The position numbers and the translations under genes were made by a program. Below, in pieces: positions 1 through 64,000 of a stretch of 64,000 nt of DNA. The stretch is taken from NCBI RefSeq assembly GCF_001620265.1, contig NZ_CP012661.1, positions 2,418,001 through 2,482,000 of the forward strand. Reading direction: 5' to 3'. The stretch's first letter is position 1, and each line of letters starts with the position of its first letter. Below the pieces are notes generated by a model. It searched no databases and was not told where the DNA came from. It saw only the letters and a list, made by a program, of their open reading frames with translations. This DNA is from Frigidibacter mobilis. Its GTDB lineage: Bacteria; Pseudomonadota; Alphaproteobacteria; Rhodobacterales; Rhodobacteraceae.

Positions 1-990
1 CGCCGCGGCATGGCTCCCCATCACCGCGACCGGCAGCACGAAGCCCAGCAGGAACGGCAGAGCGCAGATCGCCGTTGCCAGCCAGCCCTGTGCGCCGGCC
101 AGCGCCACCCGCGCCACCGGCCGGGGCTGGCGCGCCGACTGATAGTAGCGCAGCCGCCGCCGCGACAGCTTTTCCAGCGCCACCAGCGCGAAGACCAGCG
201 CCAGGATCAGGCAGGCGATCTGCGCGGCCCCGCCGGCATTGCCCATCTCGAGCCAGGTCGTGAACACGCCTGTGGTCAGCGTCTGGACGGAGAAGTAGCT
301 GACGACCCCGAAATCCGCGACCGTCTCCATCATCACGATGGCCGCACCCGCCGCAATGGCGGGGCGTGCCAGCGGCAGGCCCACCCGCCAGAACAGCCCC
401 AGCGGCCCGGCGCCAAGCGCGCGCGCGACTTCATAGGCGCCGGCCGGCTGTTCGCGGAACGCGGCCCGCGCCAGCAGATAGACGTAAGGATAGAGCGCCG
501 CCGCCAGTACCACCACCGCGCCGCCCCGGGTCTTGACCGCAGGGAACCAGTAGTCGCGGGCCGAGGCCCAGCCAAAGCCATCGCGCAGCGCGATCTGCAC
601 CGGCCCGGAATACTCCAGGAAATCAACCAGCGCGTAGGCGCCCACATAGGCCGGGATCGCCAGCGGCAGCAGCAGCAGCCATTCCAGCAGCCCCGACAGC
701 GGGAAGCGATACATGGCAATCAGCCAGGCCGCCCCCGTCCCCACCGCCGCCGCCAGCGCCCCGGTGCCAAGCGCCAGCACCGCCGTATTCACCAGGTAGC
801 GCGGCAGCGTTGTCGCCACCAGATGCGGCCAGATATTCTCGGTCGGGTTGAACGCGAGCCAGATCACCGACAGGATCGGCAGCGCCACCAGCGCCGCAAT
901 CAGCGCCGCCCCGCCCGACCAGAGCCCGGCACCGGCGGCTCGCGCCTCTTGCCGGCGGATCGGCGGGGATGGATGCTCGGCACTTGTCAT
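1..990 (-). CDS. Iron(III)-type ABC transporter permease, C-terminus outside window
   Basis: Inner-membrane permease of a binding-protein-dependent importer, most like the FbpB/SfuB ferric-iron family. The minus frame from the ATG at 990 stays open for 330 codons to the window edge. The protein starts MTSAEHPSPPIRRQEARA and then has a series of hydrophobic helices. An EAA-type cytoplasmic loop is visible (EVARALGAGPLGLFWRV), followed by DFGVVSYFSVQTLTTGVF, a stretch typical of iron permeases. Family members have two permease domains in about 500-560 residues, so roughly the N-terminal 60% is present. Cognate ATPase and binding-protein genes are not in the window. It diverges from the gene at 1095. 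Iron as substrate is inferred from family resemblance only. Confidence 0.85.
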   Translation of the reverse strand, partial: MTSAEHPSPPIRRQEARAAGAGLWSGGAALIAALVALPILSVIWLAFNPTENIWPHLVATTLPRYLVNTAVLALGTGALAAAVGTGAAWLIAMYRFPLSGLLEWLLLLPLAIPAYVGAYALVDFLEYSGPVQIALRDGFGWASARDYWFPAVKTRGGAVVVLAAALYPYVYLLARAAFREQPAGAYEVARALGAGPLGLFWRVGLPLARPAIAAGAAIVMMETVADFGVVSYFSVQTLTTGVFTTWLEMGNAGGAAQIACLILALVFALVALEKLSRRRLRYYQSARQPRPVARVALAGAQGWLATAICALPFLLGFVLPVAVMGSHAAA

Positions 991-1094
991 GACGCATGTC
1001 GATACAGGAATGCCGTTTCCCTGTCCAGAAAACGCCGTATATACCCGGCAAAGGTTCACATTGAAGCAGAAGAAGAAAACGGGCCGGACAGGCA

Positions 1095-1970
1095 ATGCAG
1101 GTCGTCTATCACCTCGGGGCAAATTCCACCGACGAAGAGCGTCTCGTCCGCGGGCTTCTGCGCGCCAACGGACCGCTTGCGGCGCAGGGCGTGATCGTGC
1201 CCGGACCCGGCCGCTATCGCCCGGTGCTGCGCGAGACCATGATCAAGCTGAAGGGCGGCCCTGCCAGTCGGGACGTGCAGGAGGTGCTGCTGGATGCAGT
1301 GGTCGATGCCGACCATGTCGATCGGCTGGTATTCAGCAACGAATATTTCCTCTGCATTCCGCAAAGGGTGATCTCCGAGGGCGCTTTCTATCCGATGGCA
1401 GCCCGAAAGGTCGCCGCGATGGCGAACCTGTTTCCCGATGACATGTGCGAATTCCACATGGCGCTGCGCAACCCGGCCACGCTGATCCCGGCACTGCTGG
1501 CGCGCGTCAAGGGGGCCAGCTACGAAGAGTTCATGGGCTCGGCCGACCCGCGGCAGATCCGCTGGCTGCCGGTGGTCCAGCGTATCCTGGCAGCGGTGCC
1601 GGGGCGGACGCTGACGCTGTGGTGCAACGAGGACACGCCGCTGATCTGGCCCGAGGTGCTGCGCAGCGTGGCGGGCGTCGGCCCCGACTTCGCGCTGGAT
1701 GCAGATACCGATGTGCTGGCGACGATCATGACCGAGGATGGGATGAAGCGGCTGCAGACCTATCTGGCCAGCCACCCGCCCGCCACGATCGACCAGCGCC
1801 GCAAGATCGTGTCAGCCTTCCTGTCCAAGTTCGCCAAGCCGGAAGAGCTGGAGGTGGAAGTGGCCCTGCCCGGCTGGACCGAAGCGATGATCGACGAGAT
1901 CACCGAAGCCTATGACCGCGATGTGGCCGAGATCGCGGTCCTGCCGGGCGTGCGCTTCATTGCGCCCTGA
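1095..1970 (+). CDS. Sulfotransferase-like hypothetical protein
   Basis: Soluble 291-residue protein of unknown function. The N-terminus (MQVVYHLGANSTDEERLV) and the following L-x-x-x-G-V-x-x-P-G segment resemble the start of sulfotransferase-like proteins, HxGxxKTGTT...L...G...P. The K-T-G-T-T phosphosulfate loop is replaced by NSTDEE, so PAPS binding is doubtful. No signal peptide or membrane segment is seen. The ATG at 1095 is preceded by a purine-rich stretch. It is transcribed away from the ABC permease and stands alone. It may be a non-catalytic relative of the family; the assignment is by pattern only. Confidence 0.6.
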   Translation: MQVVYHLGANSTDEERLVRGLLRANGPLAAQGVIVPGPGRYRPVLRETMIKLKGGPASRDVQEVLLDAVVDADHVDRLVFSNEYFLCIPQRVISEGAFYPMAARKVAAMANLFPDDMCEFHMALRNPATLIPALLARVKGASYEEFMGSADPRQIRWLPVVQRILAAVPGRTLTLWCNEDTPLIWPEVLRSVAGVGPDFALDADTDVLATIMTEDGMKRLQTYLASHPPATIDQRRKIVSAFLSKFAKPEELEVEVALPGWTEAMIDEITEAYDRDVAEIAVLPGVRFIAP

Positions 1971-2041
1971 GCGCTATCCGGCCGCCAGACCAGAACCAAC
2001 CACGCTCCGCCAATTTTCCGCGCCGGAACCGCGCATCGCAA

Positions 2042-2066
2042 GGAACGTCCGGCGCCGTCGTGGGTT
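2042..2066 (+). promoter_or_regulatory. EcfG-like promoter (GGAAC-N16-GGTT)
   Basis: GGAAC at 2042-2046 and GGTT at 2063-2066 are separated by exactly 16 bases. This matches the -35/-10 pattern (GGAAC-N16/17-sGTT) of alphaproteobacterial EcfG general-stress sigma factors. The site ends 37 bases before the ATG at 2103. Two similar sites lie within the next 1 kb and one near 16.0 kb. Confidence 0.5.
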
Positions 2067-2102
2067 CTGTCTGCACGCGTTTCCCATTCGAAAGGTGATC
2101 CG

Positions 2103-2462
2103 ATGCGACACTTCGTGCCCCGCAGTCTGCCCCTGCTGGCTCTGGCAGGGATAGGCTGGCTGATCTGGTCTGCCCGTCGCCGCGATACGCTGAGCCCGAC
2201 CGGCCTCCTTGCCCCGCCGCAGAAGCCCGGGAGCGGCCCGACGAAATCCGCCGCGGGCTCGGGCGGAAAAATCCGAAAACCCAGAAAGCCAACGGCACCC
2301 AAGGCCGGCGAGCCCGCCAGTTCCGGCCCGGCGGCCAATGAGTTTCCTCCTGTCCGCGCCGCGGGGTCAAGCCAGATGAAGGACCCGCCGCGCGGCTGGG
2401 ACGAGGTGGATGAGGCGAATGACGAATCCTTCCCCGCCAGCGATCCGCCGGGCCGCTACTGA
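2103..2462 (+). CDS. Small membrane-anchored protein with DESFPASDPP tail
   Basis: A 119-residue protein with one N-terminal hydrophobic segment (about residues 8-22, SLPLLALAGIGWLIW) followed by RRR, which suggests inside-positive anchoring. A low-complexity Pro/Lys/Gly-rich linker follows. The C-terminus ends in EANDESFPASDPPGRY; a D-E-S-F-P-A-S-D-P-P motif of this kind recurs in small alphaproteobacterial proteins of unknown function. The molecular role is unknown. An EcfG-like promoter lies directly upstream and the neighbours at 2537 and 3133 are also small single-span proteins, so a stress or envelope role is inferred. Confidence 0.7.
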   Translation: MRHFVPRSLPLLALAGIGWLIWSARRRDTLSPTGLLAPPQKPGSGPTKSAAGSGGKIRKPRKPTAPKAGEPASSGPAANEFPPVRAAGSSQMKDPPRGWDEVDEANDESFPASDPPGRY

Positions 2463-2536
2463 GGCAGGCATTGCCGGCGTCGTGATGCGGCCCCCGGGAG
2501 CGGGGGCCGGCGGTTCATGGTCCGGGCCGGCGCTTG

Positions 2537-2809
2537 TCACAGCAGCGCAATAATCGACAGGACCACAAGGATGCCCACCAGAATGCCAAGGGCGCTGCTG
2601 CTGGCACGCAATCCGCTGCCGCGGCTTGCAAGCGGCAGAGGGACCGGGCGGCGGCTCCCTTGCAGGGGCTGCCCCGCCGGGTCGGGCGCATTGTCACCCA
2701 GGGTCGGTGCGGGGGCCGCCGGCCCCTCCACGCCAGCGGCGGGCGGGGGCGCTGCATCGGGGTGCGGTCCGGCAGGTTGCGGGTGTTCGGATCTTTCCGG
2801 GGGCTGCAT
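2537..2809 (-). CDS. Small tail-anchored membrane protein, hypothetical
   Basis: A 90-residue protein starting at the ATG at 2809, which has a GGAG ribosome site 7-8 bases upstream. The first 65 residues are Pro/Ala-rich and polar (MQPPERSEHPQPAGPHPD...). The last 18 residues form one hydrophobic span (LGILVGILVVLSIIALL), giving a tail-anchored topology. No known domain was recognised. The frame is open further upstream, but that extension lacks a ribosome site and would cross the divergent gene region. An EcfG-like promoter lies 83 bases upstream. Function unknown. Confidence 0.65.
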   Translation of the reverse strand: MQPPERSEHPQPAGPHPDAAPPPAAGVEGPAAPAPTLGDNAPDPAGQPLQGSRRPVPLPLASRGSGLRASSSALGILVGILVVLSIIALL

Positions 2810-2891
2810 CACGAATCTCCGGGCTGGCAGGCAACGGGCGCGGCAGAACCTGTCCGCGCTCTGGCGCGCCGGGAACCGGCCTTGCCAGGAC

Positions 2892-2916
2892 AACCGTCGG
2901 CAGCCGCTTCCGTTCC
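2892..2916 (-). promoter_or_regulatory. EcfG-like promoter (GGAAC-N16-GGTT), minus strand
   Basis: Read on the minus strand, GGAAC (2916-2912) is followed after 16 bases by GGTT (2895-2892). It points at the small membrane protein starting at 2809. The 323-base space 2810-3132 holds this site and the plus-strand copy at 3021 and no convincing gene. Confidence 0.45.
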
Positions 2917-3020
2917 TTGCCGCCGCAGCCGCCGGCAAGGTTTTGCAATAGCCGATCACACACCGGCCCGGCGCCTGCAACAGCGCTGCAACCCTTGTTG
3001 AGGATTCGGGCCTTCGCAAG

Positions 3021-3045
3021 GGAACAGATCGCGGCGCAGGCCGTT
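3021..3045 (+). promoter_or_regulatory. EcfG-like promoter (GGAAC-N16-CGTT)
   Basis: GGAAC at 3021-3025 and CGTT at 3042-3045, spaced by 16 bases, on the plus strand ahead of the gene at 3133 (87 bases between the site and the ATG). Same architecture as the sites at 2042, 2892 (minus) and 16014. Confidence 0.45.
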
Positions 3046-3132
3046 CTCCCGGCAATGGGCCCACGTTTCCCGCCCGACACCACTGCCGCCCCGGCCAGGC
3101 CGGGCGGCCTTGCCAGACCGAAGGAGACCACC

Positions 3133-3456
3133 ATGTCCGCCCCCGAAACCAATATCCAGAAGCAGAAGCGCCGCCATTGGGCTCCGCTCGTCGGCAGTGC
3201 GTTGGTGGCGGTCTTCGGTGTCGTCCTGATCCTGTGGTGGGTCCTTGAAGAAAGCGCGGAGGCCCCTGGCCCCGATACCAGTGTCCCGACCGAAGCAACC
3301 AGCGACATCGGCGCAGCCACCGGCGGCGGCAATGCGGGCACCATTGGTGGCGACGGCAATGTCAGTGGCTCGCAACCCGGCGTCGTGATCGACCAGACCA
3401 CGGGCACCGGCACGGCAGACACGCTCGGTACCCCGCCTGCAGCCATTGCGGATTGA
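3133..3456 (+). CDS. Single-span membrane protein, hypothetical
   Basis: A 107-residue protein from the ATG at 3133, preceded by a strong AAGGAGA ribosome site. A basic N-terminus (NIQKQKRRHW) precedes one membrane helix (about residues 18-41, APLVGSALVAVFGVVLILWW). A long Gly/Thr/Ser-rich low-complexity tail of about 65 residues follows, predicted periplasmic. No catalytic motif and no recognised family. It is followed after 39 bases by the gene at 3496 and is probably co-transcribed with it from the EcfG-like promoter at 3021. Confidence 0.7.
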   Translation: MSAPETNIQKQKRRHWAPLVGSALVAVFGVVLILWWVLEESAEAPGPDTSVPTEATSDIGAATGGGNAGTIGGDGNVSGSQPGVVIDQTTGTGTADTLGTPPAAIAD

Positions 3457-3495
3457 TCCCGACCGATCGAACTCACCCGCGCGAGAGGCCGGCCG

Positions 3496-3804
3496 ATGCC
3501 CCCAACCGAGTCCGTCCCCGTCCCGGAACCCATCGCCCCACGGCTGTTTCGGCTGGAGGCGACGGTGATCGCGCAACGCAAGCTGCTGTTGCGGCTGATC
3601 GCGCAGTCGGGCGTGGCCGGTGCCCTGCGCGATGATCTTGCCCGGCGCGAGGTCTTCCAGAGCCATGAGGAAGACCCGGGCGTCCTGCCCTCTGCCGAAT
3701 ACGCGCTCGAGGCGGCGGTGGCGGAGGAACTGCGCCATCTGGCGCGCGAGATAGAGGCGCTCGCGGAACTGCCGGGCGGAACCGGCCCGGCGGCGGCGGG
3801 ATAG
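3496..3804 (+). CDS. Small helical hypothetical protein
   Basis: A 102-residue soluble protein dominated by two charged amphipathic helices: LEATVIAQRKLLLRLIAQ near residues 20-38, and EAAVAEELRHLAREIEAL near residues 71-90. This suggests a short coiled-coil or helical hairpin. No known domain recognised. It lies 39 bases after the membrane protein at 3133, probably in one transcript, and converges on the amidotransferase at 3816. Function unknown. Confidence 0.65.
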   Translation: MPPTESVPVPEPIAPRLFRLEATVIAQRKLLLRLIAQSGVAGALRDDLARREVFQSHEEDPGVLPSAEYALEAAVAEELRHLAREIEALAELPGGTGPAAAG

Positions 3805-3815
3805 CCGGTCAGCCC

Positions 3816-4607
3816 TCAGGCGGCCGCGGCCAGTGGCGCCGGGCAGAACGGGACGATCTCGACCGCGTCATTCTCGAACACGCAGAAGCTGCCCGGCGGC
3901 ACCTGCTCCCAGCATTCGCCGCTTTCCAGCGGTTCGGACACCACGGCGCGCCCGCCGCGGGTCGGCGACCAGCGATGGTAGAGCGTGGGCGAGTGGTCAT
4001 CGGTCGCATAGCGCACTGCATAAAGCCGCACGCCATCGGACAGCGCCGCGGTCAGGCGGATATGCGGGGCGGCGCCTTTCTGCCGGCTCAGCGCCTCGAA
4101 CTTCGCCACCGCGCGTTCCAGCGCCCCGCGGGGATCAGTTGCCAGCCCCTCGCCAAGCGCGGTCAGGAACAGTGCCTCGCTGTCCGTCGCGCCCTTGCGC
4201 TGCGGGTAGAGGGCATCGGGGATCAGCATTTCGGCATCGCGGCGGAAGGCGTCATAGCCGCCGACCTGGCCGTTATGCATGAAGGACCAGCGGCCCACCG
4301 CAAAGGGATGGCAGTTGTTGCGGCTGGTCGCGGTGCCGGTCGAGGCGCGCACATGCGCCAGGAACATCCGCGATTTCACCTGCGCGACAAGGCTGCGCAG
4401 GTTGGGGTCCGACCAGGCCGGCATCACGTCGCGGTAGAGCCCCGGCTCCTCGCGCTCGCCATACCAGGCCAGACCGAACCCGTCGGCATTGATCGCCGAC
4501 AGGCATTCGGTCGCGCAATGGCTCTGGTGGATCAGCGAATGGCCCGGGCGGCTGACGATCTCTTCCACGAAGATCGGAGCGCCGGTATAGGCCGCCCAAC
4601 GGCACAT
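3816..4607 (-). CDS. Class II glutamine amidotransferase (YafJ-type)
   Basis: A 263-residue cytoplasmic protein of the Ntn-hydrolase fold. Cys2, directly after the initiator Met (MCRWAAYTG), is the predicted nucleophile. Other family features are INADGFGLAWYG (about residues 40-51), HVRASTG, NNCHPF and the MHNGQVGGY segment that builds the glutaminase pocket. Length is normal for the stand-alone YafJ/EgtC-like group, which lacks a synthase domain, so the acceptor of the released ammonia is unknown. EgtC-like gamma-glutamyl cleavage is an alternative, but no ergothioneine genes are nearby. Ends near the convergent gene at 3804. Confidence 0.9.
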   Translation of the reverse strand: MCRWAAYTGAPIFVEEIVSRPGHSLIHQSHCATECLSAINADGFGLAWYGEREEPGLYRDVMPAWSDPNLRSLVAQVKSRMFLAHVRASTGTATSRNNCHPFAVGRWSFMHNGQVGGYDAFRRDAEMLIPDALYPQRKGATDSEALFLTALGEGLATDPRGALERAVAKFEALSRQKGAAPHIRLTAALSDGVRLYAVRYATDDHSPTLYHRWSPTRGGRAVVSEPLESGECWEQVPPGSFCVFENDAVEIVPFCPAPLAAAA

Positions 4608-4743
4608 CTAGCGTGCCCCCGTGCTGATGGTCGCGCGGGTCCGCACCGCCCTGCCCTGCTTGCCCTGCATCATCCGCCTCTTGGTTTTGGCGTCATGATA
4701 CCGTCATGTTGCGGTGCGGCAAGATGGATTCTGCGGCGGATTG

Positions 4744-5034
4744 TCAGGGAGCGCTTTCCTCGACGATCACAAGATCGCGCTCGGCCGCGCCGATGGCGTG
4801 GGACAGTGCCGCCTGGTATTCGGCACTGCGATAGCAGGCCTCGGCCGCCTCGACGGATGGGAAGCGCGCGACCACATTGCGCGACCGTTCGGTCCCCTCC
4901 AACTGCAGGTAACGCCCGCCCCGCGCCAGGAACACCCCGCCATGCGCGGCGATGGCGGGCCCGGCCAGCTTGGCGTATTTGCCATAGGCCTCGGCGTCGG
5001 TGACGGTCACATGCGCGATCCAGAGTGCGGTCAT
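4744..5034 (-). CDS. DUF1330 family protein
   Basis: A 96-residue protein with the dimeric alpha/beta-barrel ferredoxin-like fold expected of DUF1330. Visible features are ALWIAHVTVTDAEAYGKYA at the start, GGVFLARGGRYLQLEG in the middle, and FPSVEAAEACYRSAEYQ before the end, all at standard spacing. The biochemical function of the family is unclear. It begins 12 bases after the alaS stop and reads the same way, so it is probably transcribed with alaS. Confidence 0.88.
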   Translation of the reverse strand: MTALWIAHVTVTDAEAYGKYAKLAGPAIAAHGGVFLARGGRYLQLEGTERSRNVVARFPSVEAAEACYRSAEYQAALSHAIGAAERDLVIVEESAP

Positions 5035-5046
5035 CGGTCTTCTCCC

Positions 5047-7707
5047 TTACAGCTGTGCCAGAACGGCTTCGGCGGCCGCAATGGCTTCAGCCGCTTTCGA
5101 GGGATCGGCGCCCCCGGCCTGCGCCATGTCGGGCCGCCCGCCGCCGCCCTTGCCGCCAAGCGCCTCGGCCGCCGCGCGCACCAGATCCACGGCAGAGATC
5201 CGCGCCGTCAGATCGGCGGTCACGCCGGCCGCCACCGCCGCCTTGCCGCCGGTATCGGCCACCAGCAGCACCGCGCCGGAGCCGACGCGCGCCTTCATCT
5301 CATCCACCAGCGCCGGCAGGTCCTTGCCCGACACGCCGCTGACCGATTGCGCCAGGAAGCTGATGCCGTTGATGTCCTTCGCCGCCGGGCCTGCCGCCCC
5401 GCCGCCGCCCATCGCCAGCTCGCGCCGCAGCTGCGCCAACTCGTTGGTCAGCGCCCGCCGCTCATCGACCAGTGCCTTCACCCGCTCCACCACTTCGCCA
5501 GAGGGGGCCTTGAGCAACGCCCCGATCTCGGCCAGCCGCGCGCCCTGCGTGTTCAGATGGTCCAGCGCCGCCTGCCCGGTCAGCGCCTCAAGCCGGCGCA
5601 CGCTGGCGGCAGAGGCGCTGTCCCCCAGCACCACGAAGGCCCCGATCTCGCCCAGACGAGACACATGGGTGCCGCCGCAAAGCTCCAGAGAATAGGTGGT
5701 GCCCTCGATGCCCTTGCCCGAGCCCGCCAGGCGGCCCATCGACACGACCCGCACCTCATCGCCGTATTTCTCGCCGAACAGCGCCTGCGCCCCAAGCGCG
5801 CGAGCATCGTCGGGCGTCATGATCCGGGTCTCGACGGCAGAGTTCTGGCGGATCAGGCTGTTCACCTCGGCCTCGACCTGCGCCAGTTCGGCCTGGGTCA
5901 GCGCCTTGGAATGGCTGAAGTCAAAGCGCAGACGGTCCGGCGCATTCAGGCTGCCCCGTTGCGCAACATGGTCGCCAAGCGCGCGGCGCAGCGCCTCGTT
6001 CACCAGGTGCGTGGCAGAGTGGTTGGCCTCGATGGCGGCGCGGCGGGCATGGTCCACCTCCAGCTTGGCGGGCTGGCCGGAGCGGATCTCGCCCTCGGTC
6101 ACCCGCGCCATGTGCAGGAACAGGCCCGCCGACTTTCGCGTCTCGGTGATCGCCGCCTGCCCGGTTTCGGTGCGCAGCCAGCCGGCATCGCCGACCTGCC
6201 CGCCGCTTTCGGCATAGAAGGGCGACTGGTTGACGATAATCTGAATCTCGGCGCTCTCGGCCGCGGCCGGAACCTCGGCCCCGCCCTGCACCAGAGCCAG
6301 CACCTGCCCCTCGGCGGTTTCGGTGTCATAGCCCAGAAACTCGGTCGGCCCGTGCAGCTCCGCCAGATCGAACCAGATCGCGGCATCGCGCGTTTCGCCC
6401 GAGCCCGCCCAACTGGCGCGGGCCTTGGCCTTTTGCTCGGCCATCGCGGCATCGAAGCCTGCGGTGTCGACCGACAGGCCCTTTTCGCGCAGCGCGTCCT
6501 GCGTAAGGTCCAGCGGGAAGCCGAAGGTGTCATAGAGCTTGAACGCCGCCGCGCCGGGCAGCGCGCCGCCCTCGGGCAGGCGCGAGACCTCGTCATCCAG
6601 CAACCGCAGCCCGCGGTCCAGCGTCTGCTTGAAGCGGGTCTCCTCCAGCTTCAGCGTCTCCTCGATCAGCGCCTGCGCCCGGCCAAGCTCGGGATAGGCG
6701 GCGCCCATCTGCCGCACCAGCGCCGGCACCAGCCGGTACATCACCGGATCCTGCGCGCCCAGCATATGCGCATGGCGCATCGCCCGACGCATGATCCGGC
6801 GCAGCACATAGCCGCGGCCCTCGTTGGAGGGCATCACGCCGTCGGCGATCAGGAAAGAGGTAGAGCGCAGGTGGTCGGCGATCACCCGGTGATGCACCTT
6901 GCCGGGCCCGTCAGGGTCGGCGCTGGTGGCATGGGCGCTGGCCTCGATCAGGCTACGCATCAGGTCTGTGTCGTAATTGTCATGCTTGCCCTGCAGCAGC
7001 GCGCCGATCCGCTCCAGCCCCATGCCGGTGTCGATCGACTGCTTGGGCAGCGGCACCATCGTGCCATCGGCGAACTGCTCGTTCTGCATGAACACCAGGT
7101 TCCAGATCTCAATGAAGCGGTCGCCATCCTCATCGGCCGAGCCGGGAGGACCGCCCCAGATCTGGTCGCCGTGGTCATAGAAGATCTCGGTGCAGGGGCC
7201 GCAGGGGCCGGTCGGACCCATGCGCCAGAAGTTGTCATCGGTGGGGATGCGGATGATCCGGTCATCACTCAGCCCCGCAACCTTCTTCCAGATGCCCGCC
7301 GCCTCGTCATCGGTGTGATAGACGGTGACCAGCAGCTTCTTAGCGTCGATGCCGAAATCGCGGGTCAAGAGCTCCCAGGCAAAGGCGATGGCGTCGTCCT
7401 TGAAATAGTCGCCAAAGCTGAAATTCCCCAGCATTTCAAAGAAGGTATGGTGCCGGGCCGTATAGCCGACATTGTCCAGATCGTTGTGCTTTCCGCCTGC
7501 GCGCACGCATTTCTGCGCGGTGGTGGCGCGGGCATAGTCGCGGGTCTCGGCCCCGGTGAACAGGTTCTTGAACTGCACCATGCCCGAATTGGCGAACATC
7601 AGCGTCGGGTCATTGCGCGGAACCAGGGGCGAGCTGTCTACGACGCGGTGGCCGTTGCGACGGTAGAATTCGAGAAAAGTCGAGCGGATGTCGTTCAGGC
7701 TGGGCAT
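5047..7707 (-). CDS. alaS: Alanine--tRNA ligase
   Basis: Charges tRNA-Ala with alanine in the cytoplasm and clears mischarged Ser/Gly through its editing domain. The 886 residues match the normal length. The class II catalytic core is at the N-terminus ([50 protein letters not shown]). The editing domain carries the zinc motif HSATH and CGGTHV. A Gly/Ala-rich C-terminal oligomerisation domain follows. It sits downstream of recA on the same strand, 311 bases away, in the recA-alaS order common in alphaproteobacteria. The gap holds a repeat and hairpin, so separate transcription is likely. Confidence 0.98.
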
Positions 7708-7868
7708 TTATACTGCTCTCACGGGGCCTTTGGGGCACGAAGCCTTCAGGCAGGGATCGGTTGCGTCCCGTTTATCGCCGCATCGGGGGCCTGTCCAGTA
7801 AAGGCGCCCCGCGCCGGGTCTACGCCTGCCCGTTGCGTTGTCGGCCCCTTGCGGCCCCGCCTTTGCCT

Positions 7869-7933
7869 TGTCCAAATATCCTCGGGGGGAGCACGCCCGG
7901 CACGGGCGCCGGGGGGGGCAGACAGCCCCCCTC
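7869..7933 (+). repeat. CAAATATCC-type intergenic repeat, copy 1, with GC hairpin
   Basis: Within the 311-base recA-alaS space, CCAAATATCCTCGGGGGG (from 7872) is followed by a GC-rich stretch and a hairpin, GGGGGGC-AGACA-GCCCCCC (7913-7931). The core recurs near 27.0, 53.25 and 58.88 kb. On the minus strand the hairpin lies shortly after the recA stop and could act as a terminator, though no U-run follows. Nothing else recognisable was found in 7708-8018. Confidence 0.6.
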
Positions 7934-8018
7934 TTCTGACACGACAGGCCAGCAGTCCCGCAAGTGGAAAGGGCCGCACCCCTTTCGGAACGCGGCCCCA
8001 AATCGGCAATCAGCTCTC

Positions 8019-9089
8019 TCAGGCCTCGGTCACATCCTCGGCGTCGCCCTCGGTCGCGGCGAAGTCGAGCCCGTGGCTGGCGCGGACCTTGTCCTCGATT
8101 GCCAGTGAGACATCGGGATGGTCGCGCAGGAACTGCTTGGCATTCTCGCGGCCCTGGCCGATGCGCTCATCCCCGTAGGAATACCAGGCGCCGGATTTCT
8201 CGACGATGCCGGCCTTTACACCGAGGTCGATGATCTCGCCGACCTTCGAGATGCCCTCACCATACATGATGTCGAATTCCACCTGCTTGAAGGGCGGAGC
8301 AACCTTGTTCTTGACCACCTTCACGCGCGTGGAGTTGCCGACCACCTCATCCCGGTCCTTGATCGAGCCGATGCGGCGGATGTCGAGCCGGACCGAGGCG
8401 TAGAACTTCAGCGCATTGCCGCCGGTGGTGGTTTCGGGGCTGCCGAACATCACGCCGATCTTCATGCGGATCTGGTTGATGAAGATCACCATGCAGTTGC
8501 TGCGCCCGATGCTGGCGGTCAACTTGCGCATGGCCTGGCTCATCAGGCGGGCCTGGCTACCCATCTGCATGTCGCCCATGTCGCCTTCCAGCTCGGCCTT
8601 GGGCGTCAACGCGGCGACCGAGTCGACCACCACCAGGCTGACCGCGCCCGAGCGCACCAGCGTGTCGACGATCTCCAGCGCCTGCTCACCCGTGTCGGGC
8701 TGCGAGATCAGCAGCTCGTCAAGGTTCACCCCCAGCTTGCGGGCATATTGCGGGTCAAGCGCGTGTTCGGCATCGACAAAGGCGCAGACCCCGCCCTTCT
8801 TCTGCTCTTCGGCCACCACATGCAGCGTCAGCGTGGTCTTGCCCGAGCTTTCGGGGCCATAAATCTCGATGATCCGCCCCTTGGGCAAGCCACCGATGCC
8901 AAGCGCAATGTCGAGCCCCAGCGAGCCGGTTGAGGTCGCCTCGATCTCCATCACCGGGTTGTTGAGCCCCAGCCGCATGATGGAGCCCTTGCCGAACTGC
9001 CGTTCGATCTGGGCCAGGGCGCTGTCGAGCGCCTTTTGCTTGTCGGTATTGCGCTTGTCGGTCATGTCGAAGAGGTTCGCCGCTGCCAT
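8019..9089 (-). CDS. recA: DNA recombinase RecA
   Basis: ATP-dependent strand-exchange protein; it also drives LexA self-cleavage in the SOS response. It has 356 residues, normal length. The Walker A loop GPESSGKTT is at about 78-86. The core has [14 protein letters not shown], the [14 protein letters not shown] segment and the L2-loop region with [19 protein letters not shown]. An acidic C-terminal tail ([12 protein letters not shown]) is present. The ATG at 9089 has an AAGGAAC ribosome site. A GTTC-N7-GTTC SOS box lies 62 bases upstream, indicating LexA control of the alphaproteobacterial type. Confidence 0.99.
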
Positions 9090-9150
9090 TGGTCCCGTTC
9101 CTTATTCCACACCCGGCCCCGGGCGGCAATCGCGCAGGGGCCCCGCTTTT

Positions 9151-9165
9151 GTTCCGCACTTGTTC
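9151..9165 (-). promoter_or_regulatory. LexA/SOS box of recA (GTTC-N7-GTTC)
   Basis: GTTC at 9151 and GTTC at 9162 with seven bases between them, equal to GAAC-N7-GAAC on the recA strand. This is the known LexA site of Rhodobacter-type alphaproteobacteria. It lies 62 bases before the recA start, a position where LexA would cover the promoter. Confidence 0.85.
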
Positions 9166-9349
9166 CGATTGTTATGAGATCAAAGCAAGAACATTTCAAT
9201 TCATTTCTTCGCAGTTCCGACTTTTTCTCACTTGGGTTAACGAGTAGTTTACGAGCAGCCCCCAAATGCTGTCTCTGGCCCTGCGGCGCGGCAAAAATGG
9301 TGCTGCTGCGCCCAGCAGGCGCACAACCGGACTGGAGGAACGAGGCGGG

Positions 9350-9976
9350 ATGCTGATATTCTGGAAGAGACGACTGGTCTTCCTCGCCAATACCAAGACT
9401 GGCTCCACCTCGATCGAGATGGCGCTCGAATCGCTGGCCGATGTAGCGATCCAGAGGCCGCCGGCCCTGAAACACACCCCGGCAGCGCGATTTTCAGAGC
9501 TTCTGGCGCCATTTCTGGGCGCCAGTGCCGAGGGTCAGCGCTTTGAAACCGTCGCGCTGATCCGCGAGCCGCTGGACTGGCTGGGCAGTTGGTACCGCTA
9601 CCGGCTGCGCGAGCACCTGCCGATCGGCGGAGACGAGAGCTTTGCCGCCTTCGTCCGCGGTTATCTGGACCACCCGCAGGCCGAGTTTGCCCGGGTCGGG
9701 TCGCAATCGGCCTTCCTGACCGATGCTGCCGGACGGATAGCGGTAGACCACCTGTTCCGTTATGAGGACATCGGGCAGCTTCTGGAGTTTCTTGAGGACC
9801 GGCTGGATTGCGCGATTACCCTGCCCCATCTCAACGTCTCGCCGAAGGCGCCGATGGACCTGCCGGACGAGCTGGCACTCCGCCTGACCGAGCGACTGGC
9901 AGACGACCATGCTCTTTATGAGGCAGTGGGGCAGCCGGAAGCACGACACCACAGGGCATTGCGGGCCGGGGCCTGA
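9350..9976 (+). CDS. Sulfotransferase-family protein
   Basis: A 208-residue protein that starts MLIFWKRRLVFLANTKTGST. The N-T-K-T-G-S-T-S loop right after a beta strand is the 5'-phosphosulfate-binding loop of sulfotransferases. VALIREPLDWLGSWYRYR corresponds to the 3'-phosphate motif, with the Arg-Glu/Asp-Pro and Ser-x-Tyr pattern. The start at 9350 has GGAGG 12 bases upstream; the frame is open to 9266 but without a ribosome site. Acceptor unknown, possibly a carbohydrate or small molecule. It diverges from recA and converges on cckA. Confidence 0.8.
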   Translation: MLIFWKRRLVFLANTKTGSTSIEMALESLADVAIQRPPALKHTPAARFSELLAPFLGASAEGQRFETVALIREPLDWLGSWYRYRLREHLPIGGDESFAAFVRGYLDHPQAEFARVGSQSAFLTDAAGRIAVDHLFRYEDIGQLLEFLEDRLDCAITLPHLNVSPKAPMDLPDELALRLTERLADDHALYEAVGQPEARHHRALRAGA

Positions 9977-10154
9977 TTTGCCGTGCCGGCGATGCCGCGC
10001 GTCTACCTTGGGCCGACAAATGACTGCTTGAACGAACCAGGCGGATCGCGGTACTGGCGGCAGCTTGGCAGGTGATCGGGCGCAGAGTGCGCGAACCCGA
10101 AAATAGCACCGCAGGCAACAACGCCAGCCCGGCAGCCGTGCGATCCCTGGCCCG

Positions 10155-12467
10155 TCAGTTCAGTTGGCTTTGAACCGTGCTTGTCAGCTCGACAAGAGAG
10201 AACGGTTTGGGCAGGAAGATCGAATTCGGGATCTTGGCCTGACTGTCCTGAAGGCTATCCTCCGCATAGCCCGACACGAAGATGACACGCACTGACGGCC
10301 GCGCTTTCAAGGCCTCGCGCACCCAGGTGGGGCCGTCCAGCCCCGGCATGATTACATCCGTCACGAACACGTCAACGACAAGCTCGGGATCTTCGAGCAA
10401 CCGCAGAGCCTCTTCACCGCTCTCGGCCTCGATCACGTTGAAACCGCGCAGGCGCAAGGCCCTGCTGGCGAAGGCCCGCACCGGCGCCTCGTCCTCCACC
10501 AGCAGCACGATACCCTCGCCGGTACTGTTTTCGCTCCGGCGCGGCGCCGGCGGGGCAACCGGCTCTGGCTCATCCGCAGCGCCATAGTCCAGAGCGGGAA
10601 AGTAGAGGGTGAAGGTGGTTCCCACCCCTTGCACCGAATCGACAAAGATGAAGCCGCCGGTCTGCTTGACGATACCGTAGGCGGTTGAAAGACCAAGGCC
10701 AGTTCCCTCGCCGGTGCGCTTGGTCGTGTAGAAAGGCTCGAAGATCTTGGCGAGCTTGTCAGGGGCAATGCCCACGCCCTCGTCGACCACCTTCACGATC
10801 ACATAATCGCCCGGTGGCACCGCCACACGGTCGCGCTTCATCTCGACCGATAGCTTCAGGTTCTCGGTCTCGATCCGCACCACGCCACCTTCGGGCATCG
10901 CATCGCGGGCGTTCACCACCAGGTTCATGAACACCTGTTCAAGCTGGCGCTTGTCGGCGCGGATCGGGCGCAAGACCGGATCATGGCCGAGAGACAGCCT
11001 GACCTTCTCTCCGACAAGCCGGTTCAGCAGATGCGTCAGATCAGAGAGTGTATCCCGCAGGTCCAGAATCCTCGGCTTCAGCGTCTGCTTGCGCGAGAAA
11101 GCCAGGAGTTGCCCCACGAGGCTGGCGGCGCGGTTGGCGTTCTGATTGATCTGAACCAGGTCGGCATAGTCGGGGTCGCCCTTGTCATGACGTAAAAGCA
11201 GCAGGTCGCAATGCCCTGAAATTGCCGTCAGAAGATTATTGAAATCATGCGCGACCCCGCCCGCCAACTGACCAATCGCCTGCATCTTCTGGCTTTGCAC
11301 AAACTGCGCCTCGAGCGTCTTCAACTGCGTCGCATCGGACATCACCGCCACAAGGCCCGGGCGTCCCTCTTCCATCACACGGCTCAGCGTGACCTGCAAG
11401 AACACTTCACGATCAGGGCGGCGGACGCGCAGCACCTCTGGGCGGCGGTCAGTGCGGCCGCAAAGAGCATCGCCAAGCCAGTCCGCCACTGGCCGGCCAA
11501 GACCCTCCAGCACTTCAGAAAGCGGCACCTCCGCCTCTACCGCGCCCATCAGGCCACGGGCTGCGCGGTTCGCAGCTATGACCCGCCCCTCGGCCGAAAG
11601 GCGCAGCAAGGCCACCGGCAGCGATTCGAAGGAGGTCGGATCCGATGCGGCAGGGCGCTGGATCGTCAAAGAGGGCAACAGGTAGATCTCACGCCGCCCT
11701 CCGGGACCCTCGACCTCGGCGATCAGGGCCCGAACGGACCCGTCGGTACTGCGAATCTCGTGCTCATCGCCGGGGCGCAGGGGCAAGTCGGCAAAGATCC
11801 GGTCGAGGCTCTTGACCCGTTCGCCAACGATGCGGCGCAACGCCTCGTTCATGAACAAGATGGTTCCGGTACGGGTTGCAGTGAGCATCGGCAGACTGAT
11901 GTTTTCTGCCCCTCGCCCCCCGGCCGGACGATCAACCAGATCCTCAAGCCGCCACAGATAGCCCTCCTCGCCGATCTGATGGACGCAGACACGGACGTGG
12001 CCCCGACGCGTCACCATCTCCTCGCGCGCGGCGCCAAGCGCAGCAGCCTTGTTCTGCAGCCGGACCAGCACCGCCGCCGGATTTGCAAACACATCGGACA
12101 GGGCGCGTGTCAGCGTCTTCCCGCCACACGAACCAAACCGCTCCAACGCGGCACGGTTCTGATAGTCGATGGCGCCGTCGCCATCGGTCGTGAAGCTCGG
12201 CGAGGAATCATGGGCGACAAAGGCCGCGATCTGCCTGTGAAGCTGCGCCCGCGCAGTTGCGTGCCGGCGGGCGAGCGCCCACAGGACAATCGCAAGTGCC
12301 GCCAGTGTCGCTGCAGCCGCCAGTAGCGGCAGTGCAACATCTCGGGTGCGAAAAAGGACAGCGGCACTCGTGCAGATCGCCGCACCTGCAACAAGCCAGA
12401 TACATCGCGGCGACAGCGCCAGGGCTGTGCGGGTCAGCGGGTGCGGTGACAGCGCCGGATGCGACAC
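10155..12467 (-). CDS. cckA: Hybrid sensor histidine kinase CckA
   Basis: Top kinase/phosphatase of the CckA-ChpT-CtrA phosphorelay, inner membrane. The 770 residues comprise two N-terminal transmembrane helices (about 22-66), PAS-like regions (about 90-380), HisKA with His407 in GGVAHDFNNLLTAISGH, HATPase (VNARDAMPEGG, VDEGVGIAP, GEGTGLGLSTAYGIV), and a receiver domain (about 652-768) with Asp704 in FVTDVIMPG and Lys in FLPKPF. The HDFNNLLTAISGHCDLLLLRH stretch marks CckA among hybrid kinases. It lies just downstream of rsmB on the same strand. A perfect CtrA-type box is upstream. In Rhodobacter this relay also governs GTA expression and release. Confidence 0.93.
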   Translation of the reverse strand: MSHPALSPHPLTRTALALSPRCIWLVAGAAICTSAAVLFRTRDVALPLLAAAATLAALAIVLWALARRHATARAQLHRQIAAFVAHDSSPSFTTDGDGAIDYQNRAALERFGSCGGKTLTRALSDVFANPAAVLVRLQNKAAALGAAREEMVTRRGHVRVCVHQIGEEGYLWRLEDLVDRPAGGRGAENISLPMLTATRTGTILFMNEALRRIVGERVKSLDRIFADLPLRPGDEHEIRSTDGSVRALIAEVEGPGGRREIYLLPSLTIQRPAASDPTSFESLPVALLRLSAEGRVIAANRAARGLMGAVEAEVPLSEVLEGLGRPVADWLGDALCGRTDRRPEVLRVRRPDREVFLQVTLSRVMEEGRPGLVAVMSDATQLKTLEAQFVQSQKMQAIGQLAGGVAHDFNNLLTAISGHCDLLLLRHDKGDPDYADLVQINQNANRAASLVGQLLAFSRKQTLKPRILDLRDTLSDLTHLLNRLVGEKVRLSLGHDPVLRPIRADKRQLEQVFMNLVVNARDAMPEGGVVRIETENLKLSVEMKRDRVAVPPGDYVIVKVVDEGVGIAPDKLAKIFEPFYTTKRTGEGTGLGLSTAYGIVKQTGGFIFVDSVQGVGTTFTLYFPALDYGAADEPEPVAPPAPRRSENSTGEGIVLLVEDEAPVRAFASRALRLRGFNVIEAESGEEALRLLEDPELVVDVFVTDVIMPGLDGPTWVREALKARPSVRVIFVSGYAEDSLQDSQAKIPNSIFLPKPFSLVELTSTVQSQLN

Positions 12468-12513
12468 GCCCAGCCTCCTCGAAGTTGATTTCCCGCATTC
12501 GGCCCGGAAATTC

Positions 12514-12528
12514 TTAACCGGTCTTTAA
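12514..12528. promoter_or_regulatory. CtrA-type box upstream of cckA (TTAA-N7-TTAA)
   Basis: TTAA at 12514-12517, seven bases, TTAA at 12525-12528, then C. It lies 47-61 bases before the cckA start. It is the full CtrA consensus as known from Caulobacter and relatives, and suggests feedback by CtrA on its own kinase. Confidence 0.6.
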
Positions 12529-12578
12529 CGCCGATGAGATTTCAGCCGAGACGTAAAAAACACAACCCTGAATTGTTC

Positions 12579-13761
12579 CTAGACCGGCACGCGCGTCAAG
12601 AGCGCGCAGAAGAAGCCGTCACCGCCCTCCAGCGGCGTAAAGCTACGATGGGACGTGCAATGCCAGCCCGAGGTCCTGCGCAGGAATGCCGCTATCTGTT
12701 CGCCGTTCTCGGACTCCAGCATCGAGCAGGTGACATAGGCAAGTACCCCGCCAGGCGCGACAAGCGCGTGAGTCTCGTCAAGAATGCGTGCCTGGCTCTG
12801 CTGCAACTCCGCCAGTCGCGCGGCCGTCAGCGCCCATTTCGCTTCAGGGGCGCGGCGCCAGCTTCCCGAGCCTGAACAGGGCACATCCAGAAGTACAAGG
12901 TCATAGGGCGCCAGAGCGGTGACGCGCGCGGTATCAGCCAGATCGACACGGATCCCGGCACGCCGGGCACGCTCGGGAAGATCGCGCATCCGCTGCGGGG
13001 CAATGTCATGCGCCACATATCGCCCGGGCGCCCGCGCCGCCATTGCCAGCGTCTTTCCACCGCCGCCCGCACAATAATCAAGAACCCGCGCCCCGCTTTC
13101 CAGGGGAAGCATCGCAACCACAGCCTGGCTGGCCGCATCTTGCAGTTCGACCCGTCCATCGAGGTATGGAGCACTGTTGCGGAGCCGTTGAGGATTTCCC
13201 GTCACCTGCAATGCGGTATCAGCAAGCGGATGCAGCACTGTCGAGATGCCTTCATCCGCCAGCGCCTTCTGCGCTCCGGTTCGCGTCGTCTGCGAAAGGT
13301 TGACCCGCACAGTTACCGGCGCACGCTGTCGCATCAGGCTCATCACCGGAATGAAGGCGTCGCCAAGGCTTCCCTCCAGCAGCGGCGCCAGCCAATCCGG
13401 GCAGTCGATCGCCACATCTCGGGGAAGGACTACAGGCTCCAGAGAGGCTTCGGCGGGGGTCAGCGGTGCGGGGGCATGGCCTTGGCCGGTAAACAGCGTG
13501 TCAGGGGCGATCCCCTTGTCACGCAGCGCACCTATCATCAAGGCGCGTCCAGTCTCGAACTCGCCCCCCCCCGCCAAGCGCACCAAAACTGCGTCGGCAG
13601 CGCAGCGCATCGAACACATGATCCCTGATCGCAGCTCGATCTCCCGATCCGGCAAAGCGATGTGCCCTCGCCCAGCCGGTAAGCGCCTGCTCGGCCGGGG
13701 AACCAGCGAGATGGAGGTCAAGGATCTCGATGGCGGCCGCGATGCGGGCTGCAGGCGTCAT
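12579..13761 (-). pseudogene. rsmB: 16S rRNA m5C967 methyltransferase-like (RsmB), frameshifted in a G9 run
   Basis: RsmB-type SAM-dependent rRNA cytosine-5 methyltransferase in two frames. The N-terminal part (MTPAARIAAAIEILDLHLAG) starts at the ATG at 13761 and ends its match at ALGGGG. The rest (GEFETGRALMIGALRDKG onward) continues one frame over, to the stop at 12579. The switch is at nine consecutive G (minus strand; C run 13564-13572). Eight G would restore one protein of about 393 residues. SAM motif VLDYCAGGGGKTLA, the DVPCSGSGSWR catalytic-Cys loop and YVTCSMLESENGEQI are intact. A sequencing error is likely; slippage or a true mutation is possible. Confidence 0.85.
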
Positions 13762-13894
13762 GTGGGTGGACCATTCTCGAAGAGGCCACGGATTGCCACA
13801 CGTTTGGCGGGCCCGGGCGAGTGTGTGGGGCAATATGGCAGATCCTGTGGATCACTATAACCGTTCTATCTAGCCTGCGCGGCAAGGGCCAGTC

Positions 13895-14677
13895 TCAGCC
13901 CCCTAGGGTTGGGACACAATCCAGCCCCCACAGGATGATTGCTGCGATTGCGACGGCTGAGGCGAAGTTCACCGCCAGCTTGTCGTATCGGGTGGCAATG
14001 CGTCGCCAGTCCTTGAGTCGGCAGAAGGCGCGCTCGATTATGTTTCTGTCGGCATAGGCCGCCGCATCATGGGGGATGGGCCGCTTGCGCGACCTGGTCG
14101 AGGGGATGACAGCCTCGGTCCTGCTGGCCTTGAGGCGGTTTCGCGCAGGCTGTTCGCCTCATAGCCCTTGTCGGCCAGCAGGCGCCGCGGCGCGGGCATC
14201 TTGTCCAGCAGCGCGGGTGCCGCCGAGATGTCGGCGCAGTTTCCGGGGGTGAGGAGGAAGGCCACCGCTCGCCCGTAACCATCTGTCAGGGCGTGGATCT
14301 TGGTGGTCGGACCGCCACGCGAGCGCCCGATGGCCTGAACTTGCGCCCCCCTTTTCCCCCGTGGGCGAAGCGGTGGGCGCGCACGGCGGTGCTGTCGATG
14401 CTCAGGTCCCCGGGCAGTTCCGCCTGCGCCGAGAGGGTGGCAAAGATGCGCGCCCAGAGGCCGCGATGGCTCCAGCGATTGAAGCGGTTGTAGACCGTCG
14501 TCGAGGGGCCGTAGTCCGGCGGGCAATCCTGCCAGCGGCAGCCCACCCGCAGCACATGAATGATGCCGCTGATGACGCGGCGGTCATCCACACCCGCCGC
14601 GCCCCCGGCTGGTTCTTGGGCAGAAGCGGCTCAATCACCGCCCAGGCCCGGTCCGAAAGCCAAAATCCTGCGCTCAT
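13895..14677 (-). pseudogene. IS5-family (IS427-like) transposase, multiply frameshifted
   Basis: The DDE transposase is recognisable but split over four segments. MSAGFWLSDRAWAVIEPLLP starts at 14677. DDRRVISGIIHVLRVGCRWQ is in a second frame, after a GTGTGG duplication-like site. IGRSRGGPTTKIHALTDGYG is in a third frame, after an A4G6 run at 14345-14355. RLKASRTEAVIPSTRSRKRP, then IIERAFCRLKDWRR, is in a fourth segment starting near 14137. Catalytic parts DSTAVRAHR, DKGYEAN and the E in NIIERAF are all present. The A4G6 switch could be programmed -1 frameshifting, known for some IS5 relatives. The last switch looks like a plain base loss. Confidence 0.85.
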
Positions 14678-14755
14678 TCACGCCTCCTCCCCAATGCAGG
14701 GAGATGCAACAGAGACATAAAGAATATTAAGCTCTTGAGTGGGTTTGGATTCTAA
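13895..14755 (-). mobile_element. IS5/IS427-like insertion sequence remnant, ends not resolved
   Basis: The element occupies the space between rsmB and the Crp/Fnr gene. I could not identify a matching pair of terminal inverted repeats or a target duplication, so the limits follow the transposase and the adjoining non-coding DNA up to the Crp/Fnr stop codon. Confidence 0.55.
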
Positions 14756-15480
14756 AGCAGCGGTCGTTGGGTCGGATATTCTAGGTCGATGCCAGCCATC
14801 TCGGCAAGCTCCCTGCGTCCCGGCAGCGACAATCCCCCGCCCGACCAGTCGGCAAGCCCGCTCTCTCGGAGTCGCGCCAGCGTCTTGTTGGTATGCACCA
14901 GCGACAAGCCAACCGCATCGGCCAGATCCTGCTGCCGCCAGGGTAACGGCACGCGCCCGCTCCGTGCCATGCCAAGTGCGCTCAGCCGCTCATGCAGCCG
15001 CACAAGCGCCCAGGCGATGCGCTGGCTGGCGTCGCGCTGGCCGAGTGTTGCCAGCGTTTCGCCCAGAAAGTTTTCCTCCACCGCTGAAAGCCATGTCAGC
15101 GAATAGGACCGCTTCGGCTGATTCGAAAACAGATCCCAAAGCCCCGCACGGTCAAACACGCAAAGGGTGGTCTCGACCGAAGCCTCTACCGAATGCTGCA
15201 TCTCACCGGTGACTACAGCCTGCAGACCTACAAGATCGCCAGGCAGAACAAAGCTGATGACCTGGCGACGACCATTCTCAAGCGTCTTGTGACGCAGACC
15301 CTGTCCCCGCAAGACCGTATAAAATTGCGGACTTTGCGCTCCCTGCATCAAAATGGTCCGCCCGGCCTCAATGGTGAGTTCCCCGATCTTGAATCTCTCC
15401 ATGAAGGCGAGTTCCTGATCGCTGAACGGCTCGAATAGCGGCTTACAGCGCAGCGGGCAGTCGGCACAGGGCGTTGTCAT
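14752..15480 (-). CDS. Crp/Fnr family transcriptional regulator
   Basis: A 242-residue DNA-binding regulator with an N-terminal cyclic-nucleotide-type sensor domain (about 15-130) and a C-terminal winged helix (WRQQDLADAVGLSLVHTNKT, about 183-203). The N-terminus has Cys5, Cys8 and Cys12 (CADCPLRC), with one more Cys at 107 (TTLCVFD). This could be an Fe-S site as in FNR, but the same N-terminal motif also occurs in family members without known clusters. The ligand is therefore unknown. It diverges from the receiver-like gene at 15602. The IS remnant lies directly after its stop. Confidence 0.88.
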   Translation of the reverse strand: MTTPCADCPLRCKPLFEPFSDQELAFMERFKIGELTIEAGRTILMQGAQSPQFYTVLRGQGLRHKTLENGRRQVISFVLPGDLVGLQAVVTGEMQHSVEASVETTLCVFDRAGLWDLFSNQPKRSYSLTWLSAVEENFLGETLATLGQRDASQRIAWALVRLHERLSALGMARSGRVPLPWRQQDLADAVGLSLVHTNKTLARLRESGLADWSGGGLSLPGRRELAEMAGIDLEYPTQRPLL

Positions 15481-15601
15481 CGGCTATATGAATTCTTGCT
15501 CAGGTATGTCGCAGTTGAATGCGTCGGGAAGCAAAGAGTTCCATTTAGTTCCGGTAATGGGCCCGCGATCTGCGCCGCCATACGCAATACTGGAGAAGAA
15601 C

Positions 15602-15979
15602 GTGGAGCACACGTCAGGCCGAAATGCCTATCTTGTCGTCTTGAAACATGTCGTTGTAGCCGAGGATCTTGCCCAGATCGTCGCTGAGTTCGACCCCGGA
15701 GCCGAGGTGCTGCACATGCGCGACACTTCAGCCGCGCTGCAGGCTGTGCGTGAGATCGGGGCCATGCGGCTGGCTTTTCTGATTGACGACCGCCATGTCG
15801 AGGGATGGGCCGATCTCGTCGCTGGAATCATGGCGCGCGGCGGGCAAGTGGTGCTGATCCCGCGCAGCGAGGGCATCGTGACAGCGCCCTTCGCCGATTG
15901 TCTGATCCTTGATCGACCTTTCACGACAGAAATGGTGAAGGCAACTCTTGATGCAGCATTGCAGCGTCGCACTGCCTGA
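15602..15979 (+). CDS. Receiver-like (CheY-fold) protein, atypical
   Basis: About 125 residues with a receiver-like layout: AYLVVLKHVVVAEDLAQIV at the start, LAFLIDDRHVEGWADLV in the middle and CLILDRPFTTEMV near the end. In ordinary receivers the last motif is KPF; here Lys is Arg (DRPF), so phosphorylation may be lost. The GTG at 15602 is chosen because GGAGAAG lies just before it and the receiver fold begins there. The same frame is open to an ATG at 15488. It lies between the Crp/Fnr gene and a stress-type oxidase-like gene. Function not established. Confidence 0.6.
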   Translation: MEHTSGRNAYLVVLKHVVVAEDLAQIVAEFDPGAEVLHMRDTSAALQAVREIGAMRLAFLIDDRHVEGWADLVAGIMARGGQVVLIPRSEGIVTAPFADCLILDRPFTTEMVKATLDAALQRRTA

Positions 15980-16013
15980 GGATTACGCAGCCGCCAGCTG
16001 TGCGCGGATACTG

Positions 16014-16038
16014 GGAACACCTCCCGCCTCCCCGCGTT
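16014..16038 (+). promoter_or_regulatory. EcfG-like promoter (GGAAC-N16-CGTT)
   Basis: GGAAC at 16014-16018 and CGTT at 16035-16038 with a 16-base spacer, ending 53 bases before the ATG of the pyridoxamine-oxidase-like stress gene at 16092. Confidence 0.55.
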
Positions 16039-16091
16039 GAGCGGCGATGCGTCGACGCTTGCGCCCTCGCGGCCAACCGAAGGAGAACACC

Positions 16092-16598
16092 ATGAGCCTG
16101 CGCCAGAATTTGCGCGACGACCCCAAAGCCACTCTCTTCGCTGCGATGGGAGATACCCGCAGCGGGATGCTCGGGATCGAAGGATCCGGGCAGCATCTGC
16201 AGCCGATGACCCACTATCCCGATATCGAAAAGGGCGAGATCTGGTTCCTGTCCTCGCGCCAGACCGACCTTGTCCGAGCCATTGGTCAGGGCGCACGCGC
16301 CCATTTCGTGTTCATCAACCAGGATCATGACCTCCACGCCTGTATGGCCGGCGCCATCATCCAGATCTATGATGATGCCAAGATCGACGAAATCTGGTCG
16401 CCCGTCGCCGCCGCCTGGTTTCCCGAAGGGCGCCAGGATCCTGACCTGATCGCCCTGCGCCTGACGCTACAAGAGGCCTCGATCTGGGCCTCCACCGAAA
16501 GCTCGGTGCGCTTCGGGATCGAGATCCTGCGCTCAAACATCAGCGAAGACCACCAGCCGGACGTGGGAGACCACATCATCTTCGAGTTCAATAGCTGA
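16092..16598 (+). CDS. Pyridoxamine 5'-phosphate oxidase-fold general stress protein
   Basis: A 168-residue protein of the split-barrel FMN-binding fold, general stress protein 26-like group. It starts MSLRQNLRDDPKATLFAAMG after an AAGGAGAA ribosome site. Characteristic parts are GDTRSGMLGIEGSGQHLQPM, EIWFLSSRQTDLVRAIGQGA, ARAHFVFINQDHDLHACMAG, and IWSPVAAAWFPEGRQDPDLI, where W-x-P...WF-P-x-G...D corresponds to the family's C-terminal signature. It probably binds a flavin; substrate unknown. An EcfG-like promoter directly upstream fits a general-stress role. Confidence 0.85.
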   Translation: MSLRQNLRDDPKATLFAAMGDTRSGMLGIEGSGQHLQPMTHYPDIEKGEIWFLSSRQTDLVRAIGQGARAHFVFINQDHDLHACMAGAIIQIYDDAKIDEIWSPVAAAWFPEGRQDPDLIALRLTLQEASIWASTESSVRFGIEILRSNISEDHQPDVGDHIIFEFNS

Positions 16599-16637
16599 CC
16601 CCTGCAGGGCGGCGCGGGGAAGCCGCCCCGTCCGCGG

Positions 16638-17348
16638 TCATGCAAGCGGTAGGGCCAACTCCGCGTAATGTACGGCGATCCTGACCGTGCCAGTCGCAAA
16701 ACTGCCGCCAGTGGCGGTCAGCAGCAGCCCTGTCGGCTCATAATACGTCATCGGTGCAGACAGAACCCCTCGTGCCCAGGATCCCTCGTCCAGCCCGAGG
16801 CCCGAACCAAAGCGGTCAGGTGCTCCCGCATTGCCCAGCTGCCAGTTGCTCAGGCTGCCGGTGAACGTGGCGGTCACCCGGGCCGTCACCCCGAACACGA
16901 TCGCGCCCGACGGGATCAGGATCGCAGTCGTTGAACTCGTCCCTACCGTCAGCACATGGTCGATCTGCGCCACACCAAACGACATCCCCGCCCCGGAAGG
17001 TGCAAGCGTCGCCGCTCCCGTCCGCCATTCGGTGCCGTCATGGATCGCTGGCACGCCTTCGTCCCGGATGAACCCCCGCCACCCAGGCTTCGGCTCGGCA
17101 AACATCCAGCCGCCATTGGCCCGGATCGCCAGCTCCCCCTCATGCCCTGCCCAGGCATTCACCGCACCCGGCGGAACCGCGTAGACGGTGCCATCCATCG
17201 AAGCGGTTGGCGGCAGGGACACAGCCCGCGAAACGATGACCAACTGCGCAAGCCCGTCCAGCCGCATCAGCGCATCGTTCATCGTGACATGCTTTTGCGC
17301 CTGAGAGGCGCGCAACAGAGGCAGCGAAAGCTGGCTTGTGTCAGTCAT
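16638..17348 (-). CDS. DUF2793 protein, GTA-associated
   Basis: A 236-residue protein at the 3' end of the GTA locus. It starts MTDTSQLSLPLLRASQAQKH; the QAQKHVTMNDALMRLDGL stretch and the segment with W-x-G-x-E...G-W..A are typical of DUF2793. It resembles phage tail or fibre accessory proteins, with a C-terminal beta-rich part. The ATG at 17348 overlaps the gp15 stop by 8 bases, indicating translational coupling. It may be a surface or tail-fibre component; its role in GTA particles is not firmly known to me. Confidence 0.8.
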   Translation of the reverse strand: MTDTSQLSLPLLRASQAQKHVTMNDALMRLDGLAQLVIVSRAVSLPPTASMDGTVYAVPPGAVNAWAGHEGELAIRANGGWMFAEPKPGWRGFIRDEGVPAIHDGTEWRTGAATLAPSGAGMSFGVAQIDHVLTVGTSSTTAILIPSGAIVFGVTARVTATFTGSLSNWQLGNAGAPDRFGSGLGLDEGSWARGVLSAPMTYYEPTGLLLTATGGSFATGTVRIAVHYAELALPLA

Positions 17349-20300
17349 TGATCTCGATCCCCTCGAACGGGCCAGGTCCGAACGCATCGGACAGTTGTGC
17401 CACATGAATCTCAAAACCGTCCGACGCATCGTCGGCCGTCCGTTGCGCCGCCGTATAGCTCCACTGCGGCGCGCTCACCGTCTCTTCGCGTTGGATCTGT
17501 CCGGCCACGACCACCCGCACCACATAGGCCTCGCGCGTCTCGCCAAGCGGCACTTCCACCGAAACCCAGCTATCGCCCTCGATCCGGGTCCGGCGGATCC
17601 AGCTCAGCATTCCGCCGCCAGCACCATCCGGCGTCCACGCCAGATGGCACGGCGAATAGGGCCGCAGTCCGATCCCGCCGAATGCCTCCACCAGATGCAC
17701 ATAGGACGGATCGTCATATCCCCGCACGGCGGAGCCGATCCGGTAGTGCCGAGCCAACCCGCGGGCCGAGGCGTTCAGCGTGACCTGCTGCAACGCACTG
17801 TCGAGGCGCACGAGGTAGCTGCCGACCGGCCATTCGTCAGGCATGTCGGCATCTGTTCCAAGCTGGCCCCGCAGCCGCAGGTCAAGCTCGTAGACCCCAT
17901 CGCCCACCAGCACTGCGCGCTGGCATTGCAGCACCTCCCACCCCGCAGAGGCACCGGACCCGATTGCAAAGCTGTTGGCACCGTTCAGGACAGCGTCCTC
18001 ATCCGCCGACGAAAGCGTGCCACCGAAAACCTGCACGCGCAGCGGCGCTCCCAGATCCCAGCTATCCGGCGCCGCCCGCGGCAAGGGCGTCAGCGTCACG
18101 CCGATCACGGCACGCATGGAAATCAGCGTGTTCAGCTCATAGCCCGCATCGCTGGCCGAGGAGTAGACCGCCACCGTTCCCGGCCAGGGTGTCGCCGTCA
18201 CGGCCAGATGCGGCGCATGGGGCACTTCCCCCCCGGTCAGCAGCGGCAAGTCCAGAAACTGAGGGAACACCGGCAATGGCGCCGCAAAGGGCTTGGGTGC
18301 AACACGCTCCTCCGCCTCGTCAGACGCCCTATAAACCCCCGGCTCCACGCGCACCGCCTCGATCTCCGCCGCCCCCGCGACCTCGACCCGGTCGATGCGG
18401 TAAAGCCCCTGCTCGCGCCCGTCCTCCGCCTCCAGCCGCAGCACGTCCCCCGCCCCGAGCCAGGTCTGGGACGGCGGCAGTGACAGGCGCACCCCATCCC
18501 TGGCCACCCGCACCTCGGCCAGCCAGCGCTCGGTGATGCCCTGAGCCTCGGCGGAGGTGAGCGCCAACGGGAACTCGGTCTCCGCGATGACGCGCGACTC
18601 GGCATCGGGCAAGATAGCCTCGACAGCCCGCGTCTCGAAATCGCCCTGGGCTTCCACAAAGGTCAGCCGGATCCGCTCTGCCAGATCTGCCTGAGAGGCG
18701 CGCGTCAACTCCACCGCCGCGCGCCCCGCCTCGGCGCCGCGCGCCAACGTTTCCGGCCGCACCGTAGCCTTGGCCACGCCGCGCCGCATGCGGAACCGCA
18801 GCATGCCGTCGCGTTCGATGGCATCGAACCCATAAGCCAGCATCAGCGGCTGCAGTGCCGAGCGCGCACTGCCGCTGTCCGAGGTGACATAGCCACGCAC
18901 CCCCCCGTAAAGCTCAGACACGTCAATCAGCGTCTGCCCCGACCGCCCGCAGATCTCGGCCACCACATTGCCGAGCGGCTGCGCGGTCGTTCGCCCGCTG
19001 ATCCAGTGCCCACGAGTCCAGTTATCGCCATCCGTCCAGAGCGCCACATCATTGGGAAACTGCGGGTAGGGTCGCGCATCCCAGGCCCAGACATGCGCCC
19101 GGTCCATATCCACCATCGGCCCGCCATACAGGTCGGAATCCGGGTTCTTCGCCGGATCGGTCCAGAAATCGCGCATCGCCCGCAGATACTGCATCTGCAT
19201 GAGGTCATCGCGGCGCCCGTTGGAATAATACGGCAAATCCGATTCCGACGACCGCGGGTCCAGGAACTTGTTGGGCTGGTTGCCGCCCTTGTCGATCGCG
19301 GCGCAGCCCATCTCGGTGAACCAGATCGGCTTCGAGCGCGGCACCCAACCGGTCGGTACCGCCTGCCGCACGCCGCCGATGCGCTCGTGATGCGCATTTT
19401 CCCACCAGCCGCGGATATCCTTCACCCGCCACACCCAGGGCTCGCCATAGTCCCCGTCGGTGATCGGGGTACGGATCTGCGCGTCGCGGTGCTCGGCATG
19501 GGCATAGTACCAGTCATAGCCCTCGCCGCCCGCTATATTGGCCTTCAGGTAGTCAAGGTTGTAGATCGCCCCCCAGCCAGCGTCTGCATGGTCGGTTCCG
19601 TCCCGCCAGTCCGACACCGGCATGTAATTGTCGATGCCGATGAAATCGACGGCCTCGTCAGCCCAAAGCCGGTCGAGGTGGAAATAGCGATTGCCCTCGC
19701 CCGCATCGTATCCCGCATATTCGCTCCAGTCGGCCGCATAGCCGATCTTGGTCTGCTCTCCCAGGATCGCCCGCACCTCCCCCGCCAGCTGCCGCAGCTG
19801 CTCCACCGCGGGGAAACTGTCACCGGCACCGCGGATCTGCGTCAGCCCGCGCATCTCTGAGCCAATGCAGAACCCGTTCACCCCGCCCGCAGCCTTGCAT
19901 AGCCAAGCATAGTGCAGGATGAACCGCCGGTAGGACCATTCCTCCGGCCCGTGGTAGGAAATCGTCGGCGGATTCCCCGGTTCGGTTCCCAGTGGTCCCA
20001 GCACGGCCGAAGTGGAAAAATCTCCCGCCCCGGCCTGCCCGAAGAATGCAGCAACCTGTTCCCCCGCCAGCGCACTGCGGTCGGGCGTTCCCTCGGTCCC
20101 CGGCGCCGCCGACAGCGTGATGCGCCCGCGCCAGGGCAGAGCCGGCTGATCTTCCGCTCCGCTCCAGGGGTCGGTGCGCCCGTTGCCCGCCAGCTGCTCC
20201 ATCAGGATGAACGGGTAGAACACCACCTGCTTGCCCGCCGCCTTCATCGCCCGGATCGCCTCGATCACCGAGGCATCGGCCGGGGTGCCGCCATAGACCG

Positions 20301-21303
20301 GCCGCCCCCCGATCCGCGGCACCGCCAGCGCGCTGCTCCGCGCCAGGCCATTGACGCGCCAGGGATAGTCCGCGCCGTCGAATGCCTTCTGCTCCACCTT
20401 CGGCCGCAACTTGCACTGCGCGCAGCGCAGGTCGTCCCCGAACCACGACACCACCAGCGACACCGACCCGCAATTGGGCAACTCGTTGCCGAGCGCATCC
20501 AGCGAGGTCAGGAAGTCGGTCCTGCCACTTGCCGTGTTCACATTGGCGCTCTCGCCCACCCCGGGGCCCTTGCAGTAATGCACCGGCCGCGTCGCCAGCG
20601 CATATTCGCCTGTCCCCGGAATCATCGCCACGGCCCTCACGCCGCGGGTCAGGTCCTCCACCACCTCGCCAATCGCCGGCCCCTGCGCCGGCCGGATCAC
20701 CTCGAACGAGAATTGCGGCACCCGGTTCCCGAAGGGCGCAAGGGCCAGGTTCTCGAACACAACATAGGCCGTCCCGCGATAGGCCGGCGCCAGCCCCGCG
20801 CCCTCCACCGCCTCGATCTTCGGGTCCGGCAGCTGATCCTCGCTGCCCCGGTAGACGCGCATCTGCACATCATCCTTCGCAATCTCGCTGCCATCCGCCC
20901 AGATCCGCCCGATGCAGGTGATCTCGCCCTCGCCCACCGCAATCGCCAGGCTGACAGAATAGCTGTAGCTGGTGACGGTCGTGCTTGGCGCACCCTTGCC
21001 ACCCACCTCATCCTTCTTCTTGGTCTCGATGAAGGGCGAGGCCCAGATCACCTGCCCGCCCACCCGCATCCGGCCCCAGACCACGCCCAACGGCGCGCCC
21101 TCGCTGGCACCCGTGAGCCGGAAGCGGTCGATGCGCCCGGTCTCGACCGAGCTCGACCCCGCCCCCATCAGCCTCTGGTCGATCACCCGGCCAAGGGTGG
21201 CGCCCACGGCGCGGCCGATCACGGCCCCCGACAGGCCAAGGATGGTCCCGCCGAACCCCGCACCAAGGGCCGCACCGGCAGCCGCAAACAGAATGGTGGC
21301 CAT
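17341..21303 (-). CDS. GTA gp15: host-specificity / TIM-barrel tail tip protein
   Basis: A 1320-residue tail-tip 'megatron' homologous to the Rhodobacter capsulatus GTA g15 product (Rcc01698). It starts MATILFAAAGAALGAGFGGT at 21303. An N-terminal phage-tail region with Gly/Ala-rich helices (about 1-60) is followed by DRFRLTGASEGAPLGVVWG. A GTA TIM-barrel glycoside-hydrolase-like region lies about 290-700 (GFCIGSEMRGLT, FIGIDNYMPVSDWRDG, PIWFTEMGCAAIDKGGNQPN). Phage-tail and C-terminal Rcc01698-like domains follow. Full length and uninterrupted. The start overlaps the gp14 stop by one base. Confidence 0.92.
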   Translation of the reverse strand: MATILFAAAGAALGAGFGGTILGLSGAVIGRAVGATLGRVIDQRLMGAGSSSVETGRIDRFRLTGASEGAPLGVVWGRMRVGGQVIWASPFIETKKKDEVGGKGAPSTTVTSYSYSVSLAIAVGEGEITCIGRIWADGSEIAKDDVQMRVYRGSEDQLPDPKIEAVEGAGLAPAYRGTAYVVFENLALAPFGNRVPQFSFEVIRPAQGPAIGEVVEDLTRGVRAVAMIPGTGEYALATRPVHYCKGPGVGESANVNTASGRTDFLTSLDALGNELPNCGSVSLVVSWFGDDLRCAQCKLRPKVEQKAFDGADYPWRVNGLARSSALAVPRIGGRPVYGGTPADASVIEAIRAMKAAGKQVVFYPFILMEQLAGNGRTDPWSGAEDQPALPWRGRITLSAAPGTEGTPDRSALAGEQVAAFFGQAGAGDFSTSAVLGPLGTEPGNPPTISYHGPEEWSYRRFILHYAWLCKAAGGVNGFCIGSEMRGLTQIRGAGDSFPAVEQLRQLAGEVRAILGEQTKIGYAADWSEYAGYDAGEGNRYFHLDRLWADEAVDFIGIDNYMPVSDWRDGTDHADAGWGAIYNLDYLKANIAGGEGYDWYYAHAEHRDAQIRTPITDGDYGEPWVWRVKDIRGWWENAHHERIGGVRQAVPTGWVPRSKPIWFTEMGCAAIDKGGNQPNKFLDPRSSESDLPYYSNGRRDDLMQMQYLRAMRDFWTDPAKNPDSDLYGGPMVDMDRAHVWAWDARPYPQFPNDVALWTDGDNWTRGHWISGRTTAQPLGNVVAEICGRSGQTLIDVSELYGGVRGYVTSDSGSARSALQPLMLAYGFDAIERDGMLRFRMRRGVAKATVRPETLARGAEAGRAAVELTRASQADLAERIRLTFVEAQGDFETRAVEAILPDAESRVIAETEFPLALTSAEAQGITERWLAEVRVARDGVRLSLPPSQTWLGAGDVLRLEAEDGREQGLYRIDRVEVAGAAEIEAVRVEPGVYRASDEAEERVAPKPFAAPLPVFPQFLDLPLLTGGEVPHAPHLAVTATPWPGTVAVYSSASDAGYELNTLISMRAVIGVTLTPLPRAAPDSWDLGAPLRVQVFGGTLSSADEDAVLNGANSFAIGSGASAGWEVLQCQRAVLVGDGVYELDLRLRGQLGTDADMPDEWPVGSYLVRLDSALQQVTLNASARGLARHYRIGSAVRGYDDPSYVHLVEAFGGIGLRPYSPCHLAWTPDGAGGGMLSWIRRTRIEGDSWVSVEVPLGETREAYVVRVVVAGQIQREETVSAPQWSYTAAQRTADDASDGFEIHVAQLSDAFGPGPFEGIEIND

Positions 21304-21755
21304 CACGACCCTCCCGTGGGAAAAGCAAAGCGCGCCGCGATCCGGCGCTGCCAGGGGTCCGAAAGCGGGCTTTCCAGCACCGCATGGCCCGAATAGGCGT
21401 GGATGAACGCGGCGCTCTCGCCGGCCCGCGACAAGATCCCCAGATGCTTGGCGACGGACCCGGCCCGCATCCGGAACAGCAGGACCTCGCCCGGCCTCGC
21501 CGCCGCCCCCGCAGGGCATTCCCGCAAATGCCGCCGCGCCGCGGCCCACAGCCGCTCCTCGCGCGCAGGCTCGGACCAATCGGCGGTATAGGCCGGCACC
21601 GGCTCGGGCTCGTCGCCGTAGACCTCGCGCCAGACGCCCCGCAGCAGGCCAAGGCAATCCGCGCCCCCGCCCCGAACCGAGGCCTGGTGGCGATAGGGCG
21701 TGCCGATCCAGCCCCGCGCCGCCGCCACGATCCGCTCTGCACTCGCGCCCGTCAT
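21303..21755 (-). CDS. GTA gp14: NlpC/P60 cell-wall peptidase
   Basis: A 150-residue cysteine peptidase of the NlpC/P60 class in the GTA tail, expected to open peptidoglycan during DNA delivery. The nucleophile Cys lies in SVRGGGADCLGLLRGVWRE (about residues 32-50) after the RGWIGTPYRHQ segment. The catalytic His is probably in VAKHLGILSR. The ATG at 21755 overlaps the gp13 stop as ATGA, giving translational coupling. Intact. Confidence 0.9.
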   Translation of the reverse strand: MTGASAERIVAAARGWIGTPYRHQASVRGGGADCLGLLRGVWREVYGDEPEPVPAYTADWSEPAREERLWAAARRHLRECPAGAAARPGEVLLFRMRAGSVAKHLGILSRAGESAAFIHAYSGHAVLESPLSDPWQRRIAARFAFPTGGS

Positions 21756-22621
21756 GACTTGCCCCTCGCCGCCTTCATCGGGGTGATCGTCAGCCAATCC
21801 TCGCCCGGGATATGCGGAAAACCACGAAAGTTCATGAAGTTCTGAAACTTTAGGCGACAAGTCTCACCCCGCTTGTCGCAGCCCGCCTCCAGCCGCAGCA
21901 GATCGCCCTCCGCCACCGGCGCCCGCAGTTCCTGCCACAGCTCGACGCTGCGCCCCCCCGCCTCCAGCCGGTCGTTCTTGATACTGCCCCACAGCCCCGC
22001 GGCGGCACCGCTCAGCACCGACAGCCGGCCCTTCTCGAACCAGCGATCCTCGAATTCGGGCAAGGCCGGCAGCCGGAAGACAGCACCGCCGTCCGGCTCG
22101 CTCGCCGCCACCTCCACCCGGTAGCCCGGCTGCGCCAGGTCGAACCGGCAGCGCGCATCGCCCAGCACCGCACTGCACCCGGACAGGAAGATCCGGCCCT
22201 GCGCGTGGTTCAGCGGCTCGGACAGCCCGCGCAATTCCGCGGTGAACGCCCCGCCCGCCCGCGTCAACTCTCCCAGCGAGCCGCGAAACTGCAAAAGCCG
22301 CGCCTCGGGATCGGCCCAGTTGACCAGCCAGGCCCGCACATCGGCCCCGTCAAAGCGTCCGGCCAGGATATCGGCCTCGGAAATGGCATCGCTGCGCAGC
22401 GCGCCATAAGCCTCGCTGTTGTCTACCGCCAGCCCCGTGCTCTGCGCCAGCGCCCGCGCGGTGATGCCGCTGTCGGCACGAAACACGATGCCCTCGAAGC
22501 TCAGGTCGCGGTCGTGGTCGGTAAAGCCCAGCACCACCCCATCGCCGCGCATCACCGCCCAGCAACGGCACACCGTGCTCGCCCCGCCGGCCAGATGCGC
22601 GAACAACCCTTCCGCGCTCAT
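21752..22621 (-). CDS. GTA gp13: DUF2163 tail protein
   Basis: A 289-residue baseplate/tail-hub protein of the DUF2163 family (Rcc01696-like). It starts MSAEGLFAHLAGGASTVCRC; the VLGFTDHDRDLSFEG stretch and the C-terminal block with SGCSAVLGDARCRFDL and GCDKRGETCRLKFQNFMNFR, Cys-rich with the family FRGFPHIPGEDW ending, are diagnostic. In RcGTA this is an iron-sulfur hub protein; the Cys residues here are conserved. The ATG at 22621 overlaps the preceding chimeric stop as ATGA, the normal gp12-gp13 junction. Intact. Confidence 0.9.
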   Translation of the reverse strand: MSAEGLFAHLAGGASTVCRCWAVMRGDGVVLGFTDHDRDLSFEGIVFRADSGITARALAQSTGLAVDNSEAYGALRSDAISEADILAGRFDGADVRAWLVNWADPEARLLQFRGSLGELTRAGGAFTAELRGLSEPLNHAQGRIFLSGCSAVLGDARCRFDLAQPGYRVEVAASEPDGGAVFRLPALPEFEDRWFEKGRLSVLSGAAAGLWGSIKNDRLEAGGRSVELWQELRAPVAEGDLLRLEAGCDKRGETCRLKFQNFMNFRGFPHIPGEDWLTITPMKAARGKS

Positions 22622-22941
22622 ATCCGCACCTCGACCACCGGCAGCGCCACCCGCTTGGCCCGCCCCGCATCCAGCGGCCGCGCGCCCTCCACCTGCATCC
22701 GCACCCATTCGGCCCCGGCGCGGGTTTTCCCCGCGCCGCGCCCGCCCATGATGACCCAGGTTTTCCAGGCCCCTTCGGGCGGCAGCTGATGCGGCAGCGC
22801 CCAGAATTCGAACAACCAGGGCAGCGCCATCAGCGCCCCGTCGCCAAGCCCGCCCAGGAACTCGTCAATCTGCTCCGGCGTCGCGCAGGCGAGCCAGGCG
22901 GCGCCCGATTTCAGCGCGTGCAGCGTCGAAGTCGAGCGCAT
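22618..22941 (-). pseudogene. Chimeric remnant: GTA large terminase N-terminus joined to the end of gp12
   Basis: A 107-codon frame that begins as GTA terminase (TerL, g2): MRSTSTLHALKSGAAWL, then ALPWLFEFWALPHQLPPEG and Walker A WVIMGGRGAGKTRAGAEWV. It runs to GRAKRVAL, where intact TerL continues with VGET. Here the next residues are PVVEVRI and stop, which match the extreme C-terminus of gp12 (DUF2460 family). The usual ATGA overlap with gp13 follows. So one deletion removed most of TerL, the portal, protease, capsid, head-tail, tail tube and tape measure genes and nearly all of gp12. The ATPase and nuclease domains are incomplete. An assembly collapse is possible but the join is clean and in frame. 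Confidence 0.88.
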
Positions 22942-23188
22942 AGTCGTGAACGATCCCTGCGGTCTGTCGTCCAAGCTTTTCAACCCGCGTCCTTTCTTCC
23001 ATCGCCATCTGGAAGGCCGATTTCAGGTCACGAACCGAAACCGCGGCCTCCTTGGCCTTCTGGTAATTGCCGATCTTGATCTCGTGGATCACCCAGGCCA
23101 GGCTGCGTGCCGCGTCATCAAAATGCTCCAAGGTCTCCGAAAGCAGATGTTTCGGAGCCGCATCTCCTGCGGGAAAGATCAGTGTCAT
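22865..23188 (-). CDS. GTA gp1: small terminase-like protein
   Basis: A 107-residue GTA g1 homologue: MTLIFPAGDAAPKHLLSETL, EIKIGNYQKAKEAAVSVRDL, and a helical C-terminus ending EIGRRLARLRDAGAD. In RcGTA this is the small terminase that aids DNA packaging. It is the first gene of the GTA cluster. Its 3' end overlaps the chosen TerL start by 77 bases. No promoter was recognised in 23189-23384. Intact, but without a full TerL partner in this locus. Confidence 0.85.
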   Translation of the reverse strand: MTLIFPAGDAAPKHLLSETLEHFDDAARSLAWVIHEIKIGNYQKAKEAAVSVRDLKSAFQMAMEERTRVEKLGRQTAGIVHDYALDFDAARAEIGRRLARLRDAGAD

Positions 23189-23384
23189 GTGGTCGGTGCG
23201 CCCCTCTCATGCCGTCCGCACGAGAGAAATGAAAAAGCGGCGCCGGGTTGCCCCCTCGCCGCTCGCCCACTTCTTCTAGCATGTCACAACTGATGCCACA
23301 GACCGGGCGCCGAGTCAAGTTTTCTCGTTTTCGATCAAGGGCTTGGCCGAACGGTCCGTTAACGGATCTTCATGTAGAACATTA

Positions 23385-23420
23385 AAAACCCCGCGCAGAC
23401 CGTTGATCTGGCGGGGTTTT
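23385..23420 (-). terminator. Rho-independent terminator after mltG
   Basis: AAAACCCCGC (23385-23394) pairs with GCGGGGTTTT (23411-23420) around a 16-base loop. Read on the minus strand it lies 22 bases after the mltG stop and ends in a T-run. It separates the fatty-acid/mltG unit from the GTA locus; 23189-23384 shows nothing else. Confidence 0.85.
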
Positions 23421-23441
23421 CCGTTTTCGCAAAGGTTAACG

Positions 23442-24641
23442 TCAATTGGCGGGCGGAGCCTCCGCCGGCTGCACCGTCTGCGGCACCGCCTGCGTCCCCT
23501 GCTGCCGCTCGATCTCGCGCCAGCGCGCCACGTTCTGGTTATGCTCGGCCAGCGTCCGCCCGAAGGCGTGCCCGCCGGTGCCATCGGCGACGAAGTAGAG
23601 GTAGTCCGACTGTTCCGGGTCCAGCGCCGCGGCAATCGACTCGCGCCCCGGATTGGCAATCGGCGACGGCGGCAACCCGTCGATCACATAGGTGTTGAAC
23701 GGCGTCTCGCGGCGCAGCTCGCTCTGCCGCAGCCCGCGGCCCAGGGGCCCTTGGCCATTGGTAATTCCGTAAATCACCGCCGGGTCCGTCTGCAGCCGCA
23801 TTCCCTGCCGCAGCCGGTTCACGAACACGCTCGCCACCCGCCGCCGCTCGGTCGGAACCCCGGTTTCCTTCTCGATCAAGGAGGCCATGACCAGCGCCTC
23901 TTCCGGCGTGTCATAGGGCAGCCCGTCCACCCGGTTCGCCCACAGCTCCGCCAGCGTCGCCGCCTGGCGCCGCGCCATCTCATCGAGCACGGTCTGCCGC
24001 CCGGTGCCCCGCGTCACCTCATAGCTGTCGGGCGCCAGCGTTCCCTCCGCCGGCACCGCGCCCAGTTCGCCCTGCAGGAACTCCGCCCGCTTCAGCGCCT
24101 CGACCACCTGCCAGCTCGTCGCGCCTTCCGCCAGCGTCACCCGGAACCGCACATCGGCAGTTTCGGCAATGTCCACATAGGCTTCCGGGGCAGCGGTCGT
24201 GGCCGGATCGAACTTCGCCACTTCCACGTAGCGGTTCGTCTCCGGGTCCAGCTCGCGCACCAGAACCTCGGCGACCAGCACCCCGATCCGGTAGTTGATC
24301 TCGGTCCCGCAGGTCGATTGCCCGCCCTTGGTAATCACATCGACGATCTCGGTCATCGAGGCATGGGGGGCAATCAGGTAGGAGCCGAACTTCAGTTGAT
24401 TGGCGCGGTCGGTGTAATCCGCGCCCACCCGGAACACATAGCCCGAGGTGATCGCGCCCTGCGCCTCAAGATCGTCCGACACGCGGCGCAGGCTCGCCCC
24501 CTGGTCGACGCGCAGGCAAATCGCCTGCGCCAGCGGCCCGGGCTGCGTGAACTGCCGCTGCCCCCAGGCCACGACCCCGCCCGCCGCGACCAGGATCACG
24601 ATGGCCAGCGTCAGGAAGTTGGACGCGAGGGACCGCCACAT
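23442..24641 (-). CDS. mltG: Endolytic peptidoglycan transglycosylase MltG
   Basis: A 399-residue inner-membrane enzyme (YceG/MltG) that cuts nascent glycan strands and sets their length. One N-terminal transmembrane helix (LASNFLTLAIVILVAAGGVVAWG, split here only for description, residues 5-27) is followed by a LysM-like region (PGPLAQAICLRVDQGASLRR). The YceG catalytic domain holds LMASLIEKETGVP-type motif VMASLIEKETGVPTERRRVA with the catalytic Glu, QTDPAVIYGI, and YNTY-type FNTYVIDGLPPSPIANPG. The ATG overlaps the fabF stop by one base. Confidence 0.95.
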   Translation of the reverse strand: MWRSLASNFLTLAIVILVAAGGVVAWGQRQFTQPGPLAQAICLRVDQGASLRRVSDDLEAQGAITSGYVFRVGADYTDRANQLKFGSYLIAPHASMTEIVDVITKGGQSTCGTEINYRIGVLVAEVLVRELDPETNRYVEVAKFDPATTAAPEAYVDIAETADVRFRVTLAEGATSWQVVEALKRAEFLQGELGAVPAEGTLAPDSYEVTRGTGRQTVLDEMARRQAATLAELWANRVDGLPYDTPEEALVMASLIEKETGVPTERRRVASVFVNRLRQGMRLQTDPAVIYGITNGQGPLGRGLRQSELRRETPFNTYVIDGLPPSPIANPGRESIAAALDPEQSDYLYFVADGTGGHAFGRTLAEHNQNVARWREIERQQGTQAVPQTVQPAEAPPAN

Positions 24642-25903
24642 CAGCCCGCCACCTTGCCCAGCACAAGGCTGGCATTGGTGCCGCCAAAGCCGAAGCTGTT
24701 GGACAGCGCCACGTCGATCTTGCGCGCAACCGCCTTGTTGGGCGCGAGGTCCAGCTTGGGCTCCACCGCGGGGTTATCAAGGTTGATGGTCGGCGGCGCG
24801 ATCTGGTCGCGCAGCGCCAGCACGCAGAAGATCGCCTCCACCGCGCCCGCAGCCCCCAGCAGGTGCCCGATGCTCGACTTGGTCGAGGACATCGTGGTCC
24901 CCGCTGCCGAGTTGCCCAGGAGCCGCTCCACCGCAGCCAGCTCGATCGTGTCGGCCATCGTCGAGGTGCCATGCGCGTTGATGTAATCCACATCCCCGGG
25001 CGTGATCCCCGCCCGCTTCAGCGCGGCCGACATGCTGCGGAACGCGCCGTCGCCATCCTCGGCCGGCGCGGTGATGTGATAGGCATCGCCCGACATCCCG
25101 TAGCCCAGCACCTCGGCATAGATCCTAGCGCCGCGCGCCTTGGCGTGCTCGTATTCCTCCAGCACCACCACGCCCGCGCCCTCGCCGATCACGAACCCGT
25201 CGCGGTCCGCGTCATAGGGGCGGCTGGCCTTGGTCGGCTCGTCGGCGCGCTTGGTCGACAGCGCCTTGCAGGCATTGAACCCGGCCACGCCGATTTCGCT
25301 GATCGGGCTTTCGGTGCCGCCCGCGATCATCACATCGGCATCGCCCCACTGGATCAGCCGGCTGGCATCGCCAATGGCATGGGCGCCGGTGGAACAGGCG
25401 GTCACGACCGCATGGTTCGGCCCCTTGAAGCCATAGCGGATGCTGACCTGCCCCGAGACGAGGTTGATGAGTGCACCCGGAATGAAGAAGGGCGACACCC
25501 GCCGCGGGCCCTTGTCGCGGATCATCAGCGCGGTTTCGGCAATGGAGTTCAGCCCGCCGATGCCCGAGCCGATCATCACGCCGGTGCGCTCGCGGCCCTC
25601 GTCATCCTGCGGCATCCAGCCCGCATCCTCGACCGCCATCTGCGCGGCGGCCATCCCGTAGAGGATGAAATCGTCCACCTTGCGGCGGTCCTTCGGCTCC
25701 ATCCAGTCATCGGGGTTGAAGGTGCCGTCGCTGCCATCGCCGAACGGCACCTCGCAGGCATATTTCGTCAGCACGTTCGTTGCATCGAACCGGGTGATCG
25801 GGCCTGCGCCCGATTGCCCCGCCAGAAGCCGCGACCAGGTCGCCTCCACTCCGCAAGCCAGCGGCGTGACCATACCCAGCCCAGTGATAACCACTCGACG
25901 CAT
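24641..25903 (-). CDS. fabF: 3-oxoacyl-ACP synthase II (KAS II)
   Basis: Condenses malonyl-ACP with acyl-ACP in fatty-acid elongation. The 420 residues start MRRVVITGLGMVTPLACGVE at 25903, the family start; an upstream in-frame ATG at 25939 adds 12 residues with no family match. Active Cys lies in VVTACSTGAHAIGDA. The two His are in INAHGTSTMADTIE and SSTKSSIGHLLGAAGAVE, and NSFGFGGTNASLVLGK closes the fold. It lies upstream of mltG. acpP, fabG and fabD precede it, with an arginase-family gene's neighbour at 25946 interposed. Confidence 0.96.
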   Translation of the reverse strand: MRRVVITGLGMVTPLACGVEATWSRLLAGQSGAGPITRFDATNVLTKYACEVPFGDGSDGTFNPDDWMEPKDRRKVDDFILYGMAAAQMAVEDAGWMPQDDEGRERTGVMIGSGIGGLNSIAETALMIRDKGPRRVSPFFIPGALINLVSGQVSIRYGFKGPNHAVVTACSTGAHAIGDASRLIQWGDADVMIAGGTESPISEIGVAGFNACKALSTKRADEPTKASRPYDADRDGFVIGEGAGVVVLEEYEHAKARGARIYAEVLGYGMSGDAYHITAPAEDGDGAFRSMSAALKRAGITPGDVDYINAHGTSTMADTIELAAVERLLGNSAAGTTMSSTKSSIGHLLGAAGAVEAIFCVLALRDQIAPPTINLDNPAVEPKLDLAPNKAVARKIDVALSNSFGFGGTNASLVLGKVAG

Positions 25904-25945
25904 CGGCTTCTCCGTATCCAGTTCCTGCCTTCGTGGCACCTGATA

Positions 25946-26899
25946 CTAGGCTTGGCCCTGACGCGCAACAATCCCAAGGACTGCCGCCAGAAGTTGCGCG
26001 GCCACCAGCGCGCCCTGCCCGTCGATATCCCGCTCGGGCATGAACTCCACCATGTCGAAGGCGACGATGCGGCCCCTGGCCGCCGCGCCGGCGATCAGCT
26101 CCACCACATCCCAATACCCAAGCCCCCCCGCCGTGCGCCCGATCACCCCGGGCATGATGCCCGGGTCCAGCGCGTCGCAATCGAGACAGACGATGATCTC
26201 GCCCCCCTCGGGGATTGCCGCCAGTGCCCTCGCCAGCCCCTCCCGCGCCACTTCGCGCGCCGGAACGAAGGTCACGCCCCAGGCCTGCGCATCCGCCACG
26301 TCGCCGGGCCGGGCAGAGCCGATGCCGCGCTGGCCGACCTGCACGATCCGCTCCACATGGGCCATTTCCGAGGCGCGGCGCATGGTCGAGGAGAGGCCGA
26401 GCGGCTCGCCCTCCACCTCTTGCCGCCAGTCCACATGCGCGTCGATCTGCAGGAGGGTGACTTTCCGCCCATTCGCTTCCGCTCCTGCGGCAAACGCCTC
26501 GATCATCGGGATCGGCACGGAATCATCGCCCCCCAGCAGCAAGGGCACCCCGCCCCTGGCCAGGACCTGCGCCACCGCCGCGCGGATCCGCGCGCGGTTG
26601 CCCGGCCCGTCGCCATCGACCTGCGGCAGATCCCCCAGATCGACCGCCGCCGCGCCTTCGGGCAGCACCGGGCCGCCCAGGTCGAAATTCATATGGCCGA
26701 GATTCGCCGCATATTGCGCCCCGCCCGCGCGGATCGCCGCCGGCCCGCCCGCGCAATAGGCCCCGACGCTGGGATAGGAGGTGCAGGCCCCCGCCCCCAG
26801 GATCGCGGCGCCGCCGGTGAAGCTGGCGAGGTCGCCCCTGGGCAGGCCCATGAAGGTGTCAGTCGTCCCCGCGCCGAACATCTTGCCGAGTGTCGCCAT
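25946..26899 (-). CDS. Arginase/agmatinase/ureohydrolase family protein
   Basis: A 317-residue manganese hydrolase of the ureohydrolase family, probably agmatinase or guanidinobutyrase-like. It starts MATLGKMFGAGTTDTFMGLP at 26899 after GGAGACG. Metal motifs are GGDDS (usual family form GGDHS, His replaced by Asp), LLQIDAHVDW and VCLDCDALDPGIMPG. GYWDVVELI and VAFDMVEFMPERD close the active site. The His-to-Asp change at the first motif may alter metal use. It sits between acpP and fabF. Substrate not determinable from sequence. Confidence 0.88.
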   Translation of the reverse strand: MATLGKMFGAGTTDTFMGLPRGDLASFTGGAAILGAGACTSYPSVGAYCAGGPAAIRAGGAQYAANLGHMNFDLGGPVLPEGAAAVDLGDLPQVDGDGPGNRARIRAAVAQVLARGGVPLLLGGDDSVPIPMIEAFAAGAEANGRKVTLLQIDAHVDWRQEVEGEPLGLSSTMRRASEMAHVERIVQVGQRGIGSARPGDVADAQAWGVTFVPAREVAREGLARALAAIPEGGEIIVCLDCDALDPGIMPGVIGRTAGGLGYWDVVELIAGAAARGRIVAFDMVEFMPERDIDGQGALVAAQLLAAVLGIVARQGQA

Positions 26900-26982
26900 C
26901 GCCCACGTCTCCTGTCTGGTTTGACCGCAGCCTTGCCGAGGGGGCGCGGGATGTCCAGAGGCGGCGCCCGGAACGAAGACGC

Positions 26983-27022
26983 GGGGGGCCTTCCGCCCCC
27001 CGCACCCCCCCGAGGATATTTG
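26983..27022 (-). repeat. CAAATATCC-type intergenic repeat, copy 2 (inverted)
   Basis: On the minus strand GCAAATATCCTCGGGGGG (27023-27005) is followed by a GGGGGGC/GCCCCCC-type GC hairpin ending near 26983. Same design as the copies near 7.87, 53.25 and 58.88 kb. It lies between the acpP terminator and the arginase-family gene. Confidence 0.6.
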
Positions 27023-27056
27023 CAACAAGGCAAAGGGAAAGAGCACAGGAAAAGGA

Positions 27057-27086
27057 AAAGCGGCGCCCTTTGGGGGGCGCCGCTTT
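27057..27086 (-). terminator. Rho-independent terminator after acpP
   Basis: A perfect 12-bp stem, AAAGCGGCGCCC (27057-27068) with GGGCGCCGCTTT (27075-27086), and a 6-base loop. Read on the minus strand it lies 42 bases after the acpP stop and is followed by TTTTCCTTTTCC-type sequence. Confidence 0.9.
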
Positions 27087-27128
27087 CGATGCAATTCCTG
27101 GCCGTCCACCGAAGCAGACGCGGCCGGA

Positions 27129-27362
27129 TCAGGAGGCTTCGGTGATGAACTTGACCGCGTCGCCGAAGGTCTGGATGGTTTCGGCCGCGTCATCCGGGAT
27201 CTCGATCCCGAACTCTTCTTCGAAGGCCATCACCAGCTCGACCGTGTCGAGGCTGTCCGCGCCCAGATCGTCGATGAACGAGGCGTTCTCGGTCACCTTG
27301 TCCTCTTCGACGCCGAGATGCTCGACGACGATCTTCTTCACGCGATCAGCGATGTCGCTCAT
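27129..27362 (-). CDS. acpP: Acyl carrier protein
   Basis: A 77-residue acidic carrier of the growing acyl chain in type II fatty-acid synthesis. Ser37 in [18 protein letters not shown] is the 4'-phosphopantetheine site. The N-terminal helix ([19 protein letters not shown]) and the [20 protein letters not shown] stretch are canonical, and length is normal. Its own promoter (27487-27514) and a strong terminator (27057) suggest a monocistronic, highly expressed unit between fabG and the arginase-family gene. Confidence 0.98.
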
Positions 27363-27486
27363 GTCTTGTCCTCACTATGCGGGCGTTCCGCCCTGTCCGT
27401 CCGTTGCTCGCCTCCGAGCGGTTTCCACCCCGTTTGCGGGGCGCCCCGAAGCCTGCACAAAGGCACCCTCCGGTCCGTCTGCGCCG

Positions 27487-27514
27487 CCTATAGCACAGTG
27501 TGGTATGAAGGCAA
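27487..27514 (-). promoter_or_regulatory. Putative acpP promoter
   Basis: On the minus strand TTGCCT (27514-27509) and TATAGG (27492-27487) are separated by 16 bases, a housekeeping sigma70-type layout, about 125 bases before the acpP ATG, in the fabG-acpP space. Confidence 0.4.
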
Positions 27515-27553
27515 CCGCTTTCGCAAGTGCCAAAAGCCGCCCGTTCCGGGACG

Positions 27554-28291
27554 TCAGATCATCGCCATTCCGCCATTCACATGCAAGGTCGCGCCGGTGA
27601 CATATCCGGCCTCGGCGCTGGCGAGATAGAGCACGGCGGCGGCGATCTCGGCCGGGGCGCCCATGCGCCCCGCGGGGATCTGGGTGAGGATCCTGGCCTT
27701 CTGCTCGTCATTGAGCTTGTCGGTCATCGCGGTGGCGATGAAGCCCGGCGCCACGCAGTTCACCGTGATGCCGCGGCTGGCCACCTCGTAGGCGAGGCTC
27801 TTGGACATGCCGATGAGCCCGGCCTTGGCAGCGGCGTAATTGCCCTGCCCGGGGTTGCCGGTGGTGCCGACGATCGAGGTGATGTTGACGATGCGGCCCC
27901 AGCGGGCCTTCATCATGCCGCGCAGCACGCCGCGGCAGAGCCGGAAGCTGGAGGTGAGGTTCACGTCCAGCACCGAGGCCCATTCGTCATCGGACATCCG
28001 CATGAACAGGTTGTCGCGGGTTATACCGGCATTGTTCACCAGGATATCGACCGCGCCCATTGCCGCCGCGGCCTGCTTGGGCAGAGCCTCGACGGCCTCC
28101 GGGTCGGACAGGTTGCAGGCCAGCACATGAGCCCGCTCGCCCAGTTCCGCCGCCAGGTCCTCCAGCGGCGCGGTGCGGGTGCCGGACAAGGCGACCGACG
28201 CGCCCGCCTTGTGCAGCGCGCGCGCGATATCGGCGCCGATGCCGCCCGAAGCGCCGGTGACCAGCGCCGATTTTCCCGTCAGATCGAACAT
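27554..28291 (-). CDS. fabG: 3-oxoacyl-ACP reductase
   Basis: NADPH-dependent reductase of the short-chain dehydrogenase fold, second step of fatty-acid elongation. It has 245 residues. The NADP loop TGASGGIG is at about 13-20, with NNAG near 87. The Ser-Tyr-Lys active site is seen in NITSIVGTTGNPGQGNYAAAKAG, and the C-terminus is GGMAMI. The start at 28291 (MFDLTGKSALVTG) has GGAGGAA just upstream, so a separate protein is expected. A base loss in fabD makes the two genes look like one continuous frame. Confidence 0.97.
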   Translation of the reverse strand: MFDLTGKSALVTGASGGIGADIARALHKAGASVALSGTRTAPLEDLAAELGERAHVLACNLSDPEAVEALPKQAAAAMGAVDILVNNAGITRDNLFMRMSDDEWASVLDVNLTSSFRLCRGVLRGMMKARWGRIVNITSIVGTTGNPGQGNYAAAKAGLIGMSKSLAYEVASRGITVNCVAPGFIATAMTDKLNDEQKARILTQIPAGRMGAPAEIAAAVLYLASAEAGYVTGATLHVNGGMAMI

Positions 28292-28382
28292 GCGTTCCTC
28301 CATGTCTGTTGGCTTTGGGCATAGCAGCGCGCGGGGATGCGCGCCACCCACCCGCGCGCGGAGGCGCGCGAGCGCTGAAGCG

Positions 28383-29323
28383 TCAGCCCCTGGCGGCCAG
28401 CACATCCTCGGGCGTGCCCACCGCGCGGGTGCCGGTGCCGGGGCAATGCGGCGGATCATGCCGGACAGGGCCTTGCCGGCGCCGATCTCCCAGAACTCGG
28501 TCACGCCCTGCGCCGCCATCCAGGCCACGCTCTCGCGCCAGCGCACCGAGCCGGTGACCTGCGCCACCAGCAATGCCCGAATCTCGTCCGGGTCCGTCAC
28601 CGCCTCGGCGCGGACATTGGCCACCAGCGGGACCAGGGGCGCGCGGATCGCCACATCCGCCAGCGCCGCCGCCATCGCCTCGGCGGCGGGCTGCATCAGC
28701 GCGCAGTGGAAGGGGGCCGAGACCGGCAGCAGGATCGCGCGCTTGGCGCCCCGGGCCTTGGCGATGTCGAGCGCGCGTTCGACCGCGGCCTTGTGGCCCG
28801 AGATCACCACCTGCGCGGGGTCGTTGTCATTGGCGGCCTGGCAGACCTCGCCCCCCGGGCCCGCCGCCACCGCCTCGCGTGCCACCGCATCGGCGGCGGC
28901 AAAGTCGAGCCCCAGCAGCGCCGCCATCGCGCCCACGCCCACCGGCACCGCCTGCTGCATGGCGCGCCCGCGCAACTGCAGCAGCCGCGCGGTATCGGTC
29001 AGCGTCAGGCTGCCCGCGGCACAGAGCGCGGAATACTCGCCCAGGCTGTGCCCGGCGACATAGGCGGCAGAGGTGATCTCGATGCCTTCCGCCTCAAGCG
29101 CACGCAGGGCGGCCAGGGAGGTCGCCATCAGCGCCGGCTGCGCATTCTCGGTCAGGGTCAGCGCCTCGGCCTCGCCCTCCCAGATCAGTGCCGACAGGTT
29201 CTGGCCCAGGGCCGCATCCACCTCGTCAAATACCGCGCGGGCGGCGGGGTAGGCGTCGGCGAGGGCGCGGCCCATGCCGATGGTCTGGGCGCCCTGCCCG
29301 GGGAATACGAATGCGCGGGTCAT
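28383..29323 (-). CDS. fabD: Malonyl-CoA:ACP transacylase, frameshifted near its end
   Basis: Loads malonyl onto ACP. The start ATG is at 29323 (MTRAFVFPGQGAQTIGMG). Catalytic Ser93 lies in VAGHSLGEYSALCAAG, with PVSAPFHCALMQPA for the His. The family frame holds to SGMIRRIAP. There a single G appears lost (near 28438-28440) and the present frame runs on into fabG. Restoring the base gives GTGTRAVGTPEDVLAARG and a stop at 28383, the normal FabD end of about 313 residues. Since fabD is normally essential, a sequencing error or a tolerated C-terminal extension are the likely explanations. Confidence 0.9.
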
Positions 29324-29505
29324 CAAGGGACTCCTCCAAGTGGGTTGGCCGCTCTGGCCGTAGCGCGCCGTTTACCCCGGCGCGCGGCAGCGCACAACAG
29401 CCCGGAACGGGAGGCAGGCGCGGCGGTTGGCCCCGCTCCACAGGAGGCCCGAGCGCGACGCGGCCCGGGCCGCGGCCCGATCATGCGCCCCGCCCCGAAG
29501 CCCTG

Positions 29506-29871
29506 CTACGATCTGGCATCGAAGCGCGCCTGCGCCTCTGTCAGATCGCCCTGATGGTCCACCGCCCAATCGTACAGAGCCAGGAGCGGATCCTGCAAGG
29601 TACGGCCCAGGGGGGTGATGGAATACACAACCGCAATCGGCGAGGCCACGGTCACCGTCCGCTCGACCAGGCCGTTGCGTTCCAGACGCCGCAGCGTCTC
29701 TGTCAGCGCCTTCTGGGTGATCCCGTCCAGCCGCCGCTTGAGCGCATTGAAGCGCTTGGGCTCCTCACACAGGAAGGTAAGGACCAGGATCGCCCATTTA
29801 TGGGCGATCTGCTCGAGAACCGGCCTCACGCCCGGCAGTGTCTCCAGAACCTGGTCTTCTGTGTAGGGCAT
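29506..29871 (-). CDS. HxlR-family transcriptional regulator
   Basis: A 121-residue winged-helix regulator. The start at 29871 (MPYTEDQVLETLPG) has GGAGACCTG directly upstream; the frame extends 16 codons further without a ribosome site. The HxlR core is clear: WAILVLTFLCEEPKRFNALK, then RRLDGITQKALTETLRRLER with the recognition helix, and ERTVTVASPIAVVYSITPLG for the wing. It diverges from the SDR gene at 29979. The palindrome between them is its likely operator. Many such regulators sense electrophiles or quinones; no redox-active Cys is obvious here. Confidence 0.92.
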   Translation of the reverse strand: MPYTEDQVLETLPGVRPVLEQIAHKWAILVLTFLCEEPKRFNALKRRLDGITQKALTETLRRLERNGLVERTVTVASPIAVVYSITPLGRTLQDPLLALYDWAVDHQGDLTEAQARFDARS

Positions 29872-29901
29872 CAGGTCTCCTTGGCGATACCTGGGATAGA
29901 T

Positions 29902-29922
29902 TAAGTGCGTAGTTGACACTTA
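29902..29922. promoter_or_regulatory. Inverted repeat operator between HxlR gene and SDR gene
   Basis: TAAGTG (29902-29907) and CACTTA (29917-29922) form a perfect 6-bp inverted repeat with a 9-base spacer. A TTGACA element (29913-29918) pointing at the SDR gene overlaps its right arm, so a regulator bound there would block transcription. Confidence 0.6.
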
Positions 29923-29978
29923 GTACATGAAATATACCTCTGTCCACGCTTTCGTCACCCGTGTTGCAGGAGATCGAC

Positions 29979-30803
29979 ATGACACAGCCCCGCCCCCCGA
30001 AACCCGGCACCGCCATCGTTACCGGCGCCTCCTCCGGCATCGGCAAGGTCTATGCCGAACGGCTTGCCGCGCGCGGCTACGACCTGGTTCTCGTCGCGCG
30101 CCGGAAGGACCGGCTGAACGGGCTCGCCGCCGACCTGCGGCGGCTGCATTCCGTGGAGGCAGAGGCGCTGGTCGCGAACCTTTCCACCCCGGCGGGGCTT
30201 TCGGCCGTAACGGCGCGGCTGTCGGACGATGCCTCGATCTCGATGCTGGTGAACAACGCCGGCTTTTCCGCGCTGAAACCGCTGGCGCAGACGCCGGACG
30301 ACACCATCGCCAGCATGATCGCGCTGAACATCACGGCGCTGACGGCGCTGTCGAAGGCGGCGCTTGTCGCTTTCAGGCAGCGCAACGCGGGAACCATCGT
30401 CAATATCGGCTCGGGCGCGGGCTTCAGCCCCTATCCTGGCATTCCCGTCTACGGCGCGACCAAGGCCTATGTGTTTCTCTTCACCCAGAGCCTGCAGCAG
30501 GAGGTGGAGGGAACGGCGGTCCGCGTCCAGCTCGTGCTGCCCGGCGCCGTCATCTCGGAAGGCTGGGATGTCGCGGGCGGCGGTGCCCTCGACCCCTTGC
30601 CCGACAGCATCGTCATGACGACCGAGGATTGCGTCGATGCCGCGCTGTCCGGTCTCGACCAGGGGGAAACGGTCACGGCCCCGTCGCTCCACAACGGTGC
30701 GCTGCTGGCGGAGCACATTGCCCTCTCCGGCAAGCTGTTGCAGTCGGTCTTCGATGCAGCGCCCGCGGCGCGGTACAGTGCCGGCAGGTTGCAGCGGGCG
30801 TGA
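29979..30803 (+). CDS. SDR-family NAD(P)-dependent oxidoreductase
   Basis: A 274-residue short-chain dehydrogenase starting at the ATG at 29979, which has GGAGATCG upstream. The cofactor loop is TGASSGIG; RRK after the second strand suggests NADPH preference. NNAGFSALKP, NIGSGAGFSPYPGIPVYGAT with YGATKAYV supply the Ser-Tyr-Lys site. The loop after VQLVLPGAV is normal. Substrate unknown. It is divergent from, and probably controlled by, the HxlR regulator at 29506; this pairing is common for detoxifying reductases. Confidence 0.92.
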   Translation: MTQPRPPKPGTAIVTGASSGIGKVYAERLAARGYDLVLVARRKDRLNGLAADLRRLHSVEAEALVANLSTPAGLSAVTARLSDDASISMLVNNAGFSALKPLAQTPDDTIASMIALNITALTALSKAALVAFRQRNAGTIVNIGSGAGFSPYPGIPVYGATKAYVFLFTQSLQQEVEGTAVRVQLVLPGAVISEGWDVAGGGALDPLPDSIVMTTEDCVDAALSGLDQGETVTAPSLHNGALLAEHIALSGKLLQSVFDAAPAARYSAGRLQRA

Positions 30804-30970
30804 TCTGCGGCCCTCAGGCGCGCTTGCGGCAGGGGAGGCGCGCAGAGGCCGCCTGCCGCAAGCCCCCTTTGCTGCAACGCCGCACAGAGCCGGTGCGCAG
30901 GCCGGGATGGGCGCGGGGCGCGCGGGCGGGTATCCTCGCCCCCAGCCACCCTTCAGCCCCCGGAGACCCC

Positions 30971-32149
30971 ATGATCGCCAACACCGCCACCAGCTATGGC
31001 AGCCTTGCCCGCAGCCTGCACTGGCTGACCGCCCTGCTGATCCTTTCCGCCATCGGCCTTGGCCTTTATGCGGGCACCCTGCCCGCCACGTCGGATGCCG
31101 AGGTGGCGCGGCTGGCCGGGGTGTTTTCGCTGCACAAGACCATCGGCGTGGCTGCCTTCTTTACGGCGCTGCTGCGGATCGTCTGGGCGCTGGCGCAGCC
31201 GCGCCCTGTGCCGCTGCATCCCGAGCGGCGGCTGGAGACGCTGGCGGCCGAGGGAATGCACTGGGCGCTTTATGGCGCGATGTTGGTGATGCCGCTGTCG
31301 GGCTGGGTCTATCATTCGGCGGTGGCCGGGTTCGCGCCGATCCTGTGGCCCTTCGGGCAGGCGCTGCCGCTGGTGCCGCTGTCCGAGGCGGTGGCGGGTG
31401 CGGCCAAGGCGGTGCATCACACATCCGCGCTGGTGCTTTATGCCGCCATCGGCCTGCATGTGCTGGGGGCGCTGAAGCATGTGCTGGTCGACCGCGATGC
31501 AACGCTGGCGCGGATGGCGCGTGGGGTTTCGGCAGGCACGGCGGCGCGGCACGGCTCGCTTGCCGCACCGCTGGCGGCGCTGCTGGTCTGGGCGGCGGTG
31601 ATCGGGCTTGGCGTCTTCGCCCCGGCAGGCAAGGCACCCGAGGCAGCCCCGGCGCCGGTCGCCAGCGCCTCCGAATCCGGCTGGACGGTGACAGAGGGCA
31701 CACTGGGCATCGCGCTCAGGCAGATGGGCGCATCGGTCAGCGGCAGCTTCACCGGCTGGACCGCCGAGATCGACTATGACGAGGCGACCCGCACGGGCGC
31801 GGTGCGGGTGACGATCCCGGTCGCGGGGCTGGTGCTGGGATCGGTCACGCCGCAGGCGCTGGGGCCGGAGTTCTTCGATGCCGAAACCCACCCGACCGCC
31901 GTGTTTTCTGCGCAAATCGCCGAGGGGGCGGGCGGCCTTGTCGCCACCGGCACGCTGGACCTGCGCGGGGTGACGGTGCCGGTGTCCCTGCCCTTTACGC
32001 TCGACATCGCGGGGAACACGGCGACCATGACCGGCAGCACCACGCTTGACCGCCGCGATTACGGCATGGGCGCAAGCTATGCCGACGAGACGACGGTGGG
32101 CTTTGCAGTGCAGGTCGATGTGGCGCTGACGGCGGTGCGCGGGCAGTAA
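30971..32149 (+). CDS. Cytochrome b561 fused to a YceI domain
   Basis: A 392-residue inner-membrane protein. Residues 1-185 form a cytochrome b561-type four-helix dihaem domain (SLHWLTALLILSAIGLGLY, FSLHKTIGVAAFFTALLRIV, MHWALYGAMLVMPLSGWVYH, VHHTSALVLYAAIGLHVLG), with four His in helix positions suited to bind two haems. One more helix (about 203-222) leads to a periplasmic YceI lipocalin-like domain (about 235-390: SGSFTGWTAEIDYDE, PEFFDAETHPTAVFSAQI, VPVSLPFTL). YceI binds isoprenoid quinone-like lipids, so quinone-linked electron transfer is inferred. It converges on a free YceI gene. Confidence 0.9.
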   Translation: MIANTATSYGSLARSLHWLTALLILSAIGLGLYAGTLPATSDAEVARLAGVFSLHKTIGVAAFFTALLRIVWALAQPRPVPLHPERRLETLAAEGMHWALYGAMLVMPLSGWVYHSAVAGFAPILWPFGQALPLVPLSEAVAGAAKAVHHTSALVLYAAIGLHVLGALKHVLVDRDATLARMARGVSAGTAARHGSLAAPLAALLVWAAVIGLGVFAPAGKAPEAAPAPVASASESGWTVTEGTLGIALRQMGASVSGSFTGWTAEIDYDEATRTGAVRVTIPVAGLVLGSVTPQALGPEFFDAETHPTAVFSAQIAEGAGGLVATGTLDLRGVTVPVSLPFTLDIAGNTATMTGSTTLDRRDYGMGASYADETTVGFAVQVDVALTAVRGQ

Positions 32150-32170
32150 CGCCGCCTTCCGCGCAACGAA

Positions 32171-32198
32171 AAAGGGCCGCCCTAGCAGGCGGCCCTTT
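32171..32198. terminator. Bidirectional terminator between the b561-YceI fusion and YceI
   Basis: A perfect 11-bp stem, AAAGGGCCGCC (32171-32181) with GGCGGCCCTTT (32188-32198), and loop CTAGCA, between convergent stops at 32149 and 32218. A-rich and T-rich edges let it work in both directions. Confidence 0.9.
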
Positions 32199-32217
32199 CG
32201 TTTCGGAACGGTGCGGC

Positions 32218-32793
32218 TTATTCGGCCTTCATCGCCTCGACCGAGATCTTCACCTCGACCTCATCCGAGACATAGGGGGCGAAGAGACCGAGGTTGTAGT
32301 CCGAACGCAGCAGCGTGGTGGTCGCGTCGAACCCGGCCCAAGGCTTGTTCTCCATCGGGTGCATCCCCGCCTGGTTCAGCCTGGCATCCAGCACAACTTG
32401 CTTGGTCACGCCGTTCAGCGTCAGATCGCCGGTGATAAGCGCGGTGTTCTCGCCGGTCACTTCGATGCCGGTAGAGGTGAAGCTGACGGTCTTGTCTTCG
32501 GTGGCGCCGAAGAAATCGGGCGACATGAAGTGCTCGAACCGGCCTTCCCAGCCGGTCAGCATCGTCGTCACCGGGAAGGAGACGGTCACCGAGGAGGCAG
32601 CCGGGTCTTCCTGGTCGAAGCTGATCTGACCTTCGAAGCCCGAGAACATGCCGGTGCCGGTCGAGAAGCCGAGGTGGTTGTAGGTGAACACGATCTGGCT
32701 GTGGCTGGCATCGAGGGTATAGGCCTCGGGGGCGGCGACAGCCGGGGCGGCGAGAGCCGCCAGCGCGAGGGCGGCGGGCGCGAGGAATTTCAT
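32218..32793 (-). CDS. Periplasmic YceI family lipid-binding protein
   Basis: A 191-residue secreted protein. Signal peptide MKFLAPAALALAALAAPAVAA ends in the AxA cleavage motif (about residue 21). The YceI barrel follows: YTLDASHSQIVFTYNHLGFS, FSGFEGQISFDQEDPAASSV, HFMSPDFFGATEDKTVSFTS, VTGDLTLNGVTKQVVLDA-like region and GFDATTTLLRSDYNLG. The family carries isoprenoid quinone-like lipids. It converges on the fusion protein that carries a second copy of the same domain. Confidence 0.93.
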   Translation of the reverse strand: MKFLAPAALALAALAAPAVAAPEAYTLDASHSQIVFTYNHLGFSTGTGMFSGFEGQISFDQEDPAASSVTVSFPVTTMLTGWEGRFEHFMSPDFFGATEDKTVSFTSTGIEVTGENTALITGDLTLNGVTKQVVLDARLNQAGMHPMENKPWAGFDATTTLLRSDYNLGLFAPYVSDEVEVKISVEAMKAE

Positions 32794-32978
32794 GGGCGCA
32801 ATCTCCTGCGGAAGGGGGAACTGATGGGGCAGAAGGTGCCTGTTTCGCAACTGCGGCACAATCCGGCAGCGGCCAACATGGCTTGTGCGCTGGCGCACCA
32901 TCCTGCGCGGAACTTCGCCAGATTTCGGGCCGGTCTGCACATCCGGGAGGCGCCCCCTCCGCACGGCCGAAAGCGCCA

Positions 32979-33596
32979 TCAGGCGTCGCCGGGCAGCAGC
33001 CCCAGCCCGCGCAGATAGATGCCGATGCCGGTTTCCAGCAGATCCTCGGGCGGGAACGGGCCGCGGGCGCCGGGGGCGCCGCGGGCGAACAGCTCCACCA
33101 CGCCGTGGCTCATCGACCAGATATGGGCCGAGACCATGCTGGCGGGCGGGCGCCGCCCCTCGGGCAGGTGCTGGCTGAGCGCGGCGGCGGCGCGGGTCAG
33201 CACCGCTTGCGCCCGCGCGGTGGCTGCCGACAGCTCGGGCGTCGTCTCCGGCGCGATGCCGCTTTCGAACATCGCCATGTAATGCCCCGGAAACCGCCGC
33301 GCGAAGGCCAGATAGGCCCTCCCCGTCGCCTCGAAGGCCGACAATGACGAGGGCTGGCCACCGTTCCAGGCATGATCCATCAGGTCGGCGAAGATGCCGA
33401 ACCCCTGCCGCGCACATTCCGCGATCAGATCCTCGCGCCCGGCAAAGTGGCGGTAGACGGCGGCGGGCGTGACCCCGGCCGTCTTCGCCGCCTCGGACAG
33501 GGTAAAACCCTGCGGACCCTGCGCCTCGATCAGCTTCAGCGCCGCCTCGACCAGCGCCTGCCGCAGGTTGCCGTGATGGTAGCCCTGCTTGCCCAT
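32979..33596 (-). CDS. TetR-family transcriptional regulator
   Basis: A 205-residue regulator. Its HTH is in the first 50 residues ([20 protein letters not shown], then FTLSEAAKTAGVTPAAVYRH). AGREDLIAECARQGF leads to the ligand-binding domain with the TetR C-terminal type MSHGVVELFARGAPG. Ligand unknown. The ATG at 33596 overlaps the ppk2 stop as ATGA, so ppk2 and this gene are coupled. Regulation of ppk2 or of the YceI pair is possible but not shown. Confidence 0.9.
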   Translation of the reverse strand: MGKQGYHHGNLRQALVEAALKLIEAQGPQGFTLSEAAKTAGVTPAAVYRHFAGREDLIAECARQGFGIFADLMDHAWNGGQPSSLSAFEATGRAYLAFARRFPGHYMAMFESGIAPETTPELSAATARAQAVLTRAAAALSQHLPEGRRPPASMVSAHIWSMSHGVVELFARGAPGARGPFPPEDLLETGIGIYLRGLGLLPGDA

Positions 33597-34534
33597 CAGC
33601 CGGCGCTGCCCCCGGCGCCCGCCGCCATCACTTCGGGCGGCATGATCTCGGGCCCGCCGCAGACCCTGGTGTCGATGCTGCCGATGGCCGCCAGGTCCTT
33701 GCCGGGATAATCCACCGCCAGCAGAACCGTCTGGATGGCGGCAATGCGGGCGCGGTTCTTGTCGTCGGACAGGATCACCGTCCAGGGCGCCCCGGCCAGA
33801 TGGCTCAGCGCCATCGTCTGCGCGATCGCCGCGCAATAGGCATCCCATTTCTTCAGCCCCTCGACATCTATCCAGCTGAGTTTCCACTGTTTCAGCGGAT
33901 CCCTGGCCCGGTCGAGGAAGCGACGCAGCTGTTCGGCACGGCTGACCTCCAGCCAGATCTTCACGAGGATGATGCCCTCATCCACCAGCATCCGCTCAAA
34001 ATCCGGCAGTTGCTGGAAGAACTGGCCGCGCTGCAGCGGGGTGCAGAAGCCGAACACCTGCTCGACCACACCACGGTTGTACCAGCTGCGGTCGAAGAGG
34101 GCGATTTCCCCGGCTGCGGGCAGCCAGTCGACATAGCGCTGGAAATACCACTGCGTCGCCTCGCGCTCGCTGGGTTTGGGCAGGGCGACGATATAGGCAT
34201 TGCGGGGGTTCAGGTTCTCGCGCATCCGTTCGATGGTGCCGCCCTTGCCTGCAGCATCACGCCCCTCGAACAGCACGCAGACGCGGCCGCCGGTGGCCTT
34301 CTGGCCCGCAAGCATCTTCACCAGCTCGATCTGCAGTTTTTCCATCTGCGCGGCATAGTCCTTGCCGGACATCTCCTGCGCATAGGGATAGCTGCCGGAC
34401 AGGATGTCCTTCTTGCCCGCCGCCTCGATGGCCCGGCGCAGATCCGCGGGCGCCGCATCGTGGTAGAAGTCGAGGATATCGGCAACGAAGGGGATCTCGG
34501 TCGGAAGGTCGCTTGGGGTCTTGTCGGACGGCAT
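33596..34534 (-). CDS. ppk2: Polyphosphate kinase 2 family protein
   Basis: A 312-residue PPK2-family enzyme that moves phosphate between polyphosphate and nucleotides. The start at 34534 ([16 protein letters not shown]) follows a GGTGCC-type weak site. Walker [10 protein letters not shown] (about 91-99), lid residues [20 protein letters not shown], Walker B-like [14 protein letters not shown] and [17 protein letters not shown] are all in place. It is a single-domain PPK2. The direction (ADP or GDP phosphorylation) cannot be read from sequence. Coupled to the TetR gene at 33596. Confidence 0.94.
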
Positions 34535-34619
34535 CGGGCACCTCGGCGGTTTCGCACCAGTATGGCGATTGGGGGGCGCGCCGCAATGGAGGGCGCGCGG
34601 CACGTTCCGCGCGGGGCTC

Positions 34620-35556
34620 TCAGCGCAGCCCGGCGCGGGCGGCGGCGCGGCCGATGACGGCCACCACCGCCTCGGGGTCGGCATGGTGGGGCATGTGGCC
34701 GACGCCCGGCAGCACCGTCAGCCGCGCCCCCGGCACCTCGCGCGACAGCGGGCGGGAGTGGATGTCCAGCCCCACGGTGGTATCGGCATCGCCATGCAGC
34801 ACCTCGACGGGCAGCGACAGCGCGGGATAGCCGGGGGCCATCGCCGCAAGTTCGTCCTTCAGCGTGGCGCGCTGCTGCGCATTGGCCGCGAGCGTCTTGC
34901 GCGAGGCGGACATCAGCGGGCCGAAATGCGCGGCATAGCCCTCGGGCTCGGATTGCGGGGCAAAGACGCCCTCGACCATGCCGTTCACGGTGTTCGCGGG
35001 CACCAGCGCGGCGATGGCCGGCACCGCGACCGCCCGGCCCAGGGCCGAGGAGGTGACGCGGTAGAACAGCGGCAGATCCCCTTGCCACGGATGCGAGGCA
35101 GCGGCGAGCGTGACAAGGCCCGCGATGTTCCGGGGCCGCTGCACCGCCCAGGCCAGCGCCACCGAGCCGCCATAGCTGTGGCCAACCACCAGCGGCCGGT
35201 CTGCCCCCAGCTCCACCACGAGGTCGGCCAGCAGCTCCGCCTGCTCCGCCAGCGTGCCGCCCCCGGCAGCGCGTCGGAATAGCCAAAGCCGGACGGTCGG
35301 GCACGATCACGCGGTAGCGGTCACTCAGCCGCCCCACCAGATCGAAGGTCATGTCGCGGCCAGAGCCCGAGGCGCCGTGGATCAGCACCAGATCCGGCCC
35401 CTGCCCCGCCACCACCACATGCAGCCGGGTGCCGTCGATGGTGACGAAGCGCCCCTGCGGCGGGTTGGCGGCGCGCGTGGCCGCCTCGCGCGAGGCAGCG
35501 CAGGCGGTCAGCCCGAAACCTGCCGCCAGCGCAAGCGCGGCAGCGACACGGCCCAC
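34620..35556 (-). pseudogene. Alpha/beta hydrolase (lipoprotein-type), two frameshifts
   Basis: The N-terminal part starts at the GTG at 35556 with a lipoprotein signal ending LTAC, then GRFVTIDGTRLHVVVAGQGP and LVLIHGASGSGRDMTF up to VPDRP. A G is missing at 35289-35292, where FGYSDALPG should follow, and another in the C5 run 35260-35264. The frame is then correct to the end: PLVVGHSYGGSVALAW (Ser nucleophile), VLHGDADTTVG (Asp), [16 protein letters not shown] (His). Repaired, it is a normal 312-residue hydrolase. Overlapping layout with the metAA stop at 35558 suggests co-transcription. Sequencing error is likely. Confidence 0.8.
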
Positions 35557-35557
35557 C

Positions 35558-36493
35558 CTACGCGGCGACCGGCGCTCCGATCTCTTCAAGCCGGAACGGG
35601 GTGGTCTGGTAGATTTCGTTGATCCAGTTTCCATAGAGCAGATGTGCGTGGCTGCGCCAGCGGTTCAAGGGCGGGCGCGACGGATCGTTGCCGGGATAGT
35701 AGTTCATCGGCACGTTGATCGGCTTGCCGGCCGCGACATCGCGGTCATATTCCTCTTTCAGCGTGCCGGTGTCGTACTCGAAATGGTTGAAGATATAGAG
35801 CGCGCGGTGGCCCTCGTCCTGCACCAGGCAGGGGCCGACCTCGTCGGAGCCCAGCAGTGTCACCAGCCCCGGCGCGGCCTCGATCTCGGCCTGGCGCATC
35901 TCGGTCCAGCGGCTGACCGGGATCACGAAGTCATCGGAAAACCCGCGCAGCAGGGGCGAGGCGGGGGCGAGGTTCTGGTGGCGGAAGCAGCCGAAGGCCT
36001 TGGCCGGCAGGATATGCTTCTTCACCCCGTGGAAATGCCAGATCATCGCCATCCCGCCCCAGCACACGCCGAAGGTGGAATGCACATGGGTCTGGGTCCA
36101 GGCAAAGACCCGGGCCAGCTCGTCCCAATAGGTGACATCCTCGAACTCCAGGTGCTCGATCGGCGCGCCGGTGATGATGAGCCCGTCGAACTTGTCGCCG
36201 CTGGCCTCCACCTCGGCAAAGGGGCGGTAGAATTCCTCCATATGCTCGGCGGCGGTGTTGCGCGTCTCATGGTCGGTCATGCGGATCAGCTGGAACTCGA
36301 TCTGCAGCGGCGTCGCGCCGATCAGCCGGGCAAACTGGTTCTCGGTCTGGATCTTCTTGGGCATCAGGTTCAAGAGCCCGATGCGCAGGGGCCGGATATC
36401 CTGCATCGCCGCCCTGCCCGGCGACATGACCATGACGCCCTCTGCCGACAGGATGTCAAAGGCGGGAAGCGTCTCGGGCAGGGTGATGGGCAT
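35558..36493 (-). CDS. metAA: Homoserine O-acetyltransferase (MetA type)
   Basis: First committed step of methionine synthesis: acylates homoserine. The 311 residues carry the MetA fold with catalytic Cys144 in [15 protein letters not shown] and His/Glu in IFNHFEYD. In the acyl-CoA pocket, [16 protein letters not shown] has Glu113 where succinyl-CoA enzymes have Gly, so acetyl-CoA is predicted. [20 protein letters not shown] is characteristic. No SAM-II riboswitch was seen in the 65-base leader. It is followed by the hydrolase gene. Confidence 0.95.
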
Positions 36494-36558
36494 GGTGCTC
36501 TCCTTCAGAGCTGGCGGACGGGACAGAGCAGGTCAGATAAGCGGTGCGGGCCGCGCAC

Positions 36559-37422
36559 TCAAGCCCTGCGATCCAGCGCCTCGGCGACCAGATCGGTAAA
36601 ATCATCCGGGCTGCGCAGGCGGGCCACGTCCTCGGCCCGCACCTTCAACCCCCAGTTGGCGGCCATCGCCGCATAGCGCGGCTGCCGGTGCGCCAGCGCG
36701 CGGGCATAGGTCCAGCGCACGAAGGCGTCAGGGTCCACGGCCTCCTCCTCCGCCCCGGTCTTTGCCAGATAGTCGGCCCAGGCGGCATGCAGGAAGGCGG
36801 GCTGGTAATACATCGGCTTGGGCGCACGGTCGAAGCGGCGCACCAGCTCGGCGGTATGCGCGTCCGACCCCTCGATCCAGATCATCAGCGTGTCTTGCGA
36901 CAGCGCGGTCAGCACCGGGTCGGCGGGATCCTCGGGGTTGACCACCTCGCAGATAGACCCCCCGGAATCGCAGACAAAATTCGGATAACCATAGATCGCC
37001 TGCGCGCGGCGGGCGAAATGGCCGGTGTCATGCAGCGCCGCGATCTCGGCCTGCCGGTGCTGTTCCTGCCGCTGCATGTACTCGGCGAAGGGCAGCCCGC
37101 CCCTGGCCGGATCGCCGGGCTTGCCAAGATAGGTCGACAGCGGCGCCAGGTTGTCGAAGGTGATGTTCGAGGCGATATAGACGCTGTCGGTCATCAGCAG
37201 CTCGCGCAGCAGCGGAACCTTCATCGCCTCGCGCTTGAAGTTGTCGGCGATATGCTCGCCCATATAGCGGGTGCCGATGCGGTAATCGACCGAGTAGTGG
37301 AACCAGCCCCCGCCCTCGCGCAAGAGGTTCGACAGATGGGTCTTGCCAAGGCCCGACATGCCGAACAGCAGCACCCGTTTTTCGGGGGCCGCCCGCCACG
37401 CCGCCGCATCCGCATAGATCAT
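36559..37422 (-). CDS. P-loop ATPase, hypothetical
   Basis: A 287-residue cytoplasmic NTP-binding protein. The start at 37422 (MIYADAAAWRAAPEKRVLLF) directly precedes Walker A GMSGLGKT (about 21-28). HYSVDYRIGTRYMGEHIADNF and YIASNITFDNLAPLSTYLGK follow, then a possible Walker B and base-recognition region, VCDSGGSICEVVN and LMIWIEGSDAHTAELV. The WFHYSVDYRIG segment resembles small-molecule kinase-like P-loop proteins found in Rhodobacterales, function unknown. It lies between an EamA gene and metAA on the same strand. Confidence 0.8.
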   Translation of the reverse strand: MIYADAAAWRAAPEKRVLLFGMSGLGKTHLSNLLREGGGWFHYSVDYRIGTRYMGEHIADNFKREAMKVPLLRELLMTDSVYIASNITFDNLAPLSTYLGKPGDPARGGLPFAEYMQRQEQHRQAEIAALHDTGHFARRAQAIYGYPNFVCDSGGSICEVVNPEDPADPVLTALSQDTLMIWIEGSDAHTAELVRRFDRAPKPMYYQPAFLHAAWADYLAKTGAEEEAVDPDAFVRWTYARALAHRQPRYAAMAANWGLKVRAEDVARLRSPDDFTDLVAEALDRRA

Positions 37423-37453
37423 CACCGCCCCCTGCCCGCTTCTTAAGGGGGAT

Positions 37454-38395
37454 TTAACCCTGCCCTGCGGCGGGGTCACGGCTTTTCTGCGCAGGGCGCC
37501 AGTACCGCAGCGCCCGCCCGTCGATCACGATCAACCCGGCGGCCAGCAGCGCAAAGCCCAGATAGGCGCGCAGCGGCAGCGCCTCGTGGAACATCACCGC
37601 ACCGATGACGATGGCGACCGGCGCCACCAGCAGCGTCACCAGGCTGAGATTGCCCGCCCCCGCCAGCTGCATCACCCGGTAATAGAGCACATAGGCCCCT
37701 GCGGTGGCGAACACCGCCAGATAGGCCAGCGCGCCCCAGGTCGCGGGCGCAAGGTGCAAGGGCGGCGGCCCCTCGACCAGCAGCGCGGCGGGCACCATCA
37801 CCAGCGCCGCGGCAGTCAGCATTCCGGCCGCGGCCAGTTCCGGCGCCATGCCGCGTGTGGTGACACGGCCAAGCGCACCGGCAAAGGCATAGCTCAGCGC
37901 CGCCCCCAGCACCGCCAGCTGCCCGAGCGAGCCGGGGTCGAACCGCGCCAGCGCGCCGATGCCGATGGCGACGGCCACGCCGGTGAAGCCCAGCAGCACG
38001 CCCGCGCCCTTGCGCAGCCCCAGCCGTTCATCCCGGAACACCGCCGCGGCGACCGCCACACCCAGGACTGCGGTGGCGGCATTGAGGATCGCGGCCAGCC
38101 CTGAATCGATGCGCGTCTGGCCCCAGACGATCAGCGTGAAGGGCAGCGCGTTGTTCAGCAGCCCCATGCCCAGGAACCCGGCCCAGACCCGCAGCCCCCG
38201 CGGCCGCGTGATGCCGCGCAGCGCCACCACGCCCCACATCAGCAGCGCGCCGAGCGCCACGCGAAAGGCAACGGTGGTCAGCACCCCGACCTCGGCCAGC
38301 GCCAGCCGGTTCGACGGGAAGGATCCGCCCCAGATCAGGGCAAGAAGCGCCATCAGCGCCCAGGCAAGCGGGGAGATGGAGGTCTGTTTCATCAT
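37454..38395 (-). CDS. EamA/DMT-family exporter
   Basis: A 313-residue inner-membrane transporter with two EamA repeats and about ten helices. It starts MMKQTSISPLAWALMALLAL with IWGGSFPSNRLAL, the typical W-G-x-x-F helix. The second repeat begins near YAFAGALGRVTTRG, with the late motif LVAPVAIVIGAVMFHEALPL. The E in FHEALPLRAYLG and in FRDERLGLRKG marks the two repeat ends. Substrate unknown (amino acid or metabolite efflux in relatives). Ends 31 bases before the ATPase start. Confidence 0.9.
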   Translation of the reverse strand: MMKQTSISPLAWALMALLALIWGGSFPSNRLALAEVGVLTTVAFRVALGALLMWGVVALRGITRPRGLRVWAGFLGMGLLNNALPFTLIVWGQTRIDSGLAAILNAATAVLGVAVAAAVFRDERLGLRKGAGVLLGFTGVAVAIGIGALARFDPGSLGQLAVLGAALSYAFAGALGRVTTRGMAPELAAAGMLTAAALVMVPAALLVEGPPPLHLAPATWGALAYLAVFATAGAYVLYYRVMQLAGAGNLSLVTLLVAPVAIVIGAVMFHEALPLRAYLGFALLAAGLIVIDGRALRYWRPAQKSRDPAAGQG

Positions 38396-38465
38396 GGCCG
38401 GACGCTAGGCCGGCGCGGGCGGCCCCGCCACCCGGATCTTGTGCCAAATACAATCACGAAAAAGC

Positions 38466-38496
38466 AGAAGGCCCCGCCGGGGCGAGGCCTTCTTTC
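38466..38496 (-). terminator. Rho-independent terminator after the FadL-like gene
   Basis: AGAAGGCC (38466-38473) pairs with GGCCTTCT (38486-38493) around a GC loop. On the minus strand it lies 23 bases after the porin stop and is followed by TGCTTTTT. Confidence 0.85.
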
Positions 38497-38518
38497 ACGT
38501 TCAGCGCATCATGCCGCG

Positions 38519-39610
38519 TCAGAAGCTGTAGCCGATCCGCAGACCCAGGGCGACGCCCTCGTTGTCCTTGAACTTGCCGAAGGTGACATTGGTGGTGGGT
38601 ACCGCAGTTTCGGTATCGCCCAGCCAAACATAGCGCACGCCGCCGGTGATCTTCATCGGGCCGCGTGTATAGGTGGTGGCGAGGCCCACCGAAGTGGCGC
38701 CGTCGGTCGGGCCGAGGTTGCCCGAGAAGCCGCCGATGGCGTCTTCATAACTGGCGGTGATCGCACCCGACCAGGTCTCGTTGAAACGCCGGCCAATGCC
38801 GATGCTGTAGGTGATGGTGTCGCCATCGTAATCGACCAGATTGCCATAGTAAGTGCTGTAAACGGTCGGGGCGATCACGAATTCCGACCAGTCCACCCAG
38901 CGGATCGAGCCGAACAGCAGCGTGTCGGCGGCAATGCCGGTCTGCGCCTCGAGGTGCAGCGACTGCGGGACCGTCACCTCCATCTTGCTCGGAATATCCG
39001 GTCCCGCGCCGGGATTCTCCGCCGTGGTGAAGTCATGGTCGATGGCCGAATTGTAGGTCAGCGACACCCGGGCCGCGATCTCGGGCTTTTCCCAGGCCAC
39101 GCCCACCAGGTAGCCATAGTCCAGCTCTTTCGAGGTCTCCATCGTGTAGCCGGTGTAAAGCGCAACCTCGCCCTCCGACTGCTGCGCCCGCAGGCCGCCG
39201 ATGACCGAGAAGCCGCCGTCGAGCTTGTAGCGCAGCATCGCCGTCAGGGCATGGGCGTCAATGGCTGCGGTGGAGCCAGCATAGGCATAGCCGGTCCCGG
39301 TCTTGTAATCGACATCGGCACCGATGGGTTCATCGAGCACCAGCGCGAAGTCCAGCTTGTCGGTGATTGCCACCTTCACGCCCAGCGACCAGGTGGTGTA
39401 GTCCCCCGCCATGTCGCCCGAGGAGTTACCGGTCACCGGGTACTGCTGCACGCCGCTGACATTGGGCGACACGTCGCCCAGGCTGAACTCGACATAGTTG
39501 CCCTTCTCGAAGAGGATGGCAACGGATTGCGTGGAGCGCTCGATGCCACCGGCATAGGCACCACCTGCAGTCAGAGCCGTGGCGCTGACCGTCATCAAGA
39601 CACGTCTCAT
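38519..39610 (-). CDS. FadL/OmpP1-type outer membrane transport protein
   Basis: A 363-residue outer-membrane beta barrel. The signal peptide MRRVLMTVSATALTAGGAYA (about 20 residues) is followed by the hatch-like start GGIERSTQSVAILFEKGNYV. Alternating strands run to a C-terminus ending in Phe (RIGYSF), the barrel assembly signature. The sequence GDVSPNVSGV and the barrel size fit OmpP1/FadL-like hydrophobic-substrate channels. Substrate unknown. It has its own terminator (38466) and a palindrome (39665) upstream. Confidence 0.87.
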   Translation of the reverse strand: MRRVLMTVSATALTAGGAYAGGIERSTQSVAILFEKGNYVEFSLGDVSPNVSGVQQYPVTGNSSGDMAGDYTTWSLGVKVAITDKLDFALVLDEPIGADVDYKTGTGYAYAGSTAAIDAHALTAMLRYKLDGGFSVIGGLRAQQSEGEVALYTGYTMETSKELDYGYLVGVAWEKPEIAARVSLTYNSAIDHDFTTAENPGAGPDIPSKMEVTVPQSLHLEAQTGIAADTLLFGSIRWVDWSEFVIAPTVYSTYYGNLVDYDGDTITYSIGIGRRFNETWSGAITASYEDAIGGFSGNLGPTDGATSVGLATTYTRGPMKITGGVRYVWLGDTETAVPTTNVTFGKFKDNEGVALGLRIGYSF

Positions 39611-39664
39611 ATTAGAACCTCATCCCTGCGTGTTCGGCTGTAACGATCACGCATTCGTGGCCAG

Positions 39665-39679
39665 CGTCAATCATTGACG
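39665..39679. promoter_or_regulatory. Palindrome upstream of the FadL-like gene
   Basis: CGTCAAT-C-ATTGACG, a perfect 7-bp inverted repeat with a 1-base centre, 55 bases before the porin ATG. It is not an FNR site. The regulator is unknown. Confidence 0.45.
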
Positions 39680-39756
39680 TCACGTCGCAGCATGGCAGGG
39701 TTGCGCTTTTTGCAATGCAGCGAAGATCTTGGCGAGCGGCGCGGCGGCGCAGCATC

Positions 39757-40692
39757 CTACCCCAGCGCCGGCGGAACCGGCCGCCGCCCGGCCCGTGCAT
39801 CGGCGGCGAGATTGATCCAGTTGGCGCCGAAGATGATCGCGCCGCCGGCAAAGACCCAGATGTCCAGCGGCTCGCCATACATCGCCATGCCCACCACGCC
39901 GATCAGCGGCAGGCGCAGGAAGTCGATGGGCGTGACGATGGAGGCAGGCGCCAGCGACAGTGCCGTGGTCAGGCACCAATGCGCGCCAAGCCCGGCAAGG
40001 CCGATCACCACCAGCGGCAGCCAGCTTGCCGGCGCGGGCCAGGCCATCTGCCCGTCCCACAGCGCGCAGACCAGCGCCAGCACCAGCTGGATCGCACAGA
40101 GCCAGTGCAGGATGCCAAGCGTCGTCACCTTGCGCGTCAGCCGCTTGGTCACGATGGCTGAACCGGCAAAGCCGATGGCCGCACCAAAGGCGGCAAGGAT
40201 CCCCGGGCTGAACCCGCCCGCGCCCCAGGGCCGCGCCACCAGCAGGATTCCGGCAAAGCCGATGGCCGCCGTCAGCAGCTTGACCGGCATCAGCCGTTCC
40301 CCCAGCAGCAGCGGCGCCGCCAGCGCCACCATGATCGGGTAGGAGAACTCCACCGCGAACAGCTGCGCCAGCGGGATCAGCGTCAGCGCATAGAGCCACA
40401 GGTTCTGCCCGGCGAAATGCGCCGAGTTGCGCAACAGGTGCAGGCCCATGAAGCGCGGCGCGAGGTCCCCCTGCCGCCGCAGCGCCAGCGCGATGGCATC
40501 GACCAGAAGCAGCCCCAGCAGCGAGCGCCAGATCATGATCTCGAAGGTATCAAGCTGCCCCTGCACCTCGCGGCCCGCAACGGCCATCGCCGAAAAGCCG
40601 AAGATCGCCCCCATCATCCACAGCGCCGCCAGCAGCGGGCGGTGCTGTGTCCCGCGCGGCGGCGCGGGCTGTTCAACCTGTGTGACTGTCAT
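39757..40692 (-). CDS. EamA/DMT-family exporter (second)
   Basis: A 311-residue transporter with two EamA repeats. It starts MTVTQVEQPAPPRGTQHRPL at 40692, followed by FGFSAMAVAGREVQGQ and LDTFEIMIWRSLLGLLL, typical of the group. The second repeat includes AAIGFAGSAIVTKRLTRK and ends with ASIVTPIDFLRLPLIGVVG and YGEPLDIWVFAGGAIIFG. It is only distantly similar to the EamA at 37454, so not a tandem duplicate. Substrate unknown. Confidence 0.9.
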   Translation of the reverse strand: MTVTQVEQPAPPRGTQHRPLLAALWMMGAIFGFSAMAVAGREVQGQLDTFEIMIWRSLLGLLLVDAIALALRRQGDLAPRFMGLHLLRNSAHFAGQNLWLYALTLIPLAQLFAVEFSYPIMVALAAPLLLGERLMPVKLLTAAIGFAGILLVARPWGAGGFSPGILAAFGAAIGFAGSAIVTKRLTRKVTTLGILHWLCAIQLVLALVCALWDGQMAWPAPASWLPLVVIGLAGLGAHWCLTTALSLAPASIVTPIDFLRLPLIGVVGMAMYGEPLDIWVFAGGAIIFGANWINLAADARAGRRPVPPALG

Positions 40693-40744
40693 TGCGCGTC
40701 TCCCCGGGCCGCACTTGTCGGGCCGGGTTCGGCAAATGTCCAGC

Positions 40745-41017
40745 CTAGCCGATGCGCTGGAACTCGCGCTGTATCCCGCCTGTCGCACGGAACCAGTCCG
40801 AGGCGCGGGTGCGCGCCTGATGGGCATCGAAGGCGGCGGCATCGGCGAAGGTTTCGGCCACGCGCCAGACCAGCGGGTCAGCGGTTTGGTCAATCTCGAA
40901 CGCGAGGCAGCCCGGCTCCTCGCGCGTCAGCCGCAGATGCTCGGGCAGATGCCGCGCGACAATCTCCGCCTCGGCCCCGTCGCGGCAGCGCAGCCAGCCG
41001 GTCAGCTGGACCGTCAC
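40745..41017 (-). CDS. ABM-fold (antibiotic biosynthesis monooxygenase-like) protein
   Basis: A 90-residue protein of the dimeric alpha/beta-barrel ABM fold. The GTG at 41017 is chosen because it overlaps the potA-like stop as GTGA. VTVQLTGWLRCRDGAEAEIV, LRLTREEPGCLAFEIDQ, VWRVAETFADAAAFDAHQAR and SDWFRA show the family order. It is probably co-transcribed with the ABC transporter. Relatives include quinone-modifying enzymes; function here unknown. Confidence 0.8.
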   Translation of the reverse strand: MTVQLTGWLRCRDGAEAEIVARHLPEHLRLTREEPGCLAFEIDQTADPLVWRVAETFADAAAFDAHQARTRASDWFRATGGIQREFQRIG

Positions 41018-42141
41018 CGGAACAGCACCAGCGCGCCCGCGCTCCAAGCCACGCGGGTGCGGGTGCCGATGTCCAGCACCGGGCGCCCGAAGACGTTGCG
41101 CATGGAGATCCGCACCGGGCTGTCCACCCCGTCAAGCCGCACGTCGTAATAGGTCATGTCGCCGTAATACACGACCTCCTCGATGGTGCCGGGGGTCTCG
41201 CGTTCGGTGGTGGTCTGGCCTTCATAGAGCATGGTCAGCGTTTCGGGCCGGAAGCCGACGCTGGTCTCGCCGCCGGTGATCGCGCCGGGAGCCTGGCTTG
41301 CGTCGATCTCGGTCTGGCCAAGGCCCTGCACCTCGATACCGATGCGGCCCGCCGCCTCGGTCAGCACCTTCGCCGGCAGGAAGTTCATCACCCCGATGAA
41401 ATTCGCCACCTGCCGCGAGTTGGGACGGCGATACAAAGTCTCCGGGTCGGCCAGCTGCGCGATCTGCCCCTCGAACATCACCGCGATGCGGTCCGACATC
41501 ACCAGCGCCTCTTCCTGGTCATGGGTGACCAGGATGAAGGTGATGCCCACCTGCCGCTGCAGGCGGATCAGCTCTACCTGCATCTGCTCGCGCATCTTCT
41601 TGTCCAGCGCCGACAGGGGTTCGTCCAGCAGCAGCACCTTGGGCTTGAGGATCAGCGCCCGCGCCAGCGCCACCCGCTGCCGCTGCCCGCCCGACAGGGC
41701 ATGGGCGGCGCGCTTGCCGTACCCCTTGAGGCCCACCATCTCCAGCGCCTCATCGACCCGGCGCGCCTTCTCGGCAGGGGTGCCGCCCTCGCGGCGCAGG
41801 CCGAAGCCCACGTTCTGCTCCACCGTCAGATGCGGGAAGATCGCGTAGGACTGGAACACCATGTTCGTGGGTCGCACGTTGGCGGGCACATCCGCCATGT
41901 GCTTGCCGTCGATCAGCACCGCGCCCGACGAGATATCCTCGAACCCCGCGATGGTGCGCAAGAGCGTGGTCTTGCCGCAGCCAGACGGCCCCAGCAGCGA
42001 GAAGAACTCGCCGGCCTTGATGGTGGCGTTGATCCCGCGCAGCGCGTGGTAATCGCCGTAGTATTTGTGCACGTCCCGGAACTCGATCATCGTCGGGCGC
42101 GGCGCAAGAGCCGCTGGGACAGCTTGGGGGACGGTGTTCAC
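41014..42141 (-). CDS. potA: Polyamine-type ABC transporter ATP-binding protein (PotA-like)
   Basis: ATPase of a spermidine/putrescine-type importer, 375 residues. Walker A is GPSGCGKTT, signature LSGGQRQRVALARAL, Walker B LLLDEPLSALDKKMREQMQV, switch THDQEEALVMSDRIAVM. A C-terminal TOBE-type regulatory domain follows (about 290-375). It overlaps the potC stop as ATGA and the downstream ABM gene as GTGA. The binding-protein gene is not in the window. Confidence 0.94.
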   Translation of the reverse strand: MNTVPQAVPAALAPRPTMIEFRDVHKYYGDYHALRGINATIKAGEFFSLLGPSGCGKTTLLRTIAGFEDISSGAVLIDGKHMADVPANVRPTNMVFQSYAIFPHLTVEQNVGFGLRREGGTPAEKARRVDEALEMVGLKGYGKRAAHALSGGQRQRVALARALILKPKVLLLDEPLSALDKKMREQMQVELIRLQRQVGITFILVTHDQEEALVMSDRIAVMFEGQIAQLADPETLYRRPNSRQVANFIGVMNFLPAKVLTEAAGRIGIEVQGLGQTEIDASQAPGAITGGETSVGFRPETLTMLYEGQTTTERETPGTIEEVVYYGDMTYYDVRLDGVDSPVRISMRNVFGRPVLDIGTRTRVAWSAGALVLFR

Positions 42142-42950
42142 AGGAAGCCTCCGGTATCCTTGGCGCCGGTCTTCTTCAGCCCGCGGCGGCGGAAATATTC
42201 AGCGATGGTCAGCAGCAGGACCGACAGCGCGACCAGAATGGTGCCAAGCGCCATGATCGCCGGGATCTGCTTGGGAAAGCGCAGCTGCGAGTAGATGTAG
42301 ACCGGCAGCGTCGGTTCGGACCCGGCCAGGAAAAACGCGATGATGAATTCATCAAGGCTGATGGTGAACGAGATCAGCAGCGAGGAAATGATCCCCGGCA
42401 TCACCAGCGGCAGCGTGATGAGCCGGAAGGTGGACAGCTTGCTCTCGCCAAGGTCATAGGCCGCCTCCTCCAGCGACTTGTCGAGGCTCTGGAACGCCGC
42501 CGACAGGATCGCAATGGCGAAGGGGGTGCAGATCAGCGTGTGGCCCAGGATCACCGTCCAGATCGCAAGGTTGATGCCGATCCCCAGCAGCACCATCAGC
42601 AGCGACATCGCCACGATCACCTCGGGCAGCACCAGCGGCAGCATGATGAGGCCCATCAGCCCGCCCTTGCCCGGAAACTCGTAGCGCGTCGAGGCGCGGG
42701 CAGCGAAGATCCCCAGCGTCGTCGCCAGCACCGAGGAGGACACCGCGATGATAAGCGAGTTCTTCAGCGCCAGGTGCAGCGTCGGCAGGTCTGTCAGCGC
42801 GGCGAACCATTGGGTGGTGAAGCCACGCAGCGGGAAAGAGATGATTGTGGCATCGTTGAAGGCGAAGATCGGCAGCAGCACGATCGGCGCATAGAGGAAG
42901 ATCAGATAGAGGATGGCGTAGAGGCGCAGGCCCTGACCCTGACCCTTCAT
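42138..42950 (-). CDS. potC: Polyamine-type ABC transporter permease (PotC-like)
   Basis: A 270-residue inner-membrane permease with about six helices. It starts MKGQGQGLRLYAILYLIFLY, then APIVLLPIFAFNDATIISFP. The EAA loop EEAAYDLGESKLSTFRLITL carries the G needed to contact the ATPase. The C-terminus has PVYIYSQLRFPKQIPAIMAL and LLLTIAEYFRRRGLK. It overlaps the potA start by 4 bases and follows potB after 34 bases. Confidence 0.93.
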   Translation of the reverse strand: MKGQGQGLRLYAILYLIFLYAPIVLLPIFAFNDATIISFPLRGFTTQWFAALTDLPTLHLALKNSLIIAVSSSVLATTLGIFAARASTRYEFPGKGGLMGLIMLPLVLPEVIVAMSLLMVLLGIGINLAIWTVILGHTLICTPFAIAILSAAFQSLDKSLEEAAYDLGESKLSTFRLITLPLVMPGIISSLLISFTISLDEFIIAFFLAGSEPTLPVYIYSQLRFPKQIPAIMALGTILVALSVLLLTIAEYFRRRGLKKTGAKDTGGFL

Positions 42951-42984
42951 CTGCGGCTCTCCTTCCGGCGTAGGGGCGCACCCG

Positions 42985-43878
42985 TCATTTCTTCACCCGC
43001 AGGAACCGGGCGTTCAGCAGCACGAAACCCAGCGCGACCACCGTCACGATCAGCATGGCCGACACCGCCAGCGCCGAGCCGAGGGGGCGGTTGTCCTGGT
43101 CGAGCATCTGGCTCTGGATCAGGTTGGCGATCATCGGGATCTTGCCGCCGCCGATCAGCTGCGGGGTGACATAGTCGCCGATGGTCGGGATCAGCACGAT
43201 CAGCACCGCCGCCACCACACCCGGCATCGCCAGCGGCAGCGTCACCCGCCAGAAGGTCATCAGCCGCGATTCGCCCAGGTCCTGCCCGGCCTCAAGCAAG
43301 GACCGGTCGATCTTCTCCAGCGCCACGAAGATCGGCAGGATGGCGAAGGGCGCATAGGCATGGGCCAGCGTGATGACGATGGAATTGACATTGTAGAGGA
43401 TGAAGGTCAGCGGCTCGTCGATCAGCCCCAGCGACTTCAGGCCCGAATTGATGACGCCGTTATAACCCAGGATCACCTTCCACAGGAACACCCGGATCAG
43501 GTAGCTGGTCCAGAACGGGATGGTAATCAGGAACAGCCACAGCGACTTGCGGTCGGGCGCGACGTGGAAGGACACGTAATAGGCCACCGGGAACGCCAGG
43601 ATCACCGTCACCGCCGTGACCATCATCGACACGGACAAGGACCGCATCATCACCGCGCGGTAGATCGGCTGCGTCCATGTGGTGATGTAGTTCTCGAAGG
43701 TGAACTCCCAGACGATGCGGGTCACCGTGTCGCCATCGGTCAGGAAGGAATAGGCCAGGATCGTCGCCAGCGGTGCCGCCAACAGCAGCAGCGCATAAAG
43801 CGCGGTGGGGCTTATCAGCGTGTATCCGGCAAATGCCTCGGTCCGCCGGAAGCGGTGCCACCACGATTTGTCTTCCAT
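42985..43878 (-). CDS. potB: Polyamine-type ABC transporter permease (PotB-like)
   Basis: A 297-residue inner-membrane permease. The ATG at 43878 (MEDKSWWHRFRRTEAFAGYT) is the family start; the frame is open well upstream without family match. EAA loop EAGQDLGESRLMTFWRVTLP; FWTSYLIRVFLWKVILGYNG and PTIGDYVTPQLIGGGKIPMI are typical of PotB. It is the first gene of the potB-C-A-ABM unit. No periplasmic PotD/F gene lies nearby. Confidence 0.94.
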   Translation of the reverse strand: MEDKSWWHRFRRTEAFAGYTLISPTALYALLLLAAPLATILAYSFLTDGDTVTRIVWEFTFENYITTWTQPIYRAVMMRSLSVSMMVTAVTVILAFPVAYYVSFHVAPDRKSLWLFLITIPFWTSYLIRVFLWKVILGYNGVINSGLKSLGLIDEPLTFILYNVNSIVITLAHAYAPFAILPIFVALEKIDRSLLEAGQDLGESRLMTFWRVTLPLAMPGVVAAVLIVLIPTIGDYVTPQLIGGGKIPMIANLIQSQMLDQDNRPLGSALAVSAMLIVTVVALGFVLLNARFLRVKK

Positions 43879-44027
43879 GCCGCCCCGGTCCCCGCGCCTG
43901 CCTGCTGCGCCGTTGGGGTTCAGTTTGCACAGGATGCGGGCTGTGAAAAGGCCCCAATCGCCGGGATTTGCCGGCGCGGCGCATGAGGCTTTGGCAGGTG
44001 CCCAGATTTTGGGCGGCCGCAGGGCGG

Positions 44028-44501
44028 TCAATCGCGGCTTCGGGCGCCGGCCGTCTGGCGCAGGTCGGCAGCACGGCCGTTCAGCAGGTTCAGGACCCCG
44101 GGCGGCAGCCCGGCGCCGCGCAGCGCCTCGATCAGGCCGAGCCAGGCCGGCGGGCTCGCGCGCGGCGCCACCAGCACCAGCACCCGGCCCGAGGCGAGCA
44201 TGCCCGCCAGCCTTGCAGGCTGCGGCAGCGTGAAGCGCAGCAGCGGTGCGGCGGGGAATGTGGCCGGCGCCTCCGGCACCTCCAGCCCCGCCGCTGCCAG
44301 CAGCCCGGCGCGGGCTGCTGGCGCCAGCGCCGCCCATTCCGGCGCGGCCTGCGCCGCCACCGCCAGCGCCCGCGCCAGATCCTGCGGTCCCGCCAGCACC
44401 CGGCGCCCGCGCGGCCCGCCCGCCATCCGCTGCGACAGCGGCGCGCGCCAGGCTCCGCCCACGAAATGCGTCAAGCGCCGCTCTGCAAGATCGTCCTGCA
44501 T
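44028..44501 (-). CDS. Shortened aldehyde-dehydrogenase-like protein
   Basis: A 157-residue protein that retains two pieces of an aldehyde dehydrogenase: the N-terminal HFVGGAWRAP...AAPEWAALAPAARAGLLA (residues about 12-75) and the cofactor-domain end ALRGAGLPPGVLNLLNG (about 125-145). The middle is shortened and the catalytic domain with its Cys is absent, so dehydrogenase activity is not expected. It is open and follows the MocR gene by 5 bases. It is either a decayed paralogue or a repurposed small protein. Confidence 0.65.
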   Translation of the reverse strand: MQDDLAERRLTHFVGGAWRAPLSQRMAGGPRGRRVLAGPQDLARALAVAAQAAPEWAALAPAARAGLLAAAGLEVPEAPATFPAAPLLRFTLPQPARLAGMLASGRVLVLVAPRASPPAWLGLIEALRGAGLPPGVLNLLNGRAADLRQTAGARSRD

Positions 44502-44506
44502 GCCGG

Positions 44507-45916
44507 TCAGACCGGCAGATCGCCGGGCGGCCGCGACAAGAGCCGCGACAGCGTCGCCAGCGCCGTCGCAAACCGCTCCTCGCTGACCCCCGCCGCCACC
44601 GCGATGCGCACCGCATTGGGGGCATGGCCGTCCTGCAGCGCATATTCGTCAGCGGACCGGATCAGCACCCCCGCCCCTTCCGCCTCGCGCGCAAAGGTCG
44701 AGGCGCGCCAGCCGATCGGCAGCCGCAGCCACAGGAAGGACAGCCCCGGCTGCCACGACAGGTCATAGCGGCCAAGCGCGTTCACCGCCGTGGTCAACCG
44801 CCGCGCATAGACGGCGTTCACCCGGTCGCGCAGCTCTGCCGCCCGGCCCGAGACCAGAAGGTCGGTCACGATATCGGTCAGCGGGCGCGCAAGGCCGAAG
44901 AAGCTGTGCTGCGCCGTCAGCCGCCCGGCCTCGCCCATGCCGCGCGGCGTGACGATGAACCCCAGCCGCAGCCCGGCCGAGACCGATTTCGACAGGCTGG
45001 TGACATGCCACACCCGTTCCGGCGCCAGCGCCCTCAGCGCAGGTTCGGCCCCGCCGGGCACCGAGTAGCAATCGTCCTCGATGATCTGCAGGTCATGGGC
45101 GCGCGCCACCGCCACGATCTCCTCGCGGCGCGCCAGCGGCATCCGCACGGTGGTGGGGTTCTGCGCCTCGGGCGTCAGGAACAGGATCCGCCCGCCATGC
45201 CGACGGCAGGCCGCATCCAGCGCATCGGCGCGCATCCCATGCCCGTCCATCGCCACCGGCACCATCTCGGCCCGGTTCAGCCGCGCGGCATGGCGAAAGC
45301 CCGGATAGGCCAGCTCTTCGGCAAAGACCACCGGGCGGTCGCCGCGCAGGCAGCATTGCAGCACCAGGTTCATCGCCGATTGTCCGCCATGTGCGGGTAC
45401 AATCTCATCCGCATCGAAAGGCCCAAGCGCCCGCTCCTGCAGCCAGGCCGCCAGCGCCGCGCGCAGCGGCTTGTCGCGCCGCAGCGAGGGATATTCCAGC
45501 CAGTCCGACCCGATCTGCCCTGACACCCGCACCATCGCCTCGGCCAGTGCCGCGCTCTGGCCCACGTCGGGCAGCTGCGGCGAGCGCAGGTCGACCGGCC
45601 CACAACCCTGCGCATCCGCCTCCGGCCGCTCGACATGCAGCGGCTGGCTCGGTCCCAGCCGCGGCGCACGGGCGGCGACGAAGGTTCCGCGCCCCACCGC
45701 CGCTTCCAGCAACCCCTCATCGGTGCCGATGGTATAGGCGCGGGCGACGGTGCCGGGGGTCACGCCGATCCGCCAGGCCAGTTCGCGCACCGGGGGCAGC
45801 TTGACGCCCTCGCTCAGCCGGCCCTCGCGCACCGCGTCGCGCAACGCATGGGCGAGCGCAAGATATTTGGGACCGGCGAATTGTCCCAGATCGGGACACC
45901 AAGTTGTATCAGTCAC
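44507..45916 (-). CDS. MocR-family (GntR-HTH/aminotransferase) transcriptional regulator
   Basis: A 469-residue PLP-binding regulator. The N-terminal GntR winged helix (about 15-80, REGRLSEGVKLPPVRELAWR, IGVTPGTVARAYTIGTDEGL) joins an aminotransferase-fold domain. The PLP Lys is in VTSLSKSVSAGLRLGF, with QSAMNLVLQCCLRGDRPVVF and IIEDDCYSVPGGAEP. The start is a GTG at 45916. It diverges from DUF1127 and precedes the ALDH-like gene and polyamine transporter, so GABA/polyamine metabolism is a reasonable but unproved target. Confidence 0.92.
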   Translation of the reverse strand: MTDTTWCPDLGQFAGPKYLALAHALRDAVREGRLSEGVKLPPVRELAWRIGVTPGTVARAYTIGTDEGLLEAAVGRGTFVAARAPRLGPSQPLHVERPEADAQGCGPVDLRSPQLPDVGQSAALAEAMVRVSGQIGSDWLEYPSLRRDKPLRAALAAWLQERALGPFDADEIVPAHGGQSAMNLVLQCCLRGDRPVVFAEELAYPGFRHAARLNRAEMVPVAMDGHGMRADALDAACRRHGGRILFLTPEAQNPTTVRMPLARREEIVAVARAHDLQIIEDDCYSVPGGAEPALRALAPERVWHVTSLSKSVSAGLRLGFIVTPRGMGEAGRLTAQHSFFGLARPLTDIVTDLLVSGRAAELRDRVNAVYARRLTTAVNALGRYDLSWQPGLSFLWLRLPIGWRASTFAREAEGAGVLIRSADEYALQDGHAPNAVRIAVAAGVSEERFATALATLSRLLSRPPGDLPV

Positions 45917-45985
45917 AATGTTTCTCTGGAAGGAACGCCTGCAGATTTGTATTCATGCACCTACCAAACACTGATGATTGTATCA
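45904..45985. promoter_or_regulatory. TTGTATCA direct repeats in the MocR/DUF1127 region
   Basis: TTGTATCA occurs at 45904-45911 and again at 45978-45985, with a related TTGTATTCA between them. MocR-type regulators often bind direct repeats near their own gene. The first copy overlaps the MocR start codons, so coincidence cannot be excluded. Confidence 0.35.
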
Positions 45986-46002
45986 ACACAAAAGGTTTCC
46001 AG

Positions 46003-46227
46003 ATGTCGTCCCTGCTGCTCAACGCCTCGCAATCCGCCTCCAATGGCGTGACGCTGCCGCGCCGCGCCGGGATGCTGCGTCAGGTCACCACCGCCATTTC
46101 CACATATTACACCCGCCGCGCCACCCGCCGGGCGCTGGCCAGGCTCGACGAATACATGCTGCGCGATATCGGGGTGGACCCGCTGCATGCGCGGCAGGAG
46201 GTCGGCAAGCCGTTCTGGCTGAGCTGA
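46003..46227 (+). CDS. DUF1127 domain protein
   Basis: A 74-residue protein with the Arg-rich C-terminal DUF1127 motif (RRALARLDEYMLRDIGVDPL, residues about 44-63). The N-terminal half (MSSLLLNASQSASNGVTLPR) is variable. DUF1127 proteins are small, often strongly expressed, and in Rhodobacter relatives linked to stress and RNA turnover. The ATG at 46003 is used because the family similarity begins nearby. A strong terminator follows at 46273. Confidence 0.88.
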   Translation: MSSLLLNASQSASNGVTLPRRAGMLRQVTTAISTYYTRRATRRALARLDEYMLRDIGVDPLHARQEVGKPFWLS

Positions 46228-46272
46228 CGTAGCAGTTCGGGTTCCGCCAACCCCTGACGGATACCCTCTTCC

Positions 46273-46302
46273 TGGCCGGGCCCAGTGCCCGGCCATTTTT
46301 TT
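46273..46302 (+). terminator. Rho-independent terminator after DUF1127
   Basis: TGGCCGGGC (46273-46281) pairs with GCCCGGCCA (46287-46295) around a 5-base loop, followed by seven T. It lies between the convergent stops of DUF1127 and the transglycosylase. Confidence 0.92.
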
Positions 46303-46337
46303 GCCCGGCCATGTCTTGCCTGGCAGCCCTGAAGCGA

Positions 46338-46988
46338 TCAGCTGCCCAGGATGACCTTCACGTAATTGGTGGTCTCAGCATAGGGCGGGATGCCGCCATG
46401 CTTCTGCACCGCCTCCGGCCCGGCATTGTAGGCGGCCAGCGCCAGACGCCAGTTGCCGAAACGGTCATACATCTGTCGCAGGTAGCGCGCCCCGCCATCG
46501 AGGTTCTGCGCCGGGTCCGACGAATCCACCCCCAGAAGCGAGGCGGTGCCGGGCATCAGCTGCGCCAGCCCTGAGGCGCCCTTGGCCGAGACCGCGCCGT
46601 GGTTCCATCCGCTTTCCTGCTGCACCAGCCGCAGGAACAGGTCCTCGGGAATGCCGTGGCGGCGGGCGGCGGCCTTCGCCACCTCCAGATACTCGCCCTT
46701 GTACTTGCCGGTATAGCGCGGCACCGCGCCGATGACCGTGCCGCTGGCCGCATCGTAATTGGGCTGGTAGCGCACCGAGTTTTCATATTGCTGGGCGCCG
46801 CGGGTATCGAGCAGGCGGGTCTGGTTCTGGAACAGCACCAGGCGGTTCTTCGCGGATCCCGTGGCCGAGAGCCCCTCGGCAAGGGCCGGCGCCCCGGTCA
46901 TCAGGGCCGCCAGCGCCAGGCTGGTCCGCAGCGAAACACACCGGCGCGGCCAGGACCGGGCCGCCGCAACACACATGGCTCTTGTCAC
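46338..46988 (-). CDS. Lytic transglycosylase, SLT domain
   Basis: A 216-residue periplasmic muramidase-like enzyme. A signal-type N-terminus ([20 protein letters not shown], ending near residue 38) is followed by a short linker. The SLT domain (about 108-214) has the catalytic Glu in [20 protein letters not shown], then [27 protein letters not shown] and [20 protein letters not shown]. No other domain. It could act in envelope remodelling or conjugation-type machines; nothing specific is nearby. Confidence 0.9.
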
Positions 46989-47271
46989 TGTCCGCCCATT
47001 TGTTGCCTACTCTTCCGGGGCGGAACTATACCGGCTTTGCGCATTTGCGCCAGTCCCTGCACGGCACCCGCGCGCCAGGCCGGGCCGCGACAGCGTGCAG
47101 CGGCAGTTTGCCGCCGATGCGCTGCCGCCCCGGCCCCCGCCCCACCCCGGCTGCGGGGAGAATTAGGCTTTCCTTAACCTTGATCGGATGGTCTAACCGG
47201 AAGCCAATTTTCGGGATTCGCGGGGCCACCCGGACGGGCGGGCACCGGCACAAGTTCAGGGGAGGCACGCG

Positions 47272-47802
47272 ATGGCGGGCTCGGTCAACAAGGTCATTCT
47301 GGTCGGAAATCTGGGGCGCGACCCCGAGGTGCGCAACTTCCCGAACGGCGGCAAGGTCTGCAACCTGCGCATCGCCACCTCCGAAACCTGGCGCGACAAG
47401 CAAAGCGGCGAGCGCAAGGAGCGGACCGAATGGCATTCGGTGGCGATCTTCAACGAGAACCTCGCCAGGATCGCCGAGCAGTATCTGCGCAAGGGCTCGA
47501 CGGTGTATATCGAGGGCCAGCTGGAAACCCGCAAATGGCAGGACCAGTCCGGCGCAGACCGCTACACGACCGAGATCGTGCTGCGCCAGTTCCGCGGCGA
47601 GCTGACCCTGCTGGGCGGCCGCGGCGATGCCTCGGGCGGCGGCGGTTCCAGCGACCGCGATGAAGGCTATGGCGGCGGCGAGAGCTATGGCGGCGGGTCG
47701 TCGGGCGGCTATGGCGGCGCCTCCTCGGGCGGCGGTGGCCGGTCGGGCGGCGGCGGTGGCGGCGCTGCGCGTCAGGATCTGGACGACGACATCCCGTTCT
47801 GA
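47272..47802 (+). CDS. ssb: Single-stranded DNA-binding protein
   Basis: A 176-residue SSB. The OB fold is in residues 1-115 ([56 protein letters not shown]). A Gly-rich, disordered linker (about 120-168) and the acidic interaction tail DDDIPF complete the standard layout. It acts in replication, repair and recombination. The ATG at 47272 has a GGGGAGG ribosome site. I found no LexA box in the 280-base leader (46989-47271). Confidence 0.97.
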
Positions 47803-47917
47803 GGCGCGGCGATCACTCCCCCGTCAACTTGCGCTGTCGCAGGGGAGCACCTGGTTCCGGGCAAGAAGAACGAGATCTGAAGGCCAGCTCGGCACTCCAG
47901 CCCCCCACACATGACAA

Positions 47918-47945
47918 GGGGCCGCGCGGCACAGCCGGCGGCCCC
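47918..47945 (-). terminator. Possible terminator after the DsrE-like gene
   Basis: GGGGCCGC (47918-47925) pairs with GCGGCCCC (47938-47945) with a 12-base loop. On the minus strand it lies 23 bases after the DsrE stop, but only a weak T-stretch follows. Confidence 0.5.
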
Positions 47946-47968
47946 CTCTCCTCTCGCTGATCCCGGGA

Positions 47969-48409
47969 TCAGAAGCTCATCACCTGCGTATCTTCCGCAA
48001 CGATCGCCGCGCCCATCGCATCGGGCGCCGCCGCCGTCACGCCGTCGATCAGCACCGAGGCATCGGCCCCCATCCCCGGCAGGTAGATCGCGCAGACCTC
48101 GACCTTCACCGCGCTCTTTTCCATCAGCATCTTCATCAGCCCCTGCGGGCTCGCGCCCTTCGGCGGCTGGCCGGCAGTGGCAGTTTCCGGCGCCGCCTTC
48201 AGCGCGATATCGGCAGCCGGACCGCAGAGCAGGATCCGCGCCTCGGCCCCCGCGGCGACGGCGTTCATGGTCAGCACCATCGCCATCAGCTGCGTCTGCG
48301 GCTCGGGCGCGGTCAGGATGGTGATGAGCTTTTGCGCCTCATCGGCAGCAGCGGGAGAGGCGATCATCAGCCCAGCAAGCGCGGCGGGCAGGAAACGGGT
48401 CTTGGTCAT
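47969..48409 (-). CDS. Periplasmic DsrE/F-like sulfur-relay family protein
   Basis: A 146-residue protein with signal peptide MTKTRFLPAALAGLMIASPA (cleavage near residue 22). A DsrE-like Rossmann-type fold follows: LITILTAPEPQTQLMAMVLT, AEARILLCGPAADIALKAAP, LMKMLMEKSAVKVEVCAIYL. Cys residues in ILLCGPA and VEVCAIY sit where DsrE-type proteins bind sulfur. It is the last gene of the SQR cassette, so persulfide handling in the periplasm is inferred. Confidence 0.82.
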   Translation of the reverse strand: MTKTRFLPAALAGLMIASPAAADEAQKLITILTAPEPQTQLMAMVLTMNAVAAGAEARILLCGPAADIALKAAPETATAGQPPKGASPQGLMKMLMEKSAVKVEVCAIYLPGMGADASVLIDGVTAAAPDAMGAAIVAEDTQVMSF

Positions 48410-48443
48410 GAGGATGGTCCTTTGATCGGGAAGGGGGAACGGG

Positions 48444-49463
48444 TCATTCGGGCCGGCAGATCTCGCCCCGTGCAATGGCGAGCGTCGTGCGCCCGACCAG
48501 CCCGGCAATCACCAGCGCCAGCAGCGCCAGCAGCGCGAAACCGATGCGCTGATGCGCCAGCGACTGCGCCGCGGCGCCGTGAGCAAAACTGGCAATGGTC
48601 AGCGCCGCCAGCGGAAAGGACAGGGCCCAGAACGACATCGCAAAAGGCAACCGCAGGATCCGCGGCAGTTGCAGCGCCACGATGGCGGCAAAGACATAGC
48701 CCAGGCTCAGCAGCACATGGCCGAAGGCATCGACCCCGCTCGCCGGCGCCATCATCCGCAGCCAGGCGACATAGCCCACCGCCGGCGGCGCGATCAGGAT
48801 CACCAGCGTCGGCTGCAACCGGCCCGGCAGCGGGTCGTGGAACACCAGCCGGTTGAACACCAGCGTCAGCAGCACCAGCCAGAACAAGAGCCCGCCCGAG
48901 AAGAACAGCCAGGACAGGTCCATGTAGCCAAGCGGCGCCCCCGCCACCGGAACGATCACGTTGCCCACCGCCGGGATGAACCAGGCCGGGCTCAGATGTC
49001 CGTGCTGGAAGGCCCGCGTGCCGATCCAGCCGGAAATCACCGCCAGGGTCAGGACGCCCTGCAGCAGCGTGCCCATCCCCCAGACCAGCAGCGCCAGCCG
49101 CGGCCAGTCGCCCAGCATCGCCGTCGCCAGCAGCAGCATCGAGACCGAGACGGTGGGAAAGAAGGCCAGCCGCACCGGGTGGTGCCATTCCGCCTGCACG
49201 GCAGCGGGATGGCGCAGCGCCTTGGCGCCATAGAGCCCGACCAGCGCCACGAACACCGCGATGGTGACAGCCAGCAGCAGATGTGACAGGCCCGGCCCGC
49301 GCCCCAAGGCGCGCTCGGCCGCGTGAGCCGCCAGCGTGAAGCCGCCCAGGCCCATCGTGGTGGCAAAGAAGGTGATCGGGAAATGCTCCAGCCGGCCATG
49401 AGCCGCAGCAGCTGCATGCGGCATCGGGGAGGGCATCGGAACCGGCGGCTCGGCAAGGCTCAT
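48444..49463 (-). CDS. TDT-family (SLAC1/TehA-like) transporter
   Basis: A 339-residue inner-membrane protein with about ten helices. It starts MSLAEPPVPMPSPMPHAAAA; the core begins LEHFPITFFATTMGLGGFTL. The pore-type Phe residues and HHPVRLAFFPTVSVSMLLLA, PAWFIPAVGNVIVPVAGAPL and FALSFPLAALTIASF-type FWALSFPLAALTIASFAHGA are family hallmarks. Members export sulfite, tellurite or malate. In this SQR cassette sulfite or a related sulfur anion is the likely substrate; that is inference. Confidence 0.88.
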   Translation of the reverse strand: MSLAEPPVPMPSPMPHAAAAAHGRLEHFPITFFATTMGLGGFTLAAHAAERALGRGPGLSHLLLAVTIAVFVALVGLYGAKALRHPAAVQAEWHHPVRLAFFPTVSVSMLLLATAMLGDWPRLALLVWGMGTLLQGVLTLAVISGWIGTRAFQHGHLSPAWFIPAVGNVIVPVAGAPLGYMDLSWLFFSGGLLFWLVLLTLVFNRLVFHDPLPGRLQPTLVILIAPPAVGYVAWLRMMAPASGVDAFGHVLLSLGYVFAAIVALQLPRILRLPFAMSFWALSFPLAALTIASFAHGAAAQSLAHQRIGFALLALLALVIAGLVGRTTLAIARGEICRPE

Positions 49464-49577
49464 CGGGGGGTACTCCGGCAAAAGGGGGGCCAGCGCGCGG
49501 CGGCAGCCGCGCGGAAGGGGCAGGTCAGGTGTGAAGCTTGGCGGCCGGGCCGGCACGCAGTCCGGCCCGAACCCTGG

Positions 49578-49931
49578 TCAACGGCGCTGCGGACCTCCGG
49601 CAAGCGCCTGCGCGACATAGGACAGGATCGTCAGCCCGACCCCGCCAGCCACGCCGATACCGATCAGCACGATCACGTCGATCGGCCCGCCGATATCGCG
49701 GAACCCCGAGGAGGTCATCGCCTGCACGAACCAGATCGCGGCAATGGCCCCGACCGGGGCCAGCAATTCGGCCCGCACCAGACGGCGGCTTTCCAGATTG
49801 CGGTCGCGGATCAGCACATAGACGAAGGCCACCGTCACCAGCGCCGCCGCAGCCACCATCGCCCAGAACAGGCCAAAGCCGAAAATCTCCTCGAACACCG
49901 CGATCAGCGTCTCGAATGTCAGGTCTTTCAT
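49578..49931 (-). CDS. DUF5368 small membrane protein
   Basis: A 117-residue integral membrane protein with three helices: LTFETLIAVFEEIFGFGLFW, AMVAAAALVTVAFVYVLIRD and, after RLVRAELLAPVGAIAAIWFV, VIVLIGIGVAGGVGLTILSY. It matches DUF5368, known mainly from Rhodobacterales next to sulfide-oxidation genes. No function is established. It lies 13 bases after the SQR gene and before the TDT transporter, probably one operon. Confidence 0.82.
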   Translation of the reverse strand: MKDLTFETLIAVFEEIFGFGLFWAMVAAAALVTVAFVYVLIRDRNLESRRLVRAELLAPVGAIAAIWFVQAMTSSGFRDIGGPIDVIVLIGIGVAGGVGLTILSYVAQALAGGPQRR

Positions 49932-49944
49932 GCCCGTGCTCTCC

Positions 49945-51264
49945 TCAGGCCTTGCCGCGCAGCATGGCGTTATAGGTGGGTTTCAGTGCGATTTCCTTCA
50001 TCAGCCAGGAAATCCACAGCTCCTCCAGCGGCGCGATCACGCCGGGGAAGGACGGGGTCAGGTTGTCGTTATAGTCGAACTCGACCAGCATCGCCTTGCC
50101 GATCCGGGTAATCAGCGGGCAGGAGGTATAGCCGTTGTAGATCTGCGTGCCTTCCTTGCCCTCGATCTGCGCGACCAGATGGTCCTCGACCACCGGCACC
50201 ATCCACTTAACGCTGGCCGCGGTCTTGCCCTTGGGCACGCCGCAGATGTCGCCCAGGCCGAACACCTCGGGGAAGCGGGCATGGCGCAGCGTACCCTTGT
50301 CCACCTCGATCCAGCCCTGGTCGGTCCACTTGTCTGCCCAGGAAAGCCCGGAGGCCCGCACCACATCGGGCGCCCGCATCGGCGGGATCACGTTGATGAA
50401 ATCGTATCCCTCTTCCCTGGTGCCCTCGGGCGTCTGGAAGGTGGCGATGCGCTTGCCCGGGTCCAGGGCGATCAGCACATGGTCCATCGCCGTCTGGATA
50501 TTGCGCTCGCCAAACAGCATCCGCACCTTTTCCGACACGATCGGAACCGAGAAGAACGCCTTGTTATGGGCGAAATACTTGATCTCCACCTTGCCGCGCG
50601 TGCCTTTGCGCACCGCGTAGTCGTCGGTGAGGAAGGTGTATTTCAACGGAGCGCCGGCACATTTCATCTCGGTCGCGGGGCGCGAGAACACGCCCACCCC
50701 GCCCTCCGAGGTGAACTTGTCCATCGCCGCCCAGGTCTTCGCCGCATAGTCCGGCCCGGCATAGACCGAGCCCAGGCCATTGCTGCCGACCAGATCCAGC
50801 GACATGCCGGGGATCGCGTCGTAATCCAGCTTGAGCCCCGTCGCCACGATCAGGAAATCATAGCTCAGCACGCTGCCGCCGCTTGTGGTGACGGTCCTCG
50901 CCTCCGGGTCGATTTCGGCCGCGGCCTCCTCGATCAGGCTCACGCCCTGCGGCAGCCAGTCCTTCGTCGCCGAGATCGAATAGCCCTCGGGCTTCAGCCC
51001 CGCCGCGATCAGCGTGAATCCCGGCTGGTAGAGATGCTGCTTGCGCGCATCCAGTACCGTGATATCGGCGCCGTCCAGCCGGTGCACCAGCCGGTTCGCC
51101 AGCGCGGTGCCGGCAGCGCCTGCGCCCAGGATCACGATCTTCGCCGCGGTCTTCACCCGCTCCGCCCGCGCCGGGGCAGAGCCCAGGGCCAGCAATGCCG
51201 CAGATCCCCCCGCAAGCCCCAAAAATCCCCGGCGCGACGATACCATCGCGTCAAATTCATTCAT
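49945..51264 (-). CDS. Tat-exported sulfide:quinone reductase-like flavoprotein
   Basis: A 439-residue FAD enzyme that would oxidise sulfide and reduce quinone. It starts MNEFDAMVSSRRGFLGLAGG; the twin-arginine signal SRRGFLGLAG...APARA ends near residue 34. The FAD dinucleotide fold follows (IVILGAGAAGTALANRL, about 43-59). Cys202 (TEMKCAG) and Cys382 (NGYTSCPLIT) match two SQR redox Cys. A third Cys341 is in GDICGVPKGKTAAS. A Tat signal is unusual for SQR and recalls FccB; the C-terminal pattern favours SQR. It heads an operon with DUF5368, TDT and DsrE. Confidence 0.85.
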   Translation of the reverse strand: MNEFDAMVSSRRGFLGLAGGSAALLALGSAPARAERVKTAAKIVILGAGAAGTALANRLVHRLDGADITVLDARKQHLYQPGFTLIAAGLKPEGYSISATKDWLPQGVSLIEEAAAEIDPEARTVTTSGGSVLSYDFLIVATGLKLDYDAIPGMSLDLVGSNGLGSVYAGPDYAAKTWAAMDKFTSEGGVGVFSRPATEMKCAGAPLKYTFLTDDYAVRKGTRGKVEIKYFAHNKAFFSVPIVSEKVRMLFGERNIQTAMDHVLIALDPGKRIATFQTPEGTREEGYDFINVIPPMRAPDVVRASGLSWADKWTDQGWIEVDKGTLRHARFPEVFGLGDICGVPKGKTAASVKWMVPVVEDHLVAQIEGKEGTQIYNGYTSCPLITRIGKAMLVEFDYNDNLTPSFPGVIAPLEELWISWLMKEIALKPTYNAMLRGKA

Positions 51265-51319
51265 CCGCCCGTCTCCCTGCTTCATATGCACGATCTAGCA
51301 TGTATCTGCAGAGAGCTAT

Positions 51320-51333
51320 TTGATGCAGATCAA
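51320..51333. promoter_or_regulatory. Perfect FNR/FnrL box between SQR and Rrf2 genes
   Basis: TTGAT-GCAG-ATCAA matches the FNR consensus TTGAT-N4-ATCAA without mismatch. It lies 56 bases before the SQR start and 98 before the Rrf2 start. It predicts control by oxygen through an FnrL-type regulator. Confidence 0.8.
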
Positions 51334-51363
51334 AACATACATCCCGAATATGTGATCTGCGTC
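51322..51363. promoter_or_regulatory. Long imperfect inverted repeat overlapping the FNR box
   Basis: GATGCAGATC...ACATA (51322-51339) and TATGTGATCTGCGTC (51349-51363) are complementary with small gaps. It could be the site of the divergent Rrf2 regulator. Confidence 0.45.
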
Positions 51364-51430
51364 AATTCGCCGGGCGCAAGACATGGTTACCCTGGTCGGC
51401 AACCGCAGCCCCATGCAAGGACATCCCGCG

Positions 51431-51916
51431 ATGAGATTGACGATCCGCACCAACCTCGCCATGCGCGCGCTGATGTTCTGTGCGGTCAACGAGGGGCGCT
51501 ATGTGCGCAAGCATGAAATCGCCGCCGCCTGCAACGCCTCGGAAAACCATCTGGCGCAGGTGGTGAACACGCTGGCGCAACTGGGTTTCGTCGATACCCA
51601 GCGCGGCCGCGCCGGCGGCCTGCGCCTCGCGCGGTCGATGGACACGATCAGCGTCGGCCAGGTCTGCCGCGCTTTCGAGACCGGAGTGCCCTTCACGGAA
51701 TGTTTCGACCCCGAAGTGAACACCTGCCCGCTGGCCGCCTGCTGCCGCCTGCGCAAGGGGCTCGTTCAAGCGCTGGAGGCCTTCTATTCCTCGCTCGACA
51801 GCCTCAGCCTTGCCGATCTGGTCGAGGATAACGTGCCTCTCGAACATTTGCTGTTCTTGGTCACGCCGCGGCGCGCCCCCGCCTGCGCCCAGATGCGGTC
51901 CGCGCAAACCCATTGA
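51431..51916 (+). CDS. Rrf2-family regulator, NsrR-like
   Basis: A 161-residue winged-helix regulator. It starts MRLTIRTNLAMRALMFCAVN at 51431 after AGGACAT; an upstream in-frame ATG adds 16 residues without family match. The HTH is about residues 28-60 (IAAACNASENHLAQVVNTLA). The Fe-S binding loop has Cys91, Cys99 and Cys104/105 (CFDPEVNTCPLAACC), as in NO-sensing NsrR. It diverges from the SQR operon. Sensing NO, sulfide or iron-sulfur status is possible; the NsrR-type spacing favours a cluster. Confidence 0.9.
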   Translation: MRLTIRTNLAMRALMFCAVNEGRYVRKHEIAAACNASENHLAQVVNTLAQLGFVDTQRGRAGGLRLARSMDTISVGQVCRAFETGVPFTECFDPEVNTCPLAACCRLRKGLVQALEAFYSSLDSLSLADLVEDNVPLEHLLFLVTPRRAPACAQMRSAQTH

Positions 51917-52028
51917 CGCGGGCATGATCCGGCCTTAACTGCGCCACGCTTCGGCCTGACATCCTTGTCACGCTGGGGCAGAGGCAGCAGAACGCACCCG
52001 AATCATGGGTGCAACAGGATCGACGCGC

Positions 52029-52184
52029 ATGACCATTTCCCAGATGTCTTCCAGCAGCGCCCCGGCGCAGCAACAGGGTGCAGAGCCCGCCCCCCGCCCC
52101 GAAGCCAAGCGCGAAGCCGGCGCCCCGCAGCAGATGCAGGCCGCAGCCCCCACGCCGCGCTTCACCGACTGGGCGGCGATCTGA
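52029..52184 (+). CDS. Small 51-residue hypothetical protein
   Basis: An ATG frame of 51 codons: MTISQMSSSSAPAQQQGAEP at the start and PTPRFTDWAAI at the end. It is Ala/Pro/Gln-rich and without membrane segment. An AGGA lies about 13 bases upstream. It fits the space between the Rrf2 gene and the TfoX-like gene on the same strand. No family was recognised; coding status is uncertain. Confidence 0.35.
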   Translation: MTISQMSSSSAPAQQQGAEPAPRPEAKREAGAPQQMQAAAPTPRFTDWAAI

Positions 52185-52244
52185 CCGCTTGACCGCTCCC
52201 GGTCCCGGCGGCACCCTCCCGGCATCCGTTCAGGAGTGTCCAGG

Positions 52245-52664
52245 ATGCCCCCCGTCCGGCCCCGCGCCGCAAGCCTTGCAACCGGGATCCTTGGTCCCGC
52301 GCCCGATCCGCTGCGCCCGGGCTCCGCGCCGCGTCCCGTCTCCGTCCTTCCCAACCTCGGCCCCGCGGCCGAGGCCGAGTTCGCCCGCGTCGGCATCGCC
52401 AGCGCCGAGGCACTGATCGCCCTTGGCGCCGACGCCGCCTATGCCCGGCTGCTGGCCGGCGGCACCCGCCCGCATTTCATCATGTATTACGCGCTGGTCA
52501 TGGGGCTGCAGGGCCGGCCCTGGAACGATTGCCGCGGCGCCGAGAAGGACGCGCTGCGCACCCGTTTCGACGCGATCAAGGCCCGGGGCGCCGGAAATGA
52601 CGAAGGCCGCTCCCGGATGGAAGCGGCCCTCGATGCGCTTGGGGTGCGGCCAGCCCGCGGCTGA
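52245..52664 (+). CDS. TfoX C-terminal domain protein
   Basis: A 139-residue protein. After a variable N-terminus of about 35 residues comes the TfoX/Sxy C-terminal helical domain: VLPNLGPAAEAEFARVGIAS, LIALGADAAYARLLAGG, then PHFIMYYALVMGLQGRPWND. The domain is helix-hairpin-helix-like and, alone, of unknown role; in enterics it regulates competence. The ATG at 52245 with AGGAGTG is preferred to the GTG at 52236. It converges on ndk. Confidence 0.82.
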   Translation: MPPVRPRAASLATGILGPAPDPLRPGSAPRPVSVLPNLGPAAEAEFARVGIASAEALIALGADAAYARLLAGGTRPHFIMYYALVMGLQGRPWNDCRGAEKDALRTRFDAIKARGAGNDEGRSRMEAALDALGVRPARG

Positions 52665-52677
52665 CCGCCTGTCAGCC

Positions 52678-53100
52678 TCAGCCGACCAGTTCGAGACCCG
52701 AGAAGAAATAGGCGATCTCTTCGGCAGCGGTTTCCGGCGCGTCCGAGCCGTGGACCGAGTTCTCGCCGACCGACAGCGCGAATTCCTTGCGGATAGTGCC
52801 ATCCTCGGCATTGGCCGGGTTGGTGGCGCCCATCACTTCACGGTTCTTGGCAATGGCGCCTTCGCCTTCCAGGACCTGCACGACGACCGGTTCCGAGGCC
52901 ATGAACTCGGTCAGCTCGCCGAAGAACGGCCGGTCCTTGTGGACCTCGTAGAATTTCTGCGCCTGCGCCAGGCTCAGGAAGATCCGCTTCTGCGCCACGA
53001 TGCGCAGGCCGGCTTCTTCAAACTTGGCGTTGATCTTGCCGGTCAGGTTGCGCCGCGTCGCGTCGGGCTTGATGATCGAGAGGGTGCGTTCGATGGCCAT
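52678..53100 (-). CDS. ndk: Nucleoside diphosphate kinase
   Basis: Balances nucleoside triphosphates by phosphotransfer through His117 ([12 protein letters not shown]). The 140 residues have the canonical start [20 protein letters not shown], then MVxGP-type ground [20 protein letters not shown] and [14 protein letters not shown]. Normal length. It is transcribed alone, divergently from the ABC-F gene at 53368; the space between them holds repeat copy 3. Confidence 0.98.
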
Positions 53101-53243
53101 GTGCCTATGCCTTTTCCGTTCGGCCGCGGGCCCCTGCCCGCAGCGAATACCGCGCGCCTGCTACCACGCCCGCACCGCCTTGAAAACCCGCCTTTCCGGC
53201 AGCCCCTCGTCGCCCCTCGCTCTCTGCCCCCCTTGCCCCCCTC

Positions 53244-53290
53244 GTTCTGGTCCAAATATCCCGGGGGGTCCGGGGGGCTGGCCCCCCGGC
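53244..53290 (+). repeat. CAAATATCC-type intergenic repeat, copy 3, with GC hairpin
   Basis: CGTTCTGG then TCCAAATATCCCGGGGGG, then the hairpin GGGGGGC-TG-GCCCCCC, in the ndk/ABC-F divergent space. Copy 4 near 58.88 kb shares the CGTTCTGG lead. Confidence 0.6.
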
Positions 53291-53367
53291 CTCCGCCAGC
53301 CACGCAACATCGCCCTTGCCGCCCGGCGGCAATTGACCTTCGCGCCCCCATCAGGCAGGGAGACGCC

Positions 53368-55212
53368 ATGCTCAAGATTTCCGATATCACCTATTCCGTG
53401 GAAGGCCGCCCGCTGTTCGAAGGCGGCACGGCCACGATTCCCACCGGCCACAAGGTCGGCCTCGTCGGGCGCAACGGCGCCGGCAAGACCACCCTTTTCC
53501 GGCTGATCCGGGGCGAGCTGGCGCTGGAGGGCGGCAGCATCAGCCTGCCGAACCGTGCCCGCATCGGCGGCGTCGCGCAGGAGGTGCCCTCCTCGGGCAC
53601 CTCGCTGATCGAAACGGTGCTCGCCGCCGATGTCGAACGCGCCAGCCTGATGGCCGAATCCGAGACCGCCACCGACCCGCATCGCATCGCCGAGATCCAG
53701 ACCCGGCTGACCGATATCGACGCCTGGTCCGCCGAGGGCCGCGCCTCGGCCATCCTCAAGGGCCTCGGCTTCGACGCGGAAGCCCAGCTGCGCCCCTGCT
53801 CCGACTATTCGGGCGGCTGGCGGATGCGGGTGGCGCTGGCCGGCGTGCTCTTCGCGCAGCCCGACTATCTGCTGCTGGACGAGCCGACCAACTATCTCGA
53901 CCTCGAAGGCGCGCTCTGGCTCGAGGCCTATCTGGCCAAGTACCCTCATACCGTGCTCATCATCAGCCATGACCGCGGCCTGCTGAACCGTGCGGTCGGC
54001 GCCATCCTGCATCTCGACAACCGCAAGCTGACGCTCTGGACCGGCAATTACGACACCTTCGCCAAGAACCGCGCCGCCTCCCTGGCCGTGCAGGCCGCCG
54101 AGGCGCGCAAGCAAGACGCCCGCCGCCAGCACCTGCAAGCCTTCGTCGACCGCTTCAAGGCCAAGGCCAGCAAGGCCAAGCAGGCGCAAAGCCGCGTCAA
54201 GATGCTGGAGAGGATGACGACGATCACGGCGCCCGAAGAGGCCGCCAAGCACGTCTTCACCTTCCCCGCGCCCGAAGAGCTGCCGCCGCCGATCATCAAC
54301 ATGGAAGAGGCCGCGGTGGGCTATGGCGGCCCGCCGATCCTGCGCAACCTGTCGCTGCGCATCGACCAGGATGATCGCATCGCGCTTCTGGGCCGCAACG
54401 GCGAGGGCAAGTCGACCCTCTCCAAGCTGCTCGCCGGCAAGCTGACCGCCAGTGCCGGCAAGGTCACGCGCTCGAACAAGCTGCGCATCGGCTATTTCGC
54501 CCAGCACCAGGTCGATGAGCTGCATCTCGATGAAACGCCGCTCCAGCACATCATGCGCATCCGCCCGGCAGAAGGGCAGCCCCGCCTGCGCGCCCGCCTC
54601 GCCGGCTTCGGCCTTGGCGCCGACCAGGCCGAAACGCCCGTGGCGCGCCTGTCCGGCGGCCAGAAGGCCCGCCTGTCGCTGCTGCTGGCCACCATCGAGG
54701 CGCCGCACCTGCTCATCCTCGACGAGCCGACCAACCACCTCGACATCGAATCGCGCGAGGCGCTGGTCGAGGCACTGACCGGCTATTCCGGCGCGGTGGT
54801 ACTCGTCAGCCATGACATGCACCTGCTCAGCCTCGTCGCCGACCGGCTCTGGCTGGTCAAGGACGGCGCCGTCGCCCCCTATGAGGATGACCTCGAGGCC
54901 TACCGCGCCCTCTTGCTGCAATCGGACGACCCCAAGCCCGAAAAGCCGAAAGCCGAGAAGAGGCGCGCCAGCCGCGACGAGATCCTGGCGCTGAAGGCCG
55001 AGCTGCGCAAATGCGAGGAACGCCTCGCCAAGATCAACGAGATGCGCGACCGGCTGGCCAAGAAGCTCGCCGATCCCGCCCTCTACGAGAAGGGCCGCGG
55101 CGGCGAGGTGGAAACCTGGCAGAAGAAATATTCCGAAGTCATGGACGGCCTCGACCGCGCCGAGGCGATGTGGATGAAGGCGCAGGAACGGCTGGAGGCG
55201 GCCGAGGCGTGA
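53368..55212 (+). CDS. ABC-F family ATPase (Uup/EttA-like)
   Basis: A 614-residue soluble protein with two ABC ATPase domains and no membrane segment, typical of ribosome-linked ABC-F factors. Walker A sequences are GRNGAGKTT (about 34-42) and GRNGEGKST (about 341-349). Signatures SGGWRMRVALAG and LSGGQKARLSLLLA and Walker B LLLDEPTNYLDLEGALWLEA and LILDEPTNHLDIES are complete. The inter-domain linker is Lys/Ala-rich. A C-terminal coiled coil (about 545-612) resembles Uup. Role: translation or ribosome quality. The start at 53368 has GGGAGACG upstream. Confidence 0.93.
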   Translation: MLKISDITYSVEGRPLFEGGTATIPTGHKVGLVGRNGAGKTTLFRLIRGELALEGGSISLPNRARIGGVAQEVPSSGTSLIETVLAADVERASLMAESETATDPHRIAEIQTRLTDIDAWSAEGRASAILKGLGFDAEAQLRPCSDYSGGWRMRVALAGVLFAQPDYLLLDEPTNYLDLEGALWLEAYLAKYPHTVLIISHDRGLLNRAVGAILHLDNRKLTLWTGNYDTFAKNRAASLAVQAAEARKQDARRQHLQAFVDRFKAKASKAKQAQSRVKMLERMTTITAPEEAAKHVFTFPAPEELPPPIINMEEAAVGYGGPPILRNLSLRIDQDDRIALLGRNGEGKSTLSKLLAGKLTASAGKVTRSNKLRIGYFAQHQVDELHLDETPLQHIMRIRPAEGQPRLRARLAGFGLGADQAETPVARLSGGQKARLSLLLATIEAPHLLILDEPTNHLDIESREALVEALTGYSGAVVLVSHDMHLLSLVADRLWLVKDGAVAPYEDDLEAYRALLLQSDDPKPEKPKAEKRRASRDEILALKAELRKCEERLAKINEMRDRLAKKLADPALYEKGRGGEVETWQKKYSEVMDGLDRAEAMWMKAQERLEAAEA

Positions 55213-55816
55213 GGGGCGGCGGGGCGGGGGGCCCCGCGTCGCCCCTTGGCCGCCAGGCAGTCACGCTGGTCGCCGACAAGGGTGGCGGGCGCCTTTGCAC
55301 TCAGCTCCGCTTGGACCCGTCGCCCCGAATGCGACAAAGCCTCCGCAAACTTCCGCCCGCCCCATTCGGGCGGGAACAGGCGAGGCACTGCCTCGCCCCC
55401 GCCCGCTGCGGGACCGTTCCCCCAGAGCCGCTGGCATCCCGAGACCGACTGAGGCCAGCGCCCGACCTGGCGGGCGAGAAGCGCCCGCCAGAGGCGGGGC
55501 GGGCGCTGGCCGGGCCCTTTGGGGGCCCGTCCGGATGGATTGAGAGGGCGGTGCGTGGCGAAGGCGATGGCCTTCGCCAGATCGACGCTGGCGGCCGACA
55601 GTGCCCTTGGAACGCGAGCACCCTTCCGGCAGCAGAGGCAATAGCTCTGACGCGAAAGGTCCGTCTTTCACCTGACGCGCAGCGCGCGCCGTTGTCACTG
55701 AAGCCGCCGCTCGGGCGGTGTGCAGAGAGTGACTGAAAGAGCACAAAGCCGCCATTGAACATGAGGGAACAGTCCGCGTATCAGGCATTCTTGGTTCGAT
55801 CAGGAGCAACGGTTCA
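55213..55816. other. 604-base space without a convincing gene
   Basis: Between the ABC-F stop and the nucleotidyltransferase start. It has several short GC palindromes (for example CCCGCCCC...CGGGCGGG near 55356-55373) and frames open on several strands, but none shows a recognisable protein. It may hold decayed sequence. No promoter was confidently placed. Confidence 0.5.
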
Positions 55817-56422
55817 ATGCAACCACCCCCGGATGACGCTTGGGAACCATGGTCCCCGAACGAACTGTTTGCCCGTCTGGGTGGATCTGACACCAACTGG
55901 TATGTCGTAGGCGGTTGGGCACTGGACCTTTGGCATGGCAAGCCGACCCGTGCGCATGAGGACCTGGAGTTCTCGGTGCCTGCCAGCCAGGCTCAGCGCT
56001 ATCGCGGCATCCTGTCGGGTCTGGAGTTCTTCACCGTGAAGGATGGCAGGTTTGATTATCTTCCCCCGGGTGAAACACTGCCCATAGATGTCTGGCAGCT
56101 GTGGGGCGCGGATATTGGTGCAGGGCGCTGGCGAGTCGACATGATGGTCGATCGAGGATCGCCGGATGTGTGGGTCTACAAGCGCGATCCATCTTTCACC
56201 CAGCCGCGTGCCAAAGCCATACGTACAACAGCCGGTGGCATCCGGTATCTGGCACCGCACATCGTCCTGCTCTTCAAAGCCAGGCACGCCCGCGAAAAAG
56301 ATCACGGGGACTTCCGCAATGCCTTGCCTCGGCTTAACTCAAGCGAGAAATCCTCCCTATGCCGATGGCTGGAGGTGCTGCATCCGGGGCATAGTTGGAT
56401 ACAGGCACTTCGATCCGGCTGA
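55817..56422 (+). CDS. Nucleotidyltransferase-fold protein (aminoglycoside adenylyltransferase-like)
   Basis: A 201-residue protein of the nucleotidyltransferase superfamily. The fold start WYVVGGWALDLWHGKPTRAH carries the G-G-W...R motif, followed by EDLEFSVPASQAQRYRGIL, where the acid pair of the active site would be ED-L-E. A helical end (FKARHAREKDHGDFRNALPR) is present. It resembles the AadB/Lnu-like group, also found in proteins without known drug activity. Long non-coding flanks on both sides and a base composition slightly below the neighbours suggest acquisition. Substrate unknown; resistance should not be assumed. Confidence 0.8.
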   Translation: MQPPPDDAWEPWSPNELFARLGGSDTNWYVVGGWALDLWHGKPTRAHEDLEFSVPASQAQRYRGILSGLEFFTVKDGRFDYLPPGETLPIDVWQLWGADIGAGRWRVDMMVDRGSPDVWVYKRDPSFTQPRAKAIRTTAGGIRYLAPHIVLLFKARHAREKDHGDFRNALPRLNSSEKSSLCRWLEVLHPGHSWIQALRSG

Positions 56423-56874
56423 CCCGCAGCTTCGTCCTGCACAGTTGCCCCTTGGCAACCTACAGCGAGCGTCCACTTCCCATCAATACTCTTGGAAAGA
56501 GAGCACCCACCGGCGGCAGAGCCAAGTCCTCTGGGGGAAAGGCAGACCGACCTGAAGTGTCCAGGGGCGCGGCGCAGCTGTGCCGCTGGGCGACGCACAG
56601 GTCGCCCCAGGCCCCTCCCAGCGCGGCCAACTGCCCCCCGGCAGCCCCACAACCCCGCTCCCCCCTATCCCGACCCTTTCCCTATACATACGCCTTCCAT
56701 ATAGCTTCTGTATGGTTTCCACATACGGGTTTTCAGCGATTTCAAAGGCTTGAGGTGCGTTCGGGACGGCCGCTCCACACCTCCGTCCCGCCCCCGTCCG
56801 GACCCGGCTCCCCCGGCAGTCTTACCCCCACAACCCCGCTTGCGCCCCTCGCCCCGAGGCCCCACACTCCCCTC
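56423..56874. other. 452-base space without a convincing gene
   Basis: Between the nucleotidyltransferase and MarC genes. It has a locally AT-richer stretch (56680-56745) with CCATA/TATGG inverted arms (56697-56701 and 56711-56715) and repeated CATACG/CATATA words. That stretch may be the marC promoter region. No gene was recognised. Confidence 0.45.
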
Positions 56875-57525
56875 ATGGCCGACCTCTCGCTCTACATCAC
56901 CGCCTTCGTCACCCTGTTCATCGTGGTCGATCCCATCGGCCTCGCGCCGCTGTTCATCGCCCTGACCCAGGGCATGAGCCCCCGCCAGCGCCGCGCCGTC
57001 GGCCTGCGCGCCTGCGCTGTCGCGGCCGTGCTGCTCACCCTCTTCGGCCTGCTCGGGGAACAGCTTCTGGGCGGCATCGGCATCTCGATGCCCGCCTTCC
57101 GCATCGCCGGCGGGCTGCTGCTGTTCCTCACCGCGCTCGACATGCTCTTCGAACGCCGCACCCAGCGGCGCGAGGGGCAATCGGCAGAATCCGCGGCAGA
57201 TCAAGCAGATGACCCCTCGATCTTTCCGCTGGCGACCCCGCTGATCGCCGGCCCCGGCGCGATGGCGACAATGATCCTGCTGGTCGGCAAGCCCGGCGCC
57301 GGCTGGGCTCATGTCGCCGCGGTGCATGTGGTGATGCTGGCGGTTCTGGGCTGCGTGATGGCGCTGTTCCTGATCGCCGGCCCCATCGAACGCGCGCTTG
57401 GCCGCACCGGAACGCTGGTCGTCACCCGGCTCTTGGGGATGCTGCTGGCGGCGCTTGCGGTGCAGTTCGTGCTCGACGGGATGCGAGGGGCCGGGATGAT
57501 CGGGCTGATCCCCACAGGACGGTGA
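56875..57525 (+). CDS. MarC family integral membrane protein
   Basis: A 216-residue inner-membrane protein with six helices. It starts MADLSLYITAFVTLFIVVDP, with the family motif VVDPIGLAPLFIALTQGMSP, then AFRIAGGLLLFLTALDMLFE and PLATPLIAGPGAMATMILLV. MarC proteins have no established substrate. It probably shares a transcript with the genes at 57584 and 58173, which follow at short distance. Confidence 0.94.
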   Translation: MADLSLYITAFVTLFIVVDPIGLAPLFIALTQGMSPRQRRAVGLRACAVAAVLLTLFGLLGEQLLGGIGISMPAFRIAGGLLLFLTALDMLFERRTQRREGQSAESAADQADDPSIFPLATPLIAGPGAMATMILLVGKPGAGWAHVAAVHVVMLAVLGCVMALFLIAGPIERALGRTGTLVVTRLLGMLLAALAVQFVLDGMRGAGMIGLIPTGR

Positions 57526-57583
57526 CCTTGCGGCCCCTGACATTTGCCCCGCGGCGCCCTACATTCGGCAAGGGAGGTGCGGG

Positions 57584-58165
57584 ATGACCGGCGACGACTA
57601 TGCAAGGCTGATCTATCTGGGGCTGCTGGCACTTGTCGTCGGCGGTTCGGTGTTCCTCGCCGCCCGCCGCAACGCCGCCCGCATGGCCAGCCAGGCCGCG
57701 ATCTGGGTGCTGATCTTCCTCGGCGTCATCGCCGCCCGCGGCCTGTGGAACGACATCAGCCATGAGGTGATCCCCCGCCAATCTGCCTTCGAGGAAGGCG
57801 CACGCGTCGAGGTGCCGGTCAGCCGCGACGGCCACTATCACCTGACGCTGGAGCTGAACGGGGTGCCGGTACGCTTCGTCGTCGATACCGGCGCGAGTGA
57901 CATGGTGCTCAGCCGCGCCGATGCCGCCCGCATCGGCATCAATCCCGAAACGCTGGCCTATGTCGGCACCGCGATGACGGCGAACGGCCGCGTCGCTACC
58001 GCCCCGGTCCGCATCGGCAGCGTGGGTCTGGGCGGGGTCGAGGACCGTAATGTCCGTGCCACCGTCACCGATGGCGGGCTCGAGGAATCGCTGCTTGGCA
58101 TGGGCTATCTCTCGCGCTTCTCCAGCCTGGAGATCCGCCGAGACAAGCTGGTGCTGACGAGGTGA
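57584..58165 (+). CDS. Membrane-anchored retropepsin-like aspartic protease (TIGR02281 family)
   Basis: A 193-residue protein. Two N-terminal helices (about 9-26 and 36-53) anchor it in the inner membrane. A retropepsin-like domain follows in the periplasm (about 75-190), with the active Asp101 in FVVDTGASDMVLS, then IGINPETLAYVGTAMTANGR and LLGMGYLSRFSSLEIRRDKL. As one Asp is present, it must work as a dimer. Substrate unknown. Placed 7 bases before the M48 protease gene. Confidence 0.9.
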   Translation: MTGDDYARLIYLGLLALVVGGSVFLAARRNAARMASQAAIWVLIFLGVIAARGLWNDISHEVIPRQSAFEEGARVEVPVSRDGHYHLTLELNGVPVRFVVDTGASDMVLSRADAARIGINPETLAYVGTAMTANGRVATAPVRIGSVGLGGVEDRNVRATVTDGGLEESLLGMGYLSRFSSLEIRRDKLVLTR

Positions 58166-58172
58166 GGGCCCG

Positions 58173-58856
58173 ATGCTGAAATTGCTGCCCTTCGTGCTGA
58201 TGCTCGGCTATGGGCTGCTGATGTGGCAGTTCTCCTCGTGGAAGCTGCGGCGCGAACTGGACGAAAGATCCGCCCGCCTCGTCGATCCGTCGCTGCGCCC
58301 CGTGCTGGACCGGCTGGCGGCGGCGGCTGGCGTGCAGTCGATCCCGGTGCAGATCTACGAGGTGGATGCGGTGAACGGCCTCGCCGCTCCCGATGGCCGC
58401 ATCTTCCTGACCCGCGGCTTCTACCAGAAATTCCGCGAGGGCGCGGTCAGCGCCGATGAGCTTGCCTCGGTGGTGGCGCATGAGCTAGGGCATGTGGCGC
58501 TTGGCCATTCCCGGCGGCGGATGATCGACTTCACCGGGCAGAACGCGGTGCGGATGCTCCTGATGGCCGTCATAGGCCGCGTCATCCCGGGTCTCGGCGC
58601 CGTCATCGCCAATTTCGTCGCCGGCCTGCTGGCCGCGCGCCTGTCGCGCGGCGACGAGTATGAGGCCGATGCCTGGGCCTCGGCGCTGCTGGTCAAGGCC
58701 GGCATCGGCACCGGCCCGCAAAAGACCCTGTTCACCAAGCTGAATGCCCTCACCGGCGCCCGCGGCAATGCTCCCGCCTGGTTGCTGAGTCACCCGGCCA
58801 CCGGCGACCGCATCGCCGCCATTGAGGCGAACGAAGCCCGCTGGGGCCTGCGCTGA
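58173..58856 (+). CDS. M48-family zinc metalloprotease
   Basis: A 227-residue protease. One N-terminal helix (LKLLPFVLMLGYGLLMWQF) anchors it. The zinc motif HELGH is at 103-107 (SVVAHELGHVALGHSRRR), with the third ligand Glu in LSRGDEYEADAWAS. A membrane-like stretch (about 126-152) lies between. Smaller than HtpX; it recalls LoiP/YcaL-type proteases of the envelope. The RBS lies within the 7-base gap from the previous gene. Role in envelope quality control is inferred. Confidence 0.92.
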   Translation: MLKLLPFVLMLGYGLLMWQFSSWKLRRELDERSARLVDPSLRPVLDRLAAAAGVQSIPVQIYEVDAVNGLAAPDGRIFLTRGFYQKFREGAVSADELASVVAHELGHVALGHSRRRMIDFTGQNAVRMLLMAVIGRVIPGLGAVIANFVAGLLAARLSRGDEYEADAWASALLVKAGIGTGPQKTLFTKLNALTGARGNAPAWLLSHPATGDRIAAIEANEARWGLR

Positions 58857-58870
58857 CTCCTCCTCCCATT

Positions 58871-58928
58871 CGTTCTGGCCAAATATCCCGGGGGGAGTCT
58901 GCGCAGCAGACGGGGGGCAGCGCCCCCC
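58871..58928 (+). repeat. CAAATATCC-type intergenic repeat, copy 4, with GC hairpins
   Basis: CGTTCTGG, CCAAATATCCCGGGGGG (from 58879), then two hairpins: GTCTGC-GCA-GCAGAC and GGGGGGC-AGC-GCCCCCC. It fills the convergent space between the M48 and PIN genes and probably ends both transcripts. Confidence 0.65.
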
Positions 58929-58929
58929 C

Positions 58930-59472
58930 TTACCCCGCCAGCGCCTTGCCCAACCTCGGCAACCGCGCCCGCTTCATCAGAGCCCGCAAAGGCTGCGCCT
59001 CGCCCGACAGCCGTTCCGCCTCGGCCCGGACCGCCTCCACCACAGTGCCAACGGCGCGGGGATGATCCCGCCACAGCTCCAGCAGAAACGCGTCGGGATG
59101 CACGGCGCGGATGCCCTTCGGCGCCAGCGCCCAGACAGGAAAGTCGCGCAGATTCAGGGTGACGATCACATCGGCCCCGCCGGCGATGGCCGCCGCCAGC
59201 ACATGCCGGTCATCGGCGTCGGGCAGGTCCAGCGCCAGTTCTGCGCCAAGGGGCAGGGCCACGCTCGCACCCGGAAAGCGCAGCGCCGCCGCCACCGCCT
59301 CGCCGCGCGCCACAACCTCCTGCCCGGGACCGAGCCTTGCCGCAGCCCGCGCCCATTCCTCGAGCAGCCGCGGCGACCAGAGCGGGGTGTAAAGCCCCTG
59401 CCCCGCCAGCCCCAGCATCACCTCGCGCAGCACGGTCGGGTAGAGGACGCAGGCGTCCAGAACCGCCCGCAT
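58930..59472 (-). CDS. PIN-domain protein
   Basis: A 180-residue PIN-fold RNase-like protein. It starts MRAVLDACVLYPTVLREVML at 59472, with Asp6 as first metal ligand. Other acidic residues are seen in DLPDADDRHVLAAAIAGGAD and VTLNLRDFPVWAL. Its length exceeds classic VapC toxins and no antitoxin-like small gene precedes it; it overlaps the stop of the methyltransferase gene. It may be an RNA-processing factor rather than a toxin. Confidence 0.82.
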   Translation of the reverse strand: MRAVLDACVLYPTVLREVMLGLAGQGLYTPLWSPRLLEEWARAAARLGPGQEVVARGEAVAAALRFPGASVALPLGAELALDLPDADDRHVLAAAIAGGADVIVTLNLRDFPVWALAPKGIRAVHPDAFLLELWRDHPRAVGTVVEAVRAEAERLSGEAQPLRALMKRARLPRLGKALAG

Positions 59473-60698
59473 CAGCCATCCAGCCGGAAGAACACCGTCT
59501 TGAGGTAGCCCGATTCCGCCAGTTGCGGCAGGATCGGATGGTCCGGCCCGGCCGAGCCGGTATAAAGGATCTGCCCCCGCCGCCCACCGCGGCCGATGCC
59601 GCGGGCGCTGGCATTGCGGAAGCTGGCAAGGTCGGCGGCGTGCGAGCACGAGCACAGGCACAGATAGCCGCCCGGCGCGACCAACGCGGCGGCCTTCATC
59701 GCCACACGCTCATAGGCGCGCAGCCCCGCCTCCAGCGCCGGTTTGGCGGGGGCGAAGGCCGGCGGGTCGCAGATCACCAGGTCGAAGACCTCGCCCTCGG
59801 CCGCCAGCGCCTCCATCACGTCAAAGGCATCGCCCTGCCGTGTGGCAAAGCGCTCGGCCATGCCGCCCGCCGCAGCACCCTGTTCGGCCAGCGCCAGCGC
59901 CGGGGCCGATCCATCGACCGCCAGCGCGGAGCGCGCCCCGCCCGCCAGCGCCGCAAGGGCAAAGCCGCCGACATGGGCGAACACGTCCAGAACCCGGGCA
60001 TCCTTGGCAAGCAAGGCGGCAAAGGCATGGTTGGGGCGCTGGTCGAAGAAGAGGCCCGTTTTCTGCCCCCCCAGCACATCGGCCATATAGGTCGCGCCAT
60101 TCATCCGCACCGGCACCGGGCCGTCCACCATGCCCTGCAGCAGCAGCGTTTCTTCCGGCAGGCCTTCCAGCGCGCGCGAGCGGCCCTGGCCGTTCTTGAC
60201 GATGGCGCTCACGCCCGTCACCTCGACCAGCGCCGCCGCGATCTCGGGCAGCAGCGCCTCGGCCCAGGCCGCATTGGGCTGGATCACCGCGACATCGCCG
60301 AACCGGTCGATCACCACGCCGGGCAGCCCGTCCGCCTCGGCATGGATCAGGCGATAGAACGGCTCGGGATAAAGCCGCGCCCGCAGCGCCAGCGCCCGGG
60401 TCAGCCGCGCCGCGATCCAGGCGCGGTCGATCACCGCCTCGGGGTCGCGGTCCAGCATCCTTGCGATGATCTTGGACTTGCCGTTGACGGTGACGGTGCC
60501 CATTGCCCGCCGCTCGCTGTCTTCCAGCCGGGCGATGGTGCCGGGGGCCAGCGCCTGCGTGCGCCGGTCGGTCACCAGCTCGTCGGCATAGATCCAGGGA
60601 AAGCCGTGGCGGATCGCCCGGGCTTCGGCCTTGGGGCGCAGCCGCACGATGGGGCGGGTTGCAGGGTCGGTGGCGGAGGGGGTGAGGGGATCGGTCAT
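59472..60698 (-). CDS. Class I SAM-dependent rRNA methyltransferase (RlmI-like)
   Basis: A 408-residue protein with an N-terminal PUA domain (about 15-90, IVRLRPKAEARAIRHGFPWI) and a RlmI-type EEHEE region. The methyltransferase domain has the SAM loop VLDVFAHVGGFALAALAGGA and catalytic-loop VICDPPAFAPAK; YLCLCSCSHAADL gives the Cys. It methylates C5 of a 23S rRNA cytosine in the family prototype. GGQKTGLFFDQRPNHAF is characteristic. It overlaps the PIN gene start. Confidence 0.92.
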   Translation of the reverse strand: MTDPLTPSATDPATRPIVRLRPKAEARAIRHGFPWIYADELVTDRRTQALAPGTIARLEDSERRAMGTVTVNGKSKIIARMLDRDPEAVIDRAWIAARLTRALALRARLYPEPFYRLIHAEADGLPGVVIDRFGDVAVIQPNAAWAEALLPEIAAALVEVTGVSAIVKNGQGRSRALEGLPEETLLLQGMVDGPVPVRMNGATYMADVLGGQKTGLFFDQRPNHAFAALLAKDARVLDVFAHVGGFALAALAGGARSALAVDGSAPALALAEQGAAAGGMAERFATRQGDAFDVMEALAAEGEVFDLVICDPPAFAPAKPALEAGLRAYERVAMKAAALVAPGGYLCLCSCSHAADLASFRNASARGIGRGGRRGQILYTGSAGPDHPILPQLAESGYLKTVFFRLDG

Positions 60699-60780
60699 CC
60701 CCCTCCTCTAGTCGTTTTGGGCGCGCCGCGGAAGGGGGTCCGGCGCGCAAGCCCGCCGCCCCCCGCCCGCGCCGCAAGAC

Positions 60781-61452
60781 TCAGTTCTGCAGCATCGCCT
60801 CCGCCGGGTGCAGCGGCGCCTGCGACACCAGGTCGGGGGCAGTGCCGGACACCGGCGCCGACAGCTCGCGCAGGATCACCGATTTCAGCCGCTCGCCGAT
60901 CTGCACCTTCTCGGTGATGCCGCGGGCCTCGGCCTCCAATGTGCGCTTGCCGCCCCAGGCCGGGAAATCGGCATTCACCATCCGCGGCCCGTCCAGCACC
61001 GCACCGCTCCGCGCATCGCGCACCGTCAGCACGAAGCGGATCGCGTGCACGCCGCCGGTGGTGACCCTGGCCTTCTCGGTCAGCGAATGGAAGCGGCGCA
61101 GATCCACATCGACCACCACCGGCGGGCCAGAGCGCATGTTGCGTGTACCCTCGGTCAGCGCCGCGGTCATCAGCGCCTCGACCTGGGCATGCCGGTCGCC
61201 GCGGGGATCGCCGCGCCAGACGATATCGGCAATCGGATAGAACATGTTGGCCTCGGACACCTTGAGCGTGCGCGGAACGCTCACCCGCAGCGCCTGCACG
61301 GTGTAAAGCGGCTGCGCGATCACCACGCCGCGCGCCGGCTGGGCCGCCCCAGTCAGCGGCGTCGCGGCGTTGCGCGAGGAAACGTCGCCGCCGGTGCAGG
61401 CCGTCAGGGCCAGGACGGCGGCAAGGCTGATAAAACCCGGATACTTGTTCAT
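60781..61452 (-). CDS. DUF6778-type lipoprotein
   Basis: A 223-residue lipoprotein. The signal [20 protein letters not shown] has lipobox LTAC with Cys19. The mature part includes [60 protein letters not shown], and [20 protein letters not shown], consistent with DUF6778, a Rhodobacterales protein of unknown function. The start at 61452 is clear. It diverges from the edd gene. Confidence 0.82.
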
Positions 61453-61662
61453 GTCACTCACTCCGAAACACGGCGGCCTGTCTGCTCGGTCTTGTTCCGC
61501 CGGTAACCGCAATCTGCCCGCGAATTGCGGCGGAACTTGGGAAAATCCGGCACATCTGCGTGATTGACCGCAAAGAGGCAACAATGGCAAGGCAAGGCCC
61601 GCCCCTGCAGACCGGGGAAGTCCGCCACCGGCAGATGGCGTTCCCCGCCCCCCCGCTTGCAC

Positions 61663-61676
61663 TGTTAGCGCTATCG
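61663..61676. promoter_or_regulatory. LacI-family type operator upstream of edd
   Basis: TGTTAGCGCTATCG is close to the LacI-family palindrome TGTTAGCGCTAACA (left half perfect). It lies 148 bases before the edd start, in the 371-base lipoprotein/edd space, which is otherwise without a gene. It suggests control by a sugar-responsive LacI-type regulator. Confidence 0.5.
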
Positions 61677-61823
61677 GTGTATCCCCGGGCCGTGGCCCGC
61701 GTTAGGCTGACCTACAGCCCCGATTGCTGCCGGCACCGCAGGCGCGCCCTGCGCCGCCCGCTGCCGCGCACCGGCCGCACAACAGACCGCCCCGCCCGCA
61801 ACAGCCAGGACTCCAGACCCACC

Positions 61824-63629
61824 ATGCCGCTGAACCCCGCCATTGCCGCCGTCACCGACCGTATCCGCGCCCGCTCGGCCACCAGCCGCGCAGCCTATCT
61901 GGACCGGATCGCCCGCGCGGCCGAGGCGGGCCCAGCCCGCGCCCATCTGGCCTGCGGCAACCAGGCCCATGCCTATGCCGCGATGGCCGAGGACAAGGAC
62001 GCCCTCGCCGCTGGCCGCGCCCCCAATATCGGCATCGTCACCGCCTACAATGACATGCTTTCGGCCCACCAACCCTATGAGCGCTACCCCGAGGTGATCC
62101 GCGCCGCCGCTCGCGCCGTCGGCGCCACCGCGCAGGTGGCGGGCGGCGTTCCGGCGATGTGCGACGGGGTCACGCAGGGCCAGACCGGGATGGAACTCTC
62201 GCTCTTCTCGCGCGACGTGATCGCGCTGGCCGCCGGGGTGGCGCTCTCGCACAACACCTATGACGCCGCGATCTATCTGGGCGTCTGCGACAAGATCGTG
62301 CCGGGCCTCATCATCGCCGCCGCCACCTTCGGCCATGTGCCCGCGGTATTCCTGCCGGCCGGGCCGATGACCTCGGGCCTGCCCAATGACGAGAAATCGA
62401 AGATCCGCCAGAAATTCGCCACCGGCGAGATTGGCCGCGAAGAGCTGATGAAGGCCGAGATGGCCTCCTATCACGGGCCGGGCACCTGCACCTTCTACGG
62501 CACCGCCAACACCAACCAGATGCTGATGGAGTTCATGGGGCTGCACCTTCCCGGCTCCAGCTTCGTGAACCCCAACACCCCGCTGCGCGAGGCGCTGACG
62601 GTGGCTGGCGTCGAACGCGCCGCCGCGATCACCGCGCTTGGCAACGATTTCCGCCCCGCCGGGCATGTGCTGGACGAGCGCGCCTTTGTGAACGGGCTGG
62701 TCGGGCTGATGGCGACGGGCGGGTCCACCAACCTGGTGCTGCACCTGCCGGCAATGGCGCGCGCGGCGGGGATCATCCTCGATCTCGAGGATTTCGCAGC
62801 AGTGTCGGACGCGGTGCCGCTGATGGCCAAGGTCTATCCGAACGGGCTGGCGGACGTGAACCATTTCCACGCCGCGGGCGGGCTCGGTTTCATGATCGGC
62901 GAGTTGCTGGACGCGGGCCTGCTGCATGATGACGTGGTCACCATCGCCGGCGACGGGCTTACCCGCTATGCCGCCGAGCCCAAACTGAAGGACGGCGTGC
63001 TGGTCTGGGAAGACGGCCCCGCCGAAACCCTGAACGACAGGATCCTGCGCCCGGCTGCCTCGGCTTTCCAGCCAACCGGCGGGCTCAAGCAACTGGCCGG
63101 CAACCTCGGCCGCGGAGTGATGAAGGCCTCGGCCGTGGCGCCCGAACGGCTGGTGATCGAGGCTCCGGCCCGGATCTTCGAGGATCAGGAACAGGTCAAG
63201 GCCGCCTTCCGCGCCGGCGAGTTTACCTCCGACACCGTGGTCGTGGTGCGCTTCCAGGGCCCGCAGGCCAACGGGATGCCGGAACTGCATTCGCTGACCC
63301 CGGTGCTGGCGGTGCTGCAGGATCGCGGGCTGCGGGTGGCCCTCGTCACCGACGGGCGCATGTCGGGCGCCAGCGGCAAGGTGCCCTCGGCCATCCATGT
63401 CTCGCCCGAGGCGGCGGTGGGCGGCCCGCTGGCGCGGCTGCAGGACGGAGATGTGCTGCGCGTCGATGCGGTCGCGGGCACGCTGTCGGTAATCGGCGTC
63501 GATCTTGACGCGCGCCCCGTTGCCGCGCCCGACCTTTCCGCCAACCGCAGCGGCATCGGACGCGAGTTGTTCGAGGCCTTCCGCCGCACTGTCGGCGCCG
63601 CCACCGATGGCGCCGCCGTGGTGGTGTAG
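61824..63629 (+). CDS. edd: Phosphogluconate dehydratase
   Basis: Converts 6-phosphogluconate to KDPG in the Entner-Doudoroff pathway. It has 601 residues and belongs to the IlvD/Edd family with an Fe-S cluster. It starts [20 protein letters not shown]. Cluster Cys lie in [20 protein letters not shown] and [17 protein letters not shown], plus [20 protein letters not shown]. The late motif [20 protein letters not shown] is specific to Edd over IlvD. eda follows 55 bases downstream. Confidence 0.97.
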
Positions 63630-63684
63630 GCCCGCTGCTGCCGCTATCGTGCCGCCCATCCCCGACTGACCCAAGGAACCGACC

Positions 63685-64000
63685 ATGACCTCTCCCGAAA
63701 GCAACGCCGCCGACCGCAGCACCCGCGCCCGCGAGATCTGCCTGCTGGCCCCGGTGATCCCGGTGCTGGTGATCGACGATCTGGCCCATGCCGTGCCGCT
63801 GGCGCGCGCCCTGGTCGTCGGCGGCCTGCCGGCGCTGGAGGTGACGCTGCGCACCCCGCAGGCGCTGGACGCGATCCGCGCAATGGCCGAGGTGCCGGGC
63901 GGCGTCGTCGGCGCCGGCACCCTGCTGACCCCCGCCGATGTCCGCGCCGCCAAGGCCGCCGGCGCGCAGTTCGGCGTCTCGCCCGGCGCGACCGAGCGGC
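63685..64000 (+). CDS. eda: KDPG aldolase, C-terminus outside window
   Basis: First 105 codons of 2-keto-3-deoxy-6-phosphogluconate aldolase, which cleaves KDPG to pyruvate and glyceraldehyde-3-phosphate. It starts MTSPESNAADRSTRAREICL at the ATG at 63685, with AAGGAA upstream. APVIPVLVIDDLAHAVPLAR, GGLPALEVTLRTPQALDAIR with the catalytic Glu, and GGVVGAGTLLTPADVRAA follow. The Schiff-base Lys lies beyond the window edge. Paired with edd as expected. Confidence 0.95.
   Translation, partial: MTSPESNAADRSTRAREICLLAPVIPVLVIDDLAHAVPLARALVVGGLPALEVTLRTPQALDAIRAMAEVPGGVVGAGTLLTPADVRAAKAAGAQFGVSPGATER

What the first reader, a model, noticed from the sequence alone, without database searches (positions are those of the whole stretch)
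22618..22941. In-frame TerL/gp12 chimera marks a deletion of the GTA capsid and tail core
Seen: the terminase frame is intact through Walker A up to GRAKRVAL and then changes, in frame, to PVVEVRI-stop, which looks like the end of gp12, with the usual ATGA overlap to gp13. Known: GTA loci of Rhodobacterales run g1 to g15 in fixed order. Inferred: one deletion removed most of TerL, the portal, protease, capsid, head-tail, tail-tube and tape-measure genes and almost all of gp12. Cells would be GTA-defective from this locus.
Basis: partly seen in the sequence, partly recalled or inferred. Interest (0 to 1): 0.85.

Follow-up and report, generated by a model that had tools for sequence, protein, structure and literature searches.

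The report
Gene transfer agent disabled by deletion
One clean deletion has cut the middle out of the gene cluster with which this bacterium's relatives build gene-transfer particles; similar losses recur in its family, and in many other lineages one identical cut has left a long fused gene that still looks alive.

Summary
At window 22643/22642 (minus strand) residues 1-100 of the GTA large terminase (TerL) are joined in frame to the last seven residues of g12 (PVVEVRI). Five relatives, four of the same genus, are uncut here; 8,196-8,484 bp are missing. The join shares 2 bp with both parent ends. No long match to the missing DNA, and no TerL or portal family match, was found in the 4-contig genome. 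g1, g13, g14 and g15 are open with low dN/dS, so the loss looks recent. GTA loss is already in print, so this is a new case of a known kind.

Outside the window lies something stranger. In 16 of 394 family genomes, plus two more, the cluster is cut to one exact in-frame fusion: TerL 1-170 joined to megatron 655-end. Fifteen of 18 frames are full length (827-904 codons). They are not one clade (AU p 1.8e-54), several sit beside relatives without the fusion, and the join is not a strong DNA repeat. Either one join formed repeatedly, or an old allele persisted beside uncut clusters. The window's join is a separate, private event.

The parts
22865..23188 (-). g1, small terminase-like protein (107 aa), open
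   Evidence: Open frame; aligns to the frame at the same place in G001, G002 and G003, dN/dS 0.10, 0.24 and 0.15. That g1 is the small terminase of RcGTA is recalled (the title of PMC6854486 was seen in a listing).
22618..22941 (-). TerL/g12 fusion frame: TerL residues 1-100 with Walker A, then the last 7 residues of g12
   Evidence: 98% identity to G001 TerL residues 1-100; weak PF03237 match, E 0.011 and below the cut-off, over residues 78-103 of the longer frame.
22642..22643 (-). deletion junction; 2-bp microhomology (TG) shared by both parent ends
   Evidence: Same breakpoint against five uncut relatives; missing 8,232, 8,268, 8,484, 8,374 and 8,196 bp. Parent ends are read from relatives, not from this strain's own ancestor.
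21752..22621 (-). g13, baseplate hub protein, open
   Evidence: TIGR02218 E 1.1e-89; PF09931 and PF09356; dN/dS 0.14-0.22.
21303..21755 (-). g14, NlpC/P60-type cell wall peptidase, open
   Evidence: TIGR02219 E 3.1e-51; no Pfam match at E 1; dN/dS 0.17-0.22.
17341..21303 (-). g15, megatron baseplate protein (1320 aa), open
   Evidence: NF048004 1863 bits over the whole length; PF13547, PF13550, PF23666; dN/dS 0.13-0.16.
23442..24641 (-). host gene next to the cluster, called mltG here (name recalled); locus marker
   Evidence: Found near the cluster in 14 of 15 fusion genomes whose flank was read (not G098) and in 3 of 6 uncut loci checked (L033, L035, L143; not L034, L141, L144).
24641..25939 (-). 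host gene called fabF here (name recalled), second locus marker

Best explanation
An RcGTA-type head-tail cluster lost its middle in one illegitimate recombination event. The break joined codon 100 of TerL to the last seven codons of g12 with 2 bp of microhomology, removing about 8.2-8.5 kb: the rest of TerL, portal, protease, capsid, connectors, tail tube, tape measure and nearly all of g12 (shown by comparison with relatives). The join is in frame and keeps the ATGA overlap into g13, so g13-g15 could still be translated (inferred). Without capsid, portal, tube and packaging motor no GTA particle can be made from this locus (inferred), and no second copy was found (shown for TerL, portal and the deleted DNA). 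Low dN/dS in what remains suggests that the deletion is recent compared with the split from Frigidibacter albus (inferred).
For: Junction and flanks against five uncut relatives; gene content of the missing stretch in G001; no TerL or portal family match and no long match to the missing DNA genome-wide; only a TerL stub by profile and by protein; TerL open frames of 483, 483, 483 and 501 aa in the four congeners; remnants open with dN/dS 0.04-0.24 against G001-G003; genome in 4 contigs of 4,738,298, 139,976, 90,059 and 19,278 bp, completeness 99.98, contamination 2.32.
Against: No reads were available, so a mixed culture cannot be excluded. In one search only 40 of 819 first-look candidates were scored. 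Capsid, tail tube and tape measure were not searched with their own families in the own genome. Low dN/dS in g13-g15 would also fit continued use of the remnants; the megatron shows at most a hint of faster amino-acid change (Fisher p 0.069 against G001, 0.53 against G002).
Confidence: 0.95

Rival explanations
1. Assembly artefact: the middle block is really present and was collapsed out.
For: No reads could be inspected.
Against: Only 2 bp are shared at the join, so there is no repeat to collapse; no long match to the block was found on the four contigs, and TerL and portal are absent.
Confidence: 0.03
2. The remnant is not dead: g1, the TerL stub and g13-g15 are kept because they still do something, as the long TerL-megatron fusion of other genera seems to.
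For: g1 and g13-g15 are open with low dN/dS; elsewhere in the family a shortened GTA locus is kept as a coding gene.
Against: The window fusion is not that gene: it ends before Walker B, has no megatron part and does not match the junction profile. A recent deletion gives the same low dN/dS.
Confidence: 0.12
3. The deletion allele was acquired from another lineage by recombination rather than formed here.
For: Not excluded by the flanks alone.
Against: No other genome examined has this join: none of the 45 other matching genomes, and none of the 80 loci kept (of 329 found), matches beyond residue 101 of the 107.
Confidence: 0.03
4. For the family-wide TerL170/megatron655 fusion: one ancient fusion allele persisted next to uncut alleles, with recombination wiping out its own history on both sides, instead of many independent formations.
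For: Eighteen genomes share the join at codon resolution, which is hard to get by chance; the join is not a favoured DNA repeat (at best 208th among direct-repeat diagonals in 23 of 23 uncut loci).
Against: For eight fusions with a chosen sister lacking the fusion, mean identity is higher to that sister than to other-clade fusions in 11 of 12 distance bins right up to the join; the exception is 15-30 nt on the megatron side (0.725 against 0.728), and single fusions such as G271 go the other way in some bins. In 12 of 12 bins fusions are no nearer to other-clade fusions than to unrelated loci without the fusion. One clade is rejected on TerL-N plus megatron-C. G127 and G114, which hold the full order, show no mltG in the fetched flank, so not all uncut clusters need lie at the same place.
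Confidence: 0.4

Closest known systems
RcGTA-type head-tail gene cluster (Rhodobacter capsulatus GTA and Rhodobacterales relatives)
   Same: Gene order g1, TerL ... g12, g13, g14, g15 (order recalled, and read in G001); baseplate hub, peptidase and megatron families match over their curated cut-offs. Five relatives are uncut at this point; the gene content was read in G001.
   Different: Most of TerL, g3-g11 and nearly all of g12 are gone, so it is a remnant of the family and not a working member.
Pseudogenised or lost GTA clusters of Alphaproteobacteria (PMC10883770, passages seen)
   Same: [quoted passage not shown] The window is one more case.
   Different: The passages seen name no internal in-frame deletion or TerL fusion ('fusion' occurs 0 times in its main text); here the breakpoint is mapped to the base against close uncut relatives.
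TerL(1-170)/megatron(655-end) fusion locus found here in 18 other genomes
   Same: Same kind of cut, with the TerL N-part and Walker A kept and the head and tail core gone; near mltG in 14 of 15 genomes whose flank was read.
   Different: Fused to megatron, not g12; about 840 aa with Walker A and Walker B; the join is shared by many genera. The window fusion is 107 aa and private.

Membership tests
Functional RcGTA-type GTA | Complete large terminase (ATPase plus nuclease) | tested here: not met
   Only residues 1-100 remain; no PF03237 match in the genome.
Functional RcGTA-type GTA | Portal, capsid, tail tube and tape measure genes | tested here: not met
   Encoded in the 8.2 kb missing here; portal family absent; no long match to the missing DNA elsewhere. 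Capsid, tube and tape measure were tested only through that DNA search.
Functional RcGTA-type GTA | Baseplate genes g13-g15 | tested here: met
   TIGR02218, TIGR02219, NF048004 over cut-off.
Functional RcGTA-type GTA | Particle production and gene transfer | not testable with these tools
   Needs cultures.
Decayed GTA cluster | Close relatives keep the block that is missing here | tested here: met
   Five of five relatives aligned across the junction.
TerL170/megatron655 fusion | TerL through Walker B joined to megatron residue 655 | tested here: not met
   G000 has no match to the junction profile at E 1e-46; its TerL stops at residue 100 and its megatron is whole.

The most novel reading that the evidence does not exclude
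GTA loss in Rhodobacteraceae is not only random decay. One exact in-frame cut, joining TerL just after Walker B to the megatron at residue 655, has been formed repeatedly (at least 8 changes forced on the GTA-gene tree, at least 5 on the rpoB tree) or kept as a very old allele beside uncut clusters, and its product, a roughly 840-residue ATPase-core/baseplate fusion, is a selected gene of its own, perhaps one that protects GTA non-producers or blocks GTA or phage assembly. The window would then be a different, early route to the non-producer state.
Probability: 0.5. Interest if true: 0.88.

Novelty: new member of a known kind. Interest (0 to 1): 0.5.

Why it matters
Why GTA clusters persist although producers lyse is an open question (Redfield and Soucy 2018, PMC6209664, abstract and passages seen; PMC10883770, passages). 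A recent, base-mapped natural deletion with uncut congeners gives a matched pair for measuring what losing GTA production costs or gains. The recurring TerL-megatron fusion, if it holds up, would mean that some non-producers are not simply empty but carry a defined, conserved product, which is testable by knockout and by strain-level surveys.

Tried and rejected
Search for a second copy or translocation of the missing block: TerL family, portal family, TerL stub protein, missing DNA; none found. Of the 41 short matches, 32 fall on one dispersed repeat of about 50 bp that lies inside G001's block; they are not GTA genes.

Search for the TerL/megatron fusion in plasmid and phage records: 0 of 16 plasmid records and 2 of 193 phage records cover 80% or more of the query; 12 rows of each were listed. 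One of the two phage records, Roseobacter phage RDJL3, was opened: the match lies within one annotated protein of the full megatron size, so it is not the fusion. The other was not in the rows listed.

Homology hotspot for the fusion: rejected. In 23 of 23 uncut loci the join pair is at best 208th to 2302nd among direct-repeat diagonals.

Spread of the fusion by transfer of a short tract: not supported (ungapped comparison, eight fusions with chosen sisters; G268's nearest sister G007 itself has a different, private GTA deletion, but the parts compared are present).

First rpoB tree is invalid: seven rows fell on a branch some ten changes long, which I took as antisense frames. It was redone with frames that hold an RpoB motif: 49 rows, FastTree, drawn without supports; same 49 rows, IQ-TREE quick: 10 changes of the fusion label, starred branches force at least 5. 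In one search five fusions, G168, G340, G271, G107 and G244, form one supported group (98), which speaks for one origin of those five. The TerL-N plus megatron-C tree (42 rows, 11 changes, at least 8; 44 rows, quick method, 10 changes, at least 9) splits them. G073, G151, G104 and G139 are not in it because their parts are too short, and G000 is not because its TerL was cut too short for the tree set. The AU test was run on a group named by the fusion.

Strain-level polymorphism could not be tested: the genome set holds one genome a species. The genus of G120 held one genome. In the genus of G083, 3 of 46 genomes carry the fusion, and I had no searches left to map its congeners. Structure prediction was not used.

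Full report
What was claimed.

Minus strand 22941-22618 encodes 107 residues from ATG: the start of a GTA large terminase with its Walker A (GGRGAGKT), then PVVEVRI, and a stop that overlaps the next start as ATGA. g13, g14 and g15 follow, each over the curated cut-off of its NCBIfam model (searches also place g13 and g15 as tail proteins). g1 lies just upstream.

The deletion. Four congeners (G001-G004) hold a TerL open frame of 483-501 aa. I took stretches of 19.5-20 kb from these four and from G014, another genus of the family, and aligned them to the window. In all five the alignment breaks at the same base, window 22643/22642, and resumes 8,196 to 8,484 bp further on. In G001 the missing stretch encodes the remaining 356 residues of TerL, portal (TIGR01537), protease (TIGR01543), HK97 capsid (TIGR01554), connector (TIGR02215), head completion (PF05521), tail tube (TIGR02126), PF11836 and PF09550 tail proteins, the RcGTA tape measure (NF058675) and the g12 protein (TIGR02217) up to its last seven residues. 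The parent ends share TG at the join, a 2-bp microhomology. An in-frame join is expected one time in three, so the frame itself is no surprise.

Nothing was found moved elsewhere. The own genome, 4,987,611 bases in 4 contigs, gives no PF03237 match (15 of 15 candidates scored), no PF04860 match (1 of 1 scored), only the stub with a ten-member TerL profile, and with the 8.2-kb DNA of G001 only matches of 25-79 bp (40 of 819 candidates scored). So no particle can be built from this locus; that cells are GTA-negative is inference.

How old. g1, the TerL stub, g13, g14 and g15 are open. Their dN/dS against G001-G003 is 0.04-0.24; the neighbouring mltG gives 0.15. Megatron changes on the G000 side are slightly richer in amino-acid changes than on the G001 side (58 to 157 against 23.7 to 110.3; Fisher p 0.069 on rounded counts) but not against G002 (p 0.53). 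The deletion is therefore recent, or the remnants are still constrained; the data do not separate these.

How common. Of 329 related loci the best 80 were kept. Of these 80, 64 had at least 9 kb after TerL and 16 ended early; 60 of 64 had all seven marker genes sought and 4 of 64 did not: Tabrizicola rongguiensis (L048), Rhodobacteraceae bacterium QY30 (L056), Rhodobacter sp. SW2 (L081) and a Tabrizicola MAG (L083), each with its own pattern of loss. In 149 family genomes, one a genus, 135 have a TerL match (E 1e-20) and 134 a megatron match. Odd rows there led me to fetch 19 loci. G127 holds the full order with an in-frame gap in TerL; G078 and G114 hold the full order. I did not follow up every weak row (G012, G016, G022, G026, G034, G175 and others), so these counts are lower bounds.

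The shared fusion. Ten of those loci have the same structure: TerL 1-170 joined in frame to megatron 655-1318 (L031 numbering). A 120-column profile across the join finds it in 16 of 394 family genomes and, around G083, in 3 of 46 genomes of that genus and 0 of 32 genomes of other families: 18 genomes in all. mltG lies near it in 14 of 15 genomes whose flank was read (not G098; G167, G444 and G464 not read). The join is W-x-D-E, the end of the TerL Walker B, followed by x-G-C of the megatron strand WFTE-x-GC (the Walker B assignment is recalled). The Walker A and W-x-D-E patterns with which I looked for the frames were found in 18 of 18. Fifteen of 18 stop-to-stop frames are full length (827-904 codons, 643-655 after the join); G083 and G340 are broken, and G167 runs off its contig. 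Of the 18, eight were scanned: 8 of 8 match Terminase_6N, GTA_TIM, Phage-tail_3 and Rcc01698_C, 8 of 8 match only GTA_megatron in NCBIfam (the one member whose table was shown falls below the cut-off), and one member each gives a weak hit to two defence models, which I take as noise. The megatron half of the one member searched matches the solved RcGTA chain 6tba_8A.

Selection on it. Three pairs of neighbouring fusions from different genera have dN/dS 0.178 (G107/G244), 0.277 (G172/G405) and 0.277 (G120/G165), with 2-4 gap columns over 832-846 codons; G444/G464, of one genus, give 0.084 with saturated dS and 39 gap columns. These open frames hold no stops, where neutral change would give on average 21-37 per lineage in a simple simulation. 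If the fusion was already in each pair's ancestor, it is a maintained coding gene. If the fusions formed later, the constraint would be that of the parent genes.

Where it came from. The fusions are not one clade. On a tree of TerL-N plus megatron-C with the columns next to the join removed, the label needs 11 changes, starred branches force at least 8, and 0 of 200 bootstrap trees hold it together; holding the 16 together costs 495.6 log units (AU p 1.8e-54). On the host gene rpoB the label needs 10 changes and starred branches force at least 5. Several fusions sit beside a relative without it in both trees: G098 with G013, G365 with G111, G132 with G062, and G268 with G007; G007 itself carries a different, private deletion. 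G271 sits with uncut G154 in the GTA tree but with four other fusions in the rpoB tree, and G071 with G066 in the first but not in the second. Near the join, fusions are on average nearer to their chosen sister than to other-clade fusions (TerL side 0-15 nt 0.875 against 0.806; megatron side 0-15 nt 0.725 against 0.649), with one of 12 bins showing no difference (15-30 nt, 0.725 against 0.728) (eight fusions). The join is not a strong DNA repeat in any of 23 uncut loci. So identical joins exist with local flanks and no evident recombination hotspot. Two readings remain: selection or an unknown site-specific process formed the same join many times, or an old allele has been kept in populations with recombination on both sides. 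One genome a species cannot decide this.

Relation to the window. The window's join is not of this kind: TerL ends at residue 100, before Walker B, megatron is whole, and the profile does not match. It is a private and probably young loss in a family where such losses recur.

Literature. Loss and pseudogenisation of GTA clusters in several alphaproteobacterial lineages, and the idea of non-producers as cheaters, are stated in PMC10883770 (passages). The limits of GTA maintenance are modelled in PMC6209664 (abstract and passages). I found no paper on a TerL fusion or on this genus's GTA in ten searches of titles and openings (the listing showed 8 of 11). I opened passages of four papers (PMC6821227, PMC10883770, PMC6209664, PMC7947584); the rest I saw only as listings.

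Noticed in passing
L126-L135, L145-L150, L304, L305 (18 genomes): Identical in-frame fusion of TerL 1-170 to megatron 655-end, full-length open in 15 of 18, not one clade.
   Followed up: yes
L031 about 7979-8027; window about 53247-53295; other chromosome sites listed: A dispersed repeat of about 50 bp lies inside the GTA cluster of Frigidibacter albus and has 32 matches across the window's chromosome among those listed.
   Followed up: no
L306 (own contig C2, 90,059 bp, first 12 kb): These 12 kb match a plasmid of Leisingera thetidis (NZ_CP109792.1) at 95.9% identity over 94%, with type IV secretion genes under the match, suggesting recent plasmid exchange within the family.
   Followed up: no
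L136, L137, L138, L139, L140, L142, L048, L056, L083: Private internal GTA deletions; six of the joins keep only the last third of megatron (from residues 928 to 1204), so the 3' end of the cluster often survives.
   Followed up: partly
L141 (G127): GTA cluster with full gene order but a TerL that lacks profile positions 336-383, frame still open.
   Followed up: no
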